From Methanolobus zinderi (GTDB lineage Archaea > Halobacteriota > Methanosarcinia > Methanosarcinales > Methanosarcinaceae): a stretch of DNA of 64,000 nucleotides. The translations under genes were made by a program, and so were the position numbers. Positions 1 to 64,000 of this stretch are shown one piece after another. The notes under the pieces are model-generated. The model was not told the origin of the DNA and made no database searches. It saw nothing but the letters and a program-made list of their open reading frames with translations. The stretch covers positions 1,736,001 through 1,800,000 of the forward strand of contig NZ_CP058215.1 of the NCBI RefSeq assembly GCF_013388255.1. Direction: 5' to 3'. Positions within the stretch are counted from its first letter, which is position 1; the number at the start of each line of letters is the position of its first letter.

Positions 1-230
1 AAACAGGAACCTGTCACAGTCGCATATCCATTCCCTTAAACTATAGAGCATATTCATTCCCACACCAGGATTTAGTAGGATTTCAAGTTATAAAAATCTA
101 TTTTTGCTTAAAAAGAAGCATACAGTACCTTAATTTTATGAACAGTGAATAATCAGGTATTACAGGATTATTAACTGACCATCATAATTATGAAAGCATC
201 ATACATGTATGAAAGCATAATAGAATATTC

Positions 231-545
231 TCAGGATCCACCATCATCCGATAGTACAGGAGCAGACTTTTGCATCATATTCCCATTCTCATACATAATA
301 AGACTTATTCTTTCCTTTGCCATGAAATCCATAATAAACTCGACCTCATCAACATAATATGTATTACCGTAGAAGGGGACAAAAGGCTCTTTGTCTGTCA
401 TCTCCGCATAGAACATGTCCCCACCGAAATAAGCTATGAATTTCAAATCATATTTTTCAAAAACACGGATCAAGAAGTCCTTTGACATGGGAGGCGCGGC
501 AAACTCGAAATCCTCTTCCTGAAACTCAATCAGATCCTCTTGCAT
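231..545 (-). CDS. hypothetical protein, 104 aa
   Basis: I do not recognise this protein. It is acidic (first 15 residues rich in Glu and Asp), has mixed alpha/beta character with several aromatic residues, no membrane segment and no Cys motif. The start is the ATG at 545; no clear Shine-Dalgarno site precedes it. It is transcribed away from nothing obvious: its upstream neighbour (702-1214) is on the same strand about 157 bases away. The opposite-frame reading over the same bases has no family resemblance. Function unknown. Confidence 0.6.
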   Translation of the reverse strand: MQEDLIEFQEEDFEFAAPPMSKDFLIRVFEKYDLKFIAYFGGDMFYAEMTDKEPFVPFYGNTYYVDEVEFIMDFMAKERISLIMYENGNMMQKSAPVLSDDGGS

Positions 546-701
546 AACAGTTCATTATGTGCATCTGATAAATAACTGGCCGCCAACAGCGAATATATAG
601 AGAATCTCTACCAGAGAATATATATTCAAGAATGTTTGATGTTTGGAATATCAAATAATAAACATCAAACAGTGAATTGTTTTCGGACACAAAGAGTCAA
701 A

Positions 702-1214
702 TCAGGAAGCATCCATCCCGCGAGATATTGCCGCAGCCAGCTCATCGGGCTGCTTAGAACCTACCATAAGCCTTTTTCCATCTTCAAGTACCAGAACCAC
801 GCCTTTACTGCCACTGACATTGTAGGCCTGACCTTTCGGTCCGAAGCGTATCCCCCAGCCTCCGTAATCCTTCAATGGACTATAATCACGGACTTCATAC
901 GACCTGATGCTTTCAAAAGTAAATCTCCTGAAAGAACGATGAATCGGATAGAAACGGATGTATAGTCCATCGTTTCTAACTTCCGTAACCATTTTTAGAG
1001 ATAACATGAAAGCCGGAAACAATATTCCAAAAACAATCAACAATAAGAACATAACCGGGTCGGATGCGGGATTGTTGCCAAAAGAAATTCCGAATATTAG
1101 TTGTTGTATCGCACCATACCATACAAATACAAGCAATAACAAAACAAATATACGAATCCACAATTGTCTGAATTTCTGCTCCTCCCTGAAAAAAGTAACA
1201 CCATTAGTAACCAT
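702..1214 (-). CDS. two-TM membrane protein of the DUF6141 type
   Basis: 170 residues. Two hydrophobic helices (about residues 20-42 and 52-75) are followed by a soluble C-terminal half that looks like a small beta-rich PH-like domain; the segment YGGWGIRF near residue 118 is typical of DUF6141 proteins. The N terminus and C-terminal domain should face the cytoplasm. Family function is unknown. It lies divergently to cutA, with the start at ATG 1214 and about 70 bases of shared promoter space. Family assignment is from memory of the motif, not from a search. Confidence 0.7.
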   Translation of the reverse strand: MVTNGVTFFREEQKFRQLWIRIFVLLLLVFVWYGAIQQLIFGISFGNNPASDPVMFLLLIVFGILFPAFMLSLKMVTEVRNDGLYIRFYPIHRSFRRFTFESIRSYEVRDYSPLKDYGGWGIRFGPKGQAYNVSGSKGVVLVLEDGKRLMVGSKQPDELAAAISRGMDAS

Positions 1215-1281
1215 GAATTGAAATCATGGCAATGGCGTATATATTTATTGCGTACCTTAGAAAAGACAATGATACAAACTG

Positions 1282-1596
1282 GTGAGTAATATGTTCATAG
1301 AGATCCATACGACAACAGCAGACCTTGAAGAGGCAAAGAAAATAGCACATACACTTGTTGAAAAAAGGCTTGCCGCCTGTGTCAACATTCATCCGGTGGT
1401 TTCGGTATATTCATGGGAAGGAAAAATCGAGGAAGACGAAGAGATAGCACTTTCCATAAAGAGCAAGTCCCGGAATTTCGAAGCCATAAGAAAAGTTATC
1501 GGATCACTGCACAGCTACGACCTTCCTGCAATCGTATCGAAAAAGATAGAAGGTGATCCCGACTACCTTCACTGGATAGCAGATTCCACAGAATGA
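1282..1596 (+). CDS. cutA: divalent cation tolerance protein CutA
   Basis: 104 residues, the usual CutA1 length. The N-terminal strand and helix (residues 4-30), the segment LAACVNIHPV around 31-40, the WEGK turn near 46, and the C-terminal YLHWI region match the ferredoxin-like CutA1 fold that forms very stable trimers. The family is linked to copper and other metal tolerance, but a biochemical role in archaea is not established. The GTG-rich segment at 1281-1290 gives GGTGAGTAAT before an ATG at 1291, so translation may begin at residue 4 instead of the upstream GTG at 1282. It ends against the convergent DnaJ-like gene with no gap. Confidence 0.9.
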   Translation: MSNMFIEIHTTTADLEEAKKIAHTLVEKRLAACVNIHPVVSVYSWEGKIEEDEEIALSIKSKSRNFEAIRKVIGSLHSYDLPAIVSKKIEGDPDYLHWIADSTE

Positions 1597-2115
1597 TCAC
1601 CTTCTTCCATAGAGCAGATAGAATATCTCCGCAAGGAATATCCAGAGCAAGTAGAATGCCAGCAGGGTCAGGACCACTCCAACGGTAAGAATGGCAAAGT
1701 GCAGCAATATCCAGAGGACCACTACGATCAGGACTACCTTCACAAAGAAGCTTAAAACACTACCCAGCGGACTTACATTTCTTTTGCGGCGGTTTCTGCC
1801 CCGTGGAGGATACTGGTATGTCCTGTAAGTGTAGGTTCGGTAAGTACGTGTCCGCTGGCTTCCACCCTCATATGTGTTGCTCTGTTGTGTGTACCACCAG
1901 GGTTCAGAAGATCTGCGGTCATACTGGGCGCGTTTCAGAGGGTCGGAAAGTACACTGTAGGCTTCGTTTATTCTCTTGGACATTTCTTCAGCGCCGAGGC
2001 TATGGTTCCTGTCAGGATGATATTTTACCATCAGTTCACGGTATCTTCTTTTGATCTCAGCTGCAGAAGCATCCGATGATACGCCCAGTGTCTTGTAATA
2101 ATCAGGTGTATTCAT
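1597..2115 (-). CDS. DnaJ-domain membrane protein
   Basis: 172 residues. A J domain fills residues 1-65, with the diagnostic HPD tripeptide at about 33-35 (YHPDRN), so it should stimulate an Hsp70 (DnaK) ATPase. It lacks the Gly/Phe-rich, zinc-finger and C-terminal substrate domains of true DnaJ. A Tyr/Arg/Thr-rich linker (about 75-110) is followed by two adjacent hydrophobic segments (about 115-165), so the J domain is probably tethered to the cytoplasmic membrane face. It is convergent with cutA. A specific partner cannot be told from the sequence. Confidence 0.85.
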
Positions 2116-2375
2116 TCGAGGTTTTACCTTATCTTAATAATTTCTGTAAAAACCATTCTAAATGGTCGTAGAGGGCCGCAAAGTTCTAAAGAACAAAAGC
2201 CCATGATTTAATTCTTTATGATCCTGTTCTTGTAAGAAAAGTCAGTATCCCCGTTCAGACTAATTACAAGTATCCTACAGAATCAACTTAACATTTGTAG
2301 CTCTTTATTAAAAGACATATCGTAATAAGAAGTACAAGTAAAACATGGAATTAAAATCAAAGGATAAGGGCAATA

Positions 2376-3077
2376 ATGGGCAGAGAAGAGAAAAGCACCT
2401 CCAGGAGATGGACACTTCAGGGAATAAAGGAAACAGATCCTGAAAGAAAAATGCATTTTTTCAGGCTTGCCCTTGAACTTGATCCCTATGATATCGTGGC
2501 ATTGAACAACAAAGGTATGCTCCACCACAAAAAAGGAGAGTTTGAAGAAGCTGTCAAATGCTATGACAGGATACTTTTAACCAAAAACCTGTCAAAGCCG
2601 GCTCCGGTATTATACAATAAAAGCCTGGCCTTAAGATCCATGGGAAAACATGAAGCAGCACTTAATTTCATCAAAGCGACACTAAAGCATGACCCTGAAC
2701 ATGAAAAAGCAAAAGCGATCAGGGATCAGCTTCAGAAGCGAGGAAGAGCTGATAAAGAAAATGCAGCAAAAAAGTCAGAAACAGCTCCCGGTAAGCTTGC
2801 TGTGAACCAGGTCTATGCACAATGGCAACCACCCGCCGTCAGCACACTCCTGGCACATTCCATGAAACGCAGCCAGCGGGAGATAAAGTACCTAAAGGGC
2901 TTTGGAGAGGACCTGATAAAGGAAAAAGCAATTCGGGACAAACTGTCAAGGCATATTTATTGCTGCGGAACATGTCAATTTATGCAGAAGAGGGTCTGCA
3001 AACATCAAAAAACAAAAGGTATGGCAGTTGCGGATACTGCCATCTGCAGGCACTTCAGGCCTGTTAAGGGAATTTGA
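2376..3077 (+). CDS. TPR protein with C-terminal Cys/His cluster
   Basis: 233 residues. Two to three tetratricopeptide-type helical hairpins cover about residues 18-118 (LELDPYDIVALNNKG and YNKSLALRSMGKHEAAL are typical TPR pieces). A lysine-rich linker leads to a C-terminal domain (about 150-233) with the ordered residues C-C-x2-C, C-x-H and C-R-H (near 196-226). This spacing suits a metal or Fe-S site, which is inference. The start at ATG 2376 fits the TPR phase. Neighbours on both sides are on other strands or convergent, so it is probably monocistronic. No specific function is claimed. Confidence 0.75.
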   Translation: MGREEKSTSRRWTLQGIKETDPERKMHFFRLALELDPYDIVALNNKGMLHHKKGEFEEAVKCYDRILLTKNLSKPAPVLYNKSLALRSMGKHEAALNFIKATLKHDPEHEKAKAIRDQLQKRGRADKENAAKKSETAPGKLAVNQVYAQWQPPAVSTLLAHSMKRSQREIKYLKGFGEDLIKEKAIRDKLSRHIYCCGTCQFMQKRVCKHQKTKGMAVADTAICRHFRPVKGI

Positions 3078-3088
3078 CAAAACGGGAC

Positions 3089-4207
3089 TTAAATGACCCC
3101 GAGTTCCGACAGACGGTCAGGTAGATAAGTATCTGTCACAAAGTCAAGACCCTTTCCTGCAAAGGCCTGCTGTTCAGCTTTTTTGTTGATATCAAGCTGG
3201 AGGTTTATCTGTTCCTTCCAGTAATCGTTCTCAAACCTCGGATCACTGAGTTCACTTCTCAGGGCGCTTACGTCCTTGTCTGTCAGCTTATCGGTGGAGA
3301 GTTCATATTCCACGATATCAGATGGCTGGACACCTATAAAATGAGCACCTGGTGTTGCCATATGCTCGGAAAGATGGGCACTTTTTATTGCTCCGTAGGC
3401 AACCGATGCGAATATACGATATGACCACGGGTCACCGTCAGTGAATACCGTGACAGGTATGTTCAGTTCATCGTTCATGCGCTTGATCAGGCGTCTTGTG
3501 GACCTTGCAGGCTGACCCTTAAGGTGAACAAGAATTGCATTGAACTTCTCATCAAAACCGTTCTCAATAAGCCTTGCATACATACCACCGGTCTCAACGG
3601 CAATAATGAAATCAGCATCATGTTCGAGGAACTCTATGTTCTCGACATTGAAGGGTATCTGATATCCGCTTTCACCGATGTCTTCCTGACAGTGCATCAT
3701 CCTGTCTCCACGGTTGGTTTCCTCGCGTATTTTTATGGGTCCGAACATGGTAGCACCGTCCTCTTCCGGACGCATATGGAAGTACTCCCTCTGCAGACCC
3801 GAGATAATCTCCAGATCCTCAACAAGCCTGTCACTTTCGGGCTGTTCACGGAACTTGGCGATATCCCAGTTCTCGGATATATAATACAGTTCCCTTAAAG
3901 TGGATCCGCGGTTCTGACCCAGGTGATTATTGACTATGAAATCCACAACGTGAGTGGTCTTTAAAAGCTGGAAGGCACCTTTTACGGTCTTGGCGCTTCT
4001 TTCGGTCTCCCGGTCACCATACACCCACACATCGTTCTTGTCACAGTATTCGATGTTATTCTTTGTACGGCTCGGCAGATTGACAGACGGGACGGACCCT
4101 TCCAGGAATTGGTTGTAAAGCTTCTCGGCCATTCCAAGAAGACGATTCTTAGCAGCACTATCCTGCTCTTTTTTCTGCTGTGATAATTTTTCTGCCATAT
4201 CTCTCAT
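3089..4207 (-). CDS. top6A: DNA topoisomerase VI subunit A
   Basis: 372 residues, normal for the archaeal Spo11-like catalytic subunit that breaks both DNA strands and becomes covalently attached through a tyrosine. The winged-helix 5Y-CAP domain carries LRELYY (residues 105-109), one of these tyrosines being the nucleophile. The Toprim domain follows, with the acidic FTDGDPW segment near 255-261 for Mg2+. It overlaps top6B by 4 bases (ATGA type), so it is translationally coupled. A second ATG at 4198 is better placed behind GGGGATGAG and may be the real start. It forms an A2B2 enzyme with the neighbour. Confidence 0.96.
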
Positions 4208-6066
4208 CCCCTTATTGCCTTTGCACCTGTTACAAGCTCCTCATCAAGCCCTTCAACTATCAGTGAAGGCAGACGGGACATCTCATTCTCTTCTGTACTT
4301 GCTACGGAATATTCTATTACTTTAGAAGAACCGGCGGAAATGCTCATCTTCCATACATGATCGTAATCGTTACCCATGGATATCACTTTGGGCTCCGGGA
4401 CAGCTCCTTCTATCTTAAAAGGAAGCATGTCATGGATATTGAAGTCGTATTTCTTAGAGGAATAGTTCCTCACACGTATCGAGACCTTAACAGCACCATT
4501 GCCATTGCTCTCAATTATCCTGTCAACAAGCAGGTTACCCATGACCTTTGCAACAACAGGGTTTATGTCAGGAATATCCTTATCGAGCGTTATGGCAAGT
4601 TTTTCGGCCATTTTGGGAAGTACCTTTTTTATAATAACTTCTTTCTCACGACGCTTTTTCAGTGAATCCTGCTTGCTCAGGAAACGGCTGAGCTTTCTGG
4701 AAACCTCCTTTACGGCAAGCTCTATCTCATCCTTAATTTCCGGAATCTCGGCAATAGCATCCTTTGATTCCGAGGTGAACGGAACATTTGTTGAAGCAAC
4801 ATGTACAAGGATCACAGCCGGACCGCTGGGTATTCCGCCACCAGGCTGGTTGAGTCCGTACTGTTTCCACTTTATGGACTCGATGGCATGTGTGGTAACA
4901 CAGCCTCCCTGCTGATATAGTAAAGGAACCCTGTTGGCAAAACGCATGATATCGATGCGTTCCTCCTTGTGAAGTTCACCACCGTAGGCTATGCCCACCT
5001 CTACGACAAAGGGATTGCCGGAAAATACAGAAGGTGAGCGGGTCGTGGTCGCAATGAAATCCACATTGAACTCCTTTTCAAGACCCTTGTAGATCAGATC
5101 CTCGCTTATGGGAGAAAGGCAGTCTGTGGGAGGAGCCATTATCTTTACCCTGGAGAACGCATCCAGAAGTTTTCTTGCCTGGTCGCGGTTCATCTCATGA
5201 GGGTCAAGTTCCGGGTCAAGACCGGATGCCTTACAGATCTCTTCTGCAGTCAGGTGCCCGATCTTGGAAAAAGAATAGCGTAAAAAGGGAGATAGTTTCT
5301 GACGTTCAGTATATCTGAGCATCTTCATAAGTGTACCAAGCTCGATCCCATGAGGATGCGGAAGAATCTCGTTTGCAGGGACTGGCATCTTGTCAGTTGC
5401 CCTCTCGAATATCTCCTCGTTGCCGTCAGGTTCCACCAGCCGGATCCTGGCATGCGGATTTACGATCGCGGTTGCCTTTAGATACTCATATATCGACTGC
5501 CTTCTGCCTTTTACATAGGATGCTTCCATTTCCAGCTCAATGCGCGTGCCGTGCGGACGGTCCCAGTCCACAATATCGTCCTTCAGGATCTCAGGCTCAT
5601 TGGTACTGGTATTTATCATCAGCTCGTAATTGTGTGCCGGCTTTGAAGGATCGATCTTGGAGATGATCTTTGCCGGGTGGCCGGATGTCAGCTGTGAATA
5701 AAGAACGGATGCGGATATTCCTATACCCTGCTGCCCACGGCTCTGTTTCAGTGCGTGGAACCTTGAGCCATAAAGCAGTTTTGCAAATACCTTGGGGATC
5801 TGCTCCTTTACTATACCGGGCCCGTTGTCTTCGATGATGATGACAACGTTATCCTTTCCGGAACGTTCAACGTGTAACAGGATATCCGGCAGTATCTCGG
5901 ATTCCTCACAGGCATCAAGGGAGTTATCTACAGCTTCCTTGACGGTGGTTATAAGACTGCGGGGTGCGGAATCAAAACCCAGGATCTGTCGGTTCTTCTC
6001 AAAGAATTCTGCGACACTAATGGATTTCTGACTCTTTGCAAGTTCTTCTGCAATGGGGGTTGCCAT
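4204..6066 (-). CDS. top6B: DNA topoisomerase VI subunit B
   Basis: 620 residues. This is the ATPase subunit that clamps DNA on ATP binding and drives strand passage by subunit A. The GHKL fold is evident: N box [12 protein letters not shown] (about 45-56), DNGPGI (about 80-85) and the glycine-rich GQQGIGISA (about 112-120). The H2TH and transducer domains follow; the conserved transducer lysine should lie near 430-440. It is the first gene of the top6B-top6A operon. The promoter side is the 60-70 AT-rich bases before 6153. The start is the ATG at 6066. Confidence 0.97.
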
Positions 6067-6152
6067 AAAGATATCATCCTTTTAATGTTGCTAAGAACAT
6101 CAAAGTTATTAGATAAATAAATAACGTGGAAAATATAAATTTATTTTAAAGT

Positions 6153-6386
6153 TCACTTCAGTTCCGCCCCGACAATGGTCTGGGTAGCGGTTACATTAGC
6201 TGTTTCACGGATATTGTCAACTATATTATTAAGACGTCCGAGATCATCGACTTCAACTATCACAACAAAATCATACTCTCCAAAAACATGATATATATCC
6301 TTTATTCCTTCAATTTTATTAAGCTCGTTATATGCAGCCCTTTCCTGGCCGGGCAGGACATTCACCATAGTGACTCCGATTGTCAT
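6153..6386 (-). CDS. stand-alone Lrp/AsnC ligand-binding (RAM) domain protein
   Basis: 77 residues from the ATG at 6384-6386, which is preceded by GGTGA at good spacing; a longer reading upstream to 6494 has no homologous look. The sequence is the beta-alpha-beta RAM domain only (VNVLPGQE near residue 10, YDFVVIVEVDD near 40, TATQTIV near 66) without the helix-turn-helix half. Such proteins form dimers or octamers and may bind amino acids or modulate full-length Lrp proteins. A full Lrp lies elsewhere in this window (37934-38425). Role here is unknown. Confidence 0.85.
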   Translation of the reverse strand: MTIGVTMVNVLPGQERAAYNELNKIEGIKDIYHVFGEYDFVVIVEVDDLGRLNNIVDNIRETANVTATQTIVGAELK

Positions 6387-6974
6387 TTTAATCACCGACA
6401 CGTAGTGGCATGCAAGATATTTATTAGTTTCTTTAGAAAAAATAATGAATAACGGCTGTGATAAAGTTGAACAGGGAAAAAACATAGGATTCATCCTATA
6501 ATCAAGATCAACCTGTACAATACTCGAGTTATACTATTATCATCATTATGATGAGTGGCGAAACAATTAAATACCAACAATACTATCTATAAATTAGATG
6601 AGCGGGTTATCCTCTTTTTGACAATAACCCCCACTCCCCAACCCGCTCATACTCCACTATAAAATCATACAAATCCTCTGAGTCAGTCACATTTTAATAG
6701 CAGAGCTTGTAGCCGTATTTCAGATCAGGCTTGTTCACACAATTATGATTATTTTGCCGAGATCAGATAAAAAACAGTTACAACAAAAAGTTCATATCAT
6801 TGCATAAAGGATATTTCCGCAAAGCAAGCATAAAAATATACTGAGTCTTTTTTGCACATCCAGAACCTAAAATGTACCAGCATTTAACGCAAGTTCGTTC
6901 CAGAAAGCCCGGAAACAGTTTAGAGGAAAAATAAGTCTTAATCAGAACAATAAAAAACTGAAATACAAAAGAAA
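6387..6974. other. 588-base intergenic region with a structured core
   Basis: There is no convincing gene in this stretch. It is AT-rich except for the perfect 11-base inverted repeat at 6598-6650 (separate entry). Upstream of that repeat are TATA-like strings at 6566-6572 and 6585-6593. The remainder (6660-6974) shows no ORF with a ribosome site and no tRNA fold. Part of 6500-6560 probably holds the promoter of the Lrp-domain gene. Confidence 0.6.
6598..6650. ncRNA. candidate small RNA or structured element, long-loop hairpin
   Basis: The arms 6598-6608 and 6640-6650 (ATGAGCGGGTT and its exact complement) pair perfectly over 11 bases around a 31-base loop; GGGTTAT and ATAACCC can extend pairing inside. 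In plus-strand orientation the loop is pyrimidine-rich (CCTCTTTTT and CCCCCACTCCCC), able to pair with GGAGG-type ribosome sites. A TTAAATA string at 6566-6572 sits about 26 bases before the stem, the correct distance for an archaeal TATA box. Being an RNA is inference; it could also be a processing or termination element of the minus-strand rfcL transcript. Confidence 0.4.
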
Positions 6975-8525
6975 CTAGAAGTCGAACAATGTCTTCTGAG
7001 GTTTCTTTTGAATTTGCTTTTTGGCAGGCGCATCTTTCCCGGAAGCCACAGTCCTGTCTCCGGGACCTGGAGCGGAAACTGGTTTCTCACCGGAGGCAAT
7101 TTCAACTTCTGCTTTAGATTCCGTTTTCGTTTCAGGAGACTTGATCGAATCCAGACTTAATTGGTCAGGTCTCTTTTTAGGAGCCTTTTCCACTGGCCTG
7201 CCTGAGAACTCAATACCCGGAACGATTTCGGGTCTAAGTTGCTGAGCAGCGTCATAGATCTTCTGGATCTTTTTTGTGACCTTCTTACTTCCCTTTAACT
7301 GCACAAGTTCATCGACGTTAAGATCCAGTGTTGCGACCACATCAACAGCATAATCATCATCGTCAAGAAGACTTGCATAGATCGGGGTCAATCCCATACG
7401 GGAGTACTTCATGGATTCATTACAATGCGAGCCTACCTTGGCAGCGATATTATCCCGCATATTCCTTTTTGATCGTATCTGGCCCATTCTCCTCCACAGA
7501 GAAGGGGACTGGTATCTTACAAAACCGCCCCTGAGCTTTGATTTGGAGACCACTGTACCGCCGGTCATAAGAGTGCTTGCATATCTCCACATACGGTAGT
7601 TCTGGCGTCTGCGGACACGCCCGAGGAACCTGTCAGCTTTTGAAATATATGAATAGGCATCCACTATATCAGAGGTAATAGCCTCCTCATCTTTGCCGCT
7701 ATACTGATGCGGCAGGTTCTCGTCTATCCAGTGGATAAAATCCTCGGGAGTTTCATCGAGGCTGTAGCTTGCCTCAAGTGCGGATCTGACACTCTTGCCC
7801 TTGAATACCTTCCCTACCACCTTGAAAATAGATTCCTTGTTATCACGTTCTGCAGTGGATATGTCCTCGATGTTTATCTCCGAGCGTCCCATTGCCACTG
7901 CCTGCAGGTCGTTGACAGCACTCCTGAAATCACCGTCGGCATTCTCGGCGATCTTTTCGATAACACCAATACCACACATGATACCTTCTTTGCGTGCTAT
8001 CTCTTTCAGGGCCGGGACCATGGAACGGGTCTGTATGGAGTTAAACTTGATCTCAAGACATAGTGAGCGCAGTGATGAGGATATGCCGTAGAGATCGTTG
8101 GCTATCAGCACAATGGGCTGGTTGGTATTCTTGATTACGTTGATGATCGCACGTGAACCACCTCGATCACTGTTTCCATGCAGGTTGTCGGCCTCATCGA
8201 GAATAACCAGTCGCTTACCCGTTACCCCGGTCAGCGTGCGCATCCGGGAAGCTGAACCCGCAACCTTTTCGATCACACCGGCAGTTCGCTGGTCACTCGC
8301 ATTGAGCTCAATTGCCTCCCATCCGAAATCCCTTGCAAGCGCATGGGCAGAAGATGTTTTACCAATACCGGCCTGGCCCTGCAGAATAACTGCCCTCTTC
8401 TCAGGCATACCGTGTACCCACTGCTCAGCCCATTCACGCAATTGTTCAATAGGTTTTTTGTGACCCACCACATCGGCAAGTGTCCCTGGTCGATACTTTT
8501 CTGCCCATTCCATACTAACAGTCAT
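6975..8525 (-). CDS. rfcL: replication factor C large subunit
   Basis: 516 residues. RFC-L is the unique subunit of the archaeal clamp loader (with RfcS) that opens PCNA and places it at primer ends. It has an AAA+ module with Walker A GQAGIGKT (about 49-56), Walker B VILDEADN (about 107-114), then the helical lid and collar to about residue 405. A charged Pro/Lys/Glu-rich tail (about 415-500) ends in QKTLFDF, a canonical PCNA-interacting PIP box at the extreme C terminus. No intein is present. The start is the ATG at 8525. It is divergent from mtxX with about 90 bases between. Confidence 0.97.
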
Positions 8526-8617
8526 AAGAGATCATTATCCGATATTCAGGAAAAGTAATTAATGTTTGCACAACTTTGTCTGTTCTGATTGATATTACTA
8601 ATGGTAGGTATTAGCAC

Positions 8618-9484
8618 ATGGGATCAAAAAACACCGAGGGCCTGCTTGAGATAATAGAGAAAAAAGCACTGGAAAACAAAGCAAGGGTCGCCATAGGGGT
8701 CAGGGATCCCACTCCGAAAATGCTAAAGAGTGCAAAGGATGCCCAGGATGCAGGATACGCCCATGTTGTCCTGATCGGGGATAAGCAAAAGATCGAAGCA
8801 ATCGGTACGGACCTTGAGGTGATAGGTACAAATGATCCCGAGAAGGTACTTGGCGAGCTTTTAAGGTCCAAGTACGTTGACGCTGCTGTAAGAGGTACCG
8901 CAAGGGCATCGGGAACCCTTTCAAATCTCAAACGTGCGCTCAATCAGGATCAGCTTCATCGTATTGCTCTGCTTTTAACAGCCGAGGGAAAACCATTCTT
9001 CATTGCACCTGTGGGCATAGACGAAGGAGATGAGCTGGCTGACAAGATAAACTTCATCAAGCTTGGTGTCGAACATATTCGCAGATTCGGGATCGAACCC
9101 GTGGTAGGAGTGCTTTCTGGAGGAAGACTTGGAGATCTGGGAAGAAACAGGCGTGTTGACAGGACACTTGCGGATGGAGATTTCATTGTAAACCGTATAA
9201 GAGAGATAGGAATCGAGGCAAAGCACCATACAATACTCATAGAGGATGCCATAAGAGAATCAAACTTCATCCTCGCTCCGGATGGCATATCCGGAAACCT
9301 GATATTCAGAACGCTTGTATTCCTTGGTGGTGGCGACGGAATGGGTGCACCTGTCCTGATGGATGACTATGTTTTTGTAGATACCTCCCGCGTAGGGGGA
9401 CACTACACAAAGGCCATAATGCTTGCGAGCGCCCTTGTTGACAAGAGCATACCCGGCAGCAACACCGATAAGACGCCTGTTTAA
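8618..9484 (+). CDS. mtxX: MtxX, methanogenesis marker 4 family (phosphotransacetylase-like)
   Basis: 288 residues with a phosphate acetyl/butyryltransferase-like fold: the N-terminal half has alternating strands and helices (VAIGVRD near 27, VLIGDKQ near 52) and the C-terminal half has VLSGGRLGDLGRNRRVD (about 165-181) and GGGDGMGAPVLMDDYVFVDTSR (about 238-259, split here only for description). MtxX proteins are found in methanogens and were named for proximity to methyltransferase mtx genes; their reaction is unproven. ATG 8618 follows GGTAGGT at 8603-8609. No methyltransferase genes sit beside it here. Confidence 0.88.
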   Translation: MGSKNTEGLLEIIEKKALENKARVAIGVRDPTPKMLKSAKDAQDAGYAHVVLIGDKQKIEAIGTDLEVIGTNDPEKVLGELLRSKYVDAAVRGTARASGTLSNLKRALNQDQLHRIALLLTAEGKPFFIAPVGIDEGDELADKINFIKLGVEHIRRFGIEPVVGVLSGGRLGDLGRNRRVDRTLADGDFIVNRIREIGIEAKHHTILIEDAIRESNFILAPDGISGNLIFRTLVFLGGGDGMGAPVLMDDYVFVDTSRVGGHYTKAIMLASALVDKSIPGSNTDKTPV

Positions 9485-9606
9485 GGATGCAGATGAATAC
9501 AGGTATACTAATTAATTATATTAAGCAAAAATACGTTCATTTTCAATGACGAGACTTTAAAGGAGCTCCAGCAAAGCAGCTTAAGGCACTGCCAGATAAA
9601 AAGGGA

Positions 9607-10380
9607 ATGATGGAAATGGAAGCTGTACTGATAAAAGCAAAGAATATTTCTTCGGCATGGTCGCAACTGATCTATGAGATATACAAAAAAGGAGAAGAGC
9701 ATAAACCCGACTACAACACAATGACAAAAAGGGTTCATGCAACTATCCAGATAGAGGATGTGAATACGAATCAGGTTAATCCTGCGGTTCCCTTCGGTGA
9801 GAATCTCATCAAAAAATACAAAGAGGAACTCACTGAGGAGTATGCTGACTGGTATATATCCCTACCCGAGGACGATAAAAGGAAGTTTGACTACTGTTAT
9901 GCAAAACAACTCTTCAGGTATGGAGAAACAGCTTACAACACCCTGAAAGAGAACGTGGTAAACCTGCGACCGGGTTCGAGAAGACATGTGGGAGTTCTTT
10001 GGGAAAATGAAGTACATATCCCGAAGTTCGAGGATCAGCCCTGCTGGATAGCATATAAGATAGAACTTATCAATGATACGCAGACAAGGGTCTACATCCT
10101 GTATCGTTCATGGGATGCATTCGGAGGCTTCCCTGCAAATATCCCTGCGATCGTGGAAGGGATAAAGAAGGTTTTCAGGGAACAGGATCTGCCCTATGAG
10201 ATCGAGTCCCTCATAGCTACCGGCTGGGATACGCACATCTATGATGCCGATCTGCAGGCTGTTGAGAAGATCTTCAAGTCCAATGAACTCTGCCCCCTCT
10301 GCAAATGCATCATGCCAAAACATTCATTCATACCCACCACAAAGGGACGTGCATGTCCGGAGTGTAAAAAGTCAATGTGA
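9607..10380 (+). CDS. thymidylate synthase-like protein with C-terminal zinc ribbon
   Basis: 257 residues. The middle aligns by eye with ThyA: QPCW (about 141-144) occupies the catalytic-Cys position of the ThyA PPCH motif; YRSWDAFGGFPANI (about 163-176) matches the RSxDxFLGxPxNI phosphate and substrate loop; GWDTHIYDADLQ (about 204-215) matches the conserved DxHxY region. It should therefore methylate or hydroxymethylate a pyrimidine nucleotide, with the archaeal folate analogue as possible cofactor (inference). The last 30 residues add CPLC and CPEC knuckles, a zinc ribbon absent from bacterial ThyA. The ATG at 9607 is followed by alternative starts at 9610 and 9616. Confidence 0.8.
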   Translation: MMEMEAVLIKAKNISSAWSQLIYEIYKKGEEHKPDYNTMTKRVHATIQIEDVNTNQVNPAVPFGENLIKKYKEELTEEYADWYISLPEDDKRKFDYCYAKQLFRYGETAYNTLKENVVNLRPGSRRHVGVLWENEVHIPKFEDQPCWIAYKIELINDTQTRVYILYRSWDAFGGFPANIPAIVEGIKKVFREQDLPYEIESLIATGWDTHIYDADLQAVEKIFKSNELCPLCKCIMPKHSFIPTTKGRACPECKKSM

Positions 10381-10515
10381 CTTACACTCCCCGACATCTA
10401 TTTTATTAAAGATATACTATAATGAATATATTATAAAATATTCTTTTAAAACTGCATAATAAATGCCATATATCGAGGTTTTGGTCGGCCATCTTTTAAA
10501 ATATATTTCCATTAA

Positions 10516-10542
10516 TTATATATGTATGATGTATGCATACAT
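10516..10542 (+). promoter_or_regulatory. TATA box with 14-base palindromic operator candidate
   Basis: An ATTATATATG TATA-like box (10516-10525) precedes the perfect palindrome ATGTATGCATACAT at 10529-10542. The palindrome falls between the TATA box and the predicted transcription start near 10545, where a repressor would block RNA polymerase. The downstream gene begins with a ribbon-helix-helix DNA-binding domain, a class that commonly controls its own promoter through short inverted repeats; autoregulation is inference. Confidence 0.5.
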
Positions 10543-10585
10543 AGGTATGTTCCTGAACATATTCAATACCCGGTGAGAGATTGCA

Positions 10586-12583
10586 ATGAAACGCCTGACT
10601 ATCAGCATGTCCGATGAGCTTTTCAGTAAACTGGAAAGTGTGGAGAACAAAAGCCTGTTCATACGAAAACTGATCGAAAGAGAACTCGATATGCTTGACA
10701 GCATAAGCGATATTGACAGTAATACACCATGGGAACGGGACATTGCATCTCTCAAAGGAAATATTGACGAGCTTTTTACAAGATTGTCAGACATGGAAGC
10801 GCAGTTAAACTCCAGTTTAATGCAGGACATCCCAAAACCTGAAACCATACCGGAAACAGATCTCAGCGGTGCCGGGGAACAGGCAGCAGTTTCAGGAAGA
10901 GATAATCAGGAACTTCAGGAAACACTTTCTACTGAACAGAGCAGTACACCGGCGACCCCATACATAATTAATGAAAATCAGGAACCTGAACTCCCCATAA
11001 CAGAGGAGCCGGAGATTTCTGAAAAGGTCCAGGAAGATGCAAAACCATTTTTAACACATGCTGAAGTTCCCGCAGATGCACAAGCAGAGAACTGGACCCA
11101 GCCTTTGGCAGATAACACGGAACTTACACCTGCTGTTGAAACCATTCCTGAAAAAAATACACCTGACATAGCGACCATTAATCAACAAACACCGGAACCG
11201 GAATCTCCGGCAATCCAGAATCAGCAACAAGAGCCAATATTCAAATTACCGGAGCTTGAAACAGATACTGAAAACCATGAGGACAGTGGATTTAAGCTCC
11301 CCGATATGGGGCCAGACATTGAAACCCAGCAGGAAAATACTTTTAAAACTCCCGAGTTTGAGGAAACAGAGGAATCTCATCATAATACAGGAACACAAAT
11401 ACCAGACCTGAAACCACAGAAAGAAGCGTTGCAGGAAAATACTTTCTCAGTGCCGGACGTGGGGCCGCGGCAGGAGGAACAGCAGAAATGGACGATGCCG
11501 GACCTTAAACCATCACCGGATGCTCAACAGATTGCCGAAACTGCTAAAATGCCAGATCCTGAACCACCTGTTGAAACCCATCAGGAACCAGGATTTGTAA
11601 TGCCTGAATTAAAACCCCCTGCAGAGAATAAGCAGAATCAGGAAACAGTAGTTCCGGAAATTGATACAAGTAAAGCTCAACAGGAACCTGCATTTTCAAT
11701 GCCGGAACTCAAAGCTCCGATGGAGGAGAAATCTGACCAGGGCATGGCGATGCCGGATTTAAAACCTCCGACAGAACCACAGTCAGAGCCTCCATTCACC
11801 ATGCCTGATCTGAAAACACCGGGAACCGATCAACAGGAGCCACCATTCCAGATACCTGACCTGAAACCTCCTGCAGAAGTGACCGGAAATGAAGCAGCGG
11901 GCATGCCTGGCATGGAACCACCTTTTGAGAATACAGGTGAAGAATCATTTGCAATGCCTGATCTCAGCTCTCCTGAACCGGACGCACAGACACCTCCATT
12001 CATGTCTGAAACAAAACCGCCCTTTGAGAACAATGATCAGGGATTTGCAATACCTGATCTGAAACCACCGGAAGGAATGGAAGAAGCTACAAGTCCCGGC
12101 ATACCTGACCTGCAACAGACAGCTGCGCCACCATTCGAGACAATGCAACAGGGACAGCCCGAGGAAAAGCAACCCCTGTTCAAAATACACAATATAGACT
12201 CGGACCAGCCAGATGATGAGCAGCCACCATTTGTGGCACCTGCTTTCCCGGAATCACAGCCACAGGAGAATGCACAGCTTCCACCATTTGAAAATCCCGG
12301 CCAGGATATTAATCCACCGGCAGCTCAGCCACCAACACAGCCGGTCAACGAAAAACCACCGGCACCACCCACCGGAAATAGCAGTTTAAAGCCTGACAAG
12401 CTGGGAAGCAATATCCTGATGTACATGCCACATGGTGCAAAGGTCAAGAAGGATATCATTAAGAGCCTGATATCAAAGCAGTTCACGGAGAATGAAATAG
12501 AAGCAAAGTTATCAGAAATGATCTCAGCCGGTGTGCTGAAGCTTTCTGAGGAGAATGGAAATAGCTACCTGATACGTCCATGA
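10586..12583 (+). CDS. ribbon-helix-helix protein with about 18 17-residue PDLKPP repeats and C-terminal winged-helix-like domain
   Basis: 665 residues. Residues 1-40 are a CopG-type ribbon-helix-helix (beta strand KRLTISMS, then two helices ending RKLIEREL). A short coiled segment (about 50-75) is followed by an acidic Gln/Pro/Glu-rich region. From about residue 219 to 520 a repeat of about 17 residues recurs with consensus F-x-M-P-D-L-K-P-P then eight polar residues ending Q-E-P; I count about 18 units of 14-18 residues. The last 65 residues (LGSNILMYMP onward) look like a small winged-helix domain. ATG 10586 follows GGTGAG. Unique architecture to me; a structural or DNA-bridging role is speculation. 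Confidence 0.85.
   Translation: MKRLTISMSDELFSKLESVENKSLFIRKLIERELDMLDSISDIDSNTPWERDIASLKGNIDELFTRLSDMEAQLNSSLMQDIPKPETIPETDLSGAGEQAAVSGRDNQELQETLSTEQSSTPATPYIINENQEPELPITEEPEISEKVQEDAKPFLTHAEVPADAQAENWTQPLADNTELTPAVETIPEKNTPDIATINQQTPEPESPAIQNQQQEPIFKLPELETDTENHEDSGFKLPDMGPDIETQQENTFKTPEFEETEESHHNTGTQIPDLKPQKEALQENTFSVPDVGPRQEEQQKWTMPDLKPSPDAQQIAETAKMPDPEPPVETHQEPGFVMPELKPPAENKQNQETVVPEIDTSKAQQEPAFSMPELKAPMEEKSDQGMAMPDLKPPTEPQSEPPFTMPDLKTPGTDQQEPPFQIPDLKPPAEVTGNEAAGMPGMEPPFENTGEESFAMPDLSSPEPDAQTPPFMSETKPPFENNDQGFAIPDLKPPEGMEEATSPGIPDLQQTAAPPFETMQQGQPEEKQPLFKIHNIDSDQPDDEQPPFVAPAFPESQPQENAQLPPFENPGQDINPPAAQPPTQPVNEKPPAPPTGNSSLKPDKLGSNILMYMPHGAKVKKDIIKSLISKQFTENEIEAKLSEMISAGVLKLSEENGNSYLIRP
11240..12135 (+). 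repeat. tandem 51-base coding repeats (17-residue PDLKPP units)
   Basis: The repeats inside the RHH protein begin near FKLPELET and end near GIPDLQQ. Most units are exactly 17 residues, a few 14, 15 or 18. The invariant core is Pro-(Asp/Glu)-Leu with a hydrophobic residue before it (Met, Ile, Val or Leu) and often Lys-Pro-Pro after it. Units diverge in the polar linker, so the array is old or under selection only on the core. Confidence 0.8.
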
Positions 12584-12584
12584 A

Positions 12585-12758
12585 TTAAAAGGTTAGATGA
12601 TCAGGAGATTTTTCAGAGGGTGCGGGTGTTGCGGAACACCTGATGCAGACATTTCTGGAGAGATCATAGCATCTTTCACAAACCAGTCTGCCACACAACA
12701 TACATGTATTCATTTTTGACGCTCTGCCGCATATAGAGCAAAGACCTGTCCGTTCCAT
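12585..12758 (-). CDS. 57-aa four-CxxC zinc-finger protein
   Basis: A short ORF on the minus strand from ATG 12756-12758 to TAA 12585-12587. It contains CSIC (residues 7-10), CMLC (19-22), CERC (27-30) and CIRC (38-41), eight cysteines in four regularly spaced CxxC knuckles, enough for two zinc ions in a treble-clef or B-box-like fold. A short polar tail (APSEKSPDH) follows. It ends one base from the stop of the convergent repeat-protein gene and otherwise fills an unexplained gap. The ribosome site is weak. The cysteine pattern is too regular to be chance; the function is unknown. Confidence 0.72.
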   Translation of the reverse strand: MERTGLCSICGRASKMNTCMLCGRLVCERCYDLSRNVCIRCSATPAPSEKSPDHLTF

Positions 12759-12883
12759 ACATAATTCTTGTAAGCTTTAAGTTTCAAATAGTTAATGCAC
12801 CAGGAAATAAGCCAAAGAGCAGGATAAAAAAAGAGAAGTAACAAAGGGATAAGGCCATCTGAAACCATATCCCAAAGATAGAC

Positions 12884-14545
12884 TTATTCTATAATTGCAC
12901 CCTTGCTTGCGGAGCTGACAAACCTTCTGTATCTTGCAAGATAGCCTCTGACAGGCTTTTCAAGCGGTACGAATGAAGCCCTGCGCTTTTCGAGTTCTTC
13001 TTCGGATACCTTCAGGTCAAGTTTTCTGGCAGGTATATCTATATCGATAATATCCCCTTCTTCTACAAGACCGATGGGTCCGCCTTCCTGCGCCTCGGGA
13101 GATATGTGTCCGATACACGGACCCCTTGTACCGCCGGAGAACCTGCCGTCGGTGACAAGAGCAACGGAGTCGATCAGACCCATTCCTGCAATTGCAGAGG
13201 TGGGTGAAAGCATCTCACGCATGCCCGGACCACCTTTGGGACCTTCATAACGGATGACCACAACATCCCCGGCAACTACCTTGCCGTCAAGGATTGCACG
13301 CATTGCGTCCTCCTCACTGTTGAATACACGAGCAGGACCGCTGTGCTTGAGCATTTTTGCATCAACAGCCGCCTGTTTGACAACTGATCCGTCGGGTGCA
13401 AGACTGCCCTTGAGTATGGCAATTCCGCCCTGTTCATGGATCGGGGCATCAACAGTCTTTATGACCTCTGCATTGAGTTTAGGGTTAATGATCACAAGTT
13501 CGTCAAGATTCTCGGCAACTGTCTTACCATTGACATTTATCTGGTCGAGGTTAAGACTGTCCTTAAGTTGCTCCATTATAGCCGGGATACCTCCTGATCT
13601 TTCGAAATCGAGCATATAATGGGTACCGCCCGGTTTCAGGGAGATGATGTGAGGAGTGTTCCTGCTGAGCCTGTCAAAGGCGTCAAGGGTCAGCTCCAGG
13701 CCAAAGGCGTGTGCAACCGCAGGCAGGTGAAGGGTCGTGTTGGTACTGCCACCTATTGCCATATCAACCATGATGGCATTCTCGAATGACTTCAGTGTGA
13801 CAACCTTACGTGGATTGAGGCCTTCATGCACCATTGAAACTATGCGTTCACCTGAATGCTTTGCAATCCGCATCTTCTTGGCATCCACTGCATGGGCCGT
13901 GGCACATCCGGGAAGACTCAGACCCAGAGCTTCGGTCATGCAGGCCATGGTATTTGCAGTATACATCCCTGCACATGAACCCGCACCGGTACATGAGCAA
14001 TCTTCAAGGATCTTCAGTTTATCTGCGGAAACCTTTTCTGCCTGGCATTCACCTACTCCTTCAAAGACTGAGATCAGGTCACGATACTCGTCATCCACAT
14101 AGCCGGGTACCATGGGACCTCCTGTGACAACCACTGTTGGGATGTCAAGGTTTCCTGCAGCCATAAGGTGCCCCGGTGTGATCTTATCACATGCTGTGAT
14201 CATTACCATCCCGTCAAGCTGATGGCCCTGCAGGACAAGTTCTATGGAATCTTCAATGGCCTCGCGGCTCGGAAGAGAATATTTCATACCCTCATGACCC
14301 ATTGCTATACCGTCACAGATACCAATAGTATGGAACTCAAAAGGAACACCTCCGGCACTGCGTATGCCGGCCTTTACCGACTCTGCGATCTTATCAAGAT
14401 GAATGTGGCCGGGAATTAGCTCATTCCATGAGTTTACGACTGCTATGAACGGTTTTTCCATTTCAGAATCTGTCAATCCGGTTGCTTTCAAAAGTGAACG
14501 GTTCGGTGCCCGTTCGAATCCTTTTTTGGTCTTGTCACTTCTCAT
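12884..14545 (-). CDS. ilvD: dihydroxy-acid dehydratase
   Basis: 553 residues, full length. It dehydrates 2,3-dihydroxy-isovalerate and the isoleucine analogue to 2-oxo acids in branched-chain amino-acid synthesis. Fe-S cluster cysteines are at ACDK (about 118-121) and [12 protein letters not shown] (about 186-197); the C-terminal [19 protein letters not shown] block (about 466-484) is the family signature. No other ilv genes adjoin. On the minus strand a TATA-like ATTATATATT lies at about 14598-14609, with an inverted repeat just behind it at 14611-14630. Confidence 0.97.
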
Positions 14546-15050
14546 TGAAGAACCTCTTTACTTTGTGCCTAATTCTACTACTAGTAATAGAAAAGGGAAT
14601 ATATAATAAGTGTGTGCGGTTCCGCACGCATACTCTGCATACATGTAGGAAAGCCTCACATCATACTGGGTATTACAATTCACACATACTGTATGTACAT
14701 CTCATACACGTATTAACCGATAAATGGAGTAAGAATATATCATATTTTGTACGATTTGGCGGAAAACTTCCTTTTAGTGATTATCTTTGCCTCAAGAATA
14801 CATTTGTAGTCACAAAGAACAAATATCTGATCGACCAAGAGGACCAGGTACAAAGCAAACAGGAATAAGTATATGGCTTATCCAATAGCAAGAAAGGGCA
14901 TGAAACGCCGTCTGGAAGGCAAGCCAATTTAATCAGATATTCCCTGACCGGCAATCTTCCAGATAAACAAATAATGCAGCATATACTGTATATTGAGATG
15001 TATACAATAAATTAGCCGTTTCTGAATATAGATAAAACTAAGAATACAAC
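14546..15050. other. 505-base intergenic region, promoters and no clear gene
   Basis: This divergent space carries the ilvD promoter (minus) and the promoter of the radical SAM gene (plus). A 128-codon open frame running 14482-14868 begins inside ilvD antisense and has no recognisable features. A 19-codon frame at 14873-14932 is preceded by AGGA but has no support. A small imperfect repeat ACATACTGTATGT lies at about 14685-14697. Confidence 0.6.
14611..14630. promoter_or_regulatory. inverted repeat upstream of the ilvD TATA box
   Basis: TGTGTGCGG and CCGCACGCA pair over nine positions with one G-T, separated by two bases. It sits directly upstream of the minus-strand TATA-like sequence of ilvD, a position where activators or repressors commonly bind in archaea. 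No regulator is identified. Confidence 0.35.
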
Positions 15051-16760
15051 ATGATGAATGAACACGCCATAATCGTTGACGGATACGTGGATGAGCCCGC
15101 ATGTTTCGGAGTTCCGCCATATATCTCACCCTACATAAGATACATTGCAGGAGCACTCAGAGAAAGTGGATTCTCCGAAGATAATATACACTACTCTACC
15201 ATTGACTCGATCCGCGAATCACCATCCAGTGTAGCCGGGCTGATAGAAAAAGCGAAAATCGTAATTGTTGTTTCCGGAATGACAGTTCCCGGAAAATACC
15301 TCCGGTCAACACCCATAAGCCCCGGCGAGATAGACAGTATATTCAGTGCAGCTTCTGGTATCAAAATACTGGGAGGACCCATACGCCTCGGGTTCAGCAA
15401 GGAAGGTGGAAAGACTGCAAATGCAATCGGAATCCGGGATGAAGATGTCCTGATATCCCGGGCAGATATTGAGGCTTTTGTATACGACATACTGGAGAAC
15501 AACAAAGCCGGCACAGATCGCAAGTCTGATCACAGATACAGGTCCGTTGAAGAGATAGGGCGCTGGGGTCAAATGGGAGCATTCATCATAAGAAAACATC
15601 CGGACTACCCCGAAGTGATGTGCGAGATTGAGACATACAGAGGATGCGGGCGTAAAACGCACTGTTCTTTCTGTACCGAGCCATTCTACGGAAGTTCCGA
15701 TTACAGGCCGGTCAAAGATGTTGTCTCGGAGGTGTCTGCTCTTTATGAGAGCGGAGCAAGATATTTCAGGATAGGCAGACAGCCAGACCTACTGAGTTTC
15801 CACGCAAAGGATACGGGTGGCGACATACCCATACCACAACCGGATATTATTTCAGAACTCTACAAAGGCATACGTACGGCAGCACCGGATCTGAAGGTAC
15901 TTCATATGGATAATGCCAACCCGGCGACCATAGCAGCATATCCTGACGAGTGCAGGGAGATATTCAATACCATAACAAAGTACCATACACCAGGAGATGT
16001 TGCAGCACTTGGAATGGAAAGTGCTGACCCGGATGTTATCAGAGCCAACGACCTCAAGGCCATGCCAGAAGAGGTTTTTCAGGCAATAGAGATCATTAAT
16101 GGTGTCGGGAGAAAAAGAGGTTCTAATGGCCTGCCGGAATTGCTTCCCGGGATCAATTTCGTACATGGTCTGAAGGGAGAGACAAAAAAGACCTTTGAAC
16201 TAAATTATGATTTTCTAAAAAGTGTACTCGATGCAGACCTGCTTGTCAGAAGAATAAATATCCGACAGGTCATGGCATTTCCCGGAACCCGGATGTATGG
16301 CCAGGACGAGCTTGTTGCAAAGAACAAGAAACTGTTCCTGAAATACAAGGAAAGGATAAGAAAGGACATTGACCTTCCCATGCTCAGGAAACTCGTGCCA
16401 CAGGGTACTGTTCTGAAGGATGTGCTCTGCGAGGTCAATGATAAAAATATCTGCTTCGGCCGACAGATGGGATCCTATCCCTTGCTTGTGGGAATTCCCG
16501 CAAACATGTCTCTGGGTAAGTTCATCGACATAACTGTAACAGGACATGGTCAGCGTTCGATCACGGGAATACCCTACCCATTGTACATAAATGAAGCACC
16601 GGTTCAGTTAATACGGGAATTACCCGGTATCGGGAAAAAGCAGGCAGTAAAGATACTCAGTAAGGTACCTTTTGCTGACAAAAAGGATTTCATGGATAAA
16701 ATTGAGAACGCAGAGCAATTGATTGATTATCTGCAGATAGAACCTGCAGACCAGACATGA
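15051..16760 (+). CDS. radical SAM protein with C-terminal helix-hairpin-helix (COG1031 family)
   Basis: 569 residues. The radical SAM motif is [10 protein letters not shown] (about residues 200-209), a Cx5CxxC variant instead of the usual Cx3CxxC, preceded by an N-terminal Rossmann-like domain (1-140). The barrel continues through IGRQPD and a [10 protein letters not shown] segment typical of the class. The C-terminal 50 residues form a helix-hairpin-helix ([12 protein letters not shown], about 523-534), suggesting contact with DNA or RNA. The family is conserved in methanogens and uncharacterised. Two ATGs lie in tandem (15051 and 15054). Confidence 0.85.
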
Positions 16761-16767
16761 TACAAGA

Positions 16768-17796
16768 CTACCTGAGATATTTTTTCATGAACTCGGTGTC
16801 CTTGAGTATCCTGAAACTGACAAAGCTGCCCACGATCAAATTCATGTAGAACGTCAGTGCCCTCCAGGCAACAACTGTGATTCCCAGCAGGGAAGAGCTC
16901 ACAAATACGGAGAAGATGGTTGTAGCACCGAATTCTGCCATACCGCTTGCTCCCGGAGTCGCAGGGATTGCCATAAGCACCATTACCAGTACCTGGGAAG
17001 CAAAGACGACCAGTACATCCGGATACTGGTTCAGGCCCAGGAGAATGACATATAGCAGAGAGAATTCGACCAGCCAGAACATGAGTGTGTAGAATACACC
17101 GATAAGAAGACCCTTCCTGTCCTCTTTTACAAAAAAGGCAACACTATTGTGGAAGTTCTCAAGCTCCGAGTCCACCCTGTCAAGTATGCTTTCCAGCTTT
17201 GCATCTGTCCTTGTACCAACAACAGGAGCTATTTTCCTGACTACCAGGTGAGCAAGCTTTTTTGTCTGTTCCGGGCGCCATATGGCATACAGTGACAGGA
17301 AAAGTATCCCTAGCAGGAATATCTCTGCCAGTGACACCAGAACATCAAAAGTGGGATTATCCAGTATCCTGCTGAACACATACATTGAAAACGGAGCAAG
17401 GGACAGTATGAATATACCATCCAGTACCCTCTCACCGATGACAACCGCAGATGCCTTTCCAAGGGGTACCCTGTCAAGGTGCAGAAGATGTATCCTGACA
17501 GGCTCTCCTCCAAGAGAAGAAGGTGTTATTGAGGCTGCAAAACTACCGGAGGTGACAATCTCCACAGACCTCAGGACTCCGATCCTGTGACCAAGTGACT
17601 GACAGAGAGCCCTGATCCGCATACCCCATACAAGATAGGAGAGGCCATGAAGAAGGATACCGGCAAGGATGAACTCCGGCCTGATACTCAGTAGCGCATC
17701 GATGGTGCCGGCATCAAAGGTGACTAGTACGACTATGAGCCCTGAAACAAGACTTATGAGCAAGGATATGAATAACCATTTTTTCACCTTGTTCAT
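16768..17796 (-). CDS. flippase-like membrane protein (UPF0104/AglD-C type)
   Basis: 342 residues with about eight hydrophobic segments starting with one at residues 8-27. GGEPVRIHLL (about 101-110) and PATPGASGMAEFG (about 276-288) are the conserved loops of the lysylphosphatidylglycerol synthase transmembrane family, which includes AglD-type proteins. In archaea these are linked to lipid-linked sugar or polyisoprenoid handling at the membrane. It sits 28 bases behind a sugar nucleotidyltransferase on the same strand, supporting a role in surface glycosylation (inference). Confidence 0.85.
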   Translation of the reverse strand: MNKVKKWLFISLLISLVSGLIVVLVTFDAGTIDALLSIRPEFILAGILLHGLSYLVWGMRIRALCQSLGHRIGVLRSVEIVTSGSFAASITPSSLGGEPVRIHLLHLDRVPLGKASAVVIGERVLDGIFILSLAPFSMYVFSRILDNPTFDVLVSLAEIFLLGILFLSLYAIWRPEQTKKLAHLVVRKIAPVVGTRTDAKLESILDRVDSELENFHNSVAFFVKEDRKGLLIGVFYTLMFWLVEFSLLYVILLGLNQYPDVLVVFASQVLVMVLMAIPATPGASGMAEFGATTIFSVFVSSSLLGITVVAWRALTFYMNLIVGSFVSFRILKDTEFMKKYLR

Positions 17797-17824
17797 AAAA
17801 ACCCGACCTATGAGGAAAAAAGAA

Positions 17825-18985
17825 TCAAACGTAGGATTCGTTTAGAATATCCTCTTTAACGCTCGTGCCTTCCTCTACTTTGATCTCAGGCCATATGCGT
17901 ATATCGGAATGGATCGTTGAGTTCCTGCCTATTACAGCAGCAGGTCCGATCACGGTACCATTCTCAAGACTACAATTGTCACTGATCTTTGCTCCGTTAT
18001 CGATTATCGAACCGGAAACATTGCAGTTGCTTCCAATGGTGACATCATTGAAAATATAGGATGAAAGTATCCTTGAATCATTCTCGATTACACAGTTGGA
18101 ACCGATCGTTGTGTACGGACCTATAAGCACATTGTCCCCGATGACCGTATTTTCACCTATTACGATGGGACCGACAATAGCTGAGTTGGAACCCACGGAA
18201 ACATTGTGCCCCAGCTGAAGCGGCCCTGTGATACGTGAATCCTTTGCGCTGAACTGACCGGCAATAGTGGTACCAGGAAGTTCCTCAAGCATCCAGCGCT
18301 GTGCCTGCCTGTAAGCAGCGGCATTTCCCACATCCGTCCATTTACCACGTGCAAGAAGGCCGTTTATTTTCATGTCCCTGCTGAGCATATCCGGGAACAG
18401 ATCCTTGGCAAAATCATATTTAGTGTCCGCAGGTATCATGTCGAATATCGAAGGATCACATACATATATACCCGTACTTGCAAGATTGCTGAATATCTCA
18501 CCAGAGCCGGGCTTTTCAAGGAAACGGTGTATCCTGTTATTCACATCCATATCGGCAATACCGAATTCCCGGGGGTCGTCTATCGAAAGAAGACCGATTG
18601 TAACAAGGGAATCTGTGATTTCGTGGAATCTGTACATTTCCCTGAGGTTCAGATTGAGCACATGGTCTCCTCCGAGAACCATAAAAGGCTCATCCCTGAG
18701 ATACTTTTCCGCATTCTTTACTCCGCCTGCGGTACCTAGTTTCTCATCCTCATAAACATAATCGATATGCACACCGAAGATACGACCGTCCCCAAGCTCC
18801 TCTTCGATCTTGTCAGCCATATATCCAAGGGTTATCACAATATCGTTGAATCCTTCCTTGGAAAGGTGTTCTATCAGATGCACAACCGATGATTTATTCA
18901 ATATAGGGATACTGGGCTTTGGTCTTGCGAATGTTAAAGGACGCAGCCTTGTGCCCTCCCCTCCACACATAATACAGGCTTTCAT
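17825..18985 (-). CDS. sugar-phosphate nucleotidyltransferase with left-handed beta-helix
   Basis: 386 residues. The N-terminal pyrophosphorylase domain has the signature GGEGTRLRPLT (about 8-18) and KP at 23-24, with GGDHV near 99 holding the metal-binding Asp. From about residue 245 a hexapeptide-repeat beta-helix follows (IGENTVIGDNVLIGPYTTIG is split over about 272-291). It makes an NDP-sugar from NTP and a sugar-1-phosphate; mannose-1-phosphate guanylyltransferase or glucose-1-phosphate uridylyl/thymidylyltransferase are equally possible. It is upstream of the flippase-like gene, probably co-transcribed. Confidence 0.88.
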   Translation of the reverse strand: MKACIMCGGEGTRLRPLTFARPKPSIPILNKSSVVHLIEHLSKEGFNDIVITLGYMADKIEEELGDGRIFGVHIDYVYEDEKLGTAGGVKNAEKYLRDEPFMVLGGDHVLNLNLREMYRFHEITDSLVTIGLLSIDDPREFGIADMDVNNRIHRFLEKPGSGEIFSNLASTGIYVCDPSIFDMIPADTKYDFAKDLFPDMLSRDMKINGLLARGKWTDVGNAAAYRQAQRWMLEELPGTTIAGQFSAKDSRITGPLQLGHNVSVGSNSAIVGPIVIGENTVIGDNVLIGPYTTIGSNCVIENDSRILSSYIFNDVTIGSNCNVSGSIIDNGAKISDNCSLENGTVIGPAAVIGRNSTIHSDIRIWPEIKVEEGTSVKEDILNESYV

Positions 18986-19040
18986 GCTTGTTTATGACGC
19001 ACTGTTCGTTTAAATCTTTAGCGATTAATTGATTTTGTTA

Positions 19041-19430
19041 TCAAGTAGCTGCGGAAACAACAGTGATATCATTTTCATCCCGGATAACAATCTCGATCTC
19101 ACCATTGTATTCATCAACAACACCTGACAGACTTACCGTATCATCTTCATTTATCCTTGATCCCGCGTTCATGGCACCATTATCAGAAGGTATGAAGACA
19201 CTTACGATATCAGACCCAGAATCCACGGTAAGTAAAAGATGATCACCGGTATAGGTAAAGCGTTTGGACACTACGGTTCCTTCAAGCATGACCTTATCAC
19301 CGATCTGAGAAGAACTTGAAAACTCCGCAGTATCCGGAACATTTTCAGAAAAGAAAAATACATAGGCAATGGAAAGTGAAAGAAAGACCATTATCAGAAG
19401 AATTACCACGACCTTTTCTTCCCTTTCCAT
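19041..19430 (-). CDS. membrane-anchored OB-fold protein
   Basis: 129 residues from ATG 19430, which follows AGGGATT at good spacing; a TTG 24 bases upstream has no such site. A single hydrophobic helix (about residues 9-28) is followed by a beta-rich domain with DKVMLEGTVV and DDTVSLSGVVDEYNGEIEI typical of nucleic-acid-binding OB folds. The domain should lie outside the membrane because the N terminus is charged and short. It begins 16 bases after the FKBP stop, so the two are probably one operon. Ligand unknown. Confidence 0.75.
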   Translation of the reverse strand: MEREEKVVVILLIMVFLSLSIAYVFFFSENVPDTAEFSSSSQIGDKVMLEGTVVSKRFTYTGDHLLLTVDSGSDIVSVFIPSDNGAMNAGSRINEDDTVSLSGVVDEYNGEIEIVIRDENDITVVSAAT

Positions 19431-19446
19431 ATCAATCCCTGCTTTT

Positions 19447-20019
19447 TCAGGCAATACTACTACTGTTTCCTTCGGCGTCCCCTATAGACACAAGTTCTAT
19501 TGTGAATACCAATGTCTCACCGGCCAGCTGGTGATTGCAGTCAAGTGTTACATTCTCTTCAGAGACCTCGACAATTGTACAGGGGCGACCCTGGATAGCA
19601 ATGGATTCACCTGCCACAGGAGTTATATTTGCACTTTCAAACTGCTCCATTGGAACATCGAAAACCAGCTCAGAACTGTATTCTCCATAAGCCTCTTCAG
19701 GAGGGATCTCCACGGTCTTTTCTTCTCCCACGGACATGCCGATAACAGCCTCATCGAATCCGGGTATCATCTGACCGGAACCTACTACAAATCCCAGAGG
19801 TTCATAGCTACGGCCAGGGTTATAAATACCTTCATCCTGTGCCACCTGTTCAATGGAAGTATCAAAGACCGTGCCGTCCTCAAGTTCACCTACATAATTG
19901 ACAGTGACAAAGTCACCCGACTCTACAACCGCGCTGCTACCCGTATCTCCACCGTCCGGCGAAGTACAACCGCTTGCAAGAACTGAAATAAGTAAAAGCA
20001 ATAATAATGTTCGTTTCAT
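19447..20019 (-). CDS. FKBP-type peptidyl-prolyl isomerase lipoprotein
   Basis: 190 residues. The first 20 form a signal peptide with lipobox LASGC (Cys about 18), so the mature protein is likely lipid-anchored outside the cell. The FKBP domain starts at GDFVTVNYVGELEDGTVFDTS (about 36-56, described only in part) and continues through GSGQMIPGFDEAVIGM to the SlyD-type insert (IF) domain PEEAYGEYSSELVF and VTLDCNHQLAGETLVF. Such SlyD-like enzymes couple prolyl isomerisation with chaperone activity. It likely folds exported proteins. Confidence 0.93.
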   Translation of the reverse strand: MKRTLLLLLLISVLASGCTSPDGGDTGSSAVVESGDFVTVNYVGELEDGTVFDTSIEQVAQDEGIYNPGRSYEPLGFVVGSGQMIPGFDEAVIGMSVGEEKTVEIPPEEAYGEYSSELVFDVPMEQFESANITPVAGESIAIQGRPCTIVEVSEENVTLDCNHQLAGETLVFTIELVSIGDAEGNSSSIA

Positions 20020-20113
20020 AGACTCACCCGTATTTATATTGAAGGAACCGCCTTATTGGCATATCCCCTGAAGGTAAAGTTTTCTAGTATGAGCTGCAAC
20101 TTTGATCTGAAGG

Positions 20114-20121
20114 TATAAAAG
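20114..20121 (+). promoter_or_regulatory. TATA box candidate for the histidine kinase gene
   Basis: TATAAAAG at 20114-20121 predicts transcription starting near 20140-20147, upstream of every candidate start of the kinase. The adjacent GAAGG could serve as part of a BRE. Confidence 0.4.
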
Positions 20122-20185
20122 TCTGTTCAAAAGTTTCCTGAAGAATTTTAACAAAAAATTTAAACTATGGACTCAATAGACAATA

Positions 20186-22618
20186 TTGAGGATATACACG
20201 GATATTGGGTACAGGCAAATTATCCATTCAATTGCTTTTATACAGGTTTATTTTTTGCTGTATGGAACATTATCTCTAATCGCAGGGATGAAACCAATGC
20301 TTGGAAAAAGAATTTTCCAGACTTTGAGCAAGATAGTCGTAGCTTACGCCGGCATGGCATTGATCTCAGTTTCACATTCACCTTCTTTTGATCCATCAGG
20401 GAACCGGGAGATTAAAAATGGAGATATAAACAAAGAAACAGAGAGAAAAAAGAAGATACAGGAAACCCTTTCCAGAATAGCTTCGATCTTTGCATATCCG
20501 GATGATATCGATGAAGCCATTAATGAAGCGCTCAGGGAAACAGGCCGGTTGTGTAATGCAAGCAGAAGTTATCTTTTCCTTTTTCATGAAAAACAGGCCA
20601 CAATGGATAATACGCATGAATGGTGCGCTGTGGGTGTAAAACCCCAGAAGGAAAAACTCCGGAACCTTTCCATAGATATGTTTCCCTGGTGGCTCAGCAA
20701 TCTGAAGAAAGGAGAGATGATCCACATAAAAGATCTTGCATCCCTTCCGACAGAGGCATCCGCAGAGAAAAAGATCATGGAAGAGCAGGATATAAAGTCA
20801 GTTCTGTCATTGCCTGTTTTCATAGACGGAGAGCTGAAGGGGTTTATCGGGTTTGATAATGTCAGTGAGACCGGGGAATGGAAACCTGAAGACATAGACA
20901 GCCTGTTCACTTTGAGCACTCTCATGACCATGGCCCTGAAGAATAATCGGATGCAAGCGGAAATAGAGCAGCGGGCAAACCACCTCAAAAAGATCCTTGA
21001 CCTCTCATCAGTACCCATTCTGATCGCATCCGAAGACGGGACAAGCAAATACCTGAACAGGAGATTCACTGGTACCTTTAAATATGAACTTACAGACATA
21101 CCGGACCTTGAACACTTTTTCAGATTAACGATACCGGACACCAGATTAAGAAAAGTTGCCATCAATGAATGCAAAACCAAAATGGAAGACCCATTACCGG
21201 GTACGAATCCAGTAGAATGGGAGATCCTATGTAAAGATGGAAGTACCCGGATAGTCAACATAAACCACACCATTGTAGATAGGGATAGTATTTTCATTTT
21301 TATCGATCTGACCGAAAGAAAAAGATCAGAAGAAATGCTGCACCTTAATGAATCAAGGCTTGAAGCACTTCTTGACCTTAACAGGAAAAAAGACCTTTCT
21401 GTAAAAGAAATAGCGGATTTTGCTCTTGAAAAAGGTGTACATCTAACAAGTAGTAAGGTAGGGTATATTGCATTCCTGGACAGGGACAGAAGCACACTTA
21501 CTATAGATTCTTGGTCAAGTGAAGTTGGCAAAAAGTGTAAAACTGCAGAACGCCCCAGGGTATTCCAGCTGAGTAATACAGGTCTCTGGGGAGAGGTGGC
21601 AAGGCAGGAAAAGCCAATTGTTCTCAATGAGTACGATTCTCCGTCTCCTATGAAGAAAGGATATCCCCCAGGACACATAAAACTGGAACGCACTCTTAAC
21701 GTACCCATATTCGATGGAAAGAAACTGGTTGGTGTTGCAGGTGTTGCCAACAAGGACAACGATTACGATCAATCGGACATACACCAGCTCATGCTACTGA
21801 TGGAAGGGATGTGGGAAATAATTGAGCACATAAAAGCAGATGAGAAACTCAGAAGTTACACAGAGGAACTTACAAAACTCAATGTTGAATTGCAGCAGCT
21901 AAATAGTGAAATGAAATATGTGGAAGAGATAAAGAGGAATTTCCTTGCAAACGTAAGCCACGAGCTAAGAACCCCGCTTATGCCGATCGTGGGATACAGC
22001 GGATTGTTGTCCGAGGAATATTTCGGGAAGCTGAATGGCAGGCAGAAAGAAATACTCAGCATTGTGATCAAGAACGGTGAACACCTGAAACGTCTTATAG
22101 ACTCCTTACTTTACCTGAGCTCCCTGCAGACAAAGGAGTTCAATTACGAGCGTGACTTCCTGCAACTAACAGATGTGATAAATAAGGCAATATCCATCAC
22201 ATCCATGGAGAACAGCGATTCACAGAAGAAAATCGTATTCGAGCCAGGCGAAACACTCCCTTTGATATATGCCGATAAAGACTACATCAGCGAGCTTTTC
22301 ATACATTTGCTTAACAATGCATACAAATTCACATACAACGGTGGAACAATAAGCATAACCGCAGAGTCTGATAACAAGCATGTCAGCATAAGCATTGCAG
22401 ACGACGGTGTGGGCATCAGCGAAGAAAAACTTGAAAAGATCTTTGATGTGTTCTATCAGGGAGATGGTTCAAAAACACGCAAATTCAGCGGAACAGGGAT
22501 AGGTCTCCACATGTGTAAGAAAATATGTGAGGACCACGGAGGAGACATCAGAATCGAAAGTAAAGAGAATTCAGGTACGACAGTTCACCTGAGATTTCCG
22601 ATTTACACGGAAGAATAA
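20186..22618 (+). CDS. GAF/PAS sensor histidine kinase
   Basis: Up to 810 residues from a TTG at 20186; an ATG at 20297 behind GGGATGA is a stronger start and would drop 37 residues. Order: hydrophobic leader (to about 65), GAF (about 95-245), PAS (about 255-380), second GAF of the GAF_2 type (about 390-550), coiled coil, HisKA with His592 in VSHELRTPL, and HATPase_c with NAYKF, DDGVGI and GTGIGLHMCKK. It autophosphorylates and signals to an unidentified partner; no response regulator adjoins. GAF domains in related Methanosarcina kinases can bind haem; not testable here. Confidence 0.9.
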   Translation: MRIYTDIGYRQIIHSIAFIQVYFLLYGTLSLIAGMKPMLGKRIFQTLSKIVVAYAGMALISVSHSPSFDPSGNREIKNGDINKETERKKKIQETLSRIASIFAYPDDIDEAINEALRETGRLCNASRSYLFLFHEKQATMDNTHEWCAVGVKPQKEKLRNLSIDMFPWWLSNLKKGEMIHIKDLASLPTEASAEKKIMEEQDIKSVLSLPVFIDGELKGFIGFDNVSETGEWKPEDIDSLFTLSTLMTMALKNNRMQAEIEQRANHLKKILDLSSVPILIASEDGTSKYLNRRFTGTFKYELTDIPDLEHFFRLTIPDTRLRKVAINECKTKMEDPLPGTNPVEWEILCKDGSTRIVNINHTIVDRDSIFIFIDLTERKRSEEMLHLNESRLEALLDLNRKKDLSVKEIADFALEKGVHLTSSKVGYIAFLDRDRSTLTIDSWSSEVGKKCKTAERPRVFQLSNTGLWGEVARQEKPIVLNEYDSPSPMKKGYPPGHIKLERTLNVPIFDGKKLVGVAGVANKDNDYDQSDIHQLMLLMEGMWEIIEHIKADEKLRSYTEELTKLNVELQQLNSEMKYVEEIKRNFLANVSHELRTPLMPIVGYSGLLSEEYFGKLNGRQKEILSIVIKNGEHLKRLIDSLLYLSSLQTKEFNYERDFLQLTDVINKAISITSMENSDSQKKIVFEPGETLPLIYADKDYISELFIHLLNNAYKFTYNGGTISITAESDNKHVSISIADDGVGISEEKLEKIFDVFYQGDGSKTRKFSGTGIGLHMCKKICEDHGGDIRIESKENSGTTVHLRFPIYTEE

Positions 22619-22648
22619 GATTCAATAATAGATTCACTTGCAAAAGAA

Positions 22649-22723
22649 TGGTGGACTGGTCGGGAATTGAACCCGAGGCCTCTACCATGCCAAGGTAGCG
22701 ATCTTCCCCTGATCTACCAGCCC
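22649..22723 (-). tRNA. tRNA-Ala (GGC)
   Basis: On the minus strand the acceptor GGGCTGG pairs with CCAGTCC (one G-T), the anticodon stem CTACC/GGTAG encloses loop TTGGCAT with anticodon GGC, and the T arm has CGGGTTCAATTCCCG. Discriminator A73 and a genome-encoded CCA complete it. It reads GCC (and GCU) alanine codons. No intron. Confidence 0.95.
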
Positions 22724-22913
22724 AGTATCAGTATTTTAGCACATAAAACCATTATCTCAAATAAAGCTGTCGCTATAGAATAATACCCGTGCAGCAACGT
22801 CCAAAATAATATTATAATTGATCATGCATGCAAGCGAAATGTTAAAGTATCTGTATGCGTATTTGGAGTGTCGCGTGATGAATAGCATCATCGACTGACA
22901 TTATAATCGCATT

Positions 22914-22990
22914 GGGCCCGTAGCTTAGCTAGGTGGAGCGCACGGCTGATAACCGTGAGGTCCTGAGTTCGAATCTCAGCGGGCCCACCA
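22914..22990 (+). tRNA. tRNA-Ile (GAT)
   Basis: Acceptor GGGCCCG pairs with CGGGCCC, the anticodon stem CACGG/CCGTG encloses CTGATAA with anticodon GAT, and the T arm is CTGAGTTCGAATCTCAG. Discriminator A and encoded CCA follow. It is divergent from the tRNA-Ala gene with about 190 bases of promoter DNA between, which also holds AT-rich TATA-like strings near 22808-22818. Confidence 0.96.
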
Positions 22991-23112
22991 CAAGAACTTT
23001 TTTTCAAATTCAACATTAAGATAGTTGATAGTTATTTCTGTATTCAATAATAGAAACAAAATAAAAGAAGATAAAGAGAGTTTTTTGATTAAAACGATAT
23101 TTCGATCTGCTT

Positions 23113-23550
23113 TTATTGACCCGTTGTTATCGTATTGACATTGCCCTCCTCATCAACCATGGTCATGGTTCCGTCCTTCATGCTCATCTCACTTACGAGA
23201 TTCTCATTCTCATCAAAGTACTTCCAGCTAAAGATCTCACCATCTTCCGACCACATGTACTCTATCCTGGCAATCTCATCTTCCGGATTGTTGGAATTGA
23301 ACTCTGCCTGGCACATTTCCACACCGTCAACCATCTCTTTTCCTGTAACTACCATGGAAACCTGCTCACCTGTATTTGGATTTGAAGAGGTCCATGAACT
23401 GCCTACAGGGCACCAGTCATCCCCGTTAGTGGACGTTACTTCAATTTCCTCTCCTTCTTCGGTTTCATAGGTCGTAGTCTCACTGTCACTACAGCCGGAG
23501 GCAGCCACAGCTATAAACAATACCAGAACTATCAGCATTTTTAGTTTCAT
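23113..23550 (-). CDS. secreted lipoprotein of unknown function
   Basis: 145 residues from ATG 23550, which is preceded by GAGGGTT at correct spacing; the ATG 12 bases upstream overlaps that site. A signal peptide with lipobox VAASGC leads to an acidic Thr/Glu-rich linker and a beta-rich domain with many short strands (WCPVGSSWTSS near 46, FSWKYFDENENLV near 105). Two further Cys (about 43 and 74) could form a disulfide outside the cell. Probably membrane-anchored. No homolog recognised. Confidence 0.75.
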   Translation of the reverse strand: MKLKMLIVLVLFIAVAASGCSDSETTTYETEEGEEIEVTSTNGDDWCPVGSSWTSSNPNTGEQVSMVVTGKEMVDGVEMCQAEFNSNNPEDEIARIEYMWSEDGEIFSWKYFDENENLVSEMSMKDGTMTMVDEEGNVNTITTGQ

Positions 23551-23945
23551 AATAACCCTCATTTAATATTTTTATTATTGGGATTTAAGGGTAGCGATAT
23601 TAGTTGACTGGCGTTACAGGGAGATTTTTGTCTCAAATGAGAAAAAAGCAAGCATTGAACAAGAAACAAAATATTTCTGTTCTTTAGCTGATAGGTCGAG
23701 TGTAACGTTAGCATTGAACGCTATACAATCAATCATATATTCTGAAAAATACATGTTCCGGCCTCACTATTGTATTATAATACGGATTAATATATAATAA
23801 ATACTTATAATAGTTGAAGAGTTGTGCTGTCCAGGACACACCACCTTCATCCGCCAGATCAACGCTGAATTGTGAAACATTAGCAGCGTATTCTGATAAT
23901 TAATTCCACTATAATCGTTTACCTTCAAATCCATTTGGTGATATT
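23551..23945. other. 395-base divergent promoter region
   Basis: No gene is visible. It is AT-rich with the 12-base perfect palindrome GTATTATAATAC at 23772-23783, followed by TATA-like ATTAATATATAATAAATA (23787-23804). The string GCATTGAAC occurs twice (about 23652 and 23711). The plus-strand regulator starts at 23946 after GGTGAT. Confidence 0.5.
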
Positions 23946-24320
23946 ATGAGAGAGAAAAAGCCCCACAATATGAGCGAAAAGGAGTATGAGATTGTCGAAC
24001 TGCTCAGGAAACTCGAAATAAACAGGCCTGTTGCACTGACACTTGCATCCCTGTCAAGTGGGGATGAGATAACATCAAGGGAAATCGAATATATTTCAAA
24101 CCTGAGACAACCCGAAGTAAGTATCGCTATGAGATATCTCAAAGAGAACGACTGGGTTAACATACGCGAAGAGAAAAAGACCGAAGGAAAAGGCAGGCCT
24201 GTCAAGTTATACCGACTGACAACCCCTCTTGAAGAGATTGTGCAGACCATTGAGCAAAAAGTGATACTTGAGAGCAGATCTGTGCTTGAGAACATCGAAA
24301 AGCTCAAAAGGCTTGCCTGA
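23946..24320 (+). CDS. winged-helix transcriptional regulator (COG4738 type)
   Basis: 124 residues. A winged helix-turn-helix covers about 18-95: the recognition helix region is [17 protein letters not shown] (about 60-76) and the wing carries [14 protein letters not shown]-terminal helix (about 96-124) likely dimerises. ATG 23946 is behind GGTGAT. It lies directly before, and on the strand of, the homoaconitase/isopropylmalate isomerase large subunit, so control of that gene or autoregulation is plausible but not shown. Confidence 0.82.
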
Positions 24321-24463
24321 ATCTGTCGGATATCACCGATCATATTGTGGACTTCGGCCTCAATTTCTCTATTTTTTACCGGATAGCAGCCATTCTAATC
24401 GAAGATTTTATAACTGGCTATCTAGTCTTGCATATCTATAACACTAGAAACGGAGATATTTTT

Positions 24464-25705
24464 TTGAGTACTATAAGTGAAAAGATCTTTAGCCGCGCGG
24501 CGGGAAAAGAAGTCAAAGCAAATGACTTTGTTATAGCGGATGTGGACTACGCCATGGCCCACGACGGGACCAGCGTACTTGCCGTGCGATCTTTCAAGGA
24601 AATGGAGATAGACAAGGTATGGAATCCGGAAAGGATCGTTATTCCATTCGACCATCTCACTCCTGCCAATACTGATACAACCGCTGCCCTGCAGGCAGAT
24701 ATCCGGGGATGGATAAAAGAGCAGAATATCAAGAACTTCTTTGATGTCGGGGAAGGCATATGCCATCAACTGATGCCTGAAAAAGGATTTGCCCTGCCGG
24801 GAAAACTTGTTGTGGGAGCCGATTCGCATACCTGTACCTATGGCGCTTTCGGAGCATTCGGAACCGGCGTGGGAGCAACCGATATGTCAGAGATATTCGC
24901 CAGCGGAAAACTCTGGTTCAGGGTTCCTGAAAGCATAAGGATCACTGCCGAAGGAAAACTTGACAAAAATGTCTCTGCCAAGGACCTTACGCTGAAGATC
25001 ATCGGGACACTTGGTGTTGCCGGTGCTACCTACAAAGCTGCTGAGTTCTATGGAAACACGATCGAAGACCTTTCCATGGCCGGCAGGATGACATTGTGTA
25101 ATATGGCAATTGAGATGGGTGCCAAGACTGGCATCGTACCACCTGATAAAACCACTTTTGATTACCTCAAAGAACGTGCTGTGGAAGAATACGAACCTTT
25201 GTACGCAGACGAAGATGCATCCTATGCAGAGGAATACCATTTCGATGCCGGGGAGCTGGAGCCCCAGGTTGCCTGTCCCCATAATGTAGATAATGTTCAC
25301 AATATCTCTGACATTCCTGCAACCAGAATAGATCAGGCCTTTATCGGAACATGCACAAACGGCAGACTTGAGGATCTCGAAGCTGCTGCTGACATTCTCA
25401 GAGGAGAGAAAGTCGCGGTCAGAACCATAGTTGTACCCGCATCAAGGGAAGTTTTGATCGAGGCCGTAAGAAAAGGTGTTATCGAAACGCTTCTTGAGGC
25501 AGGCGCAATTATCGGATCTCCCGGATGCGGACCCTGTCTTGGAGGACATATGGGAGTTATAGGAAAGGGCGAGGTATGCATATCAACCGCCAACCGTAAC
25601 TTCAAGGGCAGAATGGGAACCGGAGGATACATCTATCTTGCATCTCCGGCAACTGCCGCAGCTTCTGCGATCACAGGCGAGATAACCAGCCCGGCAGATA
25701 TTTAG
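24464..25705 (+). CDS. 3-isopropylmalate dehydratase / homoaconitase large subunit
   Basis: 413 residues from a TTG at 24464, chosen because GGAG lies at 24452-24455 and the protein then begins exactly at the conserved [13 protein letters not shown]; the longer upstream frame is untranslated leader. Aconitase-fold signatures: [21 protein letters not shown] (described only by position, about 117-137), FIGTCTNGR (about 290) and [13 protein letters not shown] (about 350) with the three Fe-S cysteines. It acts in leucine synthesis or, in methanogens, in the chain elongation to the 7-mercaptoheptanoyl group of coenzyme B; LeuC and HacA cannot be told apart here. The small subunit is not adjacent. 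Confidence 0.9.
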
Positions 25706-25744
25706 AGATTCAGCATCTACTTTGATTAGAGATCAGGTGAGTAC

Positions 25745-25951
25745 ATGACGACAGAAATTGACAGGGATAAGCTGACACATCTGCTTGAACACTGGATAGA
25801 GCATAACCACAGTCACAGCAAGAGCTTCAAGGAATGGGCTGAAAAAGTGAAGGAAGCAGGTTATGACGAACTTGCGGAAGACATCCTGCTTGCAGAAAAG
25901 AAAATGGATGAGTGTTCCGCGGTTCTGGAGAAAGCCAGGGAAAAGTTGTGA
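25745..25951 (+). CDS. small helical His-containing protein, 68 aa
   Basis: The protein is predicted all-helical and begins with a charged helix; HWIEHNHSHSKSF (about 16-28) gives four closely spaced histidines that could bind a metal such as nickel or zinc. A coiled C-terminal half (about 35-68) has regular Leu/Ala spacing and one Cys. It starts at ATG 25745 after AGGTGAG and is about 40 bases downstream of the dehydratase gene, so it may be co-transcribed. I believe similar short proteins occur in other methanogens; function unknown. Confidence 0.75.
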   Translation: MTTEIDRDKLTHLLEHWIEHNHSHSKSFKEWAEKVKEAGYDELAEDILLAEKKMDECSAVLEKAREKL

Positions 25952-26055
25952 TCCGAAAACTATACCCGCTTTTCTCTACTCTTTTATTTCAATTTCATAC
26001 CATACAGGCAAGAACTTAAAAATATGAACCTGCCTGTACTGATTCAAACAGACTC

Positions 26056-27300
26056 CTAACGACCCAGCTCGGCATGTGCCCTGGCAAGGTGTCCTGCGGC
26101 CTGCGCACCTACCAGTGAAATCTCACCAGCCAGCACTGCAGTTGCGACTATTTCTGCAAACTTCTTTGAATTGCTTCCTGGCGGGTTACCCGAACCTTTT
26201 ACACCAAGCATATTGAGGCAGTCTGTCTGCGGACCAAGCCCCGTACCTCCACCCACAGTACCCACAGGTAAGGCGGGCAGGGTTACGGAACAGTAGAGAT
26301 CCCCATATTTTGTTATTTCCATTGTCGTGATGGCAGTACTGCCTTCAACCACATGGGCTGCGTCCTGTCCGCATGCGATGAACATTGCAGCTATGATATT
26401 TGCCGCATGTGCATTATAACCAAGTGAGCCGGCACGTGCGGAGCCAAGGAGGTTCTTTCTGTAGTTTACCTCGACCATTGTATCAGGATCACATTTTAGC
26501 CGGTCTTTGACAAGTTCTGCAGGAATGATAACATCTGCGGCAACGGTCTTTCCCCTACCTAGTATGGTGTTTACTGCAGCAGGTTTCTTATCTATGCACA
26601 TATTACCGGAAAGGGATACCGGTATGGCACCGAACTCATCCTCGATCAGTGTTGTCAGAGTATCTGTGGCGATAGTCACCATGTTCATTCCCATGGCATC
26701 CTTGGTATCATATGAAAAGCGCAGATAGACAGTATTTCCCGTTACATAGGGTTCCACATCAATGAGTTCTCCAAACCTTGTGGTCTCGGATGCCTTTTCC
26801 TTCATCTGTTCCAGTATACCGGGCTGTTTTATCCATTCTGCGAATTCCTTTGCCTTTACCACATCATCAAGTTTGAAAACAGGAGCCCTGGTCATCTGAT
26901 CCTGGAATATACGTACGCTTGCACCATCGGATTTTCTGATAACCGAGCATCCACGATTCACACTGGCAACCAGTGCACCCTCGGTGGTTGCCAGCGGAAG
27001 ATAGTAGGAACCCTCTGCAAACTCACCCTTTACATTCACAGGTCCGGCGACGCCAAGCGGTATCTGCACCACACCTATCATATTTTCGATATTGCGTTTT
27101 GTTACCTCTTCCACATTCAATGAATGATCCTGTATATGTTCAAAGGATGTTTCAGAAGCTGCCTCCACAGCATTTCGCCTGATCTTTATAGCAGTTTCTT
27201 TATCTGTCATCGAATCCAGCCGGTGAAAGGATACCTCTCCCCTGATCACTTTATCCAGCAGCTCTTTCTCATCACTGTTCAATTCATCTGTAAATGTCAT
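26056..27300 (-). CDS. hmgA: hydroxymethylglutaryl-CoA reductase (NADPH), class I
   Basis: 414 residues. It reduces HMG-CoA to mevalonate, the committing step for archaeal isoprenoid lipids. ENMIGVVQIPLGVAGP (about 52-67), the catalytic DAMGMNM (about 177-183), and GTVGGGTGLGPQ (about 347-358) are class I signatures; a His near the C terminus (AGHLARAHAELGR) is the general acid. The start is ATG 27300 behind GGAGATCA; a TTG four codons earlier overlaps that site. Convergent with the small His protein. Confidence 0.97.
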   Translation of the reverse strand: MTFTDELNSDEKELLDKVIRGEVSFHRLDSMTDKETAIKIRRNAVEAASETSFEHIQDHSLNVEEVTKRNIENMIGVVQIPLGVAGPVNVKGEFAEGSYYLPLATTEGALVASVNRGCSVIRKSDGASVRIFQDQMTRAPVFKLDDVVKAKEFAEWIKQPGILEQMKEKASETTRFGELIDVEPYVTGNTVYLRFSYDTKDAMGMNMVTIATDTLTTLIEDEFGAIPVSLSGNMCIDKKPAAVNTILGRGKTVAADVIIPAELVKDRLKCDPDTMVEVNYRKNLLGSARAGSLGYNAHAANIIAAMFIACGQDAAHVVEGSTAITTMEITKYGDLYCSVTLPALPVGTVGGGTGLGPQTDCLNMLGVKGSGNPPGSNSKKFAEIVATAVLAGEISLVGAQAAGHLARAHAELGR

Positions 27301-27617
27301 ATTGATCTCCAAAAAGCAAATCGAAACTAGTAGTTAAATATAATGGCTCGCAGCACATGCCCTTTTCGGTTGAATACCTAATGCTCAAAGGATATATTCC
27401 TGATTGTTGACAAAACATTTTTACTACTCATTATAAATAAATACATGCGTTTTTATATTAGAATGGCATAATAAACTATGCTCAAGTAATTGAGGGATAG
27501 ACAAAAAGGTTACCACAAAACTTAAGGCAATTACGAGTAGCCTTTTATGCAGCCAATACAGTTATTAAATTTGGGAACGAAATCAATATCTACTGAATTT
27601 TTCATTAGGTGGTATAT
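27301..27617. other. 317-base AT-rich divergent promoter region
   Basis: No gene, tRNA or strong hairpin is visible. TATA-like sequences occur at about 27431-27440 (TATAAATAAAT) and 27563-27571 (TATTAAATT). It serves hmgA on the minus strand and the KaiC-like gene on the plus strand. Confidence 0.5.
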
Positions 27618-28346
27618 GTGTCAGATGCAGACTTACCAGAGAGAATAGGGACGGGAATACCTGGGCTGGATGAAATGCTTCGCGGAGGTTTCTTTGCGGG
27701 CACTGCGAACGTAGTTTCCGGAGACTCCGGTACAGGTAAGACAATCTTCGGAACACAGTTCATCGTCGAGGGAGCAAAGAACGGCGAGAATGTCATGTGT
27801 ATCATTACTTCCGAGGAATCAAAATCAATTGTAAGGGAAATGAAGACATCTTTTAACTGGGACCTTGAGGAATATGTTAACGACGGAAAACTCACCTTTG
27901 TGGATATCACAGACCCCAGCCTGCGTCTTCAGAAAAGTGTGGAAATTGCGCCATCAGAGTTAATTAAAAGTTTCAAGAAACTTGTTGAAAGCAAGATCGA
28001 AGAAGAAAAGCCCACAAGGGTATTTATCGATTCCATTGAAGCGCTCTTTCTGGCCATTGAATCCAATTACAAGCTGAGAACACTCATAGACGATGTATTC
28101 AGCGTGTTCCGCAAGCATGATGTCACATCGGTTATTACGGTGGGCTCCATGTATGATCTTGACGAGATGGTAGAATACGGAGCTGATTCCGTTATCAAAC
28201 TAGGACGCATAATCTCCGGAAACAATCTCCAGCGCTCGATCTATGTTATGAAGATGAGAGGTTCCGGAACTATCAATGAGGTCCGCGTGCTTAACATCTC
28301 AGACAACGGTATGTCCGTACTCGCACAATCGCCATACCTCGAATAA
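27618..28346 (+). CDS. KaiC-like single-domain RecA-fold ATPase
   Basis: 242 residues from GTG 27618, four bases after AGGTGGT; a GTG at 27609 overlaps that site. Walker A is GDSGTGKT (about 35-42), Walker B is VFIDSIEAL near 137. One KaiC/RadA-type RecA domain only, without a second CI/CII copy. Archaeal single-KaiC proteins often modulate signal transduction, motility or DNA processes; which one applies is unknown. A stem-loop terminator follows its stop. Neighbour genes are unrelated in function. Confidence 0.85.
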   Translation: MSDADLPERIGTGIPGLDEMLRGGFFAGTANVVSGDSGTGKTIFGTQFIVEGAKNGENVMCIITSEESKSIVREMKTSFNWDLEEYVNDGKLTFVDITDPSLRLQKSVEIAPSELIKSFKKLVESKIEEEKPTRVFIDSIEALFLAIESNYKLRTLIDDVFSVFRKHDVTSVITVGSMYDLDEMVEYGADSVIKLGRIISGNNLQRSIYVMKMRGSGTINEVRVLNISDNGMSVLAQSPYLE

Positions 28347-28378
28347 GTGGCACAAAGCCACCTTATTTCTCTTTTTAT
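28343..28378 (+). terminator. stem-loop plus T-rich tail after the KaiC-like gene
   Basis: ATAAG-TGGC pairs with GCCA-C-CTTAT around ACAAA (one bulged C), and the T-rich run TTTCTCTTTTTATT follows directly at 28366-28379. It overlaps the stop codon. Confidence 0.5.
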
Positions 28379-28428
28379 TGAAATCATTCAAAAATCAGTT
28401 TTGAGCTAAAACTGCAGAACCCATAATA

Positions 28429-29181
28429 TTATAATCTGAACCAGTCATTATCTTCAGTATCCTTTTCATCAGAAAATTCAATCCCCTGCACAGTGGAACC
28501 TGTGACAGCAGCAATTGCATCTGCAAAATCCCTGAGATAGCTTTTCTGGTTCAGGCTGCCATAGATAAATTTCTTGTCAAGCTGTAGGTTTTGCTGTATG
28601 GTTTCTTCCTTTGGGACAATTGTCACCTGAACATCGGTTATTTCAAGGGCTTTTACCATTGCCTTCCTGAAATCACCTATGCAATATGCTATGCGATGTT
28701 TGTATTTATTGCGCGTTTTTTCCAGATAGCTTGCAAGACGTTCACTTTCCATCTTTAAAAAATCACGCTTAACGGCTGCAACATTGCATTTTCCCATTAT
28801 GAACTTATAATCCATGAAAGGATATTTCGTATCCAGCTCCCGGGGAGTTATGCCACAGGTCCCGAAGACAACAATATGGACATCTTCTGGATCCAGAAGA
28901 CTGAATATGACTTTATCGAATATCTTATGAGAAGGACTCTCATGATATGGCTTTTTTTTTGAGCAGGGAACAAATATACAGACGTCCCTCTCCGGGGCCT
29001 CGTATTCATCGAGTACCCACTCATTGGCACGTATCATATCAGGATGATAGATCAGCTCATCCGTGTCCAGTGGCTTTTCTGATCGTTCGTTCTCGGGTAT
29101 TATAGGGGTCAAGGGAGTGAAGTATCCCGGCAAACTATATATATAATTGACGCAGACAATATACGGTTTTGCATAAACCAT
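28429..29181 (-). CDS. stand-alone DUF5591 (archaeosine synthase catalytic-type) domain protein
   Basis: 250 residues. The sequence PCSKKKPYHESPSH (about 74-87) fits the ArcS motif PC-x3-KPY-x2-S-x2-H exactly. ArcS adds an amine to preQ0-containing tRNA position 15 to make archaeosine. A full ArcS also has a TGT-like N-terminal part and a C-terminal PUA RNA-binding domain; neither is here, so this protein holds mainly the amidotransferase-type domain. It may work with separate tRNA-binding proteins, or act on another substrate. The first 30 residues are poorly conserved, so the start at 29181 is uncertain; an internal ATG at about 29040 is an alternative. Confidence 0.78.
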   Translation of the reverse strand: MVYAKPYIVCVNYIYSLPGYFTPLTPIIPENERSEKPLDTDELIYHPDMIRANEWVLDEYEAPERDVCIFVPCSKKKPYHESPSHKIFDKVIFSLLDPEDVHIVVFGTCGITPRELDTKYPFMDYKFIMGKCNVAAVKRDFLKMESERLASYLEKTRNKYKHRIAYCIGDFRKAMVKALEITDVQVTIVPKEETIQQNLQLDKKFIYGSLNQKSYLRDFADAIAAVTGSTVQGIEFSDEKDTEDNDWFRL

Positions 29182-29235
29182 ACAAGGGCGCAGGATCAGC
29201 CCTTTTTAAGAAATATTTTCGAGAGAGGACAGAGA

Positions 29236-29607
29236 ATGGCAAGTTCAATCCCTGAGATGTTAAGAGCAGATTGTAAATGCGAAGATATGGCTAAATGCGT
29301 ACTTGGCCTGAAAGAACTTGACATAAGTACTTACAAGAAACTTCTTGAAAACGGCCCAATGACGGCAGAACAGCTCGGAGATCTTCTGGAAAGGGAACGC
29401 AGCACAGCCTACCGTTCTTTACAGAATCTCATCTCGGCAGGCCTCGTTTACAGAGAGACAAGATCCATAGATATCGGCGGTTATTACTACGAATATGTGG
29501 CAATCAAACCAGCCAGGGTCAAAGAGATGATAAGGAAGACCGTTGACGAATGGTACCGGAAAATGGGCGATCTCATTGAGAACTTCGACAAAGAACTGGT
29601 TAAGTGA
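29236..29607 (+). CDS. TrmB-like helix-turn-helix regulator with N-terminal cysteines
   Basis: 123 residues. Residues 12-21 hold CKCEDMAKC, an unusual cysteine group before a TrmB-family winged helix (about 25-95; PMTAEQLGDLLERERSTAYRSLQNL is the HTH, described by its first and last residues). A C-terminal helix completes the protein. It lacks the sugar-binding domain of full TrmB. The cysteines could bind a metal or sense redox; inference. It starts at ATG 29236 about 55 bases from the divergent DUF5591 gene. Confidence 0.8.
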   Translation: MASSIPEMLRADCKCEDMAKCVLGLKELDISTYKKLLENGPMTAEQLGDLLERERSTAYRSLQNLISAGLVYRETRSIDIGGYYYEYVAIKPARVKEMIRKTVDEWYRKMGDLIENFDKELVK

Positions 29608-29895
29608 AATATTTCCTGCTCTGCAGAGATCCTGCTGAAGACAGCCAGCAAACTAATAACAGCATGACCATCCGTCACATGCGGCACGACTCGCCGCTGA
29701 TGCACAGAAGAATGCTGGATTTATTCCAGCAGTAGACTTCAAACATCAGGGTAGACACATAATGAAGACCGGCAAAAACTATTCTGAAATACGGTCTGCG
29801 AACCATTTTCATTCGTGTTGACAGGGAACGCCGGCTTCGCCGGACCCTCCGGGATGATTTGAGTTATTCACAATTCCAGACGGCCTGTATAAGAA
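29608..29895. other. 288-base convergent gap with two small hairpins
   Basis: TGCTGGA/TCCAGCA pairs at 29713-29731, and CCGGC/GCCGG around TTC at 29831-29843 forms a tight GC-rich hairpin. A 23-codon frame at 29664-29735 lacks a ribosome site. The GC content of 29825-29860 is clearly higher than the surroundings. I see no tRNA or family RNA. Confidence 0.45.
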
Positions 29896-30448
29896 CTACC
29901 GGTCATTGACAACAAGTGTGCCTGCGATTATATCGTGCAGACCCTGCTTTTTTTCAGTGAAGCCTATCATCAGATAACCCAGATAGAAAATCATTCCCGA
30001 GAGTATCTTTGCGAAGTATCTGACCATTGCTCTCCAGAAAGAGATGCGCTTTCCTTCCATGTCAGTGACTTTTATATCCAGCAACTGTTTACCGAATGTC
30101 GCCTGGTATGACGAGCTTTCCATGATCGCAAAGTAGAGCCAGCGGATCAGCAGAAAGATTGCCATGATAAAGAATACCATTGTGGAAAAGAATGCAGGAA
30201 AGAAGCCTTCACGAGCGAATACTCCCACAACACTTCCGGTAATGCCTCCGAAAATCGCACCCAGGAAAACTGCAATGATTCCGCCTATCAAAGCAACGAT
30301 CACAGCATCGAATATCGCGGCAACAAATCTTTTCCAGAAACCGGCATAGCCCGGATCTTTCACCAGAGAAGCTCCGCAATTGCGACATTCTTCAAGATAT
30401 TCGGGATTATATTCACCACAGTTCGGACAGTACGTACTTACTCACCAT
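29896..30448 (-). CDS. RDD-family membrane protein with zinc-ribbon leader, frameshifted
   Basis: The main frame (29896-30363, 155 aa from GTG 30363) is an RDD domain with three or more membrane helices and the motif KRFVAAIFDAVIV. Reading further upstream in the same frame gives a perfect zinc ribbon (YCPNCGEYN then ECRNCG) but no start codon; instead a stop is met. The ATG at 30446-30448 gives MVSKY in the next frame. The sequence has GTACGTAC at 30430-30437; removing one GTAC joins MVSKY to CPNCG. So a 4-base duplication likely split an intact gene of about 180 residues. It may be a real mutation or an assembly error; translation from GTG 30363 may still give the RDD part. Confidence 0.75.
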
Positions 30449-31276
30449 TTTAAGTTTATGGCAGCAGTGCTATTTAAGTGATTGGAGGATCCTGAAGAAA
30501 AATAATACTGTCAGGTGAATAACTGAAGCTTCCTGCAGGAGATCAGAGCTGAAACATGGAACGTGGATTGTATGTTGGGGATAGGAGAGAGGAATCGCAT
30601 CCACGTTCCTTCTGAAAGCAAACTTCTTGGTTCAGCGGCTGCGGTGATAGCAATTCATGCCACCAGCGCACAGGGTACCACACATGCATGTTTGTGTTAG
30701 TACAGCCCTATATCATACCACACCTATATATAAACATATCTATATTAACTTGTATAATAATTATGATAATGAGGAACAGCTAACACTTAATTGTGACGAT
30801 ATTAGAACATGTTATGAATAAAGCATAACAGACATGTGATTAGAACATAAGCAGCATACAAATCCGTAATACACAATAGGAAATAATATGAATAAACATT
30901 ACATTTTCATAGAAAATCATAAATAATCATACACCGCTGACTGTGTCTGTTTCATACATAATCATAAACAAATATCCATGAATATAATACCCTGTGTAAA
31001 AACTATATGCTTTAGCTTTTCCAAATCTACAAACAGACCATAACAAGTGCTTCTACTAGCACATCAAAGCCCGAAATATCCAATCACAGGGACCTATATT
31101 TGCTAGAGCTGGATCAAAAACAAGTAGAGTATAAATCACGAAATCGTATTATCCACTTTCTTGTATATAGCATAAAGAAGATAATCAAATATACATTACA
31201 TCAAATATATACCATAATACGTTTAGAGAAAAAGAAGTGCATGCGTCAAAAATTAAAAAGAAAAGAATGATTCCTC
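30449..31276. other. 828-base intergenic region, AT-rich with one long-loop hairpin
   Basis: No gene is visible on either strand beyond 6-10-codon frames. The inverted repeat at 30558-30609 is listed separately. A palindrome-rich segment ACACATGCATGTTTGTGT lies at about 30683-30700 and a TATA-like CTATATATAAAC at 30724-30735, so a plus-strand RNA could start near 30760, though nothing coding follows. 30740-31276 is very AT-rich with no repeats that I can see. Confidence 0.5.
30558..30609. ncRNA. candidate small RNA or structured element, second long-loop hairpin
   Basis: GGAACGTGGAT at 30558-30568 and its exact complement at 30599-30609 pair over 11 bases around a 30-base loop. In minus orientation the loop is pyrimidine-rich (ATTCCTCTCTCC and TATCCCCAACA), very like the plus-strand loop of the hairpin at 6598-6650. 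It lies about 110 bases upstream of the RDD gene start on the minus strand, so it could also be its 5' leader. Being an RNA is inference. Confidence 0.4.
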
Positions 31277-31282
31277 TCATTC
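31248..31282 (-). terminator. hairpin with T-rich tail at the PsiE-like stop
   Basis: On the minus strand GAATGA/TCATTC pairs around GAGGAA, overlapping the stop codon, and TTTTCTTTTTAATTTTT follows. This is the U-rich termination pattern used by archaeal RNA polymerase. Confidence 0.45.
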
Positions 31283-31705
31283 AATAGAACACTTGAATTG
31301 CTTCCCTGAAACTATAACCAGATAATATGTAGCCGCAAGAGCAACTATGAGCACACCCATCCCGACAAGGAACATCGGCTCGGTCTCTTTTATATCAATT
31401 ATCAATATCTTACGAACTACTGCAGTAAGACCTACCAGTATAATGACATCCACATTCATTATTGATTCCTCGAGGACCATTTTGATAGTCTCAAGCAATT
31501 CTATACCTATGATCACAATGAAGATAAGACTGAAGATATCAAGTATCTGATTAACATCAACTATCATAAAGGGAGGCGTTATAAGGTCGTAGAGGATAAT
31601 CCATCCGATCTCAAGTGTCGCACTCATGATCACAACTACCATCAGCAGTATTATAATCCAGACAATAAGACGCTGGAAACTATTGATGTGTTTCATTAAT
31701 GACAT
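31277..31705 (-). CDS. PsiE-like membrane protein
   Basis: 142 residues from ATG 31705; a GTG at 31717 lies inside the likely ribosome site GGTG. Four hydrophobic helices make up almost the whole protein. The segment ILDIFSLIFIVIIGIELLETIK (hydrophobic with a charged end) and the position of the two Asp and Arg-Lys between helices three and four match the phosphate-starvation-inducible PsiE family. Role in archaea is not known. A TTTAAATA box lies at about 31786-31794 on the minus strand. Confidence 0.78.
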   Translation of the reverse strand: MSLMKHINSFQRLIVWIIILLMVVVIMSATLEIGWIILYDLITPPFMIVDVNQILDIFSLIFIVIIGIELLETIKMVLEESIMNVDVIILVGLTAVVRKILIIDIKETEPMFLVGMGVLIVALAATYYLVIVSGKQFKCSIE

Positions 31706-32001
31706 GACAACTGGCACCTTTTTTGCAATTTTTGCTTACTCCCATCGAGCAGATCTAAGCTGACAAGATAGAACAAAGTTGTTCTTATTTAAAAGACTGT
31801 GGGTCAGAAAAAGTTCAGGCAAGTATATAAAGAAAAATCCCATACATTGCAGTGACGCACAGGCATATACAGATGTATGACAGACAACATACATGAGCAT
31901 TAACTACTAAATCCAGATGCCAGCTGACAGATTATATAACTAATATATTTTCATTATTCAATGATATTAATTTATATATCAGGATAGTGTAAAAGAGAAG
32001 C

Positions 32002-33075
32002 ATGGAAAGCTTCGGGAAGATGTCACAGGCATTGCTGGTACTGGCCATACTGTCGGTCGTGCTTGCCTATGCACTATATCCTTACATAAATGCTTTTTTT
32101 GGTGCTTTCATATTATATGTGCTACTCAGGCCACTGTATAATCTTCTCACGTCCCGTCTTAAGGTCAGGCCTTCCATAGCTGCAATTACAATGATCATTT
32201 TATCGATAATAATAATCCTTATTCCTCTCTATGTATTATTCACAATAGTCGTCTTCCAGGCACAGAACGCCCTTCTAAATATCGATGAGATCACTGCCTA
32301 TGCGGAAGCCGTCAATATCCACGTACTTCAGGTAAGCAGAGAACTACTACCTGTAGAGATTAACCTGCAGGAAAGGCTGCTGGAGCTGGCTACGGGAATT
32401 GCCAAATACTTCAGCGTAATGGTACTGGATGCCATACAGGAAGTTGGGAGAAGAGCAATTGAGTTCATCATCATGTATTTCCTGCTTTTCTACCTTTTCG
32501 TAGGTGAGAATTCAGCTTTTTTAAAGGATCTTCAGAGAGCGTTTCCCTTCAATGAAAAGAATACAGATCGTCTTCTTGCCGAATTCAGATTACTTGTACA
32601 GACCACCATGATAAGCTCCGGCGTAATTGCAGTCGTACAGGGAGGGATACTTGCTCTAACATTCTACTTACTGGATATAGAAGGTGCCGTACTCTGGGGT
32701 TTTATCACTGCGGTCCTTTCTTTCCTGCCTGTTGTGGGCCCTCCCATCATCTGGATACCTGCAGTCATATTCCAGCTGCTGCAGCAGGATTATTTTAGTG
32801 CCGCAGGAGTACTGATAGGTGGTGTGATACTGAGTTCTGTCGATAACTTCCTCCGTCCCGCAATACAGGAAAAGGTAGGTAAGATCCATCCGCTTGTATC
32901 ACTGATCGGAGTGATCATCGGTCTTAACCTGTTCGGGCTGCTGGGCATCATCATAGGTCCCCTATTGTTGTCGTATGTAGTGCTCATGGCAAGAATGTTT
33001 CATGAGGAATACCTAACACCGAAGAACCTTTTACCTGAATCCATAAATCCTGCGATTGACGAAAAAAGCGACTGA
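32002..33075 (+). CDS. AI-2E/PerM-family membrane transporter
   Basis: 357 residues, about eight hydrophobic helices. The N-terminal pair, the amphipathic central region (about 90-150, HVLQVSRELL) and the late segment FLPVVGPPIIWIPA (about 236-249) are the family signatures (formerly UPF0118). Substrates vary in the family (autoinducer export, Na+/H+ exchange), so none is assigned. A TTTATATATC box at 31971-31980 places transcription near 32000, so this mRNA may be leaderless or nearly so. Confidence 0.88.
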   Translation: MESFGKMSQALLVLAILSVVLAYALYPYINAFFGAFILYVLLRPLYNLLTSRLKVRPSIAAITMIILSIIIILIPLYVLFTIVVFQAQNALLNIDEITAYAEAVNIHVLQVSRELLPVEINLQERLLELATGIAKYFSVMVLDAIQEVGRRAIEFIIMYFLLFYLFVGENSAFLKDLQRAFPFNEKNTDRLLAEFRLLVQTTMISSGVIAVVQGGILALTFYLLDIEGAVLWGFITAVLSFLPVVGPPIIWIPAVIFQLLQQDYFSAAGVLIGGVILSSVDNFLRPAIQEKVGKIHPLVSLIGVIIGLNLFGLLGIIIGPLLLSYVVLMARMFHEEYLTPKNLLPESINPAIDEKSD

Positions 33076-33148
33076 ATTTATTGAACTGCTGAAAAAATAT
33101 CCATAAAAGACAGCAATTATATGGGAACCGGTCATTCTATACCAGGTA

Positions 33149-33787
33149 ATGCCATCTGCAAATATGACCGGTGACACAGATTATACAGACGATCATGTAA
33201 ATTCGTGTAAACTTGTCAACAATACAGGCTCTTCAAAAAGAAAAGATCTTTTAGTTGCAATATCACTGGTATTATTCATAATTGCATGGTCCGTTCTACT
33301 TGTATACTACCCGCCTGAAAAGGTAGTCGAGTTTCTGGGAGTGCAAAACACATACCTCATTGTGTTCCTTCTTGCAGCAAGCGGCGGAGTATCTGCATTC
33401 ACTTCAACATCCTTCTACACTGCGCTGGTCACAATTTCTCTCGGCGGAGTGAATCCCGTATACCTTGCAATTTTTGCAAGTGTAGGTCTGACACTGGGAG
33501 ATATTGTATTTTACGTTGTCGGCAAAAAAGGGAGAAGCTGTGTAACCCCCACATATGGGAAATACATCAACAGATTCCTGCAGCTTGTGGAGAAGGTCAG
33601 TGACAGGACGATCATATTGCTGATCTTCTTCTATTCACTGACCCCACTTCCAAGTGATATACTTGCGATTGTTCTTGCGATCCTGGGCTTTCCCCTGAAG
33701 AAAATGGTTCCTCCCCTGCTTGCAGGAAACTTTGCACTTACCCTGATACTTGCGGAACTCGCAATATACGGATACCAGTTCTTTTGA
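33149..33787 (+). CDS. VTT/DedA-like small membrane protein
   Basis: 212 residues. A polar N-terminal segment of about 30 residues precedes five hydrophobic helices. The VTT-type features are visible: SGGVSAFTSTSFYTALVT near 88-105 and VGLTLGDIVFYVVGKKGR near 117-134, with the second half SLTPLPSDILAIVLAILG near 168-185. The family (DedA, TMEM41) acts in lipid scrambling or membrane homeostasis. It follows the AI-2E gene by 73 bases on the same strand and may share its mRNA. ATG 33149 is next to AGGT; ATG 33164 is an alternative. Confidence 0.78.
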   Translation: MPSANMTGDTDYTDDHVNSCKLVNNTGSSKRKDLLVAISLVLFIIAWSVLLVYYPPEKVVEFLGVQNTYLIVFLLAASGGVSAFTSTSFYTALVTISLGGVNPVYLAIFASVGLTLGDIVFYVVGKKGRSCVTPTYGKYINRFLQLVEKVSDRTIILLIFFYSLTPLPSDILAIVLAILGFPLKKMVPPLLAGNFALTLILAELAIYGYQFF

Positions 33788-33834
33788 TCCGGCAAAAGCA
33801 AATAAAAAAGAATTGTGCGATCAAAGTTAAAGTA

Positions 33835-36525
33835 CTAATTATCTTCTTCAACCGGGATTCTAACAGGAATGCTGAAAGAGAACTTGCTCCCTTTTCCAAC
33901 CTCGCTTTCGACATTAATACTTCCACCATGCAGTTCAACGAACTGTTTAACAAGTGAAAGACCAAGACCCGTCCCATCATGCTGCCGGGACATATCCGAA
34001 TCCACCTGACTGAAGGGTTCAAACAGTTTTTGCTGATCTTCCGGAGATATACCTATGCCCGTATCAATCACCGAAACTTCCAGCATGCCATTTCTTTCAA
34101 CTACATTGATTTCCACGCTTCCGTTATCAGGAGTGAACTTGATGGCATTACTGACAAGATTGTAAAGGATCTGCTTAAAGCGTATTCTGTCCGCAGTCAC
34201 GAACATGTCCCCATTCTCAAAAGAGGTTTTAAGTTCTATTCTGCTCTTTTTCGCCAGGGGAGTAACAATACCTGTTACGTTTTCAATGATCTCAGCCACA
34301 TTGAAACGCTCATAGTTCAGTTCCATTCTTCCGGATTCCACTTTGGACAGGTCCAGAATATCATTGATTAGTTCAAGAAGATGCTTTCCACTTGTGGAAA
34401 TATGTCCCAGTGACCTTCGCTGTTTATCACTCATTTCTCCCAGCATACCTTCAAGTAACATATCAGAGTAGCCTATAATCGCATTAAGCGGAGTTCTGAT
34501 CTCGTGACTCATACTGGCAAGGAACTCGCTCTTTGTCCTGCTTTCCATCTCAGCGATCATCTTGGAGTTTATCAAAGCCTCTTCTGCTTCCTTTTGTCCA
34601 GAGATGTCCTGGAAATTCTCAAGAATACACGGTTTTCCATCAATAGTAATTCTCTTGGCGTTTTTCAGAACAGGATTTTTAGTTCCGTCTTTACGCTTGA
34701 CAGCAGTATCCATACCCTGGAAACCTTCCAGACCTTCTACCCAGATGGGACACAACTTTGAAAGAGAGCCCTTGGGACATATTATATCGCAGGGCTGTCC
34801 TATGAGTTCATCTTTTTTGAATCCGGTGATCTCACAGGTACGCTGGTTCACATCTTCTATAATATAATCCCGCCCGATTATCAGAGTTCCTCCGGGCATG
34901 TTACCATATAGGGTCTGCAGGCGCTCTTCACTTTCCTTTAATATATTCTCAGCTTTTTTGCTCTCAGTAATGTCATGTATACAATACATTACCCTTGCAC
35001 TGTTATCCATATCAAGATAAGAAGTGGAGATGAGAACATCCCTTACATCCTCAGAACCATCCGGCAGGACCATAGTAAAACTACCCTCTCTTCTGGAAAG
35101 GCCCGTGCGATTCATGATCGTCTCCAGGGCAGTATTTTTAAAAATACAACTATTGCAGTCCTCTGTGGTACCACAGCCATAACCGTTAAATGAATTCGGA
35201 CAGGAAAAAGCTTCCCCGGCTCTTAGACCAAGCATTGAGCTCTTATCCTTTCCAGTGACATCAACACACGCAGAATTAATATCCTCAATAACACCGATCT
35301 GATTGATGAGAAGCATCGGCGTAGGTGCAAGATCAAAAATTGAATTCAGTATATTTCTTTGTTTTTCCAGCTTCTGCTCATTCCTCTTACGCTCATGGAT
35401 ATTGCGGCTGATGCCCAGGAAGAACCTGAAATTTCCTTCCTCATCAAGAACCGGATTGATGTGGATTTCCACCCATACGGTAGACCCATCCTTACATGGC
35501 TGCTCTACTTCAATTATCCGCGGAGTGTCCGGAAGTATTCCTTTTTTGAAATCTCTGCTAAATGTCCCAAGTATCCCACTGGCATATTCAAAGGATTCGG
35601 GAGTGAGTTTCCGATCAAGTGGGAGGTCGATTATCTCTTCAGGAGTATAGCCCCTGAGTTTTTCCACGGAAGGACTCAGATAAAGGAATTGACCATTTTT
35701 ATCCATCAGCCATATTACATCATTTGAGTTTTCAGCTATAAGACGGAACTTCTCCTCACTTTCCCGGAGAGCCTTCTCTACAGTCTTAATTTCAGTAACA
35801 TCAATGAAAACAGTGACAAACTGTCCCTCCTCAGGAGAATAGGCATGAATATCATAATGGCGGCCAAGTTCAGGGACATATTGAGAAAAACGTTTTGTCG
35901 TACCTTCCAGAGCAACCTTTCCATATGATTCTATCAGATCGGTGTCTTCCCCTATACCCGGCAGGAACTCTGTTACTTTTTTCCCAATTATTTCAGCCCT
36001 CTTAAGTCCGGTTAGGTTTTCAAAGACCTTGTTGATTTCAAGGAATCTGTAATCAATGGGTTCTAGCTGTTCATTCGTTATGACCTCATGCCGTGCAAAA
36101 CCATAGAGCGGATTATCGACCACACCATTATACCTTTTTTTCTGATCATGGAGTTCAGTAAGGTCTGACTTAAGCTCAATTAGCTTATTAATAGTATAAC
36201 TGAGTTCAGCTTTACTGAAAGGTTCTTTTATGTACTCAGCAAACTTCAAGCCGTCAAGGCGATCAAACAATGAATCGTCAAGATCTGATACAGCAACAAT
36301 AAAAGGAATCTGATTCTGCTTATTGAATATTATTAATTCATCGAGAACCTTATCATTATACCCTTTCGCGAAAAAACAGACAAAATCTGGTCCGTGAGCG
36401 CTGAGCTGCCCGGGAACATCGGCCCTTTCGGGAGACACTACAGATACCAAATGTCCCATATCCTCAAGCTTTTTCCTGAAAACACTGCGGTTCTCACTGT
36501 CCTCGAAAATCAGTACCTTTAGCAT
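33835..36525 (-). CDS. multi-PAS sensor histidine kinase with degenerate receiver domain
   Basis: 896 residues, no membrane helix. N-terminal receiver-like domain (1-120) starts LKVLIFEDS and ends with the Lys of IKEPF, but the phospho-acceptor position reads PDFVCFF, without Asp. PAS domains follow at about 140-260, 265-390, 395-520 and 530-650. The third has FSCPNSF...CGTTEDCNSC, a Cys group; the fourth has CDIICPK and LCPIW. HisKA holds SHEIRTPLNA (about 672); HATPase_c has NAIKFTPD, DTGIGIS and GTGLGLSLVK. It is a close paralog of the kinase at 55280-57637. Cytosolic, probably sensing redox or a bound cofactor (inference). Confidence 0.92.
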   Translation of the reverse strand: MLKVLIFEDSENRSVFRKKLEDMGHLVSVVSPERADVPGQLSAHGPDFVCFFAKGYNDKVLDELIIFNKQNQIPFIVAVSDLDDSLFDRLDGLKFAEYIKEPFSKAELSYTINKLIELKSDLTELHDQKKRYNGVVDNPLYGFARHEVITNEQLEPIDYRFLEINKVFENLTGLKRAEIIGKKVTEFLPGIGEDTDLIESYGKVALEGTTKRFSQYVPELGRHYDIHAYSPEEGQFVTVFIDVTEIKTVEKALRESEEKFRLIAENSNDVIWLMDKNGQFLYLSPSVEKLRGYTPEEIIDLPLDRKLTPESFEYASGILGTFSRDFKKGILPDTPRIIEVEQPCKDGSTVWVEIHINPVLDEEGNFRFFLGISRNIHERKRNEQKLEKQRNILNSIFDLAPTPMLLINQIGVIEDINSACVDVTGKDKSSMLGLRAGEAFSCPNSFNGYGCGTTEDCNSCIFKNTALETIMNRTGLSRREGSFTMVLPDGSEDVRDVLISTSYLDMDNSARVMYCIHDITESKKAENILKESEERLQTLYGNMPGGTLIIGRDYIIEDVNQRTCEITGFKKDELIGQPCDIICPKGSLSKLCPIWVEGLEGFQGMDTAVKRKDGTKNPVLKNAKRITIDGKPCILENFQDISGQKEAEEALINSKMIAEMESRTKSEFLASMSHEIRTPLNAIIGYSDMLLEGMLGEMSDKQRRSLGHISTSGKHLLELINDILDLSKVESGRMELNYERFNVAEIIENVTGIVTPLAKKSRIELKTSFENGDMFVTADRIRFKQILYNLVSNAIKFTPDNGSVEINVVERNGMLEVSVIDTGIGISPEDQQKLFEPFSQVDSDMSRQHDGTGLGLSLVKQFVELHGGSINVESEVGKGSKFSFSIPVRIPVEEDN

Positions 36526-36721
36526 TTATGTTTTTCCCAACCGGCATATAAAAGCCTATTCTGAATTCACATATTCAAAGAGTATAGACTATTCATATAA
36601 TAATATTATGATATATAAATAATATACATTTCTTTAAAATGATTTTGTGGTGAAAAACAAATCAAAAAATAGTCAGTAAAAGTATGGTGAAAAATTGCAT
36701 GAACGGATTAGTCATCTGATA

Positions 36722-37897
36722 TTACAATCCATCCACAAAAGCCTCGATCCTTGCAAGTGCCTCTTCTATCTCCTGCATGGAAGTTGCATAGGAACAGCGC
36801 AAAAAACCGTTTCCGGCCTCACCGAACACATTGCCGGGAATGGTGACAACCTTCTGCTCGAAAAGAAGGCGCTCGGCGAATTCCTCGGAGCTTAAGCCGG
36901 TATTTTTGACTGACGGGAAGGCATAGAACGCACCCTTGGGCTCGAAGCAGTCCAGTCCTATCTTGTTGAGGCCACTGACGATAAGGTGGCGTCGTCTGTC
37001 ATAGTCACGCACCATCTTTTCCATTTCGGTCTGGCCGTTGCGCAGGGCTTCGATAGCGCCAAGCTGAGCGATTATAGGCGCACATAGCATGCAGTACTGG
37101 TGGATGAGCATCATTGAAGCTATGATCTCCGGAGGTGCCATGGCAAACGCCAGTCTGAAACCCGTCATTGCATACGCCTTGGAAAAACCATTGAGCAATA
37201 TCGTCCTGTCACGCATTCCTTCCAGAGAGGAAAAACATGTATGTCCGCCATTGTAGGTCAGACAGTCATAGACCTCATCCGAGATTACCATTATATCATG
37301 TTCCGCAACCACATCAGCTATGGCCTCAAGGTCCTTCCGGCTCATGGTGGCACCGGTGGGATTGTTCGGATAGTTCAGGATCAAAGCCTTGGTCTTATCA
37401 GTGATAGCGGCCTCAAGATCTTCAGGCAGCAACCTGAAGTTGTTCTCGATACTGTTCATCACAGGAACAGGCACTCCTCCTGCAAACATCACAGAAGGCA
37501 CATAGGCAACATAAGATGGTTGAGGTATGATAATCTCATCGCCGGGATTTGTGATAGAACGGATGGCAACATCTAGTGCTTCACTTACACCGGATGTTAC
37601 GAGTATTTCAGACTCGGGATTATAACTTATATTATACTTCCCGGAAAATGATTTAGAAATCTCCTCACGCAGCTCCATGAGACCGTAGTTGGAAGTATAT
37701 GAGGTCTCCCCGCATTCCAGGGAATGTATACATGCCTCACGGATATGCCACGGAGTAACAAAATCAGGTTCGCCCACACCCAGGGATATAGCATCGTCTA
37801 TCTCGGACGCAAGGTCGAAATAGCGACGAATACCGGAAGGAGGTACCCGGTTAATTACATCTGCAACGAATCTTGAGGGATGGCATGTTTTTCTCAT
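36722..37897 (-). CDS. class I/II aminotransferase (aspartate aminotransferase-like)
   Basis: 391 residues, fold type I PLP enzyme. NYPNNPTGA (about 190-198) and the Schiff-base lysine in LNGFSKAYAMTGFRLAF (about 236-252, Lys near 241) are diagnostic; the C-terminal FLRCSYATS carries the substrate-carboxylate arginine. It transfers amino groups between an amino acid and a 2-oxo acid; aspartate or aromatic or alanine specificity cannot be told. It lies 36 bases behind the Lrp-family gene on the same strand, so the regulator probably controls it and they are co-transcribed. Confidence 0.92.
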   Translation of the reverse strand: MRKTCHPSRFVADVINRVPPSGIRRYFDLASEIDDAISLGVGEPDFVTPWHIREACIHSLECGETSYTSNYGLMELREEISKSFSGKYNISYNPESEILVTSGVSEALDVAIRSITNPGDEIIIPQPSYVAYVPSVMFAGGVPVPVMNSIENNFRLLPEDLEAAITDKTKALILNYPNNPTGATMSRKDLEAIADVVAEHDIMVISDEVYDCLTYNGGHTCFSSLEGMRDRTILLNGFSKAYAMTGFRLAFAMAPPEIIASMMLIHQYCMLCAPIIAQLGAIEALRNGQTEMEKMVRDYDRRRHLIVSGLNKIGLDCFEPKGAFYAFPSVKNTGLSSEEFAERLLFEQKVVTIPGNVFGEAGNGFLRCSYATSMQEIEEALARIEAFVDGL

Positions 37898-37933
37898 ACA
37901 TCATACATCCTTTGTTAACAAAATCAAATGGAG

Positions 37934-38425
37934 TTAAGGAGTTACAGGCAGGCGTGCGAGATGGTCCTGCTCATAAAGGATCACTCCGTCCTCTTTGTAG
38001 GTTTTCAGGACAAAGTGCGTGGCTGTGTGCTGCACCTGCTCGAGGGTTGATATCTTCTCCGCAACAAAGAAAGCAACCTCTTTCATGGAACTGCCGGAAA
38101 CCGTGAGCGAGAGATCATACTGACCTGAGAGCAGTCTTACAGAGCGGACCTCGGGAAACTTATACAGGCGTTCCACAAGGGCCTGATATCCAAGGCTGCG
38201 TTCAAGACTTACCTTCAGTTCGATTATAGCGTATACGTTCTCATCACCTGCAAGGTCCCAGTCGATCACGGTCTTATACTTACGTATTACACCGCTGTTT
38301 TCCATGTCCTTGATGATCCTGCTAACCTCTCCAACGGGCATGCCTGTGAGGGTTGCGATCTTCTCATGTGAAATTCTCGCATCTTCTTCGAGACATTCCA
38401 GGATATGACGTGTTTTTTCGTCCAT
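37934..38425 (-). CDS. Lrp/AsnC-family transcriptional regulator
   Basis: 163 residues from ATG 38425, which follows GGGGTT; an ATG five codons upstream has no ribosome site. N-terminal winged HTH (1-60; ISHEKIATLTGMPVGEVSRIIKDM is recognised by its helix pattern) and C-terminal RAM domain (about 70-150; VYAIIELKVSLER and GQYDLSLTVSG). These sense amino acids as octamers. It precedes an aminotransferase in an apparent operon. The T-rich stretch between this gene and the S8e gene may terminate S8e. Confidence 0.92.
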   Translation of the reverse strand: MDEKTRHILECLEEDARISHEKIATLTGMPVGEVSRIIKDMENSGVIRKYKTVIDWDLAGDENVYAIIELKVSLERSLGYQALVERLYKFPEVRSVRLLSGQYDLSLTVSGSSMKEVAFFVAEKISTLEQVQHTATHFVLKTYKEDGVILYEQDHLARLPVTP

Positions 38426-38439
38426 ATTGAGCAACCCCA

Positions 38440-38473
38440 TAATAAGAAAAGAAAAAATAAAGAGATTTTTCGC
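38440..38473 (-). terminator. T-rich terminator of the S8e gene
   Basis: On the minus strand the bases after the S8e stop read CGAAAAATC, then TTTATTTTTTCTTTTC. Archaeal RNA polymerase releases at such U-runs. No strong hairpin is present. Confidence 0.4.
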
Positions 38474-38848
38474 TTACTCGAGCAATACTGCGTTAACCAC
38501 ACCATCCTGACCAGGACGGCTTGTGATTCTTGCATTGCCGAGAGCGGTCTTTACAACTGAACCCTTTGTAAGGATGTTACGCCTGACATAGTGTTCATTT
38601 GCAACATTGTCAATTACATTCTCAATTGCTGACTGCTGTGACTTCCCCTGAGAATCGGTGACATTTGCAACATTACACTGCAGAAGTCTGACCTTCCTGT
38701 TACCACCGGTTGTGGAAATGTTCTTCCTCTTGGTGTCGTCTATGTGTGTGTCAGCAGACTCACGGCCTAATTCGTATTTTCTCTTACCACGTGCTGCCTT
38801 GATCTTGGCACCTGTATATGTCCTCTTGGATCTGCCTTGCCATTTCAT
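38474..38848 (-). CDS. rps8e: ribosomal protein S8e
   Basis: 124 residues, standard for the archaeal form. The basic N terminus [20 protein letters not shown] (20 residues) and the C-terminal [26 protein letters not shown] block are diagnostic. It is a small-subunit protein absent from bacteria. The start is ATG 38848, and the gene is probably transcribed alone with its promoter in the 226-base gap shared with RNase Z. Confidence 0.97.
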
Positions 38849-39073
38849 GATATATCCTCTTAATCAGTGTGAAAAGTGAACTTGATTCTGTTCTTTAAAC
38901 AAATATGACTTATGGACGTACCATTAATAATAAGATTCTATATGAACTTTTCGAATGGTTTCATAACGCCTCTTGCAGAATTGAAGCAATTGAAGAAGTT
39001 AGAGAATACAGAGCATCATAATCACCGAATCCACAAAGCAATTGATAAATATTGCAATCACTAAATAGAACCC

Positions 39074-39994
39074 ATGTTTCGTGTAATTTTTCTCGGTACA
39101 GCCGGTTCCCTCCCGACAAAAGACCGCAACACTTCGGCTACAATGGTCAACCGTGAAGGTGAACTAATGCTCTTTGACTGTGGCGAAGGAACACAGCAGC
39201 AGATGATGCGGGCCAAGACCGGAATGAAGGCACTGTCCTCCATATTCATATCTCATTTTCATGCAGACCACATACTTGGCATACCCGGACTGATACAGAC
39301 GATGTCATTTCATGGCAGGACAGAGCCCCTGAAGATATACGGCCCTCACCGGGTGCATGAATTCGTAAGAATACTGAGTGCACTTGGATATTACAAACTG
39401 CGTTTTGAAATAGAAGGCATAGACCTTGAAGCCGGGGATATAATAAAGCGGGACGGGTACTCGATACATGTTATAGGAACAGAACACAGCGTACCGAGCC
39501 TGGGATATGCCCTGGTTGAAGATAAGCGTACGGGTAAATTTAACCGTGAAAAGGCGATGGAACTCGGTGTACCCCCCGGACCCCTGTTCTCAAAACTGCA
39601 CAACGGTGAAGTCGTGGAGCTCGATGGAAGAACCATTCTGCCGGAAGATGTCGTGGGTGACGCACGCCCTGGCAGAAAAATAGTCTACAGCGGAGATACC
39701 CGCCCTTGCAGTGGCATACTGGAGGCAAGCCGGGATGCTGATCTGCTTATCCACGACGCAACCCTGTCAAAGGACCAGCAGGAATGGGCGATCGAATCCA
39801 TGCATACGACCGCAGAAGAAGCAGCCCTGCTTGCAAAAGAGGCAGGTGTAAAACAGTTGATATTAACACACATCAGCTCCCGCTATTCCGATGATGTGAC
39901 ACCACTGCTTGAAGAGGCAAAAGCTGTTTTCGGGAACGTCATAGTTGCCGAGGATATGATGGAGATCGAAGTCCCATACCCGGACAAAAAATGA
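39074..39994 (+). CDS. rnz: ribonuclease Z (tRNA 3'-endonuclease)
   Basis: 306 residues. It cuts 3' trailers from pre-tRNA. The metallo-beta-lactamase signature HFHADHILGIPG (about 61-72) gives the zinc ligands, followed by a GTEHSVPSLGY block (about 136-146) and YSGDTRPC (about 209-216); the last zinc His is in LTHISSRY (about 273). It matters here because all three tRNA genes in the window carry CCA, so 3' processing must be accurate. ATG 39074. Confidence 0.95.
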   Translation: MFRVIFLGTAGSLPTKDRNTSATMVNREGELMLFDCGEGTQQQMMRAKTGMKALSSIFISHFHADHILGIPGLIQTMSFHGRTEPLKIYGPHRVHEFVRILSALGYYKLRFEIEGIDLEAGDIIKRDGYSIHVIGTEHSVPSLGYALVEDKRTGKFNREKAMELGVPPGPLFSKLHNGEVVELDGRTILPEDVVGDARPGRKIVYSGDTRPCSGILEASRDADLLIHDATLSKDQQEWAIESMHTTAEEAALLAKEAGVKQLILTHISSRYSDDVTPLLEEAKAVFGNVIVAEDMMEIEVPYPDKK

Positions 39995-40022
39995 TTTATG
40001 AGATCAAAAGAAAGACAGATCT

Positions 40023-40289
40023 TCAGATGAATGTCCAGTCAAGTTTTCTGTCCTCGGAATCGTAAAGAGAGACTTCCGCGCTCATTTCCTCGGTCCCGTA
40101 CGGAAGTTTCTTCACACCCAGATACAGGATGTCGCCGGGTCCATAGTTGAAATTATCAGGCTTGACCTTTCCGAAATAGACACGGCCCCCGGACCTTGTT
40201 TCCTCGACTACGACTCCTTTCCACATGAGAGAGTCGATTACATTGATGACTACACATTCAAATCTGTCAGATTCGTTTACCTCAGACAT
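40023..40289 (-). CDS. 88-aa beta-rich protein of unknown function
   Basis: No Cys motif, no membrane segment. The strong alternation of hydrophobic and charged residues (FECVVINVIDSLMWKGVVVEE and GDILYLGVKKLPYG as partial views) predicts a small beta-barrel. It is on the minus strand, 39 bases behind the AAA ATPase 40329-41456, so the two are probably one transcript; the short barrel could be an adaptor or cofactor of the ATPase (inference). Start ATG 40289. Confidence 0.65.
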   Translation of the reverse strand: MSEVNESDRFECVVINVIDSLMWKGVVVEETRSGGRVYFGKVKPDNFNYGPGDILYLGVKKLPYGTEEMSAEVSLYDSEDRKLDWTFI

Positions 40290-40328
40290 AGCTCTCCGAT
40301 ATATTTGTCAGATTTAAAAAGATAATCC

Positions 40329-41456
40329 TTAAATGTAGAGTCTTTCAGGGTCTGAAATTTTCTGAACACCCTTTAGTTTTTTGACAGAATCGAGCAGATC
40401 ACCCTGATTTACGTAATCACGGTCCTCAACGATCACATTATGGAGTGCTGTCTTGAGAACCTTACTCACAAGATCCCTTCCTGAAAGCCCTTCTGTCATC
40501 TTTGCAATCTCTCTGAGATCCACATCTTCCACAGGAAGAGGGAATGTCTTGATATTAGATTCAAGGATCTTGAGTCGTTCCTTCTCATCCGGAAGGGTAA
40601 ATTCTATCTCTTCTTCAAACCTGCTTCTTACGGCCGAATCAATAGTGTCGTTGCGGTTCGTGGCACCAATTGTGCATACACCGGAACGCTCGACAATGCC
40701 ATCCATTTCCGTAAGCAAGGCATTGACTATCTCAGCAACGTCACCACGCAGCTCCTGGTATCTCCTGTCCAGTGCAATGGCATCCAGCTCGTCGATGAAG
40801 ATAATACATGGTGCCATTTCCTGGGCGCGCTCATATAACTGGTGTATCTGGCGGGCGCCTTCACCCACGAACTCACCAATCAGTTCTGTGGCCTTGACCG
40901 GAAGTATAGGCACATGGGTCTTGTTCGCAAGTGCCTTGGCAAACATGGTCTTACCGGTACCCGATGGTCCGAAAAAGAGCACATTTCTTGGCGCCCAGCG
41001 TCCGAACATCCCGGGCTCCTGCAGGAAACGCTCGATGAGCTTGCACTTGCGCCGTGCACCTTCCTGTCCCACAACGTCATCGAAGGACACATCACTTGTG
41101 AACTCAACCGTGGGTGCACTGCTGACCGTGATCTCCTTGACGATTATACGGGTCTTGAAACCAATCACAGATTCGGGAGGTTCCACTTCATTGATCCGGT
41201 AGGCAAAGTCCGGATACATCCGTCTGTCAAAAAGGTATTCTCCCTTACGGGCTATCATGCCGTTCCACTGTTCCCGTGCATAGTGTTCGAACACACCCGG
41301 ATTCTCAATGATCGGGTATTCTTCCAGAACACTGGCCATGGGGTAGCCTGCGGGTTCAAGAAAAAGAAAATCAGCGGTACTTTCAACAGAATTCTTACTA
41401 AGATCCCTGTTTACTTTGGTATTAACTTTCTGGGCAGTCCGTACTATGAATATCAT
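40329..41456 (-). CDS. AMA-like AAA ATPase, proteasome-associated candidate
   Basis: 375 residues, one AAA domain. An N-terminal part (1-120) without recognised motif is followed by DDVVGQEGARRK (about 124-135), Walker A GPSGTGKT (about 163-170), Walker B IIFIDELDA (about 218-226) and the arginine-finger region ATNRNDTIDSAVRSRFEEEI. The C-terminal tripeptide is LYI, matching the hydrophobic-Tyr-any (HbYX) rule used by PAN and Cdc48 to dock to the 20S proteasome. The architecture resembles the AMA family of methanogens and Archaeoglobus, reported to act with the proteasome. Assignment to AMA is by memory; PAN itself is longer with a coiled coil. Confidence 0.72.
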   Translation of the reverse strand: MIFIVRTAQKVNTKVNRDLSKNSVESTADFLFLEPAGYPMASVLEEYPIIENPGVFEHYAREQWNGMIARKGEYLFDRRMYPDFAYRINEVEPPESVIGFKTRIIVKEITVSSAPTVEFTSDVSFDDVVGQEGARRKCKLIERFLQEPGMFGRWAPRNVLFFGPSGTGKTMFAKALANKTHVPILPVKATELIGEFVGEGARQIHQLYERAQEMAPCIIFIDELDAIALDRRYQELRGDVAEIVNALLTEMDGIVERSGVCTIGATNRNDTIDSAVRSRFEEEIEFTLPDEKERLKILESNIKTFPLPVEDVDLREIAKMTEGLSGRDLVSKVLKTALHNVIVEDRDYVNQGDLLDSVKKLKGVQKISDPERLYI

Positions 41457-41652
41457 CCCTTTCAGGTATATTTATGTCTAGAATGAATTGAAGCGATGTT
41501 AAACTTAACCCTTAAATCCGGATATTATACATAGAGTTCAGCAATTTTAAGCAGAAAGAATACAGTCCAGGTTCCGTGAATTAAATTCTCCCAAAAAAAT
41601 ATAATATTTAATAATATATAAATATATTGAAGGTCAATATATTAATGAAAAC

Positions 41653-43974
41653 ATGAGTAAATCCGACTCCCGGCTTTCTGAAGAAAAAGAAAGTATGAAA
41701 ATACCGAATTTAGCCAATAGTGTATTCTTTCTTATTGTATGTGTTTTCGGCATAATCATCATCTCGCCATTTATCGTGACGGATCAGATGGACATGATAA
41801 TCCTGAGCTCTGTCCTGATAGCAGTTACCTTTGCAGCTATAATATATGCAAGTTCCAGAATTGACAGAATGAACCTGGAACTCGAAGCCAGTATCTGTGA
41901 GCTCAAAAGCGAAAAAGAAGAGATAGGGAAGCTTATGGAGCAAAACTCAAAGATAGAGAACACGCTCACCTCACTTATCTCACTGTTTATAGCACCCAAG
42001 GATGTTGACAGGGCGATAGAAGAGACATTGCAGAGAACGGGACGGTTCTGTAATTGTGAGCGTAATTACCTTGTGTTGATTGCCAGGGATGGCAACTCTG
42101 TTCATATGACACATCACTGGAGCAGCAATAACTGCGAAAACAAAAAGGCGATGTTCGAGAACCTGAATCTGTCCAGTACACCATGGATTGCAGAGAAGAT
42201 ATATGAAAAGCAGATACTCATAATCCCTGAAGCAGATTCACTATCAGATGAGGCATCAAGAGAAAAGGACATAATGAAGAGCCGGGGAATTGATTCACTT
42301 ATTCTTGTCCCGGTAGAACTTGATGAAAAAGTAACAGGTATTATAGGGATCGAGAATCCCGATTTACCGAAGAATTGCAGTGATGAGTGGAAACAGACCC
42401 TGAAGATTCTCTCGGAACTTGTGGGAATGGCTATGCAGCATAAATCCTTCCTGAACGAACTCAGCCTGTTTAAGAGCCTCATCGATGAATCAAATGATTT
42501 CATCTTTGTGATAGACTCTGAGAAAGGAACTGTTGTTGATGTCAATGAAACTGCCTGCAGGCAGCTGGGATATTCCAGAAACGAGTTTATGCAATTTACA
42601 GGAGACAGGAATGAGCAGTTATTCGGAAGCAGGTTCTGGGAAAAGGATATACAGGACATATGCGGGAACAGATTCCTTGATATTGACAAAACTATCAGCA
42701 CAAAAAATGGCAAAGTCATTCCTGCGGAGATCAATGTAACTTTCACAGATCATGAGAATAACAGTTATGCACTTGCCATCGTACGTGATGTGACAAAACG
42801 CAAGGAAGTCGAGGAGATCCTGAAAAAGACACAGGAAAGAGTGGAGCTCGCACTCAGAGGTGCTGACCTTGGCATGTGGGACTGGAACATACATACGAAC
42901 GAATTGATATATAATGACAGATGGGCGGAAATGCTTGGCTATGAAGCACGTGATATCAAGCCGAATTTTGACTCGTGGCTGAATATGATACACCATGAAG
43001 ACCTGCCATCCGTAAAGAATGAGATCGACCTTCACTTGAATGACAGAACTCCCTTCTTTGAATCAGAGTTCAGGATGCAGAACAAGAACAAGAACTGGCA
43101 GTGGATACTCAGCCGTGGCAAGGTTGTGGAGTGGACCGGTGACTGTGAACCCTCCAGACTTGCAGGCACCACCATGGACACCAGTGAGAGAAAGAAATTC
43201 GAAGAAGAGCTGCGCCACTCCAATGAACTCAAGGACCTCTTCACAGACATAATGAGACACGACCTCTTAAACCCCGCAGGAAATATAAAAGGATTCACGG
43301 ACCTGCTCATGGAAATTGAGGATGACGGGAAAAAGAAGAACATGGTGAGCAGCATAAAACGCAACAACGACAAGCTGATCGAAATGATCGAGATCGCTGC
43401 CAAGTTCGCCAAACTGGAATCCACCGAGGACATCCGGCTTGAGAGAATGGAGATCGGTGCAATTCTCAGGAATGTCATCGAGCAGTTCGAGCACAAGCTC
43501 GAGGACAGGCAGATGACACTTGATATGAGAGCAAAGGGAACTTACTATTCCATGCTCAATCCGATAATCGAGGAGATATTTGCCAATTTTATTTCCAATG
43601 CGATCAAGTACAGCCCCGAGGGCACACCCATTATAGTTGATGTCGTGGACACCAACTACTACTGGAAGGTGGAAGTGACCGACTCCGGAGAGGGGATACC
43701 GGATGATGTAAAGGAGCTTATATTCGACCGTTTCAAGCGTGTTAATAAAAAAGGTGTCAAAGGAACGGGACTGGGTCTTGCCATAGTCAAAAGAATAGCC
43801 GAGATCGTCGAGGCGGAGGTTGGCGTGGAGGACAATCCCGAAGGTCAGGGAAGCAGGTTCTGGGTCAAGCTGAAGAAATGCACGGACTTCACAGACCACA
43901 GCATGCCTGAAAACAATGTCCCCGACATCTTTAAGACAAATGCCTGCCATCAGACCATAATACTGACAAAATAA
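41653..43974 (+). CDS. membrane sensor histidine kinase, GAF-PAS-PAS
   Basis: 773 residues. Two helices at about 22-42 and 46-67 with almost no extracellular loop anchor it, then a coiled linker. GAF (about 105-270), PAS (about 275-395), PAS of PAS_3 type (about 400-525, with WDWNIHTNELIYND), HisKA with FTDIMRHDLLNP (His about 537), HATPase_c with NAIKYSPEG, DSGEGIP and GTGLGLAIVK. The thi4 start is only 11 bases downstream, so thi4 probably depends on this transcript in part. Signal and partner unknown. Confidence 0.9.
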   Translation: MSKSDSRLSEEKESMKIPNLANSVFFLIVCVFGIIIISPFIVTDQMDMIILSSVLIAVTFAAIIYASSRIDRMNLELEASICELKSEKEEIGKLMEQNSKIENTLTSLISLFIAPKDVDRAIEETLQRTGRFCNCERNYLVLIARDGNSVHMTHHWSSNNCENKKAMFENLNLSSTPWIAEKIYEKQILIIPEADSLSDEASREKDIMKSRGIDSLILVPVELDEKVTGIIGIENPDLPKNCSDEWKQTLKILSELVGMAMQHKSFLNELSLFKSLIDESNDFIFVIDSEKGTVVDVNETACRQLGYSRNEFMQFTGDRNEQLFGSRFWEKDIQDICGNRFLDIDKTISTKNGKVIPAEINVTFTDHENNSYALAIVRDVTKRKEVEEILKKTQERVELALRGADLGMWDWNIHTNELIYNDRWAEMLGYEARDIKPNFDSWLNMIHHEDLPSVKNEIDLHLNDRTPFFESEFRMQNKNKNWQWILSRGKVVEWTGDCEPSRLAGTTMDTSERKKFEEELRHSNELKDLFTDIMRHDLLNPAGNIKGFTDLLMEIEDDGKKKNMVSSIKRNNDKLIEMIEIAAKFAKLESTEDIRLERMEIGAILRNVIEQFEHKLEDRQMTLDMRAKGTYYSMLNPIIEEIFANFISNAIKYSPEGTPIIVDVVDTNYYWKVEVTDSGEGIPDDVKELIFDRFKRVNKKGVKGTGLGLAIVKRIAEIVEAEVGVEDNPEGQGSRFWVKLKKCTDFTDHSMPENNVPDIFKTNACHQTIILTK

Positions 43975-43985
43975 GAGGCATTTTT

Positions 43986-44765
43986 ATGGAACTGGATGAG
44001 CTCGTTATTACAAGGGCCATAGTCGAGGAGTATTCAAAAACCTTTCTTGACTATACGGATGTTGATGTAGCACTTGTCGGCGGAGGACCTGCAAACCTGG
44101 TTGCTGCCAAATACCTGGCCGATGCAGGAGTTAAGACTGTTATTTTTGAGAAGAAACTCTCGATAGGCGGAGGAATGTGGGGCGGAGGAATGATGTTCCC
44201 GCGTATTGTGATTCAGGAAGATGCAAAGCACATTCTGGATGATTTTGGTGTTAACTACCATGAATACGAAAAGGGATATTATGTTGCAAGCTCCATTGAA
44301 TCCGTGGGAAGACTCATTACAGGTGCCACATCAGCAGGTGCTGAGATCTTCAATCTGATAGATGTGGAAGATGTGATGATACGTGAAAATGATGCGGTCT
44401 GCGGCCTGGTGATCAACTGGGGACCCGTATCCATGAACAGGCTTCATGTGGATCCACTTTCCATTTGTGCAAAGGTGGTCATTGACGGTACGGGACATGA
44501 TGCAGCTGTCTGCAGCACAGTTCAGCGCAAGGTACCCGGTGCACAACTGGGCGAGCTCGGAGTTGTTGGTGAGAAACCCATGTGGGCCGAAGTGGGAGAG
44601 CGCATACTCATGGAGACTACAAAGGAAGTATATCCCGGGCTTATCGTCACTGGAATGGCAGCAAACGCGGTTGCAGGTGCCCCGAGGATGGGACCTATAT
44701 TTGGCGGCATGATGCTCTCCGGAAAGAAAGCTGCGGAAATTGCAATTGAAAAGCTTGGAAAGTGA
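43986..44765 (+). CDS. thi4: thiamine thiazole synthase Thi4, sulfide-dependent (His) type
   Basis: 259 residues. The Rossmann FAD/NAD fold is shown by VGGGPANLVAAK (about 31-42) and the glycine-rich MWGGGMMFPR (about 65-75). At the position where yeast Thi4 has its suicide Cys, the motif reads NRLHVDPLS (His about 155), as in methanogen enzymes that use free sulfide and turn over many times. It makes the thiazole moiety from NAD and glycine. A GAGG site at 43975 gives the start at ATG 43986. A perfect terminator hairpin follows. Confidence 0.95.
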   Translation: MELDELVITRAIVEEYSKTFLDYTDVDVALVGGGPANLVAAKYLADAGVKTVIFEKKLSIGGGMWGGGMMFPRIVIQEDAKHILDDFGVNYHEYEKGYYVASSIESVGRLITGATSAGAEIFNLIDVEDVMIRENDAVCGLVINWGPVSMNRLHVDPLSICAKVVIDGTGHDAAVCSTVQRKVPGAQLGELGVVGEKPMWAEVGERILMETTKEVYPGLIVTGMAANAVAGAPRMGPIFGGMMLSGKKAAEIAIEKLGK

Positions 44766-44790
44766 GATTCTAAACGAATCTTACTTTTTC
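44761..44790 (+). terminator. hairpin terminator of thi4
   Basis: AGTGAGATTC and GAATCTTACT pair over ten positions (one G-T) around TAAAC, followed by TTTTC. It overlaps the stop codon and is upstream of tRNA-His. Confidence 0.6.
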
Positions 44791-44876
44791 GTGCCACCCA
44801 CAATCTTTTTCAAAGGAAAGATTTATGTAAGAAACGGACATCTATAGGGTGCTTTCAAAGAACAACCCTTCTTCAA

Positions 44877-44951
<75 letters not shown>

Positions 44952-45091
44952 TAAACCTTTTTCTGACAATACAATAAAACCAGTGTATAATATCATTTTT
45001 GGAGATTATACTCTGATAGTTTAAAATCATTGAAGTCAAATTGATTGAAAATGAAAAGATGAAAACGGATCAATAGAGAAATTTAAGATTG

Positions 45092-45178
45092 GGGTACCCC
45101 ACCCCCTCATTCACAAGGGGTGGTACAGGCCTTGTAAATGAAGATCTCAAACTAACAGACAGACAATCTGTCTGAATA
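45092..45178. other. two stem-loops between tRNA-His and purF
   Basis: At about 45095-45132 a CCACCCC/GGGGTGG stem with an extra GTA/TAC (one bulge) encloses CTCATTCACAA; at 45157-45175 CAGACAGA/TCTGTCTG forms an 8-base stem with a 3-base loop. They lie downstream of purF on the minus strand, and between plus-strand tRNA-His and purF, so they may terminate purF or form a small RNA. Either is inference. Confidence 0.4.
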
Positions 45179-45225
45179 TTAGTATATTTTTCTAGTATTT
45201 AACTGTATATACAATTTGCGGACAG

Positions 45226-46644
45226 TTACTGGAACTCATTGATCTTTAATTGCCTGCGGTTGCACATCTTCTCTCCCGGTATGTCCACAGGATAAGCTCC
45301 TGTCAGACAACCAAGACAGAGGTCATCCCTGTCAAGTCCTATGGATTCAACCAGGCCTTCAATGCTCAGATAACCAAGGGAATCGGCACTAATAACAGCT
45401 TCAACACCCTTAATAGTCTTGTGTGCGGCTATCAGCTCGTCCCTTGAGGCCATATCTATTCCCAGATAACACGGAGCAACTATAGGAGGACTGCCAATTC
45501 TGGCATGTACTTCCTTTGCGCCTGCTTTTCTGATCATGTCAATAATACGTCTTGAGGTAGTTCCCCTGACAACGCTGTCATCGATCAGGATTATACTCTT
45601 GCCTTTGATGTTCTCGTCAATTGTATTCATTTTAAGACGCACTGCAGTCTCACGCATGGCCTGCCCCGGTAAGATGAAAGTCCTGCCTATGTAACGGTTC
45701 TTCATGAGGCTTTCTTCATAATCGATGTCCGACTCACGGGCATATCCGATTGCAGAAGTGATCCCCGAGTCGGGAACCGGAGAGACCATATCAGCTTGTA
45801 CCGGATATTCTTTCGAAAGTATCTCACCTATCCGCTCCCGAACCTTATAAACAAGCTTACCATCGATTATTGAGTCCGGCCTTGCAAAGTAGACATATTC
45901 GAAAACACAATGTGCACAACATGGCTCATTGAAAAGCTGATGTGACTCTATCTCACCGTCACGGAAGATAACAAGCTCACCTGGCTTGACATCCCTGAGC
46001 AGTTCACCGTTCAGGGTATCAATTGCCACACTTTCCGAGGCTACAACATAGCCTGAATCTATGGTTCCTATACAGAGAGGTTTGAACCCGAAGGGGTCCC
46101 TTACGGCCATGAGTGTGTCGTCTATAAGAATGGCAAGTGAATAAGAACCGTTAAGCTGCTTCATTACATGCCTTATAGCATCTACCGGATCATACTTCAA
46201 AAGCTCCTTCACAAGAAGGTGTGCTATGACCTCGGTATCTGAACTTGCAACAAAAAGATGACCTTCTGATTCCAGTTTTTTCCGAAGCTCTGAACTGTTT
46301 ACAAGATTTCCATTGTGAGCTATGGCAACACTGCCACTTTTATATCTGACGATAAATGGCTGGCAATTCTCAAGTCTGGAGTCGCCTGACGTAGAATAGC
46401 GTACATGACCTACACCGACTTTGCCTTTGAGTTCGATCAGGTCATTTTTTTTAAAAACCTCAGGCACAAGTCCCATACCCTTAATGGTATTGGGCTCTTT
46501 GCCGTCGTGGACGGTTATTCCCGAGGATTCCTGCCCGCGATGCTGCAATGCATACAGGGCATAGTACATCTGAAGCGCGGCTGGTACGGGATGGCTTTCA
46601 TCACCGTGTTTCACCACACCCACAACACCACATTCTTCACGCAT
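45226..46644 (-). CDS. purF: amidophosphoribosyltransferase
   Basis: 472 residues. It makes 5-phosphoribosylamine from PRPP and glutamine, the first step of purine synthesis. The propeptide MREE is removed to expose Cys5 (MREECGVVGVV) as the N-terminal nucleophile. The PRPP-loop ILIDDSVVRGTTS (about 358-370) is intact. Cys in CCAHCVF, APCYLG and LCLGCLTG (near 237-243, about 396, about 448-452) match the ligands of the Fe-S cluster of B. subtilis-type PurF. It follows rpl37e and lsm on the same strand. Confidence 0.97.
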   Translation of the reverse strand: MREECGVVGVVKHGDESHPVPAALQMYYALYALQHRGQESSGITVHDGKEPNTIKGMGLVPEVFKKNDLIELKGKVGVGHVRYSTSGDSRLENCQPFIVRYKSGSVAIAHNGNLVNSSELRKKLESEGHLFVASSDTEVIAHLLVKELLKYDPVDAIRHVMKQLNGSYSLAILIDDTLMAVRDPFGFKPLCIGTIDSGYVVASESVAIDTLNGELLRDVKPGELVIFRDGEIESHQLFNEPCCAHCVFEYVYFARPDSIIDGKLVYKVRERIGEILSKEYPVQADMVSPVPDSGITSAIGYARESDIDYEESLMKNRYIGRTFILPGQAMRETAVRLKMNTIDENIKGKSIILIDDSVVRGTTSRRIIDMIRKAGAKEVHARIGSPPIVAPCYLGIDMASRDELIAAHKTIKGVEAVISADSLGYLSIEGLVESIGLDRDDLCLGCLTGAYPVDIPGEKMCNRRQLKINEFQ

Positions 46645-46677
46645 TTTGATCCCGGGCGTGTAAAAGAGAAGAGGCAG

Positions 46678-46848
46678 TTAGTATTTGCACTTTGCCTGCC
46701 ACTTGTAACTTCTCATGCGGGGTGTCTTCCCGAATCCGCAGGAAGTACACTGTTTTGTATGAATATTAAGTGAGACACTACCACAGCGCCTGCATGTTAC
46801 ATGCGTGCGCTTCTGTCTTTTACCCATTGAGGGAGTACCTTTTGACAT
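46678..46848 (-). CDS. rpl37e: ribosomal protein L37e
   Basis: A short gene read from ATG 46846-46848 to TAA 46678. It has 56 residues: basic N terminus [16 protein letters not shown], zinc ribbon CRRCG (19-23) and CTSCGFG (34-40), then [13 protein letters not shown]. This is the standard L37e. It lies between lsm and purF on the same strand, 92 bases from lsm, an arrangement common in euryarchaea. Confidence 0.97.
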
Positions 46849-46940
46849 TTATTATCACCTTTTGAATTGATTATAAGTTAGCTTGCATATCGGCTGGAAT
46901 GCCCTGATATGCTTATTAGTTTTTATAGGTTACGTTTGCT

Positions 46941-47207
<267 letters not shown>

Positions 47208-47409
47208 CTAATTTGTCTGCGTACATATACGTCTTGTGATGCTCCAATGGTGTGAATACAGTATATAAAACTATCGTAAAGAGGCATGCAGTAAAAGAAT
47301 CATCACATATTTACCTGCAAATACGACCAACTATTATTTAACTTACAATGCTTTAAGCCTGCACCAATATAAAGCAAAGTAAACAGCAAATCGACAGGGA
47401 GACATATGC

Positions 47410-48747
47410 ATGACCGGAACAACCATCGTAATGACAATAGCAGGATCGGATTCAGGAGGTGGCGCAGGCATAGAGGCAGATATCAAAACTATCTCGGCTC
47501 TTGGCCTGCACGGAGCATGTGCCATCACTTCAGTCACATCGCAAAACACGCAGGGAGTGCTGAGTGCCTTTGATCTGCCGGAAGAGGTGATCAGAAACCA
47601 GGTGGATGCCGTATGCACTGATATGGACGTCCGCTGGGCAAAATCAGGAATGCTTTCCTCCCCCGAGATCACATCGGCAGTTTCCGAAATGGTCAGCAAG
47701 TACGACCTGAAACTGGTAGTAGACCCCGTCATGGCCGCAGAGGCCGGAGGAGACCTGCTCAGAAAAGAAGCAATATTCACCCTGAAAGAGAAACTGCTGC
47801 CAGGTAGTTATGCTGTCACACCCAATATCAATGAAGCTGTAGCGTTATCAGGTATTAAGATCACAAACATCGAAGAAGCAAAGCAGGCTGCAAAGATCAT
47901 TGCCGAAACCGGAGTCAAAGCTGTTATAGTAACAGGCGGACATCTCGACGCCTCGGATATAATCTATGAAAGTGAGACCAAGAAGTTTACCGTGATTCCC
48001 GGAGAGTTTGTCAAAGGAGGGACACACGGCTCAGGCTGCACATATTCTTCCGCACTTACATGTTATCTTGCACAGGGGATGAGCCTGCCGGAGGCTGCAA
48101 AGGCTGCAAAGGACTTCGTCGTCAGGGCAATTCTTGGCAGCCGGAACGTGGGCAAGGGAGCAGGACCTGTGAATCCGCTTGCAGGGACACTGACAGATGC
48201 CGGGAAGTATGCAGTACTGGAAAATCTGAAAAACGCAGTCAGCAATATTACCGAATCCTCAAGTTTTGGAAAACTTATTCCGGAGGTCGGGGCAAACATT
48301 GCAATGGCATTACCGGATGCCGGGCAGACCTCCGATATTGCAGCGGTAACAGGAAGAATAGTCAGACTGAAAAGTGAGCCTGAAGTCGTCGGAGATATTG
48401 AATTCGGAGCAAGCAGCCATGTGGCCCGCATAATACTGGCAGCCATGAAATATGATTCACTTATAAGAGCCGCTGTGAACGTGAAGTATTCGGAAGATAT
48501 CGTAAAAATTTGCAGGAAAATGGACCTTGGAGTATCATCCTTTGACAGGGCCGATGAGCCTGAAAAGACCCATACTATGGACTGGGGCACATGCGATGCG
48601 ATTGAGCGATATGGATCCGTGCCGGACATAGTATATGATAAAGGCGGACCCGGCAAAGAGCCAATGATAAGGATCCTCGGAAAGGACGCGGAAGAAGTCG
48701 CCGGGATTGCCCTTGAAATATCCGAACGATATGCTGCCGGAATCTAA
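47410..48747 (+). CDS. thiDN: bifunctional HMP(-P) kinase / thiamine phosphate synthase (ThiDN)
   Basis: 445 residues. The N-terminal ThiD domain (1-255) has GSDSGGGAGIEADIKT (about 12-27) and GGTHGSGCTYSSA (about 203-215) for phosphorylating hydroxymethylpyrimidine. The C-terminal ThiN domain (about 270-445) condenses HMP-PP with the thiazole phosphate; GASSHVARIILAAMK (about 333-347) is a ThiN signature. With Thi4 (43986) most of the thiamine branch is in the window. Start ATG 47410; TATA-like strings at 47262-47272 and 47370-47377. Confidence 0.93.
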   Translation: MTGTTIVMTIAGSDSGGGAGIEADIKTISALGLHGACAITSVTSQNTQGVLSAFDLPEEVIRNQVDAVCTDMDVRWAKSGMLSSPEITSAVSEMVSKYDLKLVVDPVMAAEAGGDLLRKEAIFTLKEKLLPGSYAVTPNINEAVALSGIKITNIEEAKQAAKIIAETGVKAVIVTGGHLDASDIIYESETKKFTVIPGEFVKGGTHGSGCTYSSALTCYLAQGMSLPEAAKAAKDFVVRAILGSRNVGKGAGPVNPLAGTLTDAGKYAVLENLKNAVSNITESSSFGKLIPEVGANIAMALPDAGQTSDIAAVTGRIVRLKSEPEVVGDIEFGASSHVARIILAAMKYDSLIRAAVNVKYSEDIVKICRKMDLGVSSFDRADEPEKTHTMDWGTCDAIERYGSVPDIVYDKGGPGKEPMIRILGKDAEEVAGIALEISERYAAGI

Positions 48748-48815
48748 GTAGAATATCCCGGATGCCGGAAAAATTACTGATTCAAATTATCTGTTGCACT
48801 AAAGAGTGAAGAAAA

Positions 48816-50111
48816 ATGGAAAATAAGACATTCAAAGATCTCAGGATTTCAAAAGAGACACTAAGCAGTATAAGAGAAATGGGTTATCTGGAACCGACAG
48901 AAGTCCAGAGCAAGGTCATTCCGCAAATACTGGAAGGCAGAGATGTAATAGGCCAGGCAAAGACCGGCACCGGCAAGACGGCTGCCTTTGGAATACCACT
49001 CGCAGAGATGATCGACCAGGATAAGAGGGTCACACAGGCAATGGTGCTCTGCCCCACAAGAGAGCTGGCAAACCAGGTGGCAGACGAACTTGCATCGATT
49101 TCAAAGCACAGAAAAGGACTGAAAATCGCAGCCGTCTACGGAGGGCGTTCCATGGGTCAGCAGACACAGGACCTGGAAAACGGTGCTCAGATAGTTGTGG
49201 GCACCCCCGGAAGGATCATAGACCATATCGAACGCCAGAGTATCAACCTGGACGGCATCAAAACAATGATCCTTGATGAGGCCGATGAGATGCTCAAGAT
49301 GGGGTTCCGGGAATCCATAGAGGAAATACTTGAGCTCACACCGCAAAGAAGACAGACACTGCTCTTTTCAGCAACAATGCCAAAGCCCATACTTCGTATA
49401 ACCGATAAATACATGCAGAGCCCGGAACACGTGAAGATTACAGGGAAGGAGATGACAGTGCCTGAAGTGAAACAGTATTATTTTGAGATGAAGGAGCACA
49501 TGAAACTTGAAGCCCTGCATCGCCTGATAGAAATAGAGAACCTTCAGCTTGCCCTTGTATTCTGTAATACGATAAAACAGGTTGATAAGCTGTACATTAA
49601 ACTGAAATCCCGCGGACATTCAGTCGGAACCCTGCACGGCGATAAAAAGCAGAAGAAGCGTGAGAACACAGTTGACGACCTTCGCAATGAGAACATCAAC
49701 ATAATCATCGCAACGGACCTTGCAGCCAGGGGTCTTGATATCGATAATATCGAGGCGGTTGTGAACTACGACCTGCCACAGGAGATAGAGACCTATGTCC
49801 ACAGGATAGGCAGGACCGCAAGGGCCGGCAGGCCGGGGACTGCATATTCTTTTGTAACAAAGGACGAAATCGGAAAACTGACAGCCATTCAGAGACATAC
49901 TAAAACAAAGATCCTTCCAAGAGATATCCCCTCCAAAAAGGATGTCCGCAATGTAAAAGAAGAACAGATAGCGGATACAATCAGAGTGAGCATCAGGTCA
50001 GGAAACCTTGAAAGATACGACGAGTGGGTTGAAGAACTTGCACAGGAAGGACACAATTACAGGGACATTGCAGCAGCCCTTGCAAAGTTACTGATCAGGG
50101 AAGGAAAATAA
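48816..50111 (+). CDS. DEAD-box RNA helicase
   Basis: 431 residues. Motif I AKTGTGKTAAF (about 48-58), Ia PTRELA, motif II DEAD (about 152-155), motif III SAT, motif V TDLAARGLD and VI HRIGRTARAG are all intact. It unwinds RNA with ATP; a role in ribosome assembly, cold adaptation or mRNA decay is plausible but not provable here. It follows thiDN by 68 bases and precedes trmY by 23, so the run of RNA genes from here to 55074 may be partly co-transcribed. Confidence 0.94.
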   Translation: MENKTFKDLRISKETLSSIREMGYLEPTEVQSKVIPQILEGRDVIGQAKTGTGKTAAFGIPLAEMIDQDKRVTQAMVLCPTRELANQVADELASISKHRKGLKIAAVYGGRSMGQQTQDLENGAQIVVGTPGRIIDHIERQSINLDGIKTMILDEADEMLKMGFRESIEEILELTPQRRQTLLFSATMPKPILRITDKYMQSPEHVKITGKEMTVPEVKQYYFEMKEHMKLEALHRLIEIENLQLALVFCNTIKQVDKLYIKLKSRGHSVGTLHGDKKQKKRENTVDDLRNENINIIIATDLAARGLDIDNIEAVVNYDLPQEIETYVHRIGRTARAGRPGTAYSFVTKDEIGKLTAIQRHTKTKILPRDIPSKKDVRNVKEEQIADTIRVSIRSGNLERYDEWVEELAQEGHNYRDIAAALAKLLIREGK

Positions 50112-50134
50112 ACCCATATCCGGGAGCATATAAT

Positions 50135-50743
50135 ATGAAAGATTTTGTTATAATAGGCCACAAAGCACTTACTACCGGGGACTTTTCCCTTAATGACCTG
50201 CCTGGATCCGCAGGACGCATGGACATACTTTGCAGATGCATAAATTCTGCATTGTTCCTCTCACATGGAATGAGGAGAGACATCAACGTTCATCTGATCC
50301 TGCTGGGAGAACCCGATCCCGGTAAAATAGTTCGTTTCAACGGAGAAGAACTCAGGTACCTCAACCCTGACGAGAGAAGCAGCGGCTCACTGATAAAAAA
50401 AGCACTGGAGAAGGTTGCAACGGATTTCGAAACACGTTCCACCCCCGGAGTCCGGATCCGTCGTGGTGGGCTGGAAAAGCTCATGCAGGAATTTATTGAC
50501 GATAACAGGAATATATACTATCTTAGAGAGGACGGAGAAGACATCAGAGATGTGAATGATCTTGCAGATGATGCTGTTTTCGTGCTTGGGGACCATATGG
50601 GTGTTACAGAGGAAGAAGAAGATATAATAAACAAAGGTGCCAGTAAAACGTTATCTATCGGCCCCCTGTCACTTCATTCCGATCACTGTATAACAATCAT
50701 ACTGAACGACCTGGACCGGCTGGAACAACCCAAAAATGATTAA
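50135..50743 (+). CDS. trmY: tRNA pseudouridine(54) N1-methyltransferase TrmY
   Basis: 202 residues, a SPOUT-class methyltransferase. The start KDFVIIGHKALTTGDFSLND and the C-terminal LSIGPLSLHSDHCI block (knot region, about 174-187) are typical. It methylates the pseudouridine at tRNA position 54 to make m1-pseudouridine, the archaeal substitute for thymine-54. The enzyme that makes the pseudouridine, Pus10, is the next gene, 55 bases on. Confidence 0.95.
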   Translation: MKDFVIIGHKALTTGDFSLNDLPGSAGRMDILCRCINSALFLSHGMRRDINVHLILLGEPDPGKIVRFNGEELRYLNPDERSSGSLIKKALEKVATDFETRSTPGVRIRRGGLEKLMQEFIDDNRNIYYLREDGEDIRDVNDLADDAVFVLGDHMGVTEEEEDIINKGASKTLSIGPLSLHSDHCITIILNDLDRLEQPKND

Positions 50744-50798
50744 TTACAGGTCAACCATTTCGTGCCAATCATATAGATACTAGTAGATAAGTGATCAA

Positions 50799-52091
50799 AT
50801 GACCATACTTGAAACTGCTAAAAAGATAATAAATGAAGGGCCTATCTGTGATAACTGCATGGGAAGGCAGTTTGCCAAGTTGTCCACGGGTCTTACAAAT
50901 GTGGAAAGGGGGCAGGCTGTAAAGCTCTCCCTTGCCATGGAAGGAGACCTTCTCTTAAAGGAGAGCGGAGATGACAGCATCTTAAAAGAACTTGCTCCAA
51001 GCAGTGCTTTTGCAAGAAAGAGCCTTGGAATCAAGACAGATGATGAAAAATGCTGGGTATGCCTTGGCCTGTATGACAATCTTGATACCTGGGCAGACCG
51101 TGCGATCGAAGCTGTCGGCGATATCGAGTACTCCACATTTCTGGTAGGAACCAAGATTAGTGGCCTGCTTGCCGAGAACGAGGAAATACTCTGGAGCGAG
51201 TGCGGGATCACACATGCCGAGCAGTTCAAGACGGAACTGAACAGAGAGGTCGGAAAACTCATTGCTGCACGCACCGGTAAAGAAGTAGAGTTTGAAAGAC
51301 CTGATGTACTTTTTACACTTGATATCGCAAACGATAAGGTAGATCTTCAGATACGCTCGCTCTATATCCAGGGCAGGTACAGGAAACTTATCAGAGGGAT
51401 CCCGCAGACCAGATGGCCCTGCAAGGGCTGTGGCGGCAGAGGTTGTGAAAAATGTGATTTCACAGGCAAGCAGTATCCTGAGTCTGTGGATGAAATTATC
51501 CGCGTAGAAGTCGTTAGAACGTGCAAGTCCGAAGACACCACTTTCCACGGAGCCGGAAGAGAGGATATCGATGCACTGATGCTTGGCAGCGGCAGACCCT
51601 TTGTGGTTGAAGCCGTTGAACCGGCAATACGCTCTATCGATGTGGATGAGCTTGAAAAGAAAATCAATGCATTTGCCGGTGGCAAAGTGGAAGTAGAAGG
51701 ACTGAAGATCGTTGAGAAAGATGTGATCGAGACACTGAAAAGCTCTCAGGCGGATAAAGTTTATAAGCTAAAAGTTACATTCAATGAGCCTGTTTCCAGG
51801 GAAAAGCTTATATCTTCCATCAACAATCTGGTCGGAGCTGAGATATCACAGAGAACACCACAGCGTGTATCCCACAGAAGGGCTGATCTGGTCAGGAAAA
51901 GGCGTGTCCATGACATGCAACTGCTGGAATTTACAGATGAGTATGCTATTATACAGGTACACTGTGACGGCGGATTATATGTAAAGGAACTCACTTCCAG
52001 CGATGAGGGAAGAACGCAGCCAAGCCTTACAGGTGAACTTGGTGTCCAGGCAAAGGTCACCGAACTCGATGTCATAAACGTAGACATCTGA
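50799..52091 (+). CDS. pus10: tRNA pseudouridine synthase Pus10
   Basis: 430 residues. It converts U54 and U55 of tRNA to pseudouridine. N-terminal CDNC (about 17-20) and CWVC (about 85-88) are zinc ligands of the accessory THUMP-like domain; a second CKGC...CGGRGCEKC cluster lies near 206-218. The catalytic Asp sits in SHRRADLVRKRRV (about 361-373). Positioned directly after trmY, which modifies its product at position 54. Confidence 0.96.
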   Translation: MTILETAKKIINEGPICDNCMGRQFAKLSTGLTNVERGQAVKLSLAMEGDLLLKESGDDSILKELAPSSAFARKSLGIKTDDEKCWVCLGLYDNLDTWADRAIEAVGDIEYSTFLVGTKISGLLAENEEILWSECGITHAEQFKTELNREVGKLIAARTGKEVEFERPDVLFTLDIANDKVDLQIRSLYIQGRYRKLIRGIPQTRWPCKGCGGRGCEKCDFTGKQYPESVDEIIRVEVVRTCKSEDTTFHGAGREDIDALMLGSGRPFVVEAVEPAIRSIDVDELEKKINAFAGGKVEVEGLKIVEKDVIETLKSSQADKVYKLKVTFNEPVSREKLISSINNLVGAEISQRTPQRVSHRRADLVRKRRVHDMQLLEFTDEYAIIQVHCDGGLYVKELTSSDEGRTQPSLTGELGVQAKVTELDVINVDI

Positions 52092-52195
52092 AGACATCTG
52101 TCCATGACTGCTTTAGATAAGTCTTAAACTAACGAACTAATCATTAACTGAAAATAGAATTCAATAGAATCTTGTTGATCAACGGAGGAAAAATC

Positions 52196-52492
52196 ATGCC
52201 AACATCACACGGAGAGAAATGCTGTACACGTTATAAACTGAAGAAGAGCGTCAGGGAAAGAGGACTTTCACCTGTAAGCAAGGCAATCCAGGAGTTCGAT
52301 GAGGGACAGATGGTACATATTGACATCGACCCAAGCATCCAGAAGGGAATGCCACACGCCAGGTATCAGGGAAGGACCGGAAAGATCATCGGTCAGAGAG
52401 GACGTGCCTACCTGCTTCAGGTCAGGGACGGCAATGCTATGAAAGAGATCATCTCTCTTCCACAGCACCTGAAATTACAGAAACTGAACTAA
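52196..52492 (+). CDS. rpl21e: ribosomal protein L21e
   Basis: 98 residues from ATG 52196, behind an excellent GGAGGAAAAATC site; the frame open upstream to 52172 is leader. The core [20 protein letters not shown] (about 13-32) and [16 protein letters not shown] (about 62-77) match archaeal L21e, a large-subunit protein with no bacterial counterpart. The AT-rich gap 52092-52195 provides its own promoter. Confidence 0.97.
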
Positions 52493-52630
52493 AAGATCAT
52501 TTCAGACATTTGTCTGGAAACTTTTATAACGTTAGATATATCTCTATTGACAGCAATGGAGATAATATCTGGCATTTTTAATAATGTCAGTCGAGAGAAC
52601 ATGATATAATTTTGCAAAGAGTGTATATCA

Positions 52631-52984
52631 ATGATAGTTAAGCAAATTCTGAGCGAAGAGATGTTAACCCTTCCCGAAGTGAGGGGTGCTCTGCACGATA
52701 TTATGGAAGAGCGTTTGAATAACGAGGAAGAGCTGGGATATGAGCTACGTAAGGCCATAAATCACGCAGACATGTTCTCAAAGTCATCGCCGGAAAAATC
52801 AAGAGAACTTGTGAACAAGCTCCTTGAACTTGAAAAAATGAAACCTGAAATTGCTATTCGCATAGCAGACATCATGCCTCTGACAAGAGATGAGCTCAGG
52901 TCCCTCTATGCAAAAGAGAGATTCACTTTAGCAGACGAGGAACTGGACCAGATGCTTGAAATGGTCGAAGAGGCAATGGATTAG
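52631..52984 (+). CDS. rpoF: RNA polymerase subunit F (Rpb4-like)
   Basis: 117 residues. This is the stalk subunit that pairs with RpoE. The N-terminal VKQILSEEMLTLPEVRGAL and the HRDC-like C-terminal half (IADIMPLTRDELRSLYAKERFTL) are characteristic. rpl21e-rpoF-DUF655-ksgA is a conserved archaeal order, seen here too. Confidence 0.95.
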   Translation: MIVKQILSEEMLTLPEVRGALHDIMEERLNNEEELGYELRKAINHADMFSKSSPEKSRELVNKLLELEKMKPEIAIRIADIMPLTRDELRSLYAKERFTLADEELDQMLEMVEEAMD

Positions 52985-53058
52985 ATTTATATCATATCCA
53001 TCCTTTTTTAACAGCAAGAATAATTAACCATTAGCAGTGGGAACACCGGAGGGAATAT

Positions 53059-53652
53059 ATGCCAGCTAGGGGAAAGCCACCTGAAAAAGAAGAATTCGCA
53101 TGGGTACTGGATTACCTGCCGTATGGAAATTCGGATGATAGGCGGCCATCCTACCAGAAGAAACCTATTGTACAGGCGGTTGGTGAGAAGAACTTTGTTC
53201 TTATGGAACTTGTACCCAAAGAAGGCAAAATCCCTGACATCCAATCCCGCGTATATATTGGTGAAGGTGACAGGGACGAGATCGACCATGTGAAACACAG
53301 AACCACATACGATGATCTCAGCCATGGTGCCCAGATAGAACTTCCGTTCATTCTCGAGACAAATGTTACTCATGATGAACAGAGGTTTGTCAAGTTTTTC
53401 AATGACGCACATCCAATTACCAACAGGCTCCATATGCTTGAGCTGTTGCCCGGTATCGGGAAAAAACTGATGTGGGCCATAATAGATGAAAGGAAGAAAG
53501 GTCCGTTCAGCAGCCTTGAGGAACTACATGAAAGAGTGGGAGGAGTACATTCCCCACAGAAGGTTATAGCCAATCGTATAATCGATGAACTCAAGGATGA
53601 CAACATAAAGTACAGACTCTTCACTCTTCCGCCCAGACGTCCAAAGCATTAA
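53059..53652 (+). CDS. DUF655 protein (OB-like plus helix-hairpin-helix)
   Basis: 197 residues. The N-terminal half is a small beta domain (EFAWVLDYLPYG, about 12-23); the C-terminal half (about 120-180) has LELLPGIGKKLMWAIIDERK, a double helix-hairpin-helix that contacts nucleic acid. DUF655 is universal in euryarchaea beside rpoF and ksgA, implying a role in ribosome biogenesis or translation; no activity is proven. ATG 53059 follows GGAGGGAATAT, an ideal ribosome site. Confidence 0.88.
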   Translation: MPARGKPPEKEEFAWVLDYLPYGNSDDRRPSYQKKPIVQAVGEKNFVLMELVPKEGKIPDIQSRVYIGEGDRDEIDHVKHRTTYDDLSHGAQIELPFILETNVTHDEQRFVKFFNDAHPITNRLHMLELLPGIGKKLMWAIIDERKKGPFSSLEELHERVGGVHSPQKVIANRIIDELKDDNIKYRLFTLPPRRPKH

Positions 53653-53666
53653 AGGGTGTTAGTTCT

Positions 53667-54527
53667 TTGGTCAGGGACATTCTCAGGAAATATGGTATCC
53701 GGGGCGGAAACCATGATCAGCATTTTCTTGTGGATGAACGCATGCTCGACCGAATCGTCGATGCTGCGGACATCCGTCCTGATGAAACCATACTTGAGAT
53801 AGGAGCAGGGATAGGGAACCTCACAGAAAGGCTCATGGCAAAAGCAAGCAAAGTGATTGCCATCGAACGTGACCCTGCCCTTGTCAATGTCCTGATCAGC
53901 CGTTTCGGGGAAACTGATAAGCTAGAGATAATACATGCCGATGTACTTGATGTTGATTTCCCGGATTTTGACAAGGTCGTGGCGAACCTTCCTTACTCGA
54001 TCTCATCTGAGATCACTTTTAAACTCTTCAAATATGACTTTGACCTGGGAATACTGATGTACCAGCTCGAATTTGCAGAACGCATGGTAGCCAGGGAAAA
54101 CTCGAAGGATTACAGCCGGCTGTCGGTTAACACACACTATTTTGCCGATGCATCGATAATTATGAAAGTTCCGAGAGGAGCATTTTCACCACCACCTGAA
54201 GTGCTTTCTGCCGTCGTGAAAGTCGTACCCCGACCCGCACAATTTGAGGTGGCTGACGAAAAGTACTTCCTCGATTTTGTAACCGCAGTTTTTGGTCAGA
54301 GACGCAAGAAGATGAGAAATTCCATCCTCAAGAACAAGCAGCCTCTTGGTATCCCGGACATGAAAGAGTTCATAAGTGAGCTTCCACGGGAAATGCTGGA
54401 TAAACGACCCGAAAACCTTGAACCAGCAGAATTCGCATACCTTGCCAACCTGATGTACAGGCATAAAGAAGAGATACAGGCAAATGGTCACCATCAACTA
54501 CAAAAATGCAGCAATAAATCGGGCTGA
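53667..54527 (+). CDS. ksgA: 16S rRNA dimethyladenosine transferase (KsgA/Dim1)
   Basis: 286 residues from TTG 53667, behind GGGTG; this is the only start that keeps DILRKYGIRGG. The SAM pocket is EIGAGIGNLTERL (about 41-53), and the catalytic VANLPYSISSE (about 109-119) is the N6-adenine-methylase motif NLPY. It dimethylates two adjacent adenines at the 3' end of 16S rRNA. It ends inside the next methyltransferase (44-base overlap). Confidence 0.95.
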   Translation: MVRDILRKYGIRGGNHDQHFLVDERMLDRIVDAADIRPDETILEIGAGIGNLTERLMAKASKVIAIERDPALVNVLISRFGETDKLEIIHADVLDVDFPDFDKVVANLPYSISSEITFKLFKYDFDLGILMYQLEFAERMVARENSKDYSRLSVNTHYFADASIIMKVPRGAFSPPPEVLSAVVKVVPRPAQFEVADEKYFLDFVTAVFGQRRKKMRNSILKNKQPLGIPDMKEFISELPREMLDKRPENLEPAEFAYLANLMYRHKEEIQANGHHQLQKCSNKSG

Positions 54528-55074
54528 TAATGTATATGAGCCTGCAGAGGATTCTTTTCTACTTGCAGATGCTGCACTAGAGATATGTACTGACGGAATG
54601 CACATACTGGAAATTGGGACCGGTACAGGTTTTGTAGCTGCAGTATTGCAGGCTAACAAAGACATCCGGCTTGTGGCAACCGAAATAAATCCATATGCAG
54701 TCGAATGTGCAAGCTCCAACGGCGTATCGGTGATCAGAACAGACATGTTTGCCGGCATAAAAAAAAACAAGAGTTTTGATATAGTGATATTCAACCCCCC
54801 GTATCTGCCCACATCTGATGATGAAAAGGTTCCGGGATGGCTGAACTATGCCTTTGACGGAGGAAGAAACGGACGTGATGCGATCGTCGGTTTCATGAAA
54901 GAAGTTAGCAATTATCTTTCGGAAAATGGAATAATTCTACTTCTGATATCTTCACTGACAGGTATAGACGAAGTTAAAGAAATCATGCGTGAGCATGGCA
55001 TACAGTCCGGAATTATTGCACGTACAAAATGTTCTTTTGAAGAACTCGTGGTCATTGAAGGAAGAATTGTTTAA
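54484..55074 (+). CDS. HemK2/Mtq2-type class I methyltransferase
   Basis: 196 residues. SAM site LEIGTGTGFVAA (about 41-52), acidic motif ATEINPYAVE (about 64-73) and IFNPPYLP (about 97-104), the NPPY motif of Gln-N5 or N6-methylases. VYEPAEDSFLLADA (about 18-31) is typical of the HemK2/Mtq2 group that methylates the GGQ loop of class I release factors, so aRF1 is the likely substrate. Other options are an N6-adenine RNA methylase. It starts inside ksgA (44 bases), so is translated from the same mRNA. Confidence 0.88.
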   Translation: MVTINYKNAAINRADNVYEPAEDSFLLADAALEICTDGMHILEIGTGTGFVAAVLQANKDIRLVATEINPYAVECASSNGVSVIRTDMFAGIKKNKSFDIVIFNPPYLPTSDDEKVPGWLNYAFDGGRNGRDAIVGFMKEVSNYLSENGIILLLISSLTGIDEVKEIMREHGIQSGIIARTKCSFEELVVIEGRIV

Positions 55075-55279
55075 GTCTGAATCAGGACTTGAGTACAAGT
55101 CTCTATTAGAGGTATGCTGCAGCGGAATGATTTACTAATCAGGCTAAGGACATCTGTGTTCAAATATTAGTATGTAGATAAATTTAAATAGAATAAGAAT
55201 TCTCTCTATAAGTAACATTTGAACTTTTGTATTGTTCGTTAGATTCAGACATCTGAACAGCATCCCACGGCAAAGTTTA

Positions 55280-57637
55280 ATGACAAAAGCAGCGATACTT
55301 GCCTGTTATGAACAGGCTCATGAGAAAACGGCATTAATGCTTGAAAAAATAAGTTTTTCAGTCTGCAAGCTGGATTGTTCCAAGGATAATTGCGACAGGG
55401 AACTAAGTAATACAAGTGCAGATTTGCTTTTTTGTTACACAGAAAAGGTTAATGAAGAAATGGTTGATCGCTGTCTTGCATACTCTCGCGATAATCAAAT
55501 ACCTGTTATTTTCATAATATCCCGTTTTACCGGCTTTCCAGAAAAAATACAATCTTTTGAGCATGCGTGGTTTATAAAGGAACCATTTGACGAAGATGAA
55601 CTCAGCTTCACCATTGAAAGATCATTCCATATGCTGAAAAAGGAAAACGATATCAAATTTAATGAAGCAAACCATCAAAGATTACAGCTTGCACTTGAAA
55701 CTGCCAAACTCGAGCTATGGGAATGGGATTTTAAGGAGAACAGAGTTTTACGGGAAACCATTGGAGGAGCCAACACCATAATCCCATCTGACCTGAAAAG
55801 CGGAGGTTTTGATACATTCCACCGTTTTATTCATCCGGATGACAGAGATATGTTCCGGGAAAAAATGAAAAAATGCTGGGAAGGGAAACAAATACACATC
55901 GAATTTAGAAGTGTACCCATTGATGGAAGTGTCCATTGGTATTCTTTAAATCTCAAACCCTTGTTTGATGAAAGTGGTAAGCCTGAAAAGATGATAGGCA
56001 TTTCCAGAGACATTACACAAAGAAAAGATGCTGAAATCGCCTTGAGGGAGAGTGAGGAAAGATTCCGCCTTATAGCTGAGAGTGCAAGGGATGTCATCTG
56101 GTTACTTGACAGGAACGCAAAACTTCTATACATCAGCCCATCAGTTGAAAGACTTAGAGGCTACACTCCGGAAGAGTTGGTTGATACACCGGTTGACAAA
56201 ATACTCATGCCAGGCTCATACAAAGAGCTGATGAGCGTTTTTGAAACATTCTTCAAACATTTCAGGAAAGGTGTTATTCCGGACGTTCCAAGGATATTCG
56301 AAGTACAACAACCCTGCAGGAATGGCTCAACAGTCTGGACTGAAATGCATATTACCTCTGTTCTCGACGAGGAAGGAGAATTCAAGTTTTTCCTTGGAAT
56401 CAGCCGTAATATCGATGAACGTAAGAGGAATCAGCAAGAGCTGGAGAAACAAAGGGAGTTACTAGACTCGATCTTTAATCTTGCGCCAATACCATTAATA
56501 CTTGAGGACAGTAGCAGATACATCGAAAACGTAAACAATTCATGTATGGAAGTTACCGGGAAAAACAAAGAGCATATGATTGGTCAAAAGACTGGCAAGG
56601 TGTTCTCCTGTATCAATGTTCACAGGGGAAACGTATGTGGTACGAGTGAGGAATGTAGCAAATGTGTCTTCAAAAACGCAGCTGAAGAAACGCTTAGAAG
56701 AGGTAAGGGTATCAGTAAAAGAGAAGGAAAGATCACTATTGTTCTCCCAAATGGTTCAGAGGTCTCCCGAAATGTTTTAGTTTCAACTTCATACATTGAT
56801 ACAGGAGAGGAACCTAAAGTCATTTTTGGAGTTAATGATATAACAGATCTCAAAAGATTTGAACACTCGATCGTTGAATCACGAATTCAGGCCGAAGAAG
56901 CAAATCGTGCAAAGAGTGAATTCCTTGCAAATATGAGCCATGAACTCCGGACACCACTGAATGCCATTATGGGATATTCCGAAATTCTGCAGGACAGTCA
57001 CTTCGGATATCTGAATGAAAAACAGAAAAAGTTTGCAGAACATATCAACACAAGCGGGAGACATCTCCTGGAGCTGATAAACAGCATACTTGATATCTCC
57101 AAAGTGGAGTCCGGAAAGATGGAACTTCACTTCCACGATTTCAAAGTAATTGATACAATAAGGAACATACAGAATGTTATTGTTCCTCTCGCAAGAAAAA
57201 AAGACATAGAACTAAAGTTTTCTGTGGAGCCTGAAAGCCTGTCTCTGCATGCGGACGAGATCAAATTCAAACAGATACTCTATAACCTTCTGAGCAACGC
57301 TGTCAAGTTCACCCCTGATAACGGACTGGTAGAGGTTAAAGTACATGAGAAAGGTGCTATGGCAGAAGTATTGGTCACTGATACGGGAATCGGTATATCT
57401 GCAGAGGATCAGGAGAAATTGTTCACACCTTTCCACCAGATAGATTCATCCATGTCCAGAGAATACCAGGGTACGGGCCTTGGACTTGCACTTGTCAAAC
57501 GATTCGTCGAGCTTCACGGTGGAAATATAGCTGTTGAAAGCGAACCCGGCATAGGTAGTACATTTATATTTACAATCCCACTGGTAAGCCAGAATATACA
57601 TTCAGATGACATAGAAATGGAATTATCTGCAAATTAA
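55280..57637 (+). CDS. multi-PAS sensor histidine kinase, paralog of the 33835-36525 kinase
   Basis: 785 residues from ATG 55280; a TTG at 55232 extends the frame but has no ribosome site. A receiver-like domain (1-115) opens with KAAILACYE and ends IKEPFDEDEL; the phospho-acceptor position reads SADLLFCYT, without Asp. PAS domains at about 125-245, 250-375, and 385-505 follow; the last has FSCINVHRGNVCGTSEECSKC. HisKA SHELRTPLNA (about 556) and HATPase_c (NAVKFTPD, DTGIGIS, GTGLGLALVK) complete it. A TTTAAATA box lies at 55183-55190. Order and sequence mirror the other kinase, which has an additional PAS. Confidence 0.9.
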   Translation: MTKAAILACYEQAHEKTALMLEKISFSVCKLDCSKDNCDRELSNTSADLLFCYTEKVNEEMVDRCLAYSRDNQIPVIFIISRFTGFPEKIQSFEHAWFIKEPFDEDELSFTIERSFHMLKKENDIKFNEANHQRLQLALETAKLELWEWDFKENRVLRETIGGANTIIPSDLKSGGFDTFHRFIHPDDRDMFREKMKKCWEGKQIHIEFRSVPIDGSVHWYSLNLKPLFDESGKPEKMIGISRDITQRKDAEIALRESEERFRLIAESARDVIWLLDRNAKLLYISPSVERLRGYTPEELVDTPVDKILMPGSYKELMSVFETFFKHFRKGVIPDVPRIFEVQQPCRNGSTVWTEMHITSVLDEEGEFKFFLGISRNIDERKRNQQELEKQRELLDSIFNLAPIPLILEDSSRYIENVNNSCMEVTGKNKEHMIGQKTGKVFSCINVHRGNVCGTSEECSKCVFKNAAEETLRRGKGISKREGKITIVLPNGSEVSRNVLVSTSYIDTGEEPKVIFGVNDITDLKRFEHSIVESRIQAEEANRAKSEFLANMSHELRTPLNAIMGYSEILQDSHFGYLNEKQKKFAEHINTSGRHLLELINSILDISKVESGKMELHFHDFKVIDTIRNIQNVIVPLARKKDIELKFSVEPESLSLHADEIKFKQILYNLLSNAVKFTPDNGLVEVKVHEKGAMAEVLVTDTGIGISAEDQEKLFTPFHQIDSSMSREYQGTGLGLALVKRFVELHGGNIAVESEPGIGSTFIFTIPLVSQNIHSDDIEMELSAN

Positions 57638-57735
57638 TCGTTCACTCAAAGAACAAAAACTAACCTCTTAGCTGGAATTGGCGATGTATTCATTTTTTTG
57701 TTAAGATATTTATTAGCCGATGAATAAAACATAAA

Positions 57736-57831
57736 GTATAAATAAAATATAGACAGTGGAAAAAATACACTATCATAAATATTTGAAGTGGTCATTTAAG
57801 GTTAGATATGGTTGAATCTAACCGAGGTGGT
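57736..57831 (+). promoter_or_regulatory. TATA box, 5' leader hairpin and strong ribosome site of the PEF-CTERM gene
   Basis: GTATAAATA at 57736-57744 predicts a start near 57767. In the leader GGTTAGAT (57800-57807) and ATCTAACC (57816-57823) pair perfectly over 8 bases, and GAGGTGG (57824-57830) follows immediately, six bases before the ATG. The hairpin may stabilise the mRNA or expose the ribosome site; a highly expressed surface protein fits. Confidence 0.55.
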
Positions 57832-57836
57832 GCAAT

Positions 57837-58382
57837 ATGAAATCGAAAACTTTAATTCTAACTTTGTTAGTGGTAGCCATGCTTGCTGTTCCAGCAGTAG
57901 CAATAGAAAATGGGAATGATATCCCCGAGATTGCAACTTTATATCTCTCACCGGAAAGTGCAACGAATATAGTCGGAGAGACGCACGTTCTGACAGCAAA
58001 ACTCACATGGAATCAAATAAACGGCGATGTCTTAGCAAATTTTGATGGTAACGACGGTATTCCAGGACAAACAGTAATCTTCAAGGTAACAGATGGTCCA
58101 AATGCCGGCCTTACCGGATCAAATGTAACTGATGCCAATGGTATTGCAACTTGGGATTATAGCAGCTCTTTAACAGGCGAAGATACAATTCAGGCTTTTG
58201 TTACACTGCAATTAGCAAGTGAGACAAGGGAAATGACAGTTAATTGCATTCCAGAGTTTAAATTTGAATCAAACCCGGTAACAAAAATCTGGAAAGAGCC
58301 GGCTATCCCTGAATTCCCGACAATGGCACTCCCGATTGCAGCAGTGCTTGGATTGGCATTTGTATTCAAGAGAAGAAAGTAG
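57837..58382 (+). CDS. secreted PEF-CTERM surface protein
   Basis: 181 residues. Signal peptide (1-22, ending AVPAVAIE) followed by a beta-rich Ig-like domain (about 33-140; TAKLTWNQINGDVLANF and VIFKVTDG are two strands). The tail PEFPTMALPIAAVLGLAFVF then KRRK is a PEF-CTERM sorting signal: PEF, membrane helix, basic end. An archaeosortase should cleave it and attach the protein to lipid. No archaeosortase gene is in the window. Strong leader and terminator suggest high expression. Confidence 0.9.
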   Translation: MKSKTLILTLLVVAMLAVPAVAIENGNDIPEIATLYLSPESATNIVGETHVLTAKLTWNQINGDVLANFDGNDGIPGQTVIFKVTDGPNAGLTGSNVTDANGIATWDYSSSLTGEDTIQAFVTLQLASETREMTVNCIPEFKFESNPVTKIWKEPAIPEFPTMALPIAAVLGLAFVFKRRK

Positions 58383-58420
58383 TTAAACTATTGATTAACT
58401 ACTCTTTTTCTCTTTTCCTT
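58378..58420 (+). terminator. hairpin terminator of the PEF-CTERM gene
   Basis: AGTAGTTAA (58378-58386) and TTAACTACT (58395-58403) pair perfectly over 9 bases, followed by CTTTTTCTCTTTTCC. The stem includes the stop codon. Confidence 0.65.
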
Positions 58421-58503
58421 TTTGAAGCTTTAATCAATTGTAAAAATGCTGCATTTTGCTTTACAAAATACGGAAATAATAAAAATGATGGATATCAAGC
58501 TGG

Positions 58504-59358
58504 TCACATGAACCCATCTATCAGTTCATTCACACTATCTGTTTTCACTTTGTTCCTGATAAGCGGACCGGAACTAAGTACATCAAGACTTTCTTCAAAT
58601 ACAGGCCTGTCATTTACATAGAACACTCCAATGGGAATACGTTCGCCCCATTCCAGGGATTTCTCAAAGGCCTTTACCCGGTCATTCAACGGATATTCAT
58701 TCTCATCCAGTTTGTAAACCCTTTCCGAATACCACTTGAATGTGTTAAGATGGTTGAAAGTGACACATGGCTGGAGTATATCCAAAAGTGAAAGACCCCT
58801 GTGTTCTACTGCCTTCTTTATCATTTCCGACAGGTGTTCAATATCTCCTGCAAATGACCTGGCAACAAAGGAGCAGTCCTGTGATATGGCCAGAGCAAGC
58901 GGATTAAGTTGCCTGTTGAACACACCTTCCTTGTTGATCTTGGTTTTCATGCCGGGTTGTGTTGTGGGTGACGCCTGGCCCTTTGTCAGTCCGTATATCT
59001 GGTTGTCATGTACCAGTACGGTTATGTCGGGATTACGCCTTATGGCATGAATCAGATGATTGCCGCCTTCTCCATAGCAGTCCCCATCCCCTGCAACTGC
59101 CATGACTGTCAGTTCGTGATTCGAGATCTTCGCAGCCGTGGCAGGAGGAAGAGTGCGACCATGTAGACCGTTAAAGAAATTGCATTTAAGATAGTGCGGG
59201 AGCTTCCCTGATTGCCCTATTCCTGAAACGAGCAGCATTTCATCGGGAGATTTATCCATATCCGCAAGAGCTCGCTTAAGAGCCTTGAGTATACCGAAAT
59301 CCCCACATCCGGGACACCATGCAGTATCAAAATTACCGTAATCTTCTACACTTACCAT
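58504..59358 (-). CDS. 2-oxoacid:ferredoxin oxidoreductase beta subunit
   Basis: 284 residues. Binds TPP: WCPGCGDFGIL (about 15-25), a cluster-binding Cys pattern, VAGDGDCYGEGGNHL (about 93-107) and NQIYGLTKGQASPTT (about 123-137). It is the smaller subunit of an enzyme that oxidises 2-oxo acids with CoA to acyl-CoA, reducing ferredoxin, or runs in reverse for carbon fixation. Its ATG directly adjoins the stop of the larger subunit. 2-oxoglutarate, pyruvate or branched-chain 2-oxo acids cannot be separated. Confidence 0.93.
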   Translation of the reverse strand: MVSVEDYGNFDTAWCPGCGDFGILKALKRALADMDKSPDEMLLVSGIGQSGKLPHYLKCNFFNGLHGRTLPPATAAKISNHELTVMAVAGDGDCYGEGGNHLIHAIRRNPDITVLVHDNQIYGLTKGQASPTTQPGMKTKINKEGVFNRQLNPLALAISQDCSFVARSFAGDIEHLSEMIKKAVEHRGLSLLDILQPCVTFNHLNTFKWYSERVYKLDENEYPLNDRVKAFEKSLEWGERIPIGVFYVNDRPVFEESLDVLSSGPLIRNKVKTDSVNELIDGFM

Positions 59359-61086
59359 TTATAGCACCTCCTTCTGCTTAATGGAATCTACTATGAACTG
59401 CGGAGTAAAAGGAAGTCCGTCGTATCTCAGCACATTATCCACCATCTCGATTCCTGTCTCTACCATAAGCAGACGAGCAAACTGGCCTGTCCTGTTATTT
59501 TCAACACATACCTTCATTCCGGGTTTGCCCAGCATCTCCTTTATCTTTTCGGCAGGCAGAGGATGAATATGTGTAAAATGCACCAGATTTGCGGAGTGAC
59601 CCTCTTCCCTGAGAATATCCACAGCTTCAACAAGCGGACCGTAGGTAGATCCCCAGCCTATTAAGGTCAGTTCGGCATCATCAGAACCATAGGTTTCAGG
59701 AGCTGGCATCTCATTTCTGAGCAGTTCCAGCTTGTTCATCCTTTTGTGGACCATTTTTATTCTGTTCTCCTGGGTCTCATCAATATGCCCGAACTCATCG
59801 TGCTCATCGCTGTCAGCGCCTACAAGCACACCAGCCTGTCCGGGAAGTGCTCTGGGCGAGATGCCACTGGATGTAAACCTGTATCGAGCATATTCCTCCT
59901 GCATATCCTTTATTTCCTCATCTGAGAGCAGATGTCTTTCAACTGAGACCTTTGATGCATCGAAGCGCTCGCAGGTAAACATGGAATCTGCAAGATACTG
60001 GTCGCTCATCACAATAACAGGGATCTGATACTTTTCTGCAATATTGAAAGCATTGGCAGTCATATAGAAGCAGTCTTCAGGAGTGCCCGGTGCAAACACA
60101 CATCGAGGGAACTCACCCTGGGCTGCATGGATTGCAAACAACAGATCACCCTGTTCTGTCATCGTGGGAAGCCCCGTTGCGGGACCCGGACGTTGGGCCT
60201 GGAATATGACCACAGGAGTTTCTGTAATACCTGCAAGACCCAGGGCTTCCACCATAAGACAGAATCCTCCGCCGGATGTTGTCACCATGGAACGTGCACC
60301 TGTAAAGGAAGCACCGATAGCCATATTGAGTGCTGCTATCTCATCCTCTGCCTGCTCAACTACAAGATCGAACTTACCAGCTTTACCTGCAATATAGTTC
60401 ATAACACCTGTAGACGGGGTCATTGGATAGGCTGACAGAAAATGCAGACCTGCTGCCAGGGCTCCGAGACCCACAGATTCGTTACCTGCAATAAGCATCT
60501 TGTTACTGTGTTTTTCAGGCTGCTGTATATCGAATTTACATCCCTGAGGGTAGTTATCCCTTGCATAATCGTAACCCGCCTTTGCTGCCTTGATATTGTT
60601 GTCAATGATCTCCTGGCCCTTTCTTTCAAATATAGAAGAGAGGACATTCGAGAGGACATCAAAATCAAGGCAAAGAAGCCCCATGGCTGCCCCTACGGCC
60701 ACCGAATTGGCATATAATTTATTGCCACCGGTGTCCTTTGCAATTTTAAGCAGAGGCACGTGGAAAAGAGAATCAAAATCATCATCAAGTTTAACAGTAT
60801 CCCTGTCAACTATCACAACACCATCTGACATTTCATCAAGATGATTCTCAATTGAAGCTCTGTCAAGGGCTATCAATATGTCAACTTTCTCGTCCATTGC
60901 TTTTATAGCTTCATCACTGATGCGTATCTGAAAAGTATTGTGACCACCCCTTATCCTTGAAAGATAGAACTGAGTGGTGAATACAAAGAAACCGCATTTC
61001 ATTAAAGTACTTGAAAGAACACTGCCAATGGTGTCCAATCCCTGACCTGCTGCTCCACCTATCTTAATAGTAAGATCAACTTTCAT
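59359..61086 (-). CDS. 2-oxoacid:ferredoxin oxidoreductase fused gamma-alpha subunit
   Basis: 575 residues. The N-terminal gamma domain (1-180) has GGAAGQGLDTIG (about 10-21); the alpha part (about 195-575) has SAYPMTPSTGVM (about 219-230), in place of the usual YPITPS loop that recognises the 2-oxo acid, then EQAEDEIAALNMAIGAS and TSGGGFCLM. Fusion of gamma and alpha is typical of crenarchaeal and Methanosarcina OFOR types. The two genes form one operon. Start ATG 61086. Confidence 0.93.
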   Translation of the reverse strand: MKVDLTIKIGGAAGQGLDTIGSVLSSTLMKCGFFVFTTQFYLSRIRGGHNTFQIRISDEAIKAMDEKVDILIALDRASIENHLDEMSDGVVIVDRDTVKLDDDFDSLFHVPLLKIAKDTGGNKLYANSVAVGAAMGLLCLDFDVLSNVLSSIFERKGQEIIDNNIKAAKAGYDYARDNYPQGCKFDIQQPEKHSNKMLIAGNESVGLGALAAGLHFLSAYPMTPSTGVMNYIAGKAGKFDLVVEQAEDEIAALNMAIGASFTGARSMVTTSGGGFCLMVEALGLAGITETPVVIFQAQRPGPATGLPTMTEQGDLLFAIHAAQGEFPRCVFAPGTPEDCFYMTANAFNIAEKYQIPVIVMSDQYLADSMFTCERFDASKVSVERHLLSDEEIKDMQEEYARYRFTSSGISPRALPGQAGVLVGADSDEHDEFGHIDETQENRIKMVHKRMNKLELLRNEMPAPETYGSDDAELTLIGWGSTYGPLVEAVDILREEGHSANLVHFTHIHPLPAEKIKEMLGKPGMKVCVENNRTGQFARLLMVETGIEMVDNVLRYDGLPFTPQFIVDSIKQKEVL

Positions 61087-61341
61087 CTAAATCCCCTGGT
61101 TCTGATCATAATGTAATACATGGATCGGGAAAACTACCTGAACCCGAAAGATACGTTAAAATGCTTTCCAACCACACATATATCAGAATATTCAACCTCC
61201 GGCCTTATATCAGTAACCGTTCCTCTAAAAATATCAAAAGGTGAATACAATACCAATTATTAAAAAAATAGGATATATTTATATAATATACAACATATTA
61301 TATTTTCTAGAAACAAAAAAATCAAGGCACAAAGTGATAAT

Positions 61342-62139
61342 ATGGAAAGAATGCCAACAGGTATTGAGAATCTGGATAAAAAGATCGGAGGAGGATATCC
61401 CAAAGGAAAAGGGATACTTGTAACCGGTGTTCCCGGTGCGGGAAAGACAATTTTTGGACTCCACTTTCTTCACAAGTCCTGTATGGATGGTAAAATTTGC
61501 GTAATGGTCGCAACCGAAGAAACCCCCGAAGACCTTCTGGAACAGGCAGCCATGCTTGGACTGGGCCTTGATTCTTTTATAGAGAAAGGGAACCTGCATA
61601 TCAAACCGGTTATAGAATTTCGTACCGGAGGCATGGCACGTGATGCAAAACTTACCGAGGATTTCAGTGATACTGAAATAGATATTATAGAAGAGTCAGG
61701 TCTTGACAGAACCATCAGACCCGATCAGACAGGTTTCAATATCGAAGAGATAGATCTGCTTGATATCTTCAGGCTTATCCCCGAAGGTACCGAGGTTGCT
61801 GTTATAGACAATATCGGAGTACTGGCTTTCGGGCTGACTACAAAGGAATTCAGGGACAAGTTCGATACCCTGAACCGTTTACTTGCAAAGCAGAATACCA
61901 CCACACTTCACATCATGGATGAAGCTGCATATGAGATGACTCATAAGATTGCAGACTATTCGACATATGGTGCAGTAAAGCTGTTCGTAAAGGAGAATCC
62001 CTATACAGGTAACAATGAACGTTTCCTGAGCATACCAAAGATGCGCAGCACAAAGATCTCTCTCGATGTCAATGTTTTTGATATCACTGCTGCAGGTATC
62101 AAGATAAAGGGCTCAAAGGGCAAACTTGTTGAGATCTGA
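61342..62139 (+). CDS. KaiC-like RecA-fold ATPase
   Basis: 265 residues. Walker A TGVPGAGKT (about 31-39), Walker B VAVIDNIGVL (about 151-160). One RecA domain like the protein at 27618-28346, but distinct: it has an acidic insert with FSDTEIDIIEESG (about 107-119). ATG 61342 follows GTGAT. It lies 137 bases before the response regulator gene on the same strand. Single-KaiC ATPases with a neighbouring receiver are often part of signal relay; the role is not known. Confidence 0.85.
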   Translation: MERMPTGIENLDKKIGGGYPKGKGILVTGVPGAGKTIFGLHFLHKSCMDGKICVMVATEETPEDLLEQAAMLGLGLDSFIEKGNLHIKPVIEFRTGGMARDAKLTEDFSDTEIDIIEESGLDRTIRPDQTGFNIEEIDLLDIFRLIPEGTEVAVIDNIGVLAFGLTTKEFRDKFDTLNRLLAKQNTTTLHIMDEAAYEMTHKIADYSTYGAVKLFVKENPYTGNNERFLSIPKMRSTKISLDVNVFDITAAGIKIKGSKGKLVEI

Positions 62140-62276
62140 GAGATACAGGAATAACTTACCTCTACATTTTCACATTTTTTCATATACTGCTATGGATTAG
62201 ACTACCCTGTATTCCGATAATTATAAGAGGGTTTAAAATTATATTTAATATAAAAATGATTAATATAAAATAACTA

Positions 62277-63155
62277 TTGGAATTCAAAGGAGTTGTTATT
62301 ATTTCCAGCGAGCAGAAAGAAAAAGTTCTCATTGTTGATGATGAGGTAATGAATATAGAGTTGCTTCGGGCATACCTGGATGAAAAATATGAGGTGGTTT
62401 CTGCCACCGATGGCCACGAAGCACTTGAAAAGGTCAAAAATGAGATGCCGGATATCATCCTGCTGGATGTGATGATGCCTGAGATGAACGGATACCAGGT
62501 GTGTGAGCACCTGAAAAGTGATGAAGAGACACAATTCATTCCGGTCATAATGGTAACAGCTCTTTCCGGCAGAAACGACTGGATATCAGGTATAGAAGCC
62601 GGAGCCGATGAATTTTTAACAAAACCCGTGAACAAGCTGGAACTTCTCACAAGAATCAATTCCCTGCTCAGGCTGAAGAACCTTCACTTTGATCTGCTTG
62701 CTGAAAAGGATAAGCTTGAGCTCCAGAACCGCATACGTTCAATGCTCACCCAGATAATACCGACTCTTCTGAAAACACTACCTCCCGAACAGAAGAACAT
62801 TGTCATCCACCAGATGATAGACATGGTCGTGGAGTCCATTTTTGAGAATGCGAACACAGAAAGTGATATCGTAGGATATGAATGTGTAGGAGATCTGTGC
62901 TGCCAGATCATCAATCAGCTGGGTGCAGACTTTGAGGTAGAGAATACGGATTGTGACAACGGTTTCAAAATAAAAGGCAACACCTGCCCGTGGGGAAAAG
63001 AAGAAGCAAGATCAAATCCCATACTCTGCACGCTTTCCAGGGGGATCTTTGCAAGGATCATAAATATGAAAGATGAGGACATGGAAGTCGATGTCCTTGA
63101 AACCATGGGAAATGGCGACGAACACTGTCTGTTCGAACTCACAAAATTAGATTAA
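62277..63155 (+). CDS. response regulator with methanogen-type output domain
   Basis: 292 residues as read from TTG 62277, but the only good ribosome site (AAAGGAG, 62285-62292) lies after that TTG; the true start is probably a non-ATG codon near 62298-62301. The receiver domain (about 14-130) is complete: VDDE, the phospho-Asp in [10 protein letters not shown] (about 60-69), Thr in MVTALSG and Lys in LTKPVNK. The C-terminal part (about 150-292) has [25 protein letters not shown], a Cys-rich pattern like the methanogen output domain MetOD1. It is the only intact receiver in the window. It converges on purE by 4 bases. Confidence 0.88.
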
Positions 63156-63541
63156 GGAATCAGGTCAAGTATCCTGATCGCAAGGTAGGCTGCATTTGCA
63201 CCATTATCCACACCAACACTGGCAACCGGTACACCAGGAGGCATCTGTGCTGTTGAGAGCAGGGCATCCAGACCCATCATTTTTGCGCTTACAGGAACAC
63301 CGATCACAGGCATCTTTGTCTTGGAAGCGATAACTCCCGGCAGAGCAGCCGATAGACCTGCAATTGCGATATAGACCTTTGAATCGCTCTGTGATATATA
63401 TTCTTCAAGTTTGTCCGGATTTCTGTGTGCGGATATCACCTGCACATCGTAGGAATAGTCACTGTTATCCAGCACGCCTGTTACCCTGTTGGCAATAGCC
63501 CTGTCAGATTCCGAACCCATTATTACTGCAATATCAACCAT
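63152..63541 (-). CDS. purE: N5-carboxyaminoimidazole ribonucleotide mutase
   Basis: 129 residues. [11 protein letters not shown] (about 9-19) and SAHRNPDKL (about 36-44) are the PurE signatures, and [17 protein letters not shown] (about 103-119) completes the site. It isomerises N5-CAIR to CAIR in purine synthesis. Shorter than bacterial PurE at the C terminus. It follows the chorismate mutase by 11 bases and may be on one mRNA with aroK. PurF is at 45226. Confidence 0.95.
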
Positions 63542-63552
63542 TAAAAAAACTC

Positions 63553-63852
63553 CTATGGAAGGTTCCCTTCACCACTTAGCTCATGCTGGCGTTCTATATT
63601 CATACGTATGAGGATCTCAAATATCTCTTTTACCGATGAAGTATCAAGGTTTCTCTCTGTGGCAGAATCAACTGCACGGTCAAGGACAACATGATTCTGT
63701 CCTGTGTCGTTGATCTGCATACCTTCCTTCTGTTTTGATTCAAGAACTTTTTCTGCAAGACCGACCCTTCTATGGATCAACTCTATCATCTCACGGTCTA
63801 TCTCTTCTATTTCCGCACGTACTTCCTGTATAGTGGTCATGTATCTCGCCAT
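63553..63852 (-). CDS. chorismate mutase, AroQ type
   Basis: 99 residues, all-helical. [19 protein letters not shown] (about 11-29) has the Arg and Lys/Arg spacing of AroQ, which rearranges chorismate to prephenate for Phe and Tyr. The ATG at 63852 directly follows the stop of the upstream shikimate kinase; an ATG at 63840 is an alternative start. With aroK it makes an aromatic pair. Confidence 0.92.
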
Positions 63853-64000
63853 CTAAAGTTTACTTGCGCCCCTATTATTAATCTTCGTACATATCAGGGT
63901 TCCGCTTACACCACAGCCCTGCCATGCACTCTTAAGAGCATCTGCAGACCGCTTATCAACCAGAGCCACATAGGATGGGCCCGTACCGGATAAGCTGACA
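63853..64000 (-). CDS. aroK: archaeal shikimate kinase, C-terminal end (partial)
   Basis: The last 48 residues of a minus-strand gene cut by the window edge, stop TAG at 63853-63855. SLSGTGPSYVALVDKRS is the third motif of GHMP-type shikimate kinases, the archaeal non-orthologous enzyme that phosphorylates shikimate. The stop immediately precedes the chorismate mutase ATG, so the two genes are translationally coupled. Confidence 0.9.
   Translation of the reverse strand, partial: VSLSGTGPSYVALVDKRSADALKSAWQGCGVSGTLICTKINNRGASKL

Follow-up and report, generated by a model that had tools for sequence, protein, structure and literature searches.

Ribbon-helix-helix (RHH) proteins fold as obligate dimers, and in NikR the N-terminal RHH strand makes its contacts through R3, T5 and T7. 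The E. coli NikR operator reads GTATGA-N16-TCATAC (PMC7055735). The nearest described layout to that of the protein family reported here belongs to CdrL (VNG0195H), a haloarchaeal RHH regulator of cdrS-ftsZ2 that has one reproducible ChIP genomic target and is reported only from Halobacteria (PMC7439475). With regard to the opposite end of the chain, the relevant precedent is the winged helix of Rpa2, which binds PriSL (primase) and PolD (PMC11686378).

The window, that is, the whole 64-kb stretch of Methanolobus zinderi DNA that was analysed, holds one member of a real, conserved and undescribed protein family, which probably represents an RHH regulator type with an added putative docking-array arm. 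The features of the locus are collected in Table 1; in addition, a GGTGAG stands upstream of the ATG of the ORF. Pfam and NCBIfam scans of the window protein returned nothing above cut-off, in keeping with the initial annotation, which had named no described family with this layout, and no published account of the family was found in the literature searched. A viral, plasmid or phage origin was also considered and dropped, as no relatives were found in collections of such sequences.

Table 1. Features of the locus, with positions in the window and residues of the window protein
Feature	Positions	Strand	Remarks
Conserved AT-rich, TATA-like stretch abutting the operator-like array	10499..10523	+	
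Operator-like array GTATGA-N5-GCATAC-N4-GTATG	10524..10549	.	ends 36 bp before the ATG
Whole ORF, 665 aa, member of the family described here	10586..12583	+	ATG start, intact
RHH-like N-terminus, residues 1-38, strand MKRLTIS	10586..10699	+	outward R3, T5, S7 by register
Coiled-coil-like helix, residues 49-79	10730..10822	+	
Acidic linker without repeats, residues 81-218	10826..11239	+	
~17 units of 17 residues, core F-x-M-P-[DE]-L-K-P-P-E, residues 219-506	11240..12103	+	
Pro/Gln/Asn-rich linker, residues 507-604	12104..12397	+	
Winged-helix domain, residues 605-664	12398..12577	+	AlphaFold
Six dispersed GTATG/CATAC half-sites in the ilvD-radical-SAM divergent gap (14546-15050)	14629..14707	.	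the 64-kb window has no denser cluster of these words

Whole-genome searches find the homologous locus once per genome, in 58 of the 112 genomes of the taxonomic family, and the gene is present, single-copy and at one locus, in 8 of the 14 Methanosarcinaceae genera. The C-terminal end alone finds matches in 59 of 186 genomes and 8 of 27 genera of the order, all in family f1, and a C-end profile run across 393 genomes of the phylum gives matches that are confined to the Methanosarcinaceae. Hereafter, g1 denotes the genus of the window, while g2, g7 and g10-g14 are handles for other genera. The gene is absent from all five g13 genomes inspected, though rfcL, mtxX, mtxA and mtxH are present there in order. 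Protein length ranges from 184 aa (g10) up to 714 aa (g1), and the linker spans ~40 to 570 residues among members with both ends retained; the homology search in Methanosarcinales that had been proposed with the initial annotation finds a repeat number that varies between two ends that are kept. The invariant positions are M1, L4, D10, L12, L16 and L34 in the N-end alignment, and Y20, K28 and L35 in the C-end alignment. In two draft genomes the gene is split into N-end and C-end ORFs (L087 of G025, 3754-5052, and L024 of G051, 71-1839), which is due to a frameshift or an assembly error in the linker. In the g7 genome G022, the gene is reduced to its first ~100 residues beside a TnpB-like insertion (L195, 1024-2631), and given this cut-down copy it seems to be dispensable there.

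The linker of the window protein is dominated by a period of 17 residues. BLOSUM self-correlation over residues 216-600, compared with shuffles, gives lag 17 as the top period (z 10.8), followed by lags 34 (z 7.8) and 51 (z 6.4), and the spacing between unit starts is 15-18 residues, in most cases exactly 17. The number of units comes close to the about 18 that had been given in the initial annotation. The pattern [MFILV]P[DE][LMFI] has 13 matches in the linker, whereas 0.5 are expected from shuffles. The repeat part is composed of 18% Pro and carries a net charge of -51 over 345 residues, with Arg, Trp and Tyr each at 0 to the nearest percent. At the sensitivity of Tandem Repeats Finder there is no tandem repeat in the DNA of the window array, which indicates that the protein period has outlived the divergence of the DNA.

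The same core recurs across the genus. Motif copies in g1 members number 2-27 (0.3-0.9 expected), and lag 17 or 34 is the top period in all of them, even in those with a core so decayed that 2-4 matches are left; the two g14 members that are long enough for the test both have a period of 17 or 34. One array (G060) is fresh, with 16.9 copies of 51 bp and 88% matches at the DNA level. Common to all arrays are F(-2), M(0), P(+1), E/D(+2), L(+3), K(+4), P(+5), P(+6) and E(+7), while the fillers differ, and the flank identity of repeats is 0.48 within proteins versus 0.27 between proteins. A shared core with turned-over fillers suggests that the arrays have re-expanded locally again and again, while selection preserved one short motif together with its spacing. 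Each g7 member tested has a single copy, TLSFP[DE][LM][KR][IV]PPE. One g7 member (L074, 4264-6195) contains a strongly periodic SLPDPLDSPL array with SLPDPLDSPLVSDPVISP-type repeats, which is unrelated to the period-17 core and stands independently where the Methanolobus-type array would be. Members from g10 and g12 have zero motif copies, and the docking array is therefore not essential to the family, which counts against reading the protein as a hub. Binding of one partner per unit, which the initial annotation had offered among other functions, is what the motif evidence would fit best.

At the N-terminus, MKRLTISMSDELF...ENKSLFIRKLIERELD has a register compatible with strand-helix-helix. 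Pfam RHH_1 matches 3 of 27 members (best E 0.0019) and not the window protein itself, and hhalign against local RHH_1 proteins returns the correct register with P 0.001 at a probability of only 22%. In PDB sequence lists for the N-end, NikR (1q5v) is the sole RHH protein, with weak E values of 0.18-1.2, and the rest is coiled-coil noise. In the reverse search the N-end profile finds ordinary RHH-type proteins at E ~1e-5, including RHH-like plus coiled-coil ones in other genera. Taken as a sequence assignment, the RHH thus has modest support. The AlphaFold alignments took in the window sequence and L002-L004, and the N-end monomer was modelled with helices at 6-14, 19-38 and 49-79 and no strand; Foldseek found no meaningful match to this monomer model. 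Given that the RHH is a dimer fold, the monomer model neither supports nor refutes it. Among the finds of the N-end profile are short, uncharacterised RHH-like plus coiled-coil proteins that end in a KKWWEFWKK or KKKWYQFW tail, from two other lineages (L192, 442-927; L193, 3746-4204; L189, 3585-4010; L190, 4014-4376).

The strongest clue to the RHH end is the operator-like array, which was missed by the initial annotation. In 21 aligned g1 sequences, the best-conserved upstream part is a ~50-bp block that consists of the TATA-like stretch followed by GTATGA-N5-(T/G)CATAC-N4-(G)TATG, so that the half-sites stand in a row of three, 10-11 bp apart, about one helical turn. With up to one mismatch the array occurs in 15 of the 27 genomes of the genus, each time ~60 bp (start to start) upstream of the family gene and nowhere else; with two mismatches five more genomes have it at the same place, the remaining two-mismatch matches being at or below control level. 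In three genomes the first two half-sites are spaced N4 instead. The same half-sites with N5 spacing precede the g14 and g2 copies, and in g14 N4 spacing and a perfect TCATAC are also found. An array of short half-sites in the promoter under control, often that of the regulator itself, is an RHH-family trait, and it is present in g1, g2 and g14 in the form of candidate sites. The array was not found upstream of g7, g10 and g11 members. The strand reads MKELKIS in g7 and MRQLKID in g10 (MKELTIY in one g10 member), both genera being without the array, but g11 has the g1 strand MKRLTIS and no array either, hence strand and operator are not in strict co-variation.

Transcription in Methanolobus starts ~19-22 nt from BRE/TATA (PMC5378194), and at this published distance the start site falls inside the array whichever TATA candidate is used. 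The natural reading of the array is that of a candidate operator, at which a repressor of its own gene may bind. Genome-wide, TCATAC-N0-10-GTATGA and GTATGA-N0-10-TCATAC palindromes stay at control level, and no wider regulon is therefore claimed. Palindromes of the first type number four in the genome, two of them within the window. A perfect palindrome, TCATACATGTATGA, lies at 199-212 of the window together with GTATG/CATAC clusters, in the gap beyond a DUF6141 gene; in the matching gap of the relatives L157, L158, L166 and L171, this arrangement precedes a small uncharacterised gene (MNTLYSLREWI...).

On contigs of sufficient length, the gene order is rfcL (-), mtxX (+), mtxA and mtxH (+) and the family gene (+), after which ilvD (-) and a radical-SAM gene usually come. 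MtxX is reported to be a protein of unknown function (PMC3087415). In g1 and g11 a thymidylate-synthase-like gene takes the place of mtxA and mtxH. The window copy of this protein (9607-10380) scores 77 bits against TIGR03283, for which the cut-off is 174.6, and has an extra C-terminal, zinc-ribbon-like CPLC...CPEC tail. In g10 the family gene starts within ~50 bp of the mtxH stop, and the two are probably on one transcript. Across eight g1 genomes, GTATG/CATAC is 3.2-fold enriched between ilvD and the radical-SAM gene (46 versus ~14 expected, nominal P 3e-10, a value that ignores kinship of the genomes), and GTATG outranks all 29 other permutations of the word. These half-sites lie scattered and do not align, and clusters occur in other gaps too; the gap is a possible second target, for which the sequence is suggestive only.

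AlphaFold predicts the C-terminal end with a pLDDT of ~90 over the domain, as H-S-H-H-S-S with a wing (H12-19, E26-28, H29-36, H42-54, E59-63, E66-70). In VIA-align the matches are headed by the winged helix of Pyrococcus abyssi Rpa2 (Z 9.4, rmsd 3.0, 69 aligned), followed by the MCM5 winged helix (9.3), DsrD (9.1), MecI (8.9) and many others, all of which are tied, and 82 chains reach Z 8 or more. Foldseek alone gave no E below 0.001 with the C-end, while the PDB sequence search returned weak matches to the Rpa2/RPA32 winged helix. In nearly all of the 27 members that were aligned, helix 3, the recognition helix, is acidic, with a net charge between -5 and 0 and a mean of -2.5. The family thereby departs from the basic or neutral recognition helix of DNA-binding winged helices, and groove binding by helix 3 is disfavoured. 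The initial annotation had placed an RHH start, the repeats and a winged-helix end in one chain with DNA contact at both ends. The order is borne out, the winged helix with high confidence by AlphaFold and the RHH-like start modestly by sequence, though not by its monomer model, and the coiled-coil-like helix after the RHH (~49-79) is a part that this account had lacked. The contact at both ends fares worse, since helix 3 is acidic and the protein-binding winged helices of Rpa2 and MCM5 are tied with DNA-binding ones, which makes simple two-end DNA bridging the weaker version. The presence of many DNA binders among the tied matches is in turn a point against a protein-binding winged helix.

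The reading that we favour, with a belief that is evenly balanced, is that of an RHH repressor which controls its own gene and at the same time serves as a multivalent docking hub anchored at the promoter. RHH dimers, with the coiled coil behind them, would sit on the three GTATGA-type half-sites that cover the core promoter and the predicted start site, and this occupancy would shut the gene down when the protein is plentiful. The long acidic arm, presumably disordered, would hang from this promoter anchor with many copies of the motif, each F-x-M-P-[ED]-L-K-P-P-E may bind one copy of a partner, and the length of the array would set the capacity. The C-terminal winged helix would be mainly a second protein-binding module and not a second DNA grip. 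A bolder form of the same idea, which we regard as rather doubtful, is a lineage-specific, valency-tuned hub, in which an RHH protein at a single chromosomal site would use 1 to ~20 motif units and a protein-binding winged helix to gather many copies of a replication, methyl-transfer or transcription factor, array length being an adjustable dose control.

A simpler explanation is a plain local transcription regulator, in which the RHH would repress its own gene and perhaps ilvD/radical-SAM or mtx, the linker would be a spacer, the winged helix would either bind DNA in its turn or act as an effector domain, and the repeats would be a product of slippage under weak selection. The synteny with mtxX (plus mtxA and mtxH or the thyA-like gene) and ilvD, the probable cotranscription with mtxH in g10 and the enrichment of half-sites in the ilvD-radical-SAM gap of eight genomes are all consistent with such a regulator, and g10 members manage without repeats. 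However, a pure spacer needs neither a core that is kept across arrays with turned-over fillers nor the single conserved motif copy of g7, and the scattered ilvD half-sites, with clusters in other intergenic regions as well, also argue against it; we consider this explanation rather unlikely.

The initial annotation had suggested bridging or looping. In the form considered here, promoter-bound RHH dimers would join two DNA sites with the help of either the winged helix or further RHH dimers at the ilvD gap 4 kb away. Two DNA-binding-type folds in one chain and clusters of half-sites to either side of the gene speak for this proposal, but it is weakened by the family-wide acidity of helix 3 and by the range of linker lengths between constant ends, which a defined bridge would not easily tolerate, and it appears improbable. 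More improbable still is a chromosome-site (centromere-like) or nucleoid factor, which would mark one locus and use its repeats and winged helix to recruit the machinery of segregation, replication or division. RHH centromere binders exist (ParG, Omega and SegB), there is one array per genome, rfcL is a neighbour and the winged helix resembles those of Rpa2 and MCM. Nevertheless, no ParA/SegA-type partner is seen at the locus, the array lies exactly on the promoter of the gene, and absence from about half of the genomes of the family, including g13, together with the truncation in one g7 genome indicates that the gene is not essential.

Scaffolds built on multivalent linear motifs are familiar from eukaryotes, and to our knowledge few have been described in archaea. 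The present family offers a natural series for testing how valency tunes an archaeal regulator: among relatives the motif copies range from one to more than 20, the genes are single-copy orthologues that share one locus, and a candidate operator is available. Furthermore, the family gene adjoins the methyl-transfer paralogues mtxX/mtxA/mtxH, and Methanolobus and its relatives are methylotrophic methanogens.

Among known systems, the RHH plus coiled-coil proteins of the related archaea g6 and g25 (~120-161 aa), which are found by the N-terminal profile, are without the linker, the repeats and the winged helix; they have a Lys/Trp-rich tail and a different genomic place. Archaeal Rpa2 resembles the family in its small winged helix that ends an acidic linker, which gave the top structural match, albeit a tied one, and a weak sequence match; on the other hand, Rpa2 is set apart by its OB fold and its RPA partners, and Pfam gives no OB-fold match here. 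NikR has an N-terminal RHH with the strand residues R3/T5, which also occur in the RHH-like strand here, and the GTATGA half-site is common to both, but the spacing differs, with N16 in NikR and three half-sites in a row at 10-11 bp here. NikR also has a nickel-binding tetramerisation domain, whereas Pfam and NCBIfam scans reveal no metal domain in the family, and in the absence of this C-terminal domain the family is not assigned to NikR. CdrL comes nearest, as an archaeal protein in which an N-terminal RHH, RHH-like in the family here, is followed by a long extension and then by a C-terminal domain of another kind. That domain is a double zinc ribbon in CdrL, whereas the C-terminus in the window is a winged helix without Cys, and the CdrL locus is cdrS-ftsZ2, in contrast to thyA-like or mtxA/mtxH, mtxX, rfcL and ilvD; membership was rejected on these differences of C-terminal domain and locus. 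Compared with CdrL, the period-17 repeats are the feature that belongs to the family described here.

Follow-up and report, generated by a model that had tools for sequence, protein, structure and literature searches.

The window, a stretch of 64,000 nucleotides of the Methanolobus zinderi genome (NZ_CP058215.1, positions 1,736,001 to 1,800,000), contains a gene for a small protein that, by the features tested in its sequence, is a DUF5591 protein and not an archaeosine synthase (ArcS). This solo protein has kept the motif of the ArcS core, lacks the tRNA-handling domains, and possesses a conserved second half of its own, while its gene coexists with those for a complete ArcS, RaSEA, and TGT. 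Tentatively, it may be considered an ancient ArcS-core paralog acting on a base outside archaeosine synthesis, most likely in DNA base repair; the kind of protein is known (DUF5591), and its function would be new. If it is indeed an enzyme outside archaeosine synthesis, the ArcS core would be a reusable base-modifying domain, and many methanogens and their relatives would carry a nucleic-acid enzyme that is strictly conserved and as yet unstudied. If annotation relied on the ArcS motif only, two genes of one genome would be labelled archaeosine synthase.

The solo gene, its relatives, and the ArcS of the same genome

The genome of the window consists of a single contig of 2.70 Mb and is 99.96% complete. 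The minus-strand frame 28429-29181 (Table 1) translates to 250 amino acids, as described earlier. The sole Pfam family retrieved for the protein, in searches to E 1, was DUF5591 (PF17884; residues 54-199, E 9.1e-19), whose gathering cut-off was passed (68.2 versus 26 bits); a TGT, C2, PUA, or other RNA-binding domain was not found in the same searches. NCBIfam ArcS models covered the protein over the core alone (64 and 60 bits versus cut-offs of 440 and 600); the ArcS equivalog NF040592 scored 64.4 bits over model positions 260-420 of 575, its cut-off of 440 not being reached. The Pfam search and the translation thus confirmed the original prediction of a DUF5591/ArcS-type domain that contains the full motif PC-x3-KPY-x2-S-x2-H and is accompanied by neither a TGT-like nor a PUA domain. 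This motif is known from the ArcS literature.

The predicted size of 250 residues held for the frame and not for the probable protein. Named records yielded 35 relatives; since the longest frame begins at most three residues from the position of TTG 29112 in 28 of them, this codon is probably the true start, yielding a protein of 227 amino acids, the version that the residue numbering of the conserved positions below follows. Among the 35 relatives compared, the first 23 residues of the longer frame are common to the window, L033, L034, and L035 only. These relatives, mostly from Methanolobus, Methanosarcina, Methanococcoides, and Methanohalophilus, share 54-93% identity with the solo protein, the closest one (93%) stemming from a Methanolobus sp. 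metagenome assembly. The 35 relatives and the profile matches in 186 of 390 genomes argue against a chance open reading frame.

Table 1. Features of the solo gene and its surroundings, in positions of the window
Feature	Position	Strand	Basis
Solo DUF5591 protein, probable true CDS from TTG, 227 aa	28429..29112	-	Relatives' starts, solo profile, Pfam
Longer ATG-started frame, 250 aa, as originally predicted	28429..29181	-	Translation
DUF5591 (ArcS core) domain match	28585..29022	-	Pfam
Motif PCSKKKPYHESPSH = PC-x3-KPY-x2-S-x2-H (C50, K54, P55, Y56, S59, H62)	28927..28968	-	Conservation alignment
Subfamily signature FGTCG with C86	28852..28866	-	Conservation alignment
Subfamily signature AYCIGDFR with Y143 and C144	28666..28689	-	Conservation alignment
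Putative TATA-like stretch, ~24-34 nt upstream of the TTG start	29136..29146	-	By eye (inference)
TrmB-type HTH regulator, divergent neighbour	29236..29607	+	Pfam
KaiC-like ATPase, convergent neighbour	27609..28346	+	Pfam

A second DUF5591 place was found in the same genome (C1:273614-274069, E 1.5e-62), inside a protein of 613 amino acids that contains TGT-like, DUF5591, TGT_C2, and PUA domains and exceeds the ArcS equivalog cut-off (800.8 versus 440 bits). RaSEA (TIGR01210, 373.9 bits) and a TGT-family protein (503-aa frame, 320.1 bits), by inference ArcTGT, were present too. The search for another full-length ArcS, proposed with the original prediction, thus yielded one with all domains, and the case in which the solo gene would merely be a divergent ArcS, in a genome with no other ArcS, does not apply. 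Because a complete ArcS exists in the same genome, the suggestion of a split ArcS in need of partners loses ground: ArcS is whole, RaSEA and TGT are present, and the solo gene and ArcS co-occur and do not take each other's place. For the same reason, the solo gene was rejected as the ArcS of this organism or as one half of it. The other suggestion, a paralog of ArcS, agrees with the full-length ArcS of the same genome, with a separate old clade, and with the replacement of ArcS-typical residues. The chemistry of the solo protein may be like that of ArcS, and its substrate would differ.

For the distribution of the family, a profile (A1) built from 17 sequences was applied at a threshold of E<=1e-30 to a sample of 390 genomes of the phylum. 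The solo family was retrieved from 186 of these genomes, representing 44 of 132 genera, versus 381 genomes for DUF5591, indicating that ArcS manages without the solo gene in about half of them. Within the family of M. zinderi (f1), all genomes except G359 carried the solo gene, which also occurred in the families f2, f6, f13, f27, and f30 and, with lower scores, in f7, f15, f18, f24, and f25; f3 and f5 genomes were not among the profile A1 matches in the 390 genomes. The families f7-f25 are presumably Methanomicrobiales, f13 Methanocellaceae, and f8 Archaeoglobi, and the genomes with the TGT-DUF5591 fusions considered below presumably belong to haloarchaea. By eye, 182 of the 186 solo-bearing genomes also contained an ArcS-grade DUF5591 match, the four others (G270, G342, G371, and G362 (best E 3.9e-18)) all being draft assemblies.

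A maximum-likelihood tree was built from 65 of the 152 sequences. In it, a branch with a long stem (support 100/99) separated all 26 solo proteins from the other sequences, and another branch (support 89/81) did so for the 29 ArcS cores. According to this tree, the high-scoring and low-scoring solo proteins form one family that did not result from recent breakage of ArcS. Four small f8-type DUF5591 proteins and six TGT fusions formed separate groups on long branches; the fusions joined the solo clade at 98/80, a join of long branches that is not trusted. A viral gene was considered as well and dismissed: the family profile found no relative in viral contigs, behind a prefilter of two short peptide patterns that leaves near kin visible only, and phage records gave three weak matches (24-29% identity). 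Two Synechococcus phages match the solo protein weakly, and the match H3 concerns a hypothetical protein in a 10-kb archaeal virus, Sulfolobus tengchongensis spindle-shaped virus 4 (4861-5274, 24.5% identity, E 7e-3).

Conserved residues and predicted fold

The conservation alignment comprised 91 solo, 51 ArcS, six fusion, and four f8-type sequences, with identical sequences merged and L164, a short match, omitted. C50, K54, P55, Y56, S59, and H62 were present in 91/91 solo and 51/51 ArcS sequences; except for S59, which occurred in all solo, ArcS, and fusion rows, these residues were found in every row, fusions and f8-type proteins included. P49 was found in 91/91 solo sequences. Other positions distinguish the solo family. 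C86 occurred in 91/91 solo and 0/51 ArcS sequences, preceded by F83 and G84 (100% of the solo sequences) and T85 (99%), and followed by G87, which was also present in 90% of the ArcS sequences. Similarly, Y143 was present in 91/91 solo sequences, versus H143 in 50/51 ArcS sequences, and C144 in 89/91 solo sequences (serine in L108 and L124) and 0/51 ArcS sequences. G84 and Y143 were shared with the TGT-DUF5591 fusions, R149 (91/91 solo) with 35/51 ArcS sequences, and L187 and Y192 were typical of the solo family. Conversely, D103 (51/51 ArcS, 4/6 fusions) and the ArcS-typical TGxW at positions 111-114 were missing from the solo family, and C109 was not kept throughout the solo proteins. Comparison of the active-site residues, as had been suggested, thus revealed that the six motif residues are kept and that D103, TGxW, and H143 of ArcS are replaced.

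The predicted structure of the solo protein (mean pLDDT 78, pTM 0.81, residues 102-108 poorly modelled) contains strands at residues 42-49, 78-84, and 137-143, after the ends of which C50, C86, and C144 come, respectively. If these three strands are parallel, the three cysteines would be located on one side. AF0587 (2q07) was the best structural match (Z 14.6 over 139 residues, 18% identity), the next rows having Z values of 8.2 and below, and it was the sole Foldseek match at E<=0.001 (E 1.9e-6). SCOP files AF0587 under the uracil-DNA glycosylase-like superfamily. A UDG-type fold was not relied on as a functional clue; structures of this type (UdgX rows) reached Z values of 6.9 and below and were outscored by cutinases, which are unrelated (up to 8.2).

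Gene neighbourhoods and possible functions

Starting from TTG, the solo gene and the gene for the TrmB-type regulator diverge across 123 bp (window 29113-29235). A homolog of this regulator was present in 27 of the 35 loci of the named-record relatives (missing in L044, L045, L046, L052, L055, L056, L058, and L064), whereas 21 contained a homolog of the KaiC-like ATPase, with a few loci ending soon past the solo gene; the neighbour clustering run included 8 of the 35 loci. Loci beyond these 35 come from solo-bearing genomes for which the profile A1 matches were listed with coordinates. In the families f2, f6, f13, f27, and f30, 6 of 15 genomes had a TBP gene no farther than 5 kb from the solo gene, in L104, L105, and L138 even within ~21 nt; it also occurred in L045. 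Exonuclease III was encoded near the solo gene in L100, and a member of the same cluster in L099 matched Exo_endo_phos. L102, L103, and L140, all from f2, encode TiaS in the vicinity of the solo gene. A gene for a TIGR01177/UPF0020-type methyltransferase, in opposite orientation, adjoined the solo gene or lay close to it in 9/9 g61 loci, 2/2 g88 loci, and L105, these loci belonging to f24, f25, and f6 (e.g., L106, L107, and L105); the member checked remained under the NCBIfam cut-off (239.7 versus 316.55).

A first lead from the gene context concerns MGMT. Among all 15 solo-bearing genomes of f2, f6, f13, f27, and f30 that profile A1 retrieved, 12 encoded an MGMT domain (PF01035) within 8 kb of the solo gene and on the same strand, covering four of the five families, versus a chance expectation of ~0.13 of 15; the 8-kb limit was set after the distances had been seen, the farthest being 7.4 kb, and 10/15 were within 2.5 kb. 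MGMT was located downstream of the solo gene in ten of the 12 linked genomes and upstream in two. The misses among the 15 were G347 (solo gene in pieces, other contig), G128, and G207, and the linkage was missing in 2/2 genomes of f27. As the solo and MGMT frames overlap by 15-25 nt in L103, L141, and L105, one operon is suggested for these loci. In the genome of the window itself, MGMT is not encoded near the solo gene (82560 versus 1764432). With a single reference, MGMT was found in 0/35 loci of the named-record relatives and not within 12 kb in the window; likewise, it was absent near the solo gene in 65/65 loci of f7, f15, f18, f24, and f25. The MGMT, TBP, and sulfur-gene searches in f7-f25 and in the relatives' loci relied on one reference protein each, which divergent members can escape. 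Mere co-occurrence was discarded as evidence, as it is uninformative with MGMT in 383 of 390 genomes. The linkage may represent one old gene order kept in several lineages, related genomes not being independent.

A second lead concerns sulfur transfer. Of 65 solo loci, originating from 63 genomes of f7, f15, f18, f24, and f25 (part of those families), 24 had at least one sulfur-transfer gene at a distance of up to 6 kb, versus 3 of 60 random regions from the same genomes (62 drawn, 60 used; Fisher 9e-6, loci not independent). The solo loci themselves had supplied the reference genes; without the three genera from which these came, 15/54 loci remained (Fisher 0.0014). Counted by genus, the numbers were 8/18 versus 2/16 (0.063) and, without the reference-supplying genera, 5/15 versus 2/16 (0.22). 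In one-reference searches, sulfur genes were found neither in the loci of the 35 named-record relatives nor within 12 kb in the window, and none occurred in 9/9 g61 loci. Among the layouts encountered, which stem from f7, f15, f18, and f25, L110 and L187 (G170 and G186) contained MoeB/ThiF and ThiS/MoaD-type genes upstream and CysK and CysE downstream of the solo gene, which resembles a carrier-protein cysteine synthesis set; each of these two genomes carries two solo copies, one of which stands in the CysE-CysK-solo-ThiS/MoaD cluster with MoeB/ThiF. Furthermore, LarE adjoined the solo gene in L109 and L203, and ThiI in L130, with LarE also nearby; YcaO-TfuA-ThiF-solo was co-directional in 6/8 g80 loci, and YcaO-TfuA was located ~3-5.5 kb from the solo gene in 7/7 g28 loci. 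One member each of ThiS, ThiF, ThiI, YcaO, TfuA, and LarE was checked by family search, the names CysK, CysE, MoaE, IscS, and IscU being a reading of the sequence. The sulfur lead is real enough for testing and too weak to decide, and both leads stand unreconciled.

Action on a base in DNA is favoured, with reserve, since the nucleophile site is kept, the ArcS residues are replaced, tRNA-binding parts are absent, the clade is old, and MGMT is linked. The sequence bridge to the DUF6884/YaaA/DpdC group, considered below, also speaks for this reading; against it speak the sulfur-gene neighbours in other families and the lack of MGMT near the solo gene in M. zinderi and its relatives. Such an enzyme would bind a nucleic-acid base of the purine type in the pocket of the ArcS core, where C50 would attack the base with the aid of K54, Y56, S59, and H62. 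The ArcS-typical D103, TGxW, and H143, presumed to be needed for lysine or preQ0-tRNA, have been lost. C86 and C144 may line a different pocket, and if their strands are parallel to the first one, this pocket could accommodate a metal or a second thiol. The most likely use of the enzyme would be to recognize or process a guanine-like base, damaged or modified, in DNA, in concert with O6-methylguanine-DNA methyltransferase. A possible, albeit doubtful, alternative is a second tRNA-modification enzyme, i.e., an amidinotransferase or lysine transferase for another tRNA position or base that works with RaSEA or other tRNA enzymes. This would be consistent with the motif shared with ArcS, with TiaS in the three f2 loci, and with the methyltransferase in f24, f25, and f6. 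Moreover, the ArcS of T. kodakarensis is described as acting in vitro on preQ0 nucleoside derivatives (PMC11298593), which indicates that the chemistry itself is possible without tRNA-binding parts. However, the same report gives a very large Km of 433.4 uM for the nucleotide and a reaction that is rare in cells (PMC11298593); in addition, the solo protein lacks a PUA, TGT-like, or other RNA-binding domain, its ArcS-typical residues are replaced, and the methyltransferase is divergent, not in one operon, and below its cut-off. A split or back-up ArcS that helps to make archaeosine at tRNA G15, either alone or as a subunit of the ArcS/RaSEA complex, is very unlikely. The core motif is kept and nearly all solo-bearing genomes have an ArcS-grade match by eye, but the ArcS of M. 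zinderi is whole, the solo proteins form a separate old clade with ArcS-typical residues replaced, and DUF5591 is far more widespread than the solo gene.

The linkage to sulfur genes, together with the three cysteines that follow the predicted strand ends, speaks for sulfur chemistry, which nonetheless appears rather unlikely. The solo protein would then move or insert sulfur through C50, C86, and C144, perhaps around an Fe-S cluster, e.g., by adding sulfide to an activated or nitrile-type base in the way ArcS does with lysine. The enrichment over random regions and the layouts with MoeB/ThiF, ThiS/MoaD, CysK, CysE, LarE, ThiI, and YcaO-TfuA-ThiF agree with this; against it weigh the references taken from the tested loci, the genus-level counts, the lack of such genes in the 35 relatives' loci, the window (12 kb), and the g61 loci, the incomplete conservation of C109, and the serine at position 144 in two proteins. 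Its specific form, a nitrile- or base-directed sulfur transferase in which sulfide or a carrier thiocarboxylate attacks a C50-bound base at a three-cysteine site (C50, C86, and C144) to give a thioamide-type 7-deazaguanine or a different thiolated base, either of which would be new for methanogens, is highly improbable. Equally hard to credit is a non-catalytic nucleic-acid-binding or regulatory protein that has kept the motif for binding only. The varied neighbours, TBP in part of the loci, and the DNA binding of YaaA, linked via DUF6884 (PMC11701544), would fit such a role, but the full conservation of the cysteine, lysine, tyrosine, serine, and histidine, which are common to an enzyme, exceeds what would be expected for binding alone.

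Comparison with known systems

A search of the openly accessible literature retrieved nothing on the solo protein and none for DUF5591, and the titles found for AF0587 were off-topic. A CxxxK motif as in the solo protein also occurs in DUF6884 of the DUF6884 (YfjM)/YaaA/DpdC group; DUF6884 is reported to be distantly related to the DNA-binding YaaA, and YfjM to have turned up as an interactor of DNA lesions, which points towards DNA repair (PMC11701544). YaaA itself is reported as a new fold (PMC4834066) and gives no support for a glycosylase. The solo protein did not match the DUF6884, YaaA, or DpdC profiles (Pfam to E 1; PADLOC to E 0.001), and the bridge to this group is one haloarchaeal-type protein (L144:10966-11505), which matched DUF6884 (8e-13), YaaA (3.8e-7), DpdC (7.8e-7), and DUF5591 (1.4e-5; 25.4 bits, just below the cut-off of 26). 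For a second such protein (L145:9595-10062), DUF6884 was the sole match. When the profile of the solo family was compared with these two DUF6884 proteins, no signal emerged (E 0.24, very shallow alignments).

DUF5591 also occurs outside ArcS in TGT-DUF5591 fusions (L143-L148) of 665-682 amino acids, which have G84, Y143, and R149 in common with the solo family and differ from it by the fused TGT domain (checked in L144 and L145; the fusion is also present in L143, L146, L147, and L148) and by the lack of C86 and C144. In L144 (6079-11505) and L145 (4751-12999), the fusion is part of an island with a GHKL ATPase (checked in L144), a second TGT-family protein (weakly DpdA-like in L144), a DUF6884 protein, and a DEAD helicase with DpdJ and BrxHI matches (checked in L145); its appearance is that of an island for 7-deazaguanine DNA modification or defence. 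In L146, the fusion is surrounded by frames that look unlike those of L144 and L145. Small DUF5591 proteins of 175-225 amino acids in f8 (L149-L152) contain the CxxxKPY + H core, are otherwise unlike the solo family, and stand on very long branches in the tree. ArcS homologs are reported in phages too, with a less clear function, some being suggested to also perform a DpdC-like amidohydrolase reaction (PMC6884629), which sets a precedent for ArcS-like proteins outside tRNA.

AF0587, the one clear structural counterpart of the solo protein, can be aligned to residues 299-607 of the ArcS of M. zinderi, i.e., the core, C2, and PUA region, and is therefore ArcS-like and not a solo protein. Compared with ArcS (NF040592), the solo protein has DUF5591 and an identical PC-x3-KPY-x2-S-x2-H motif, P90, E92, and Y97-P98 being nearly always common as well, whereas the TGT-like N-terminus, C2, PUA, D103, TGxW, and H143 are absent and C86, Y143, C144, and a GSLxxxxY stretch are its own.
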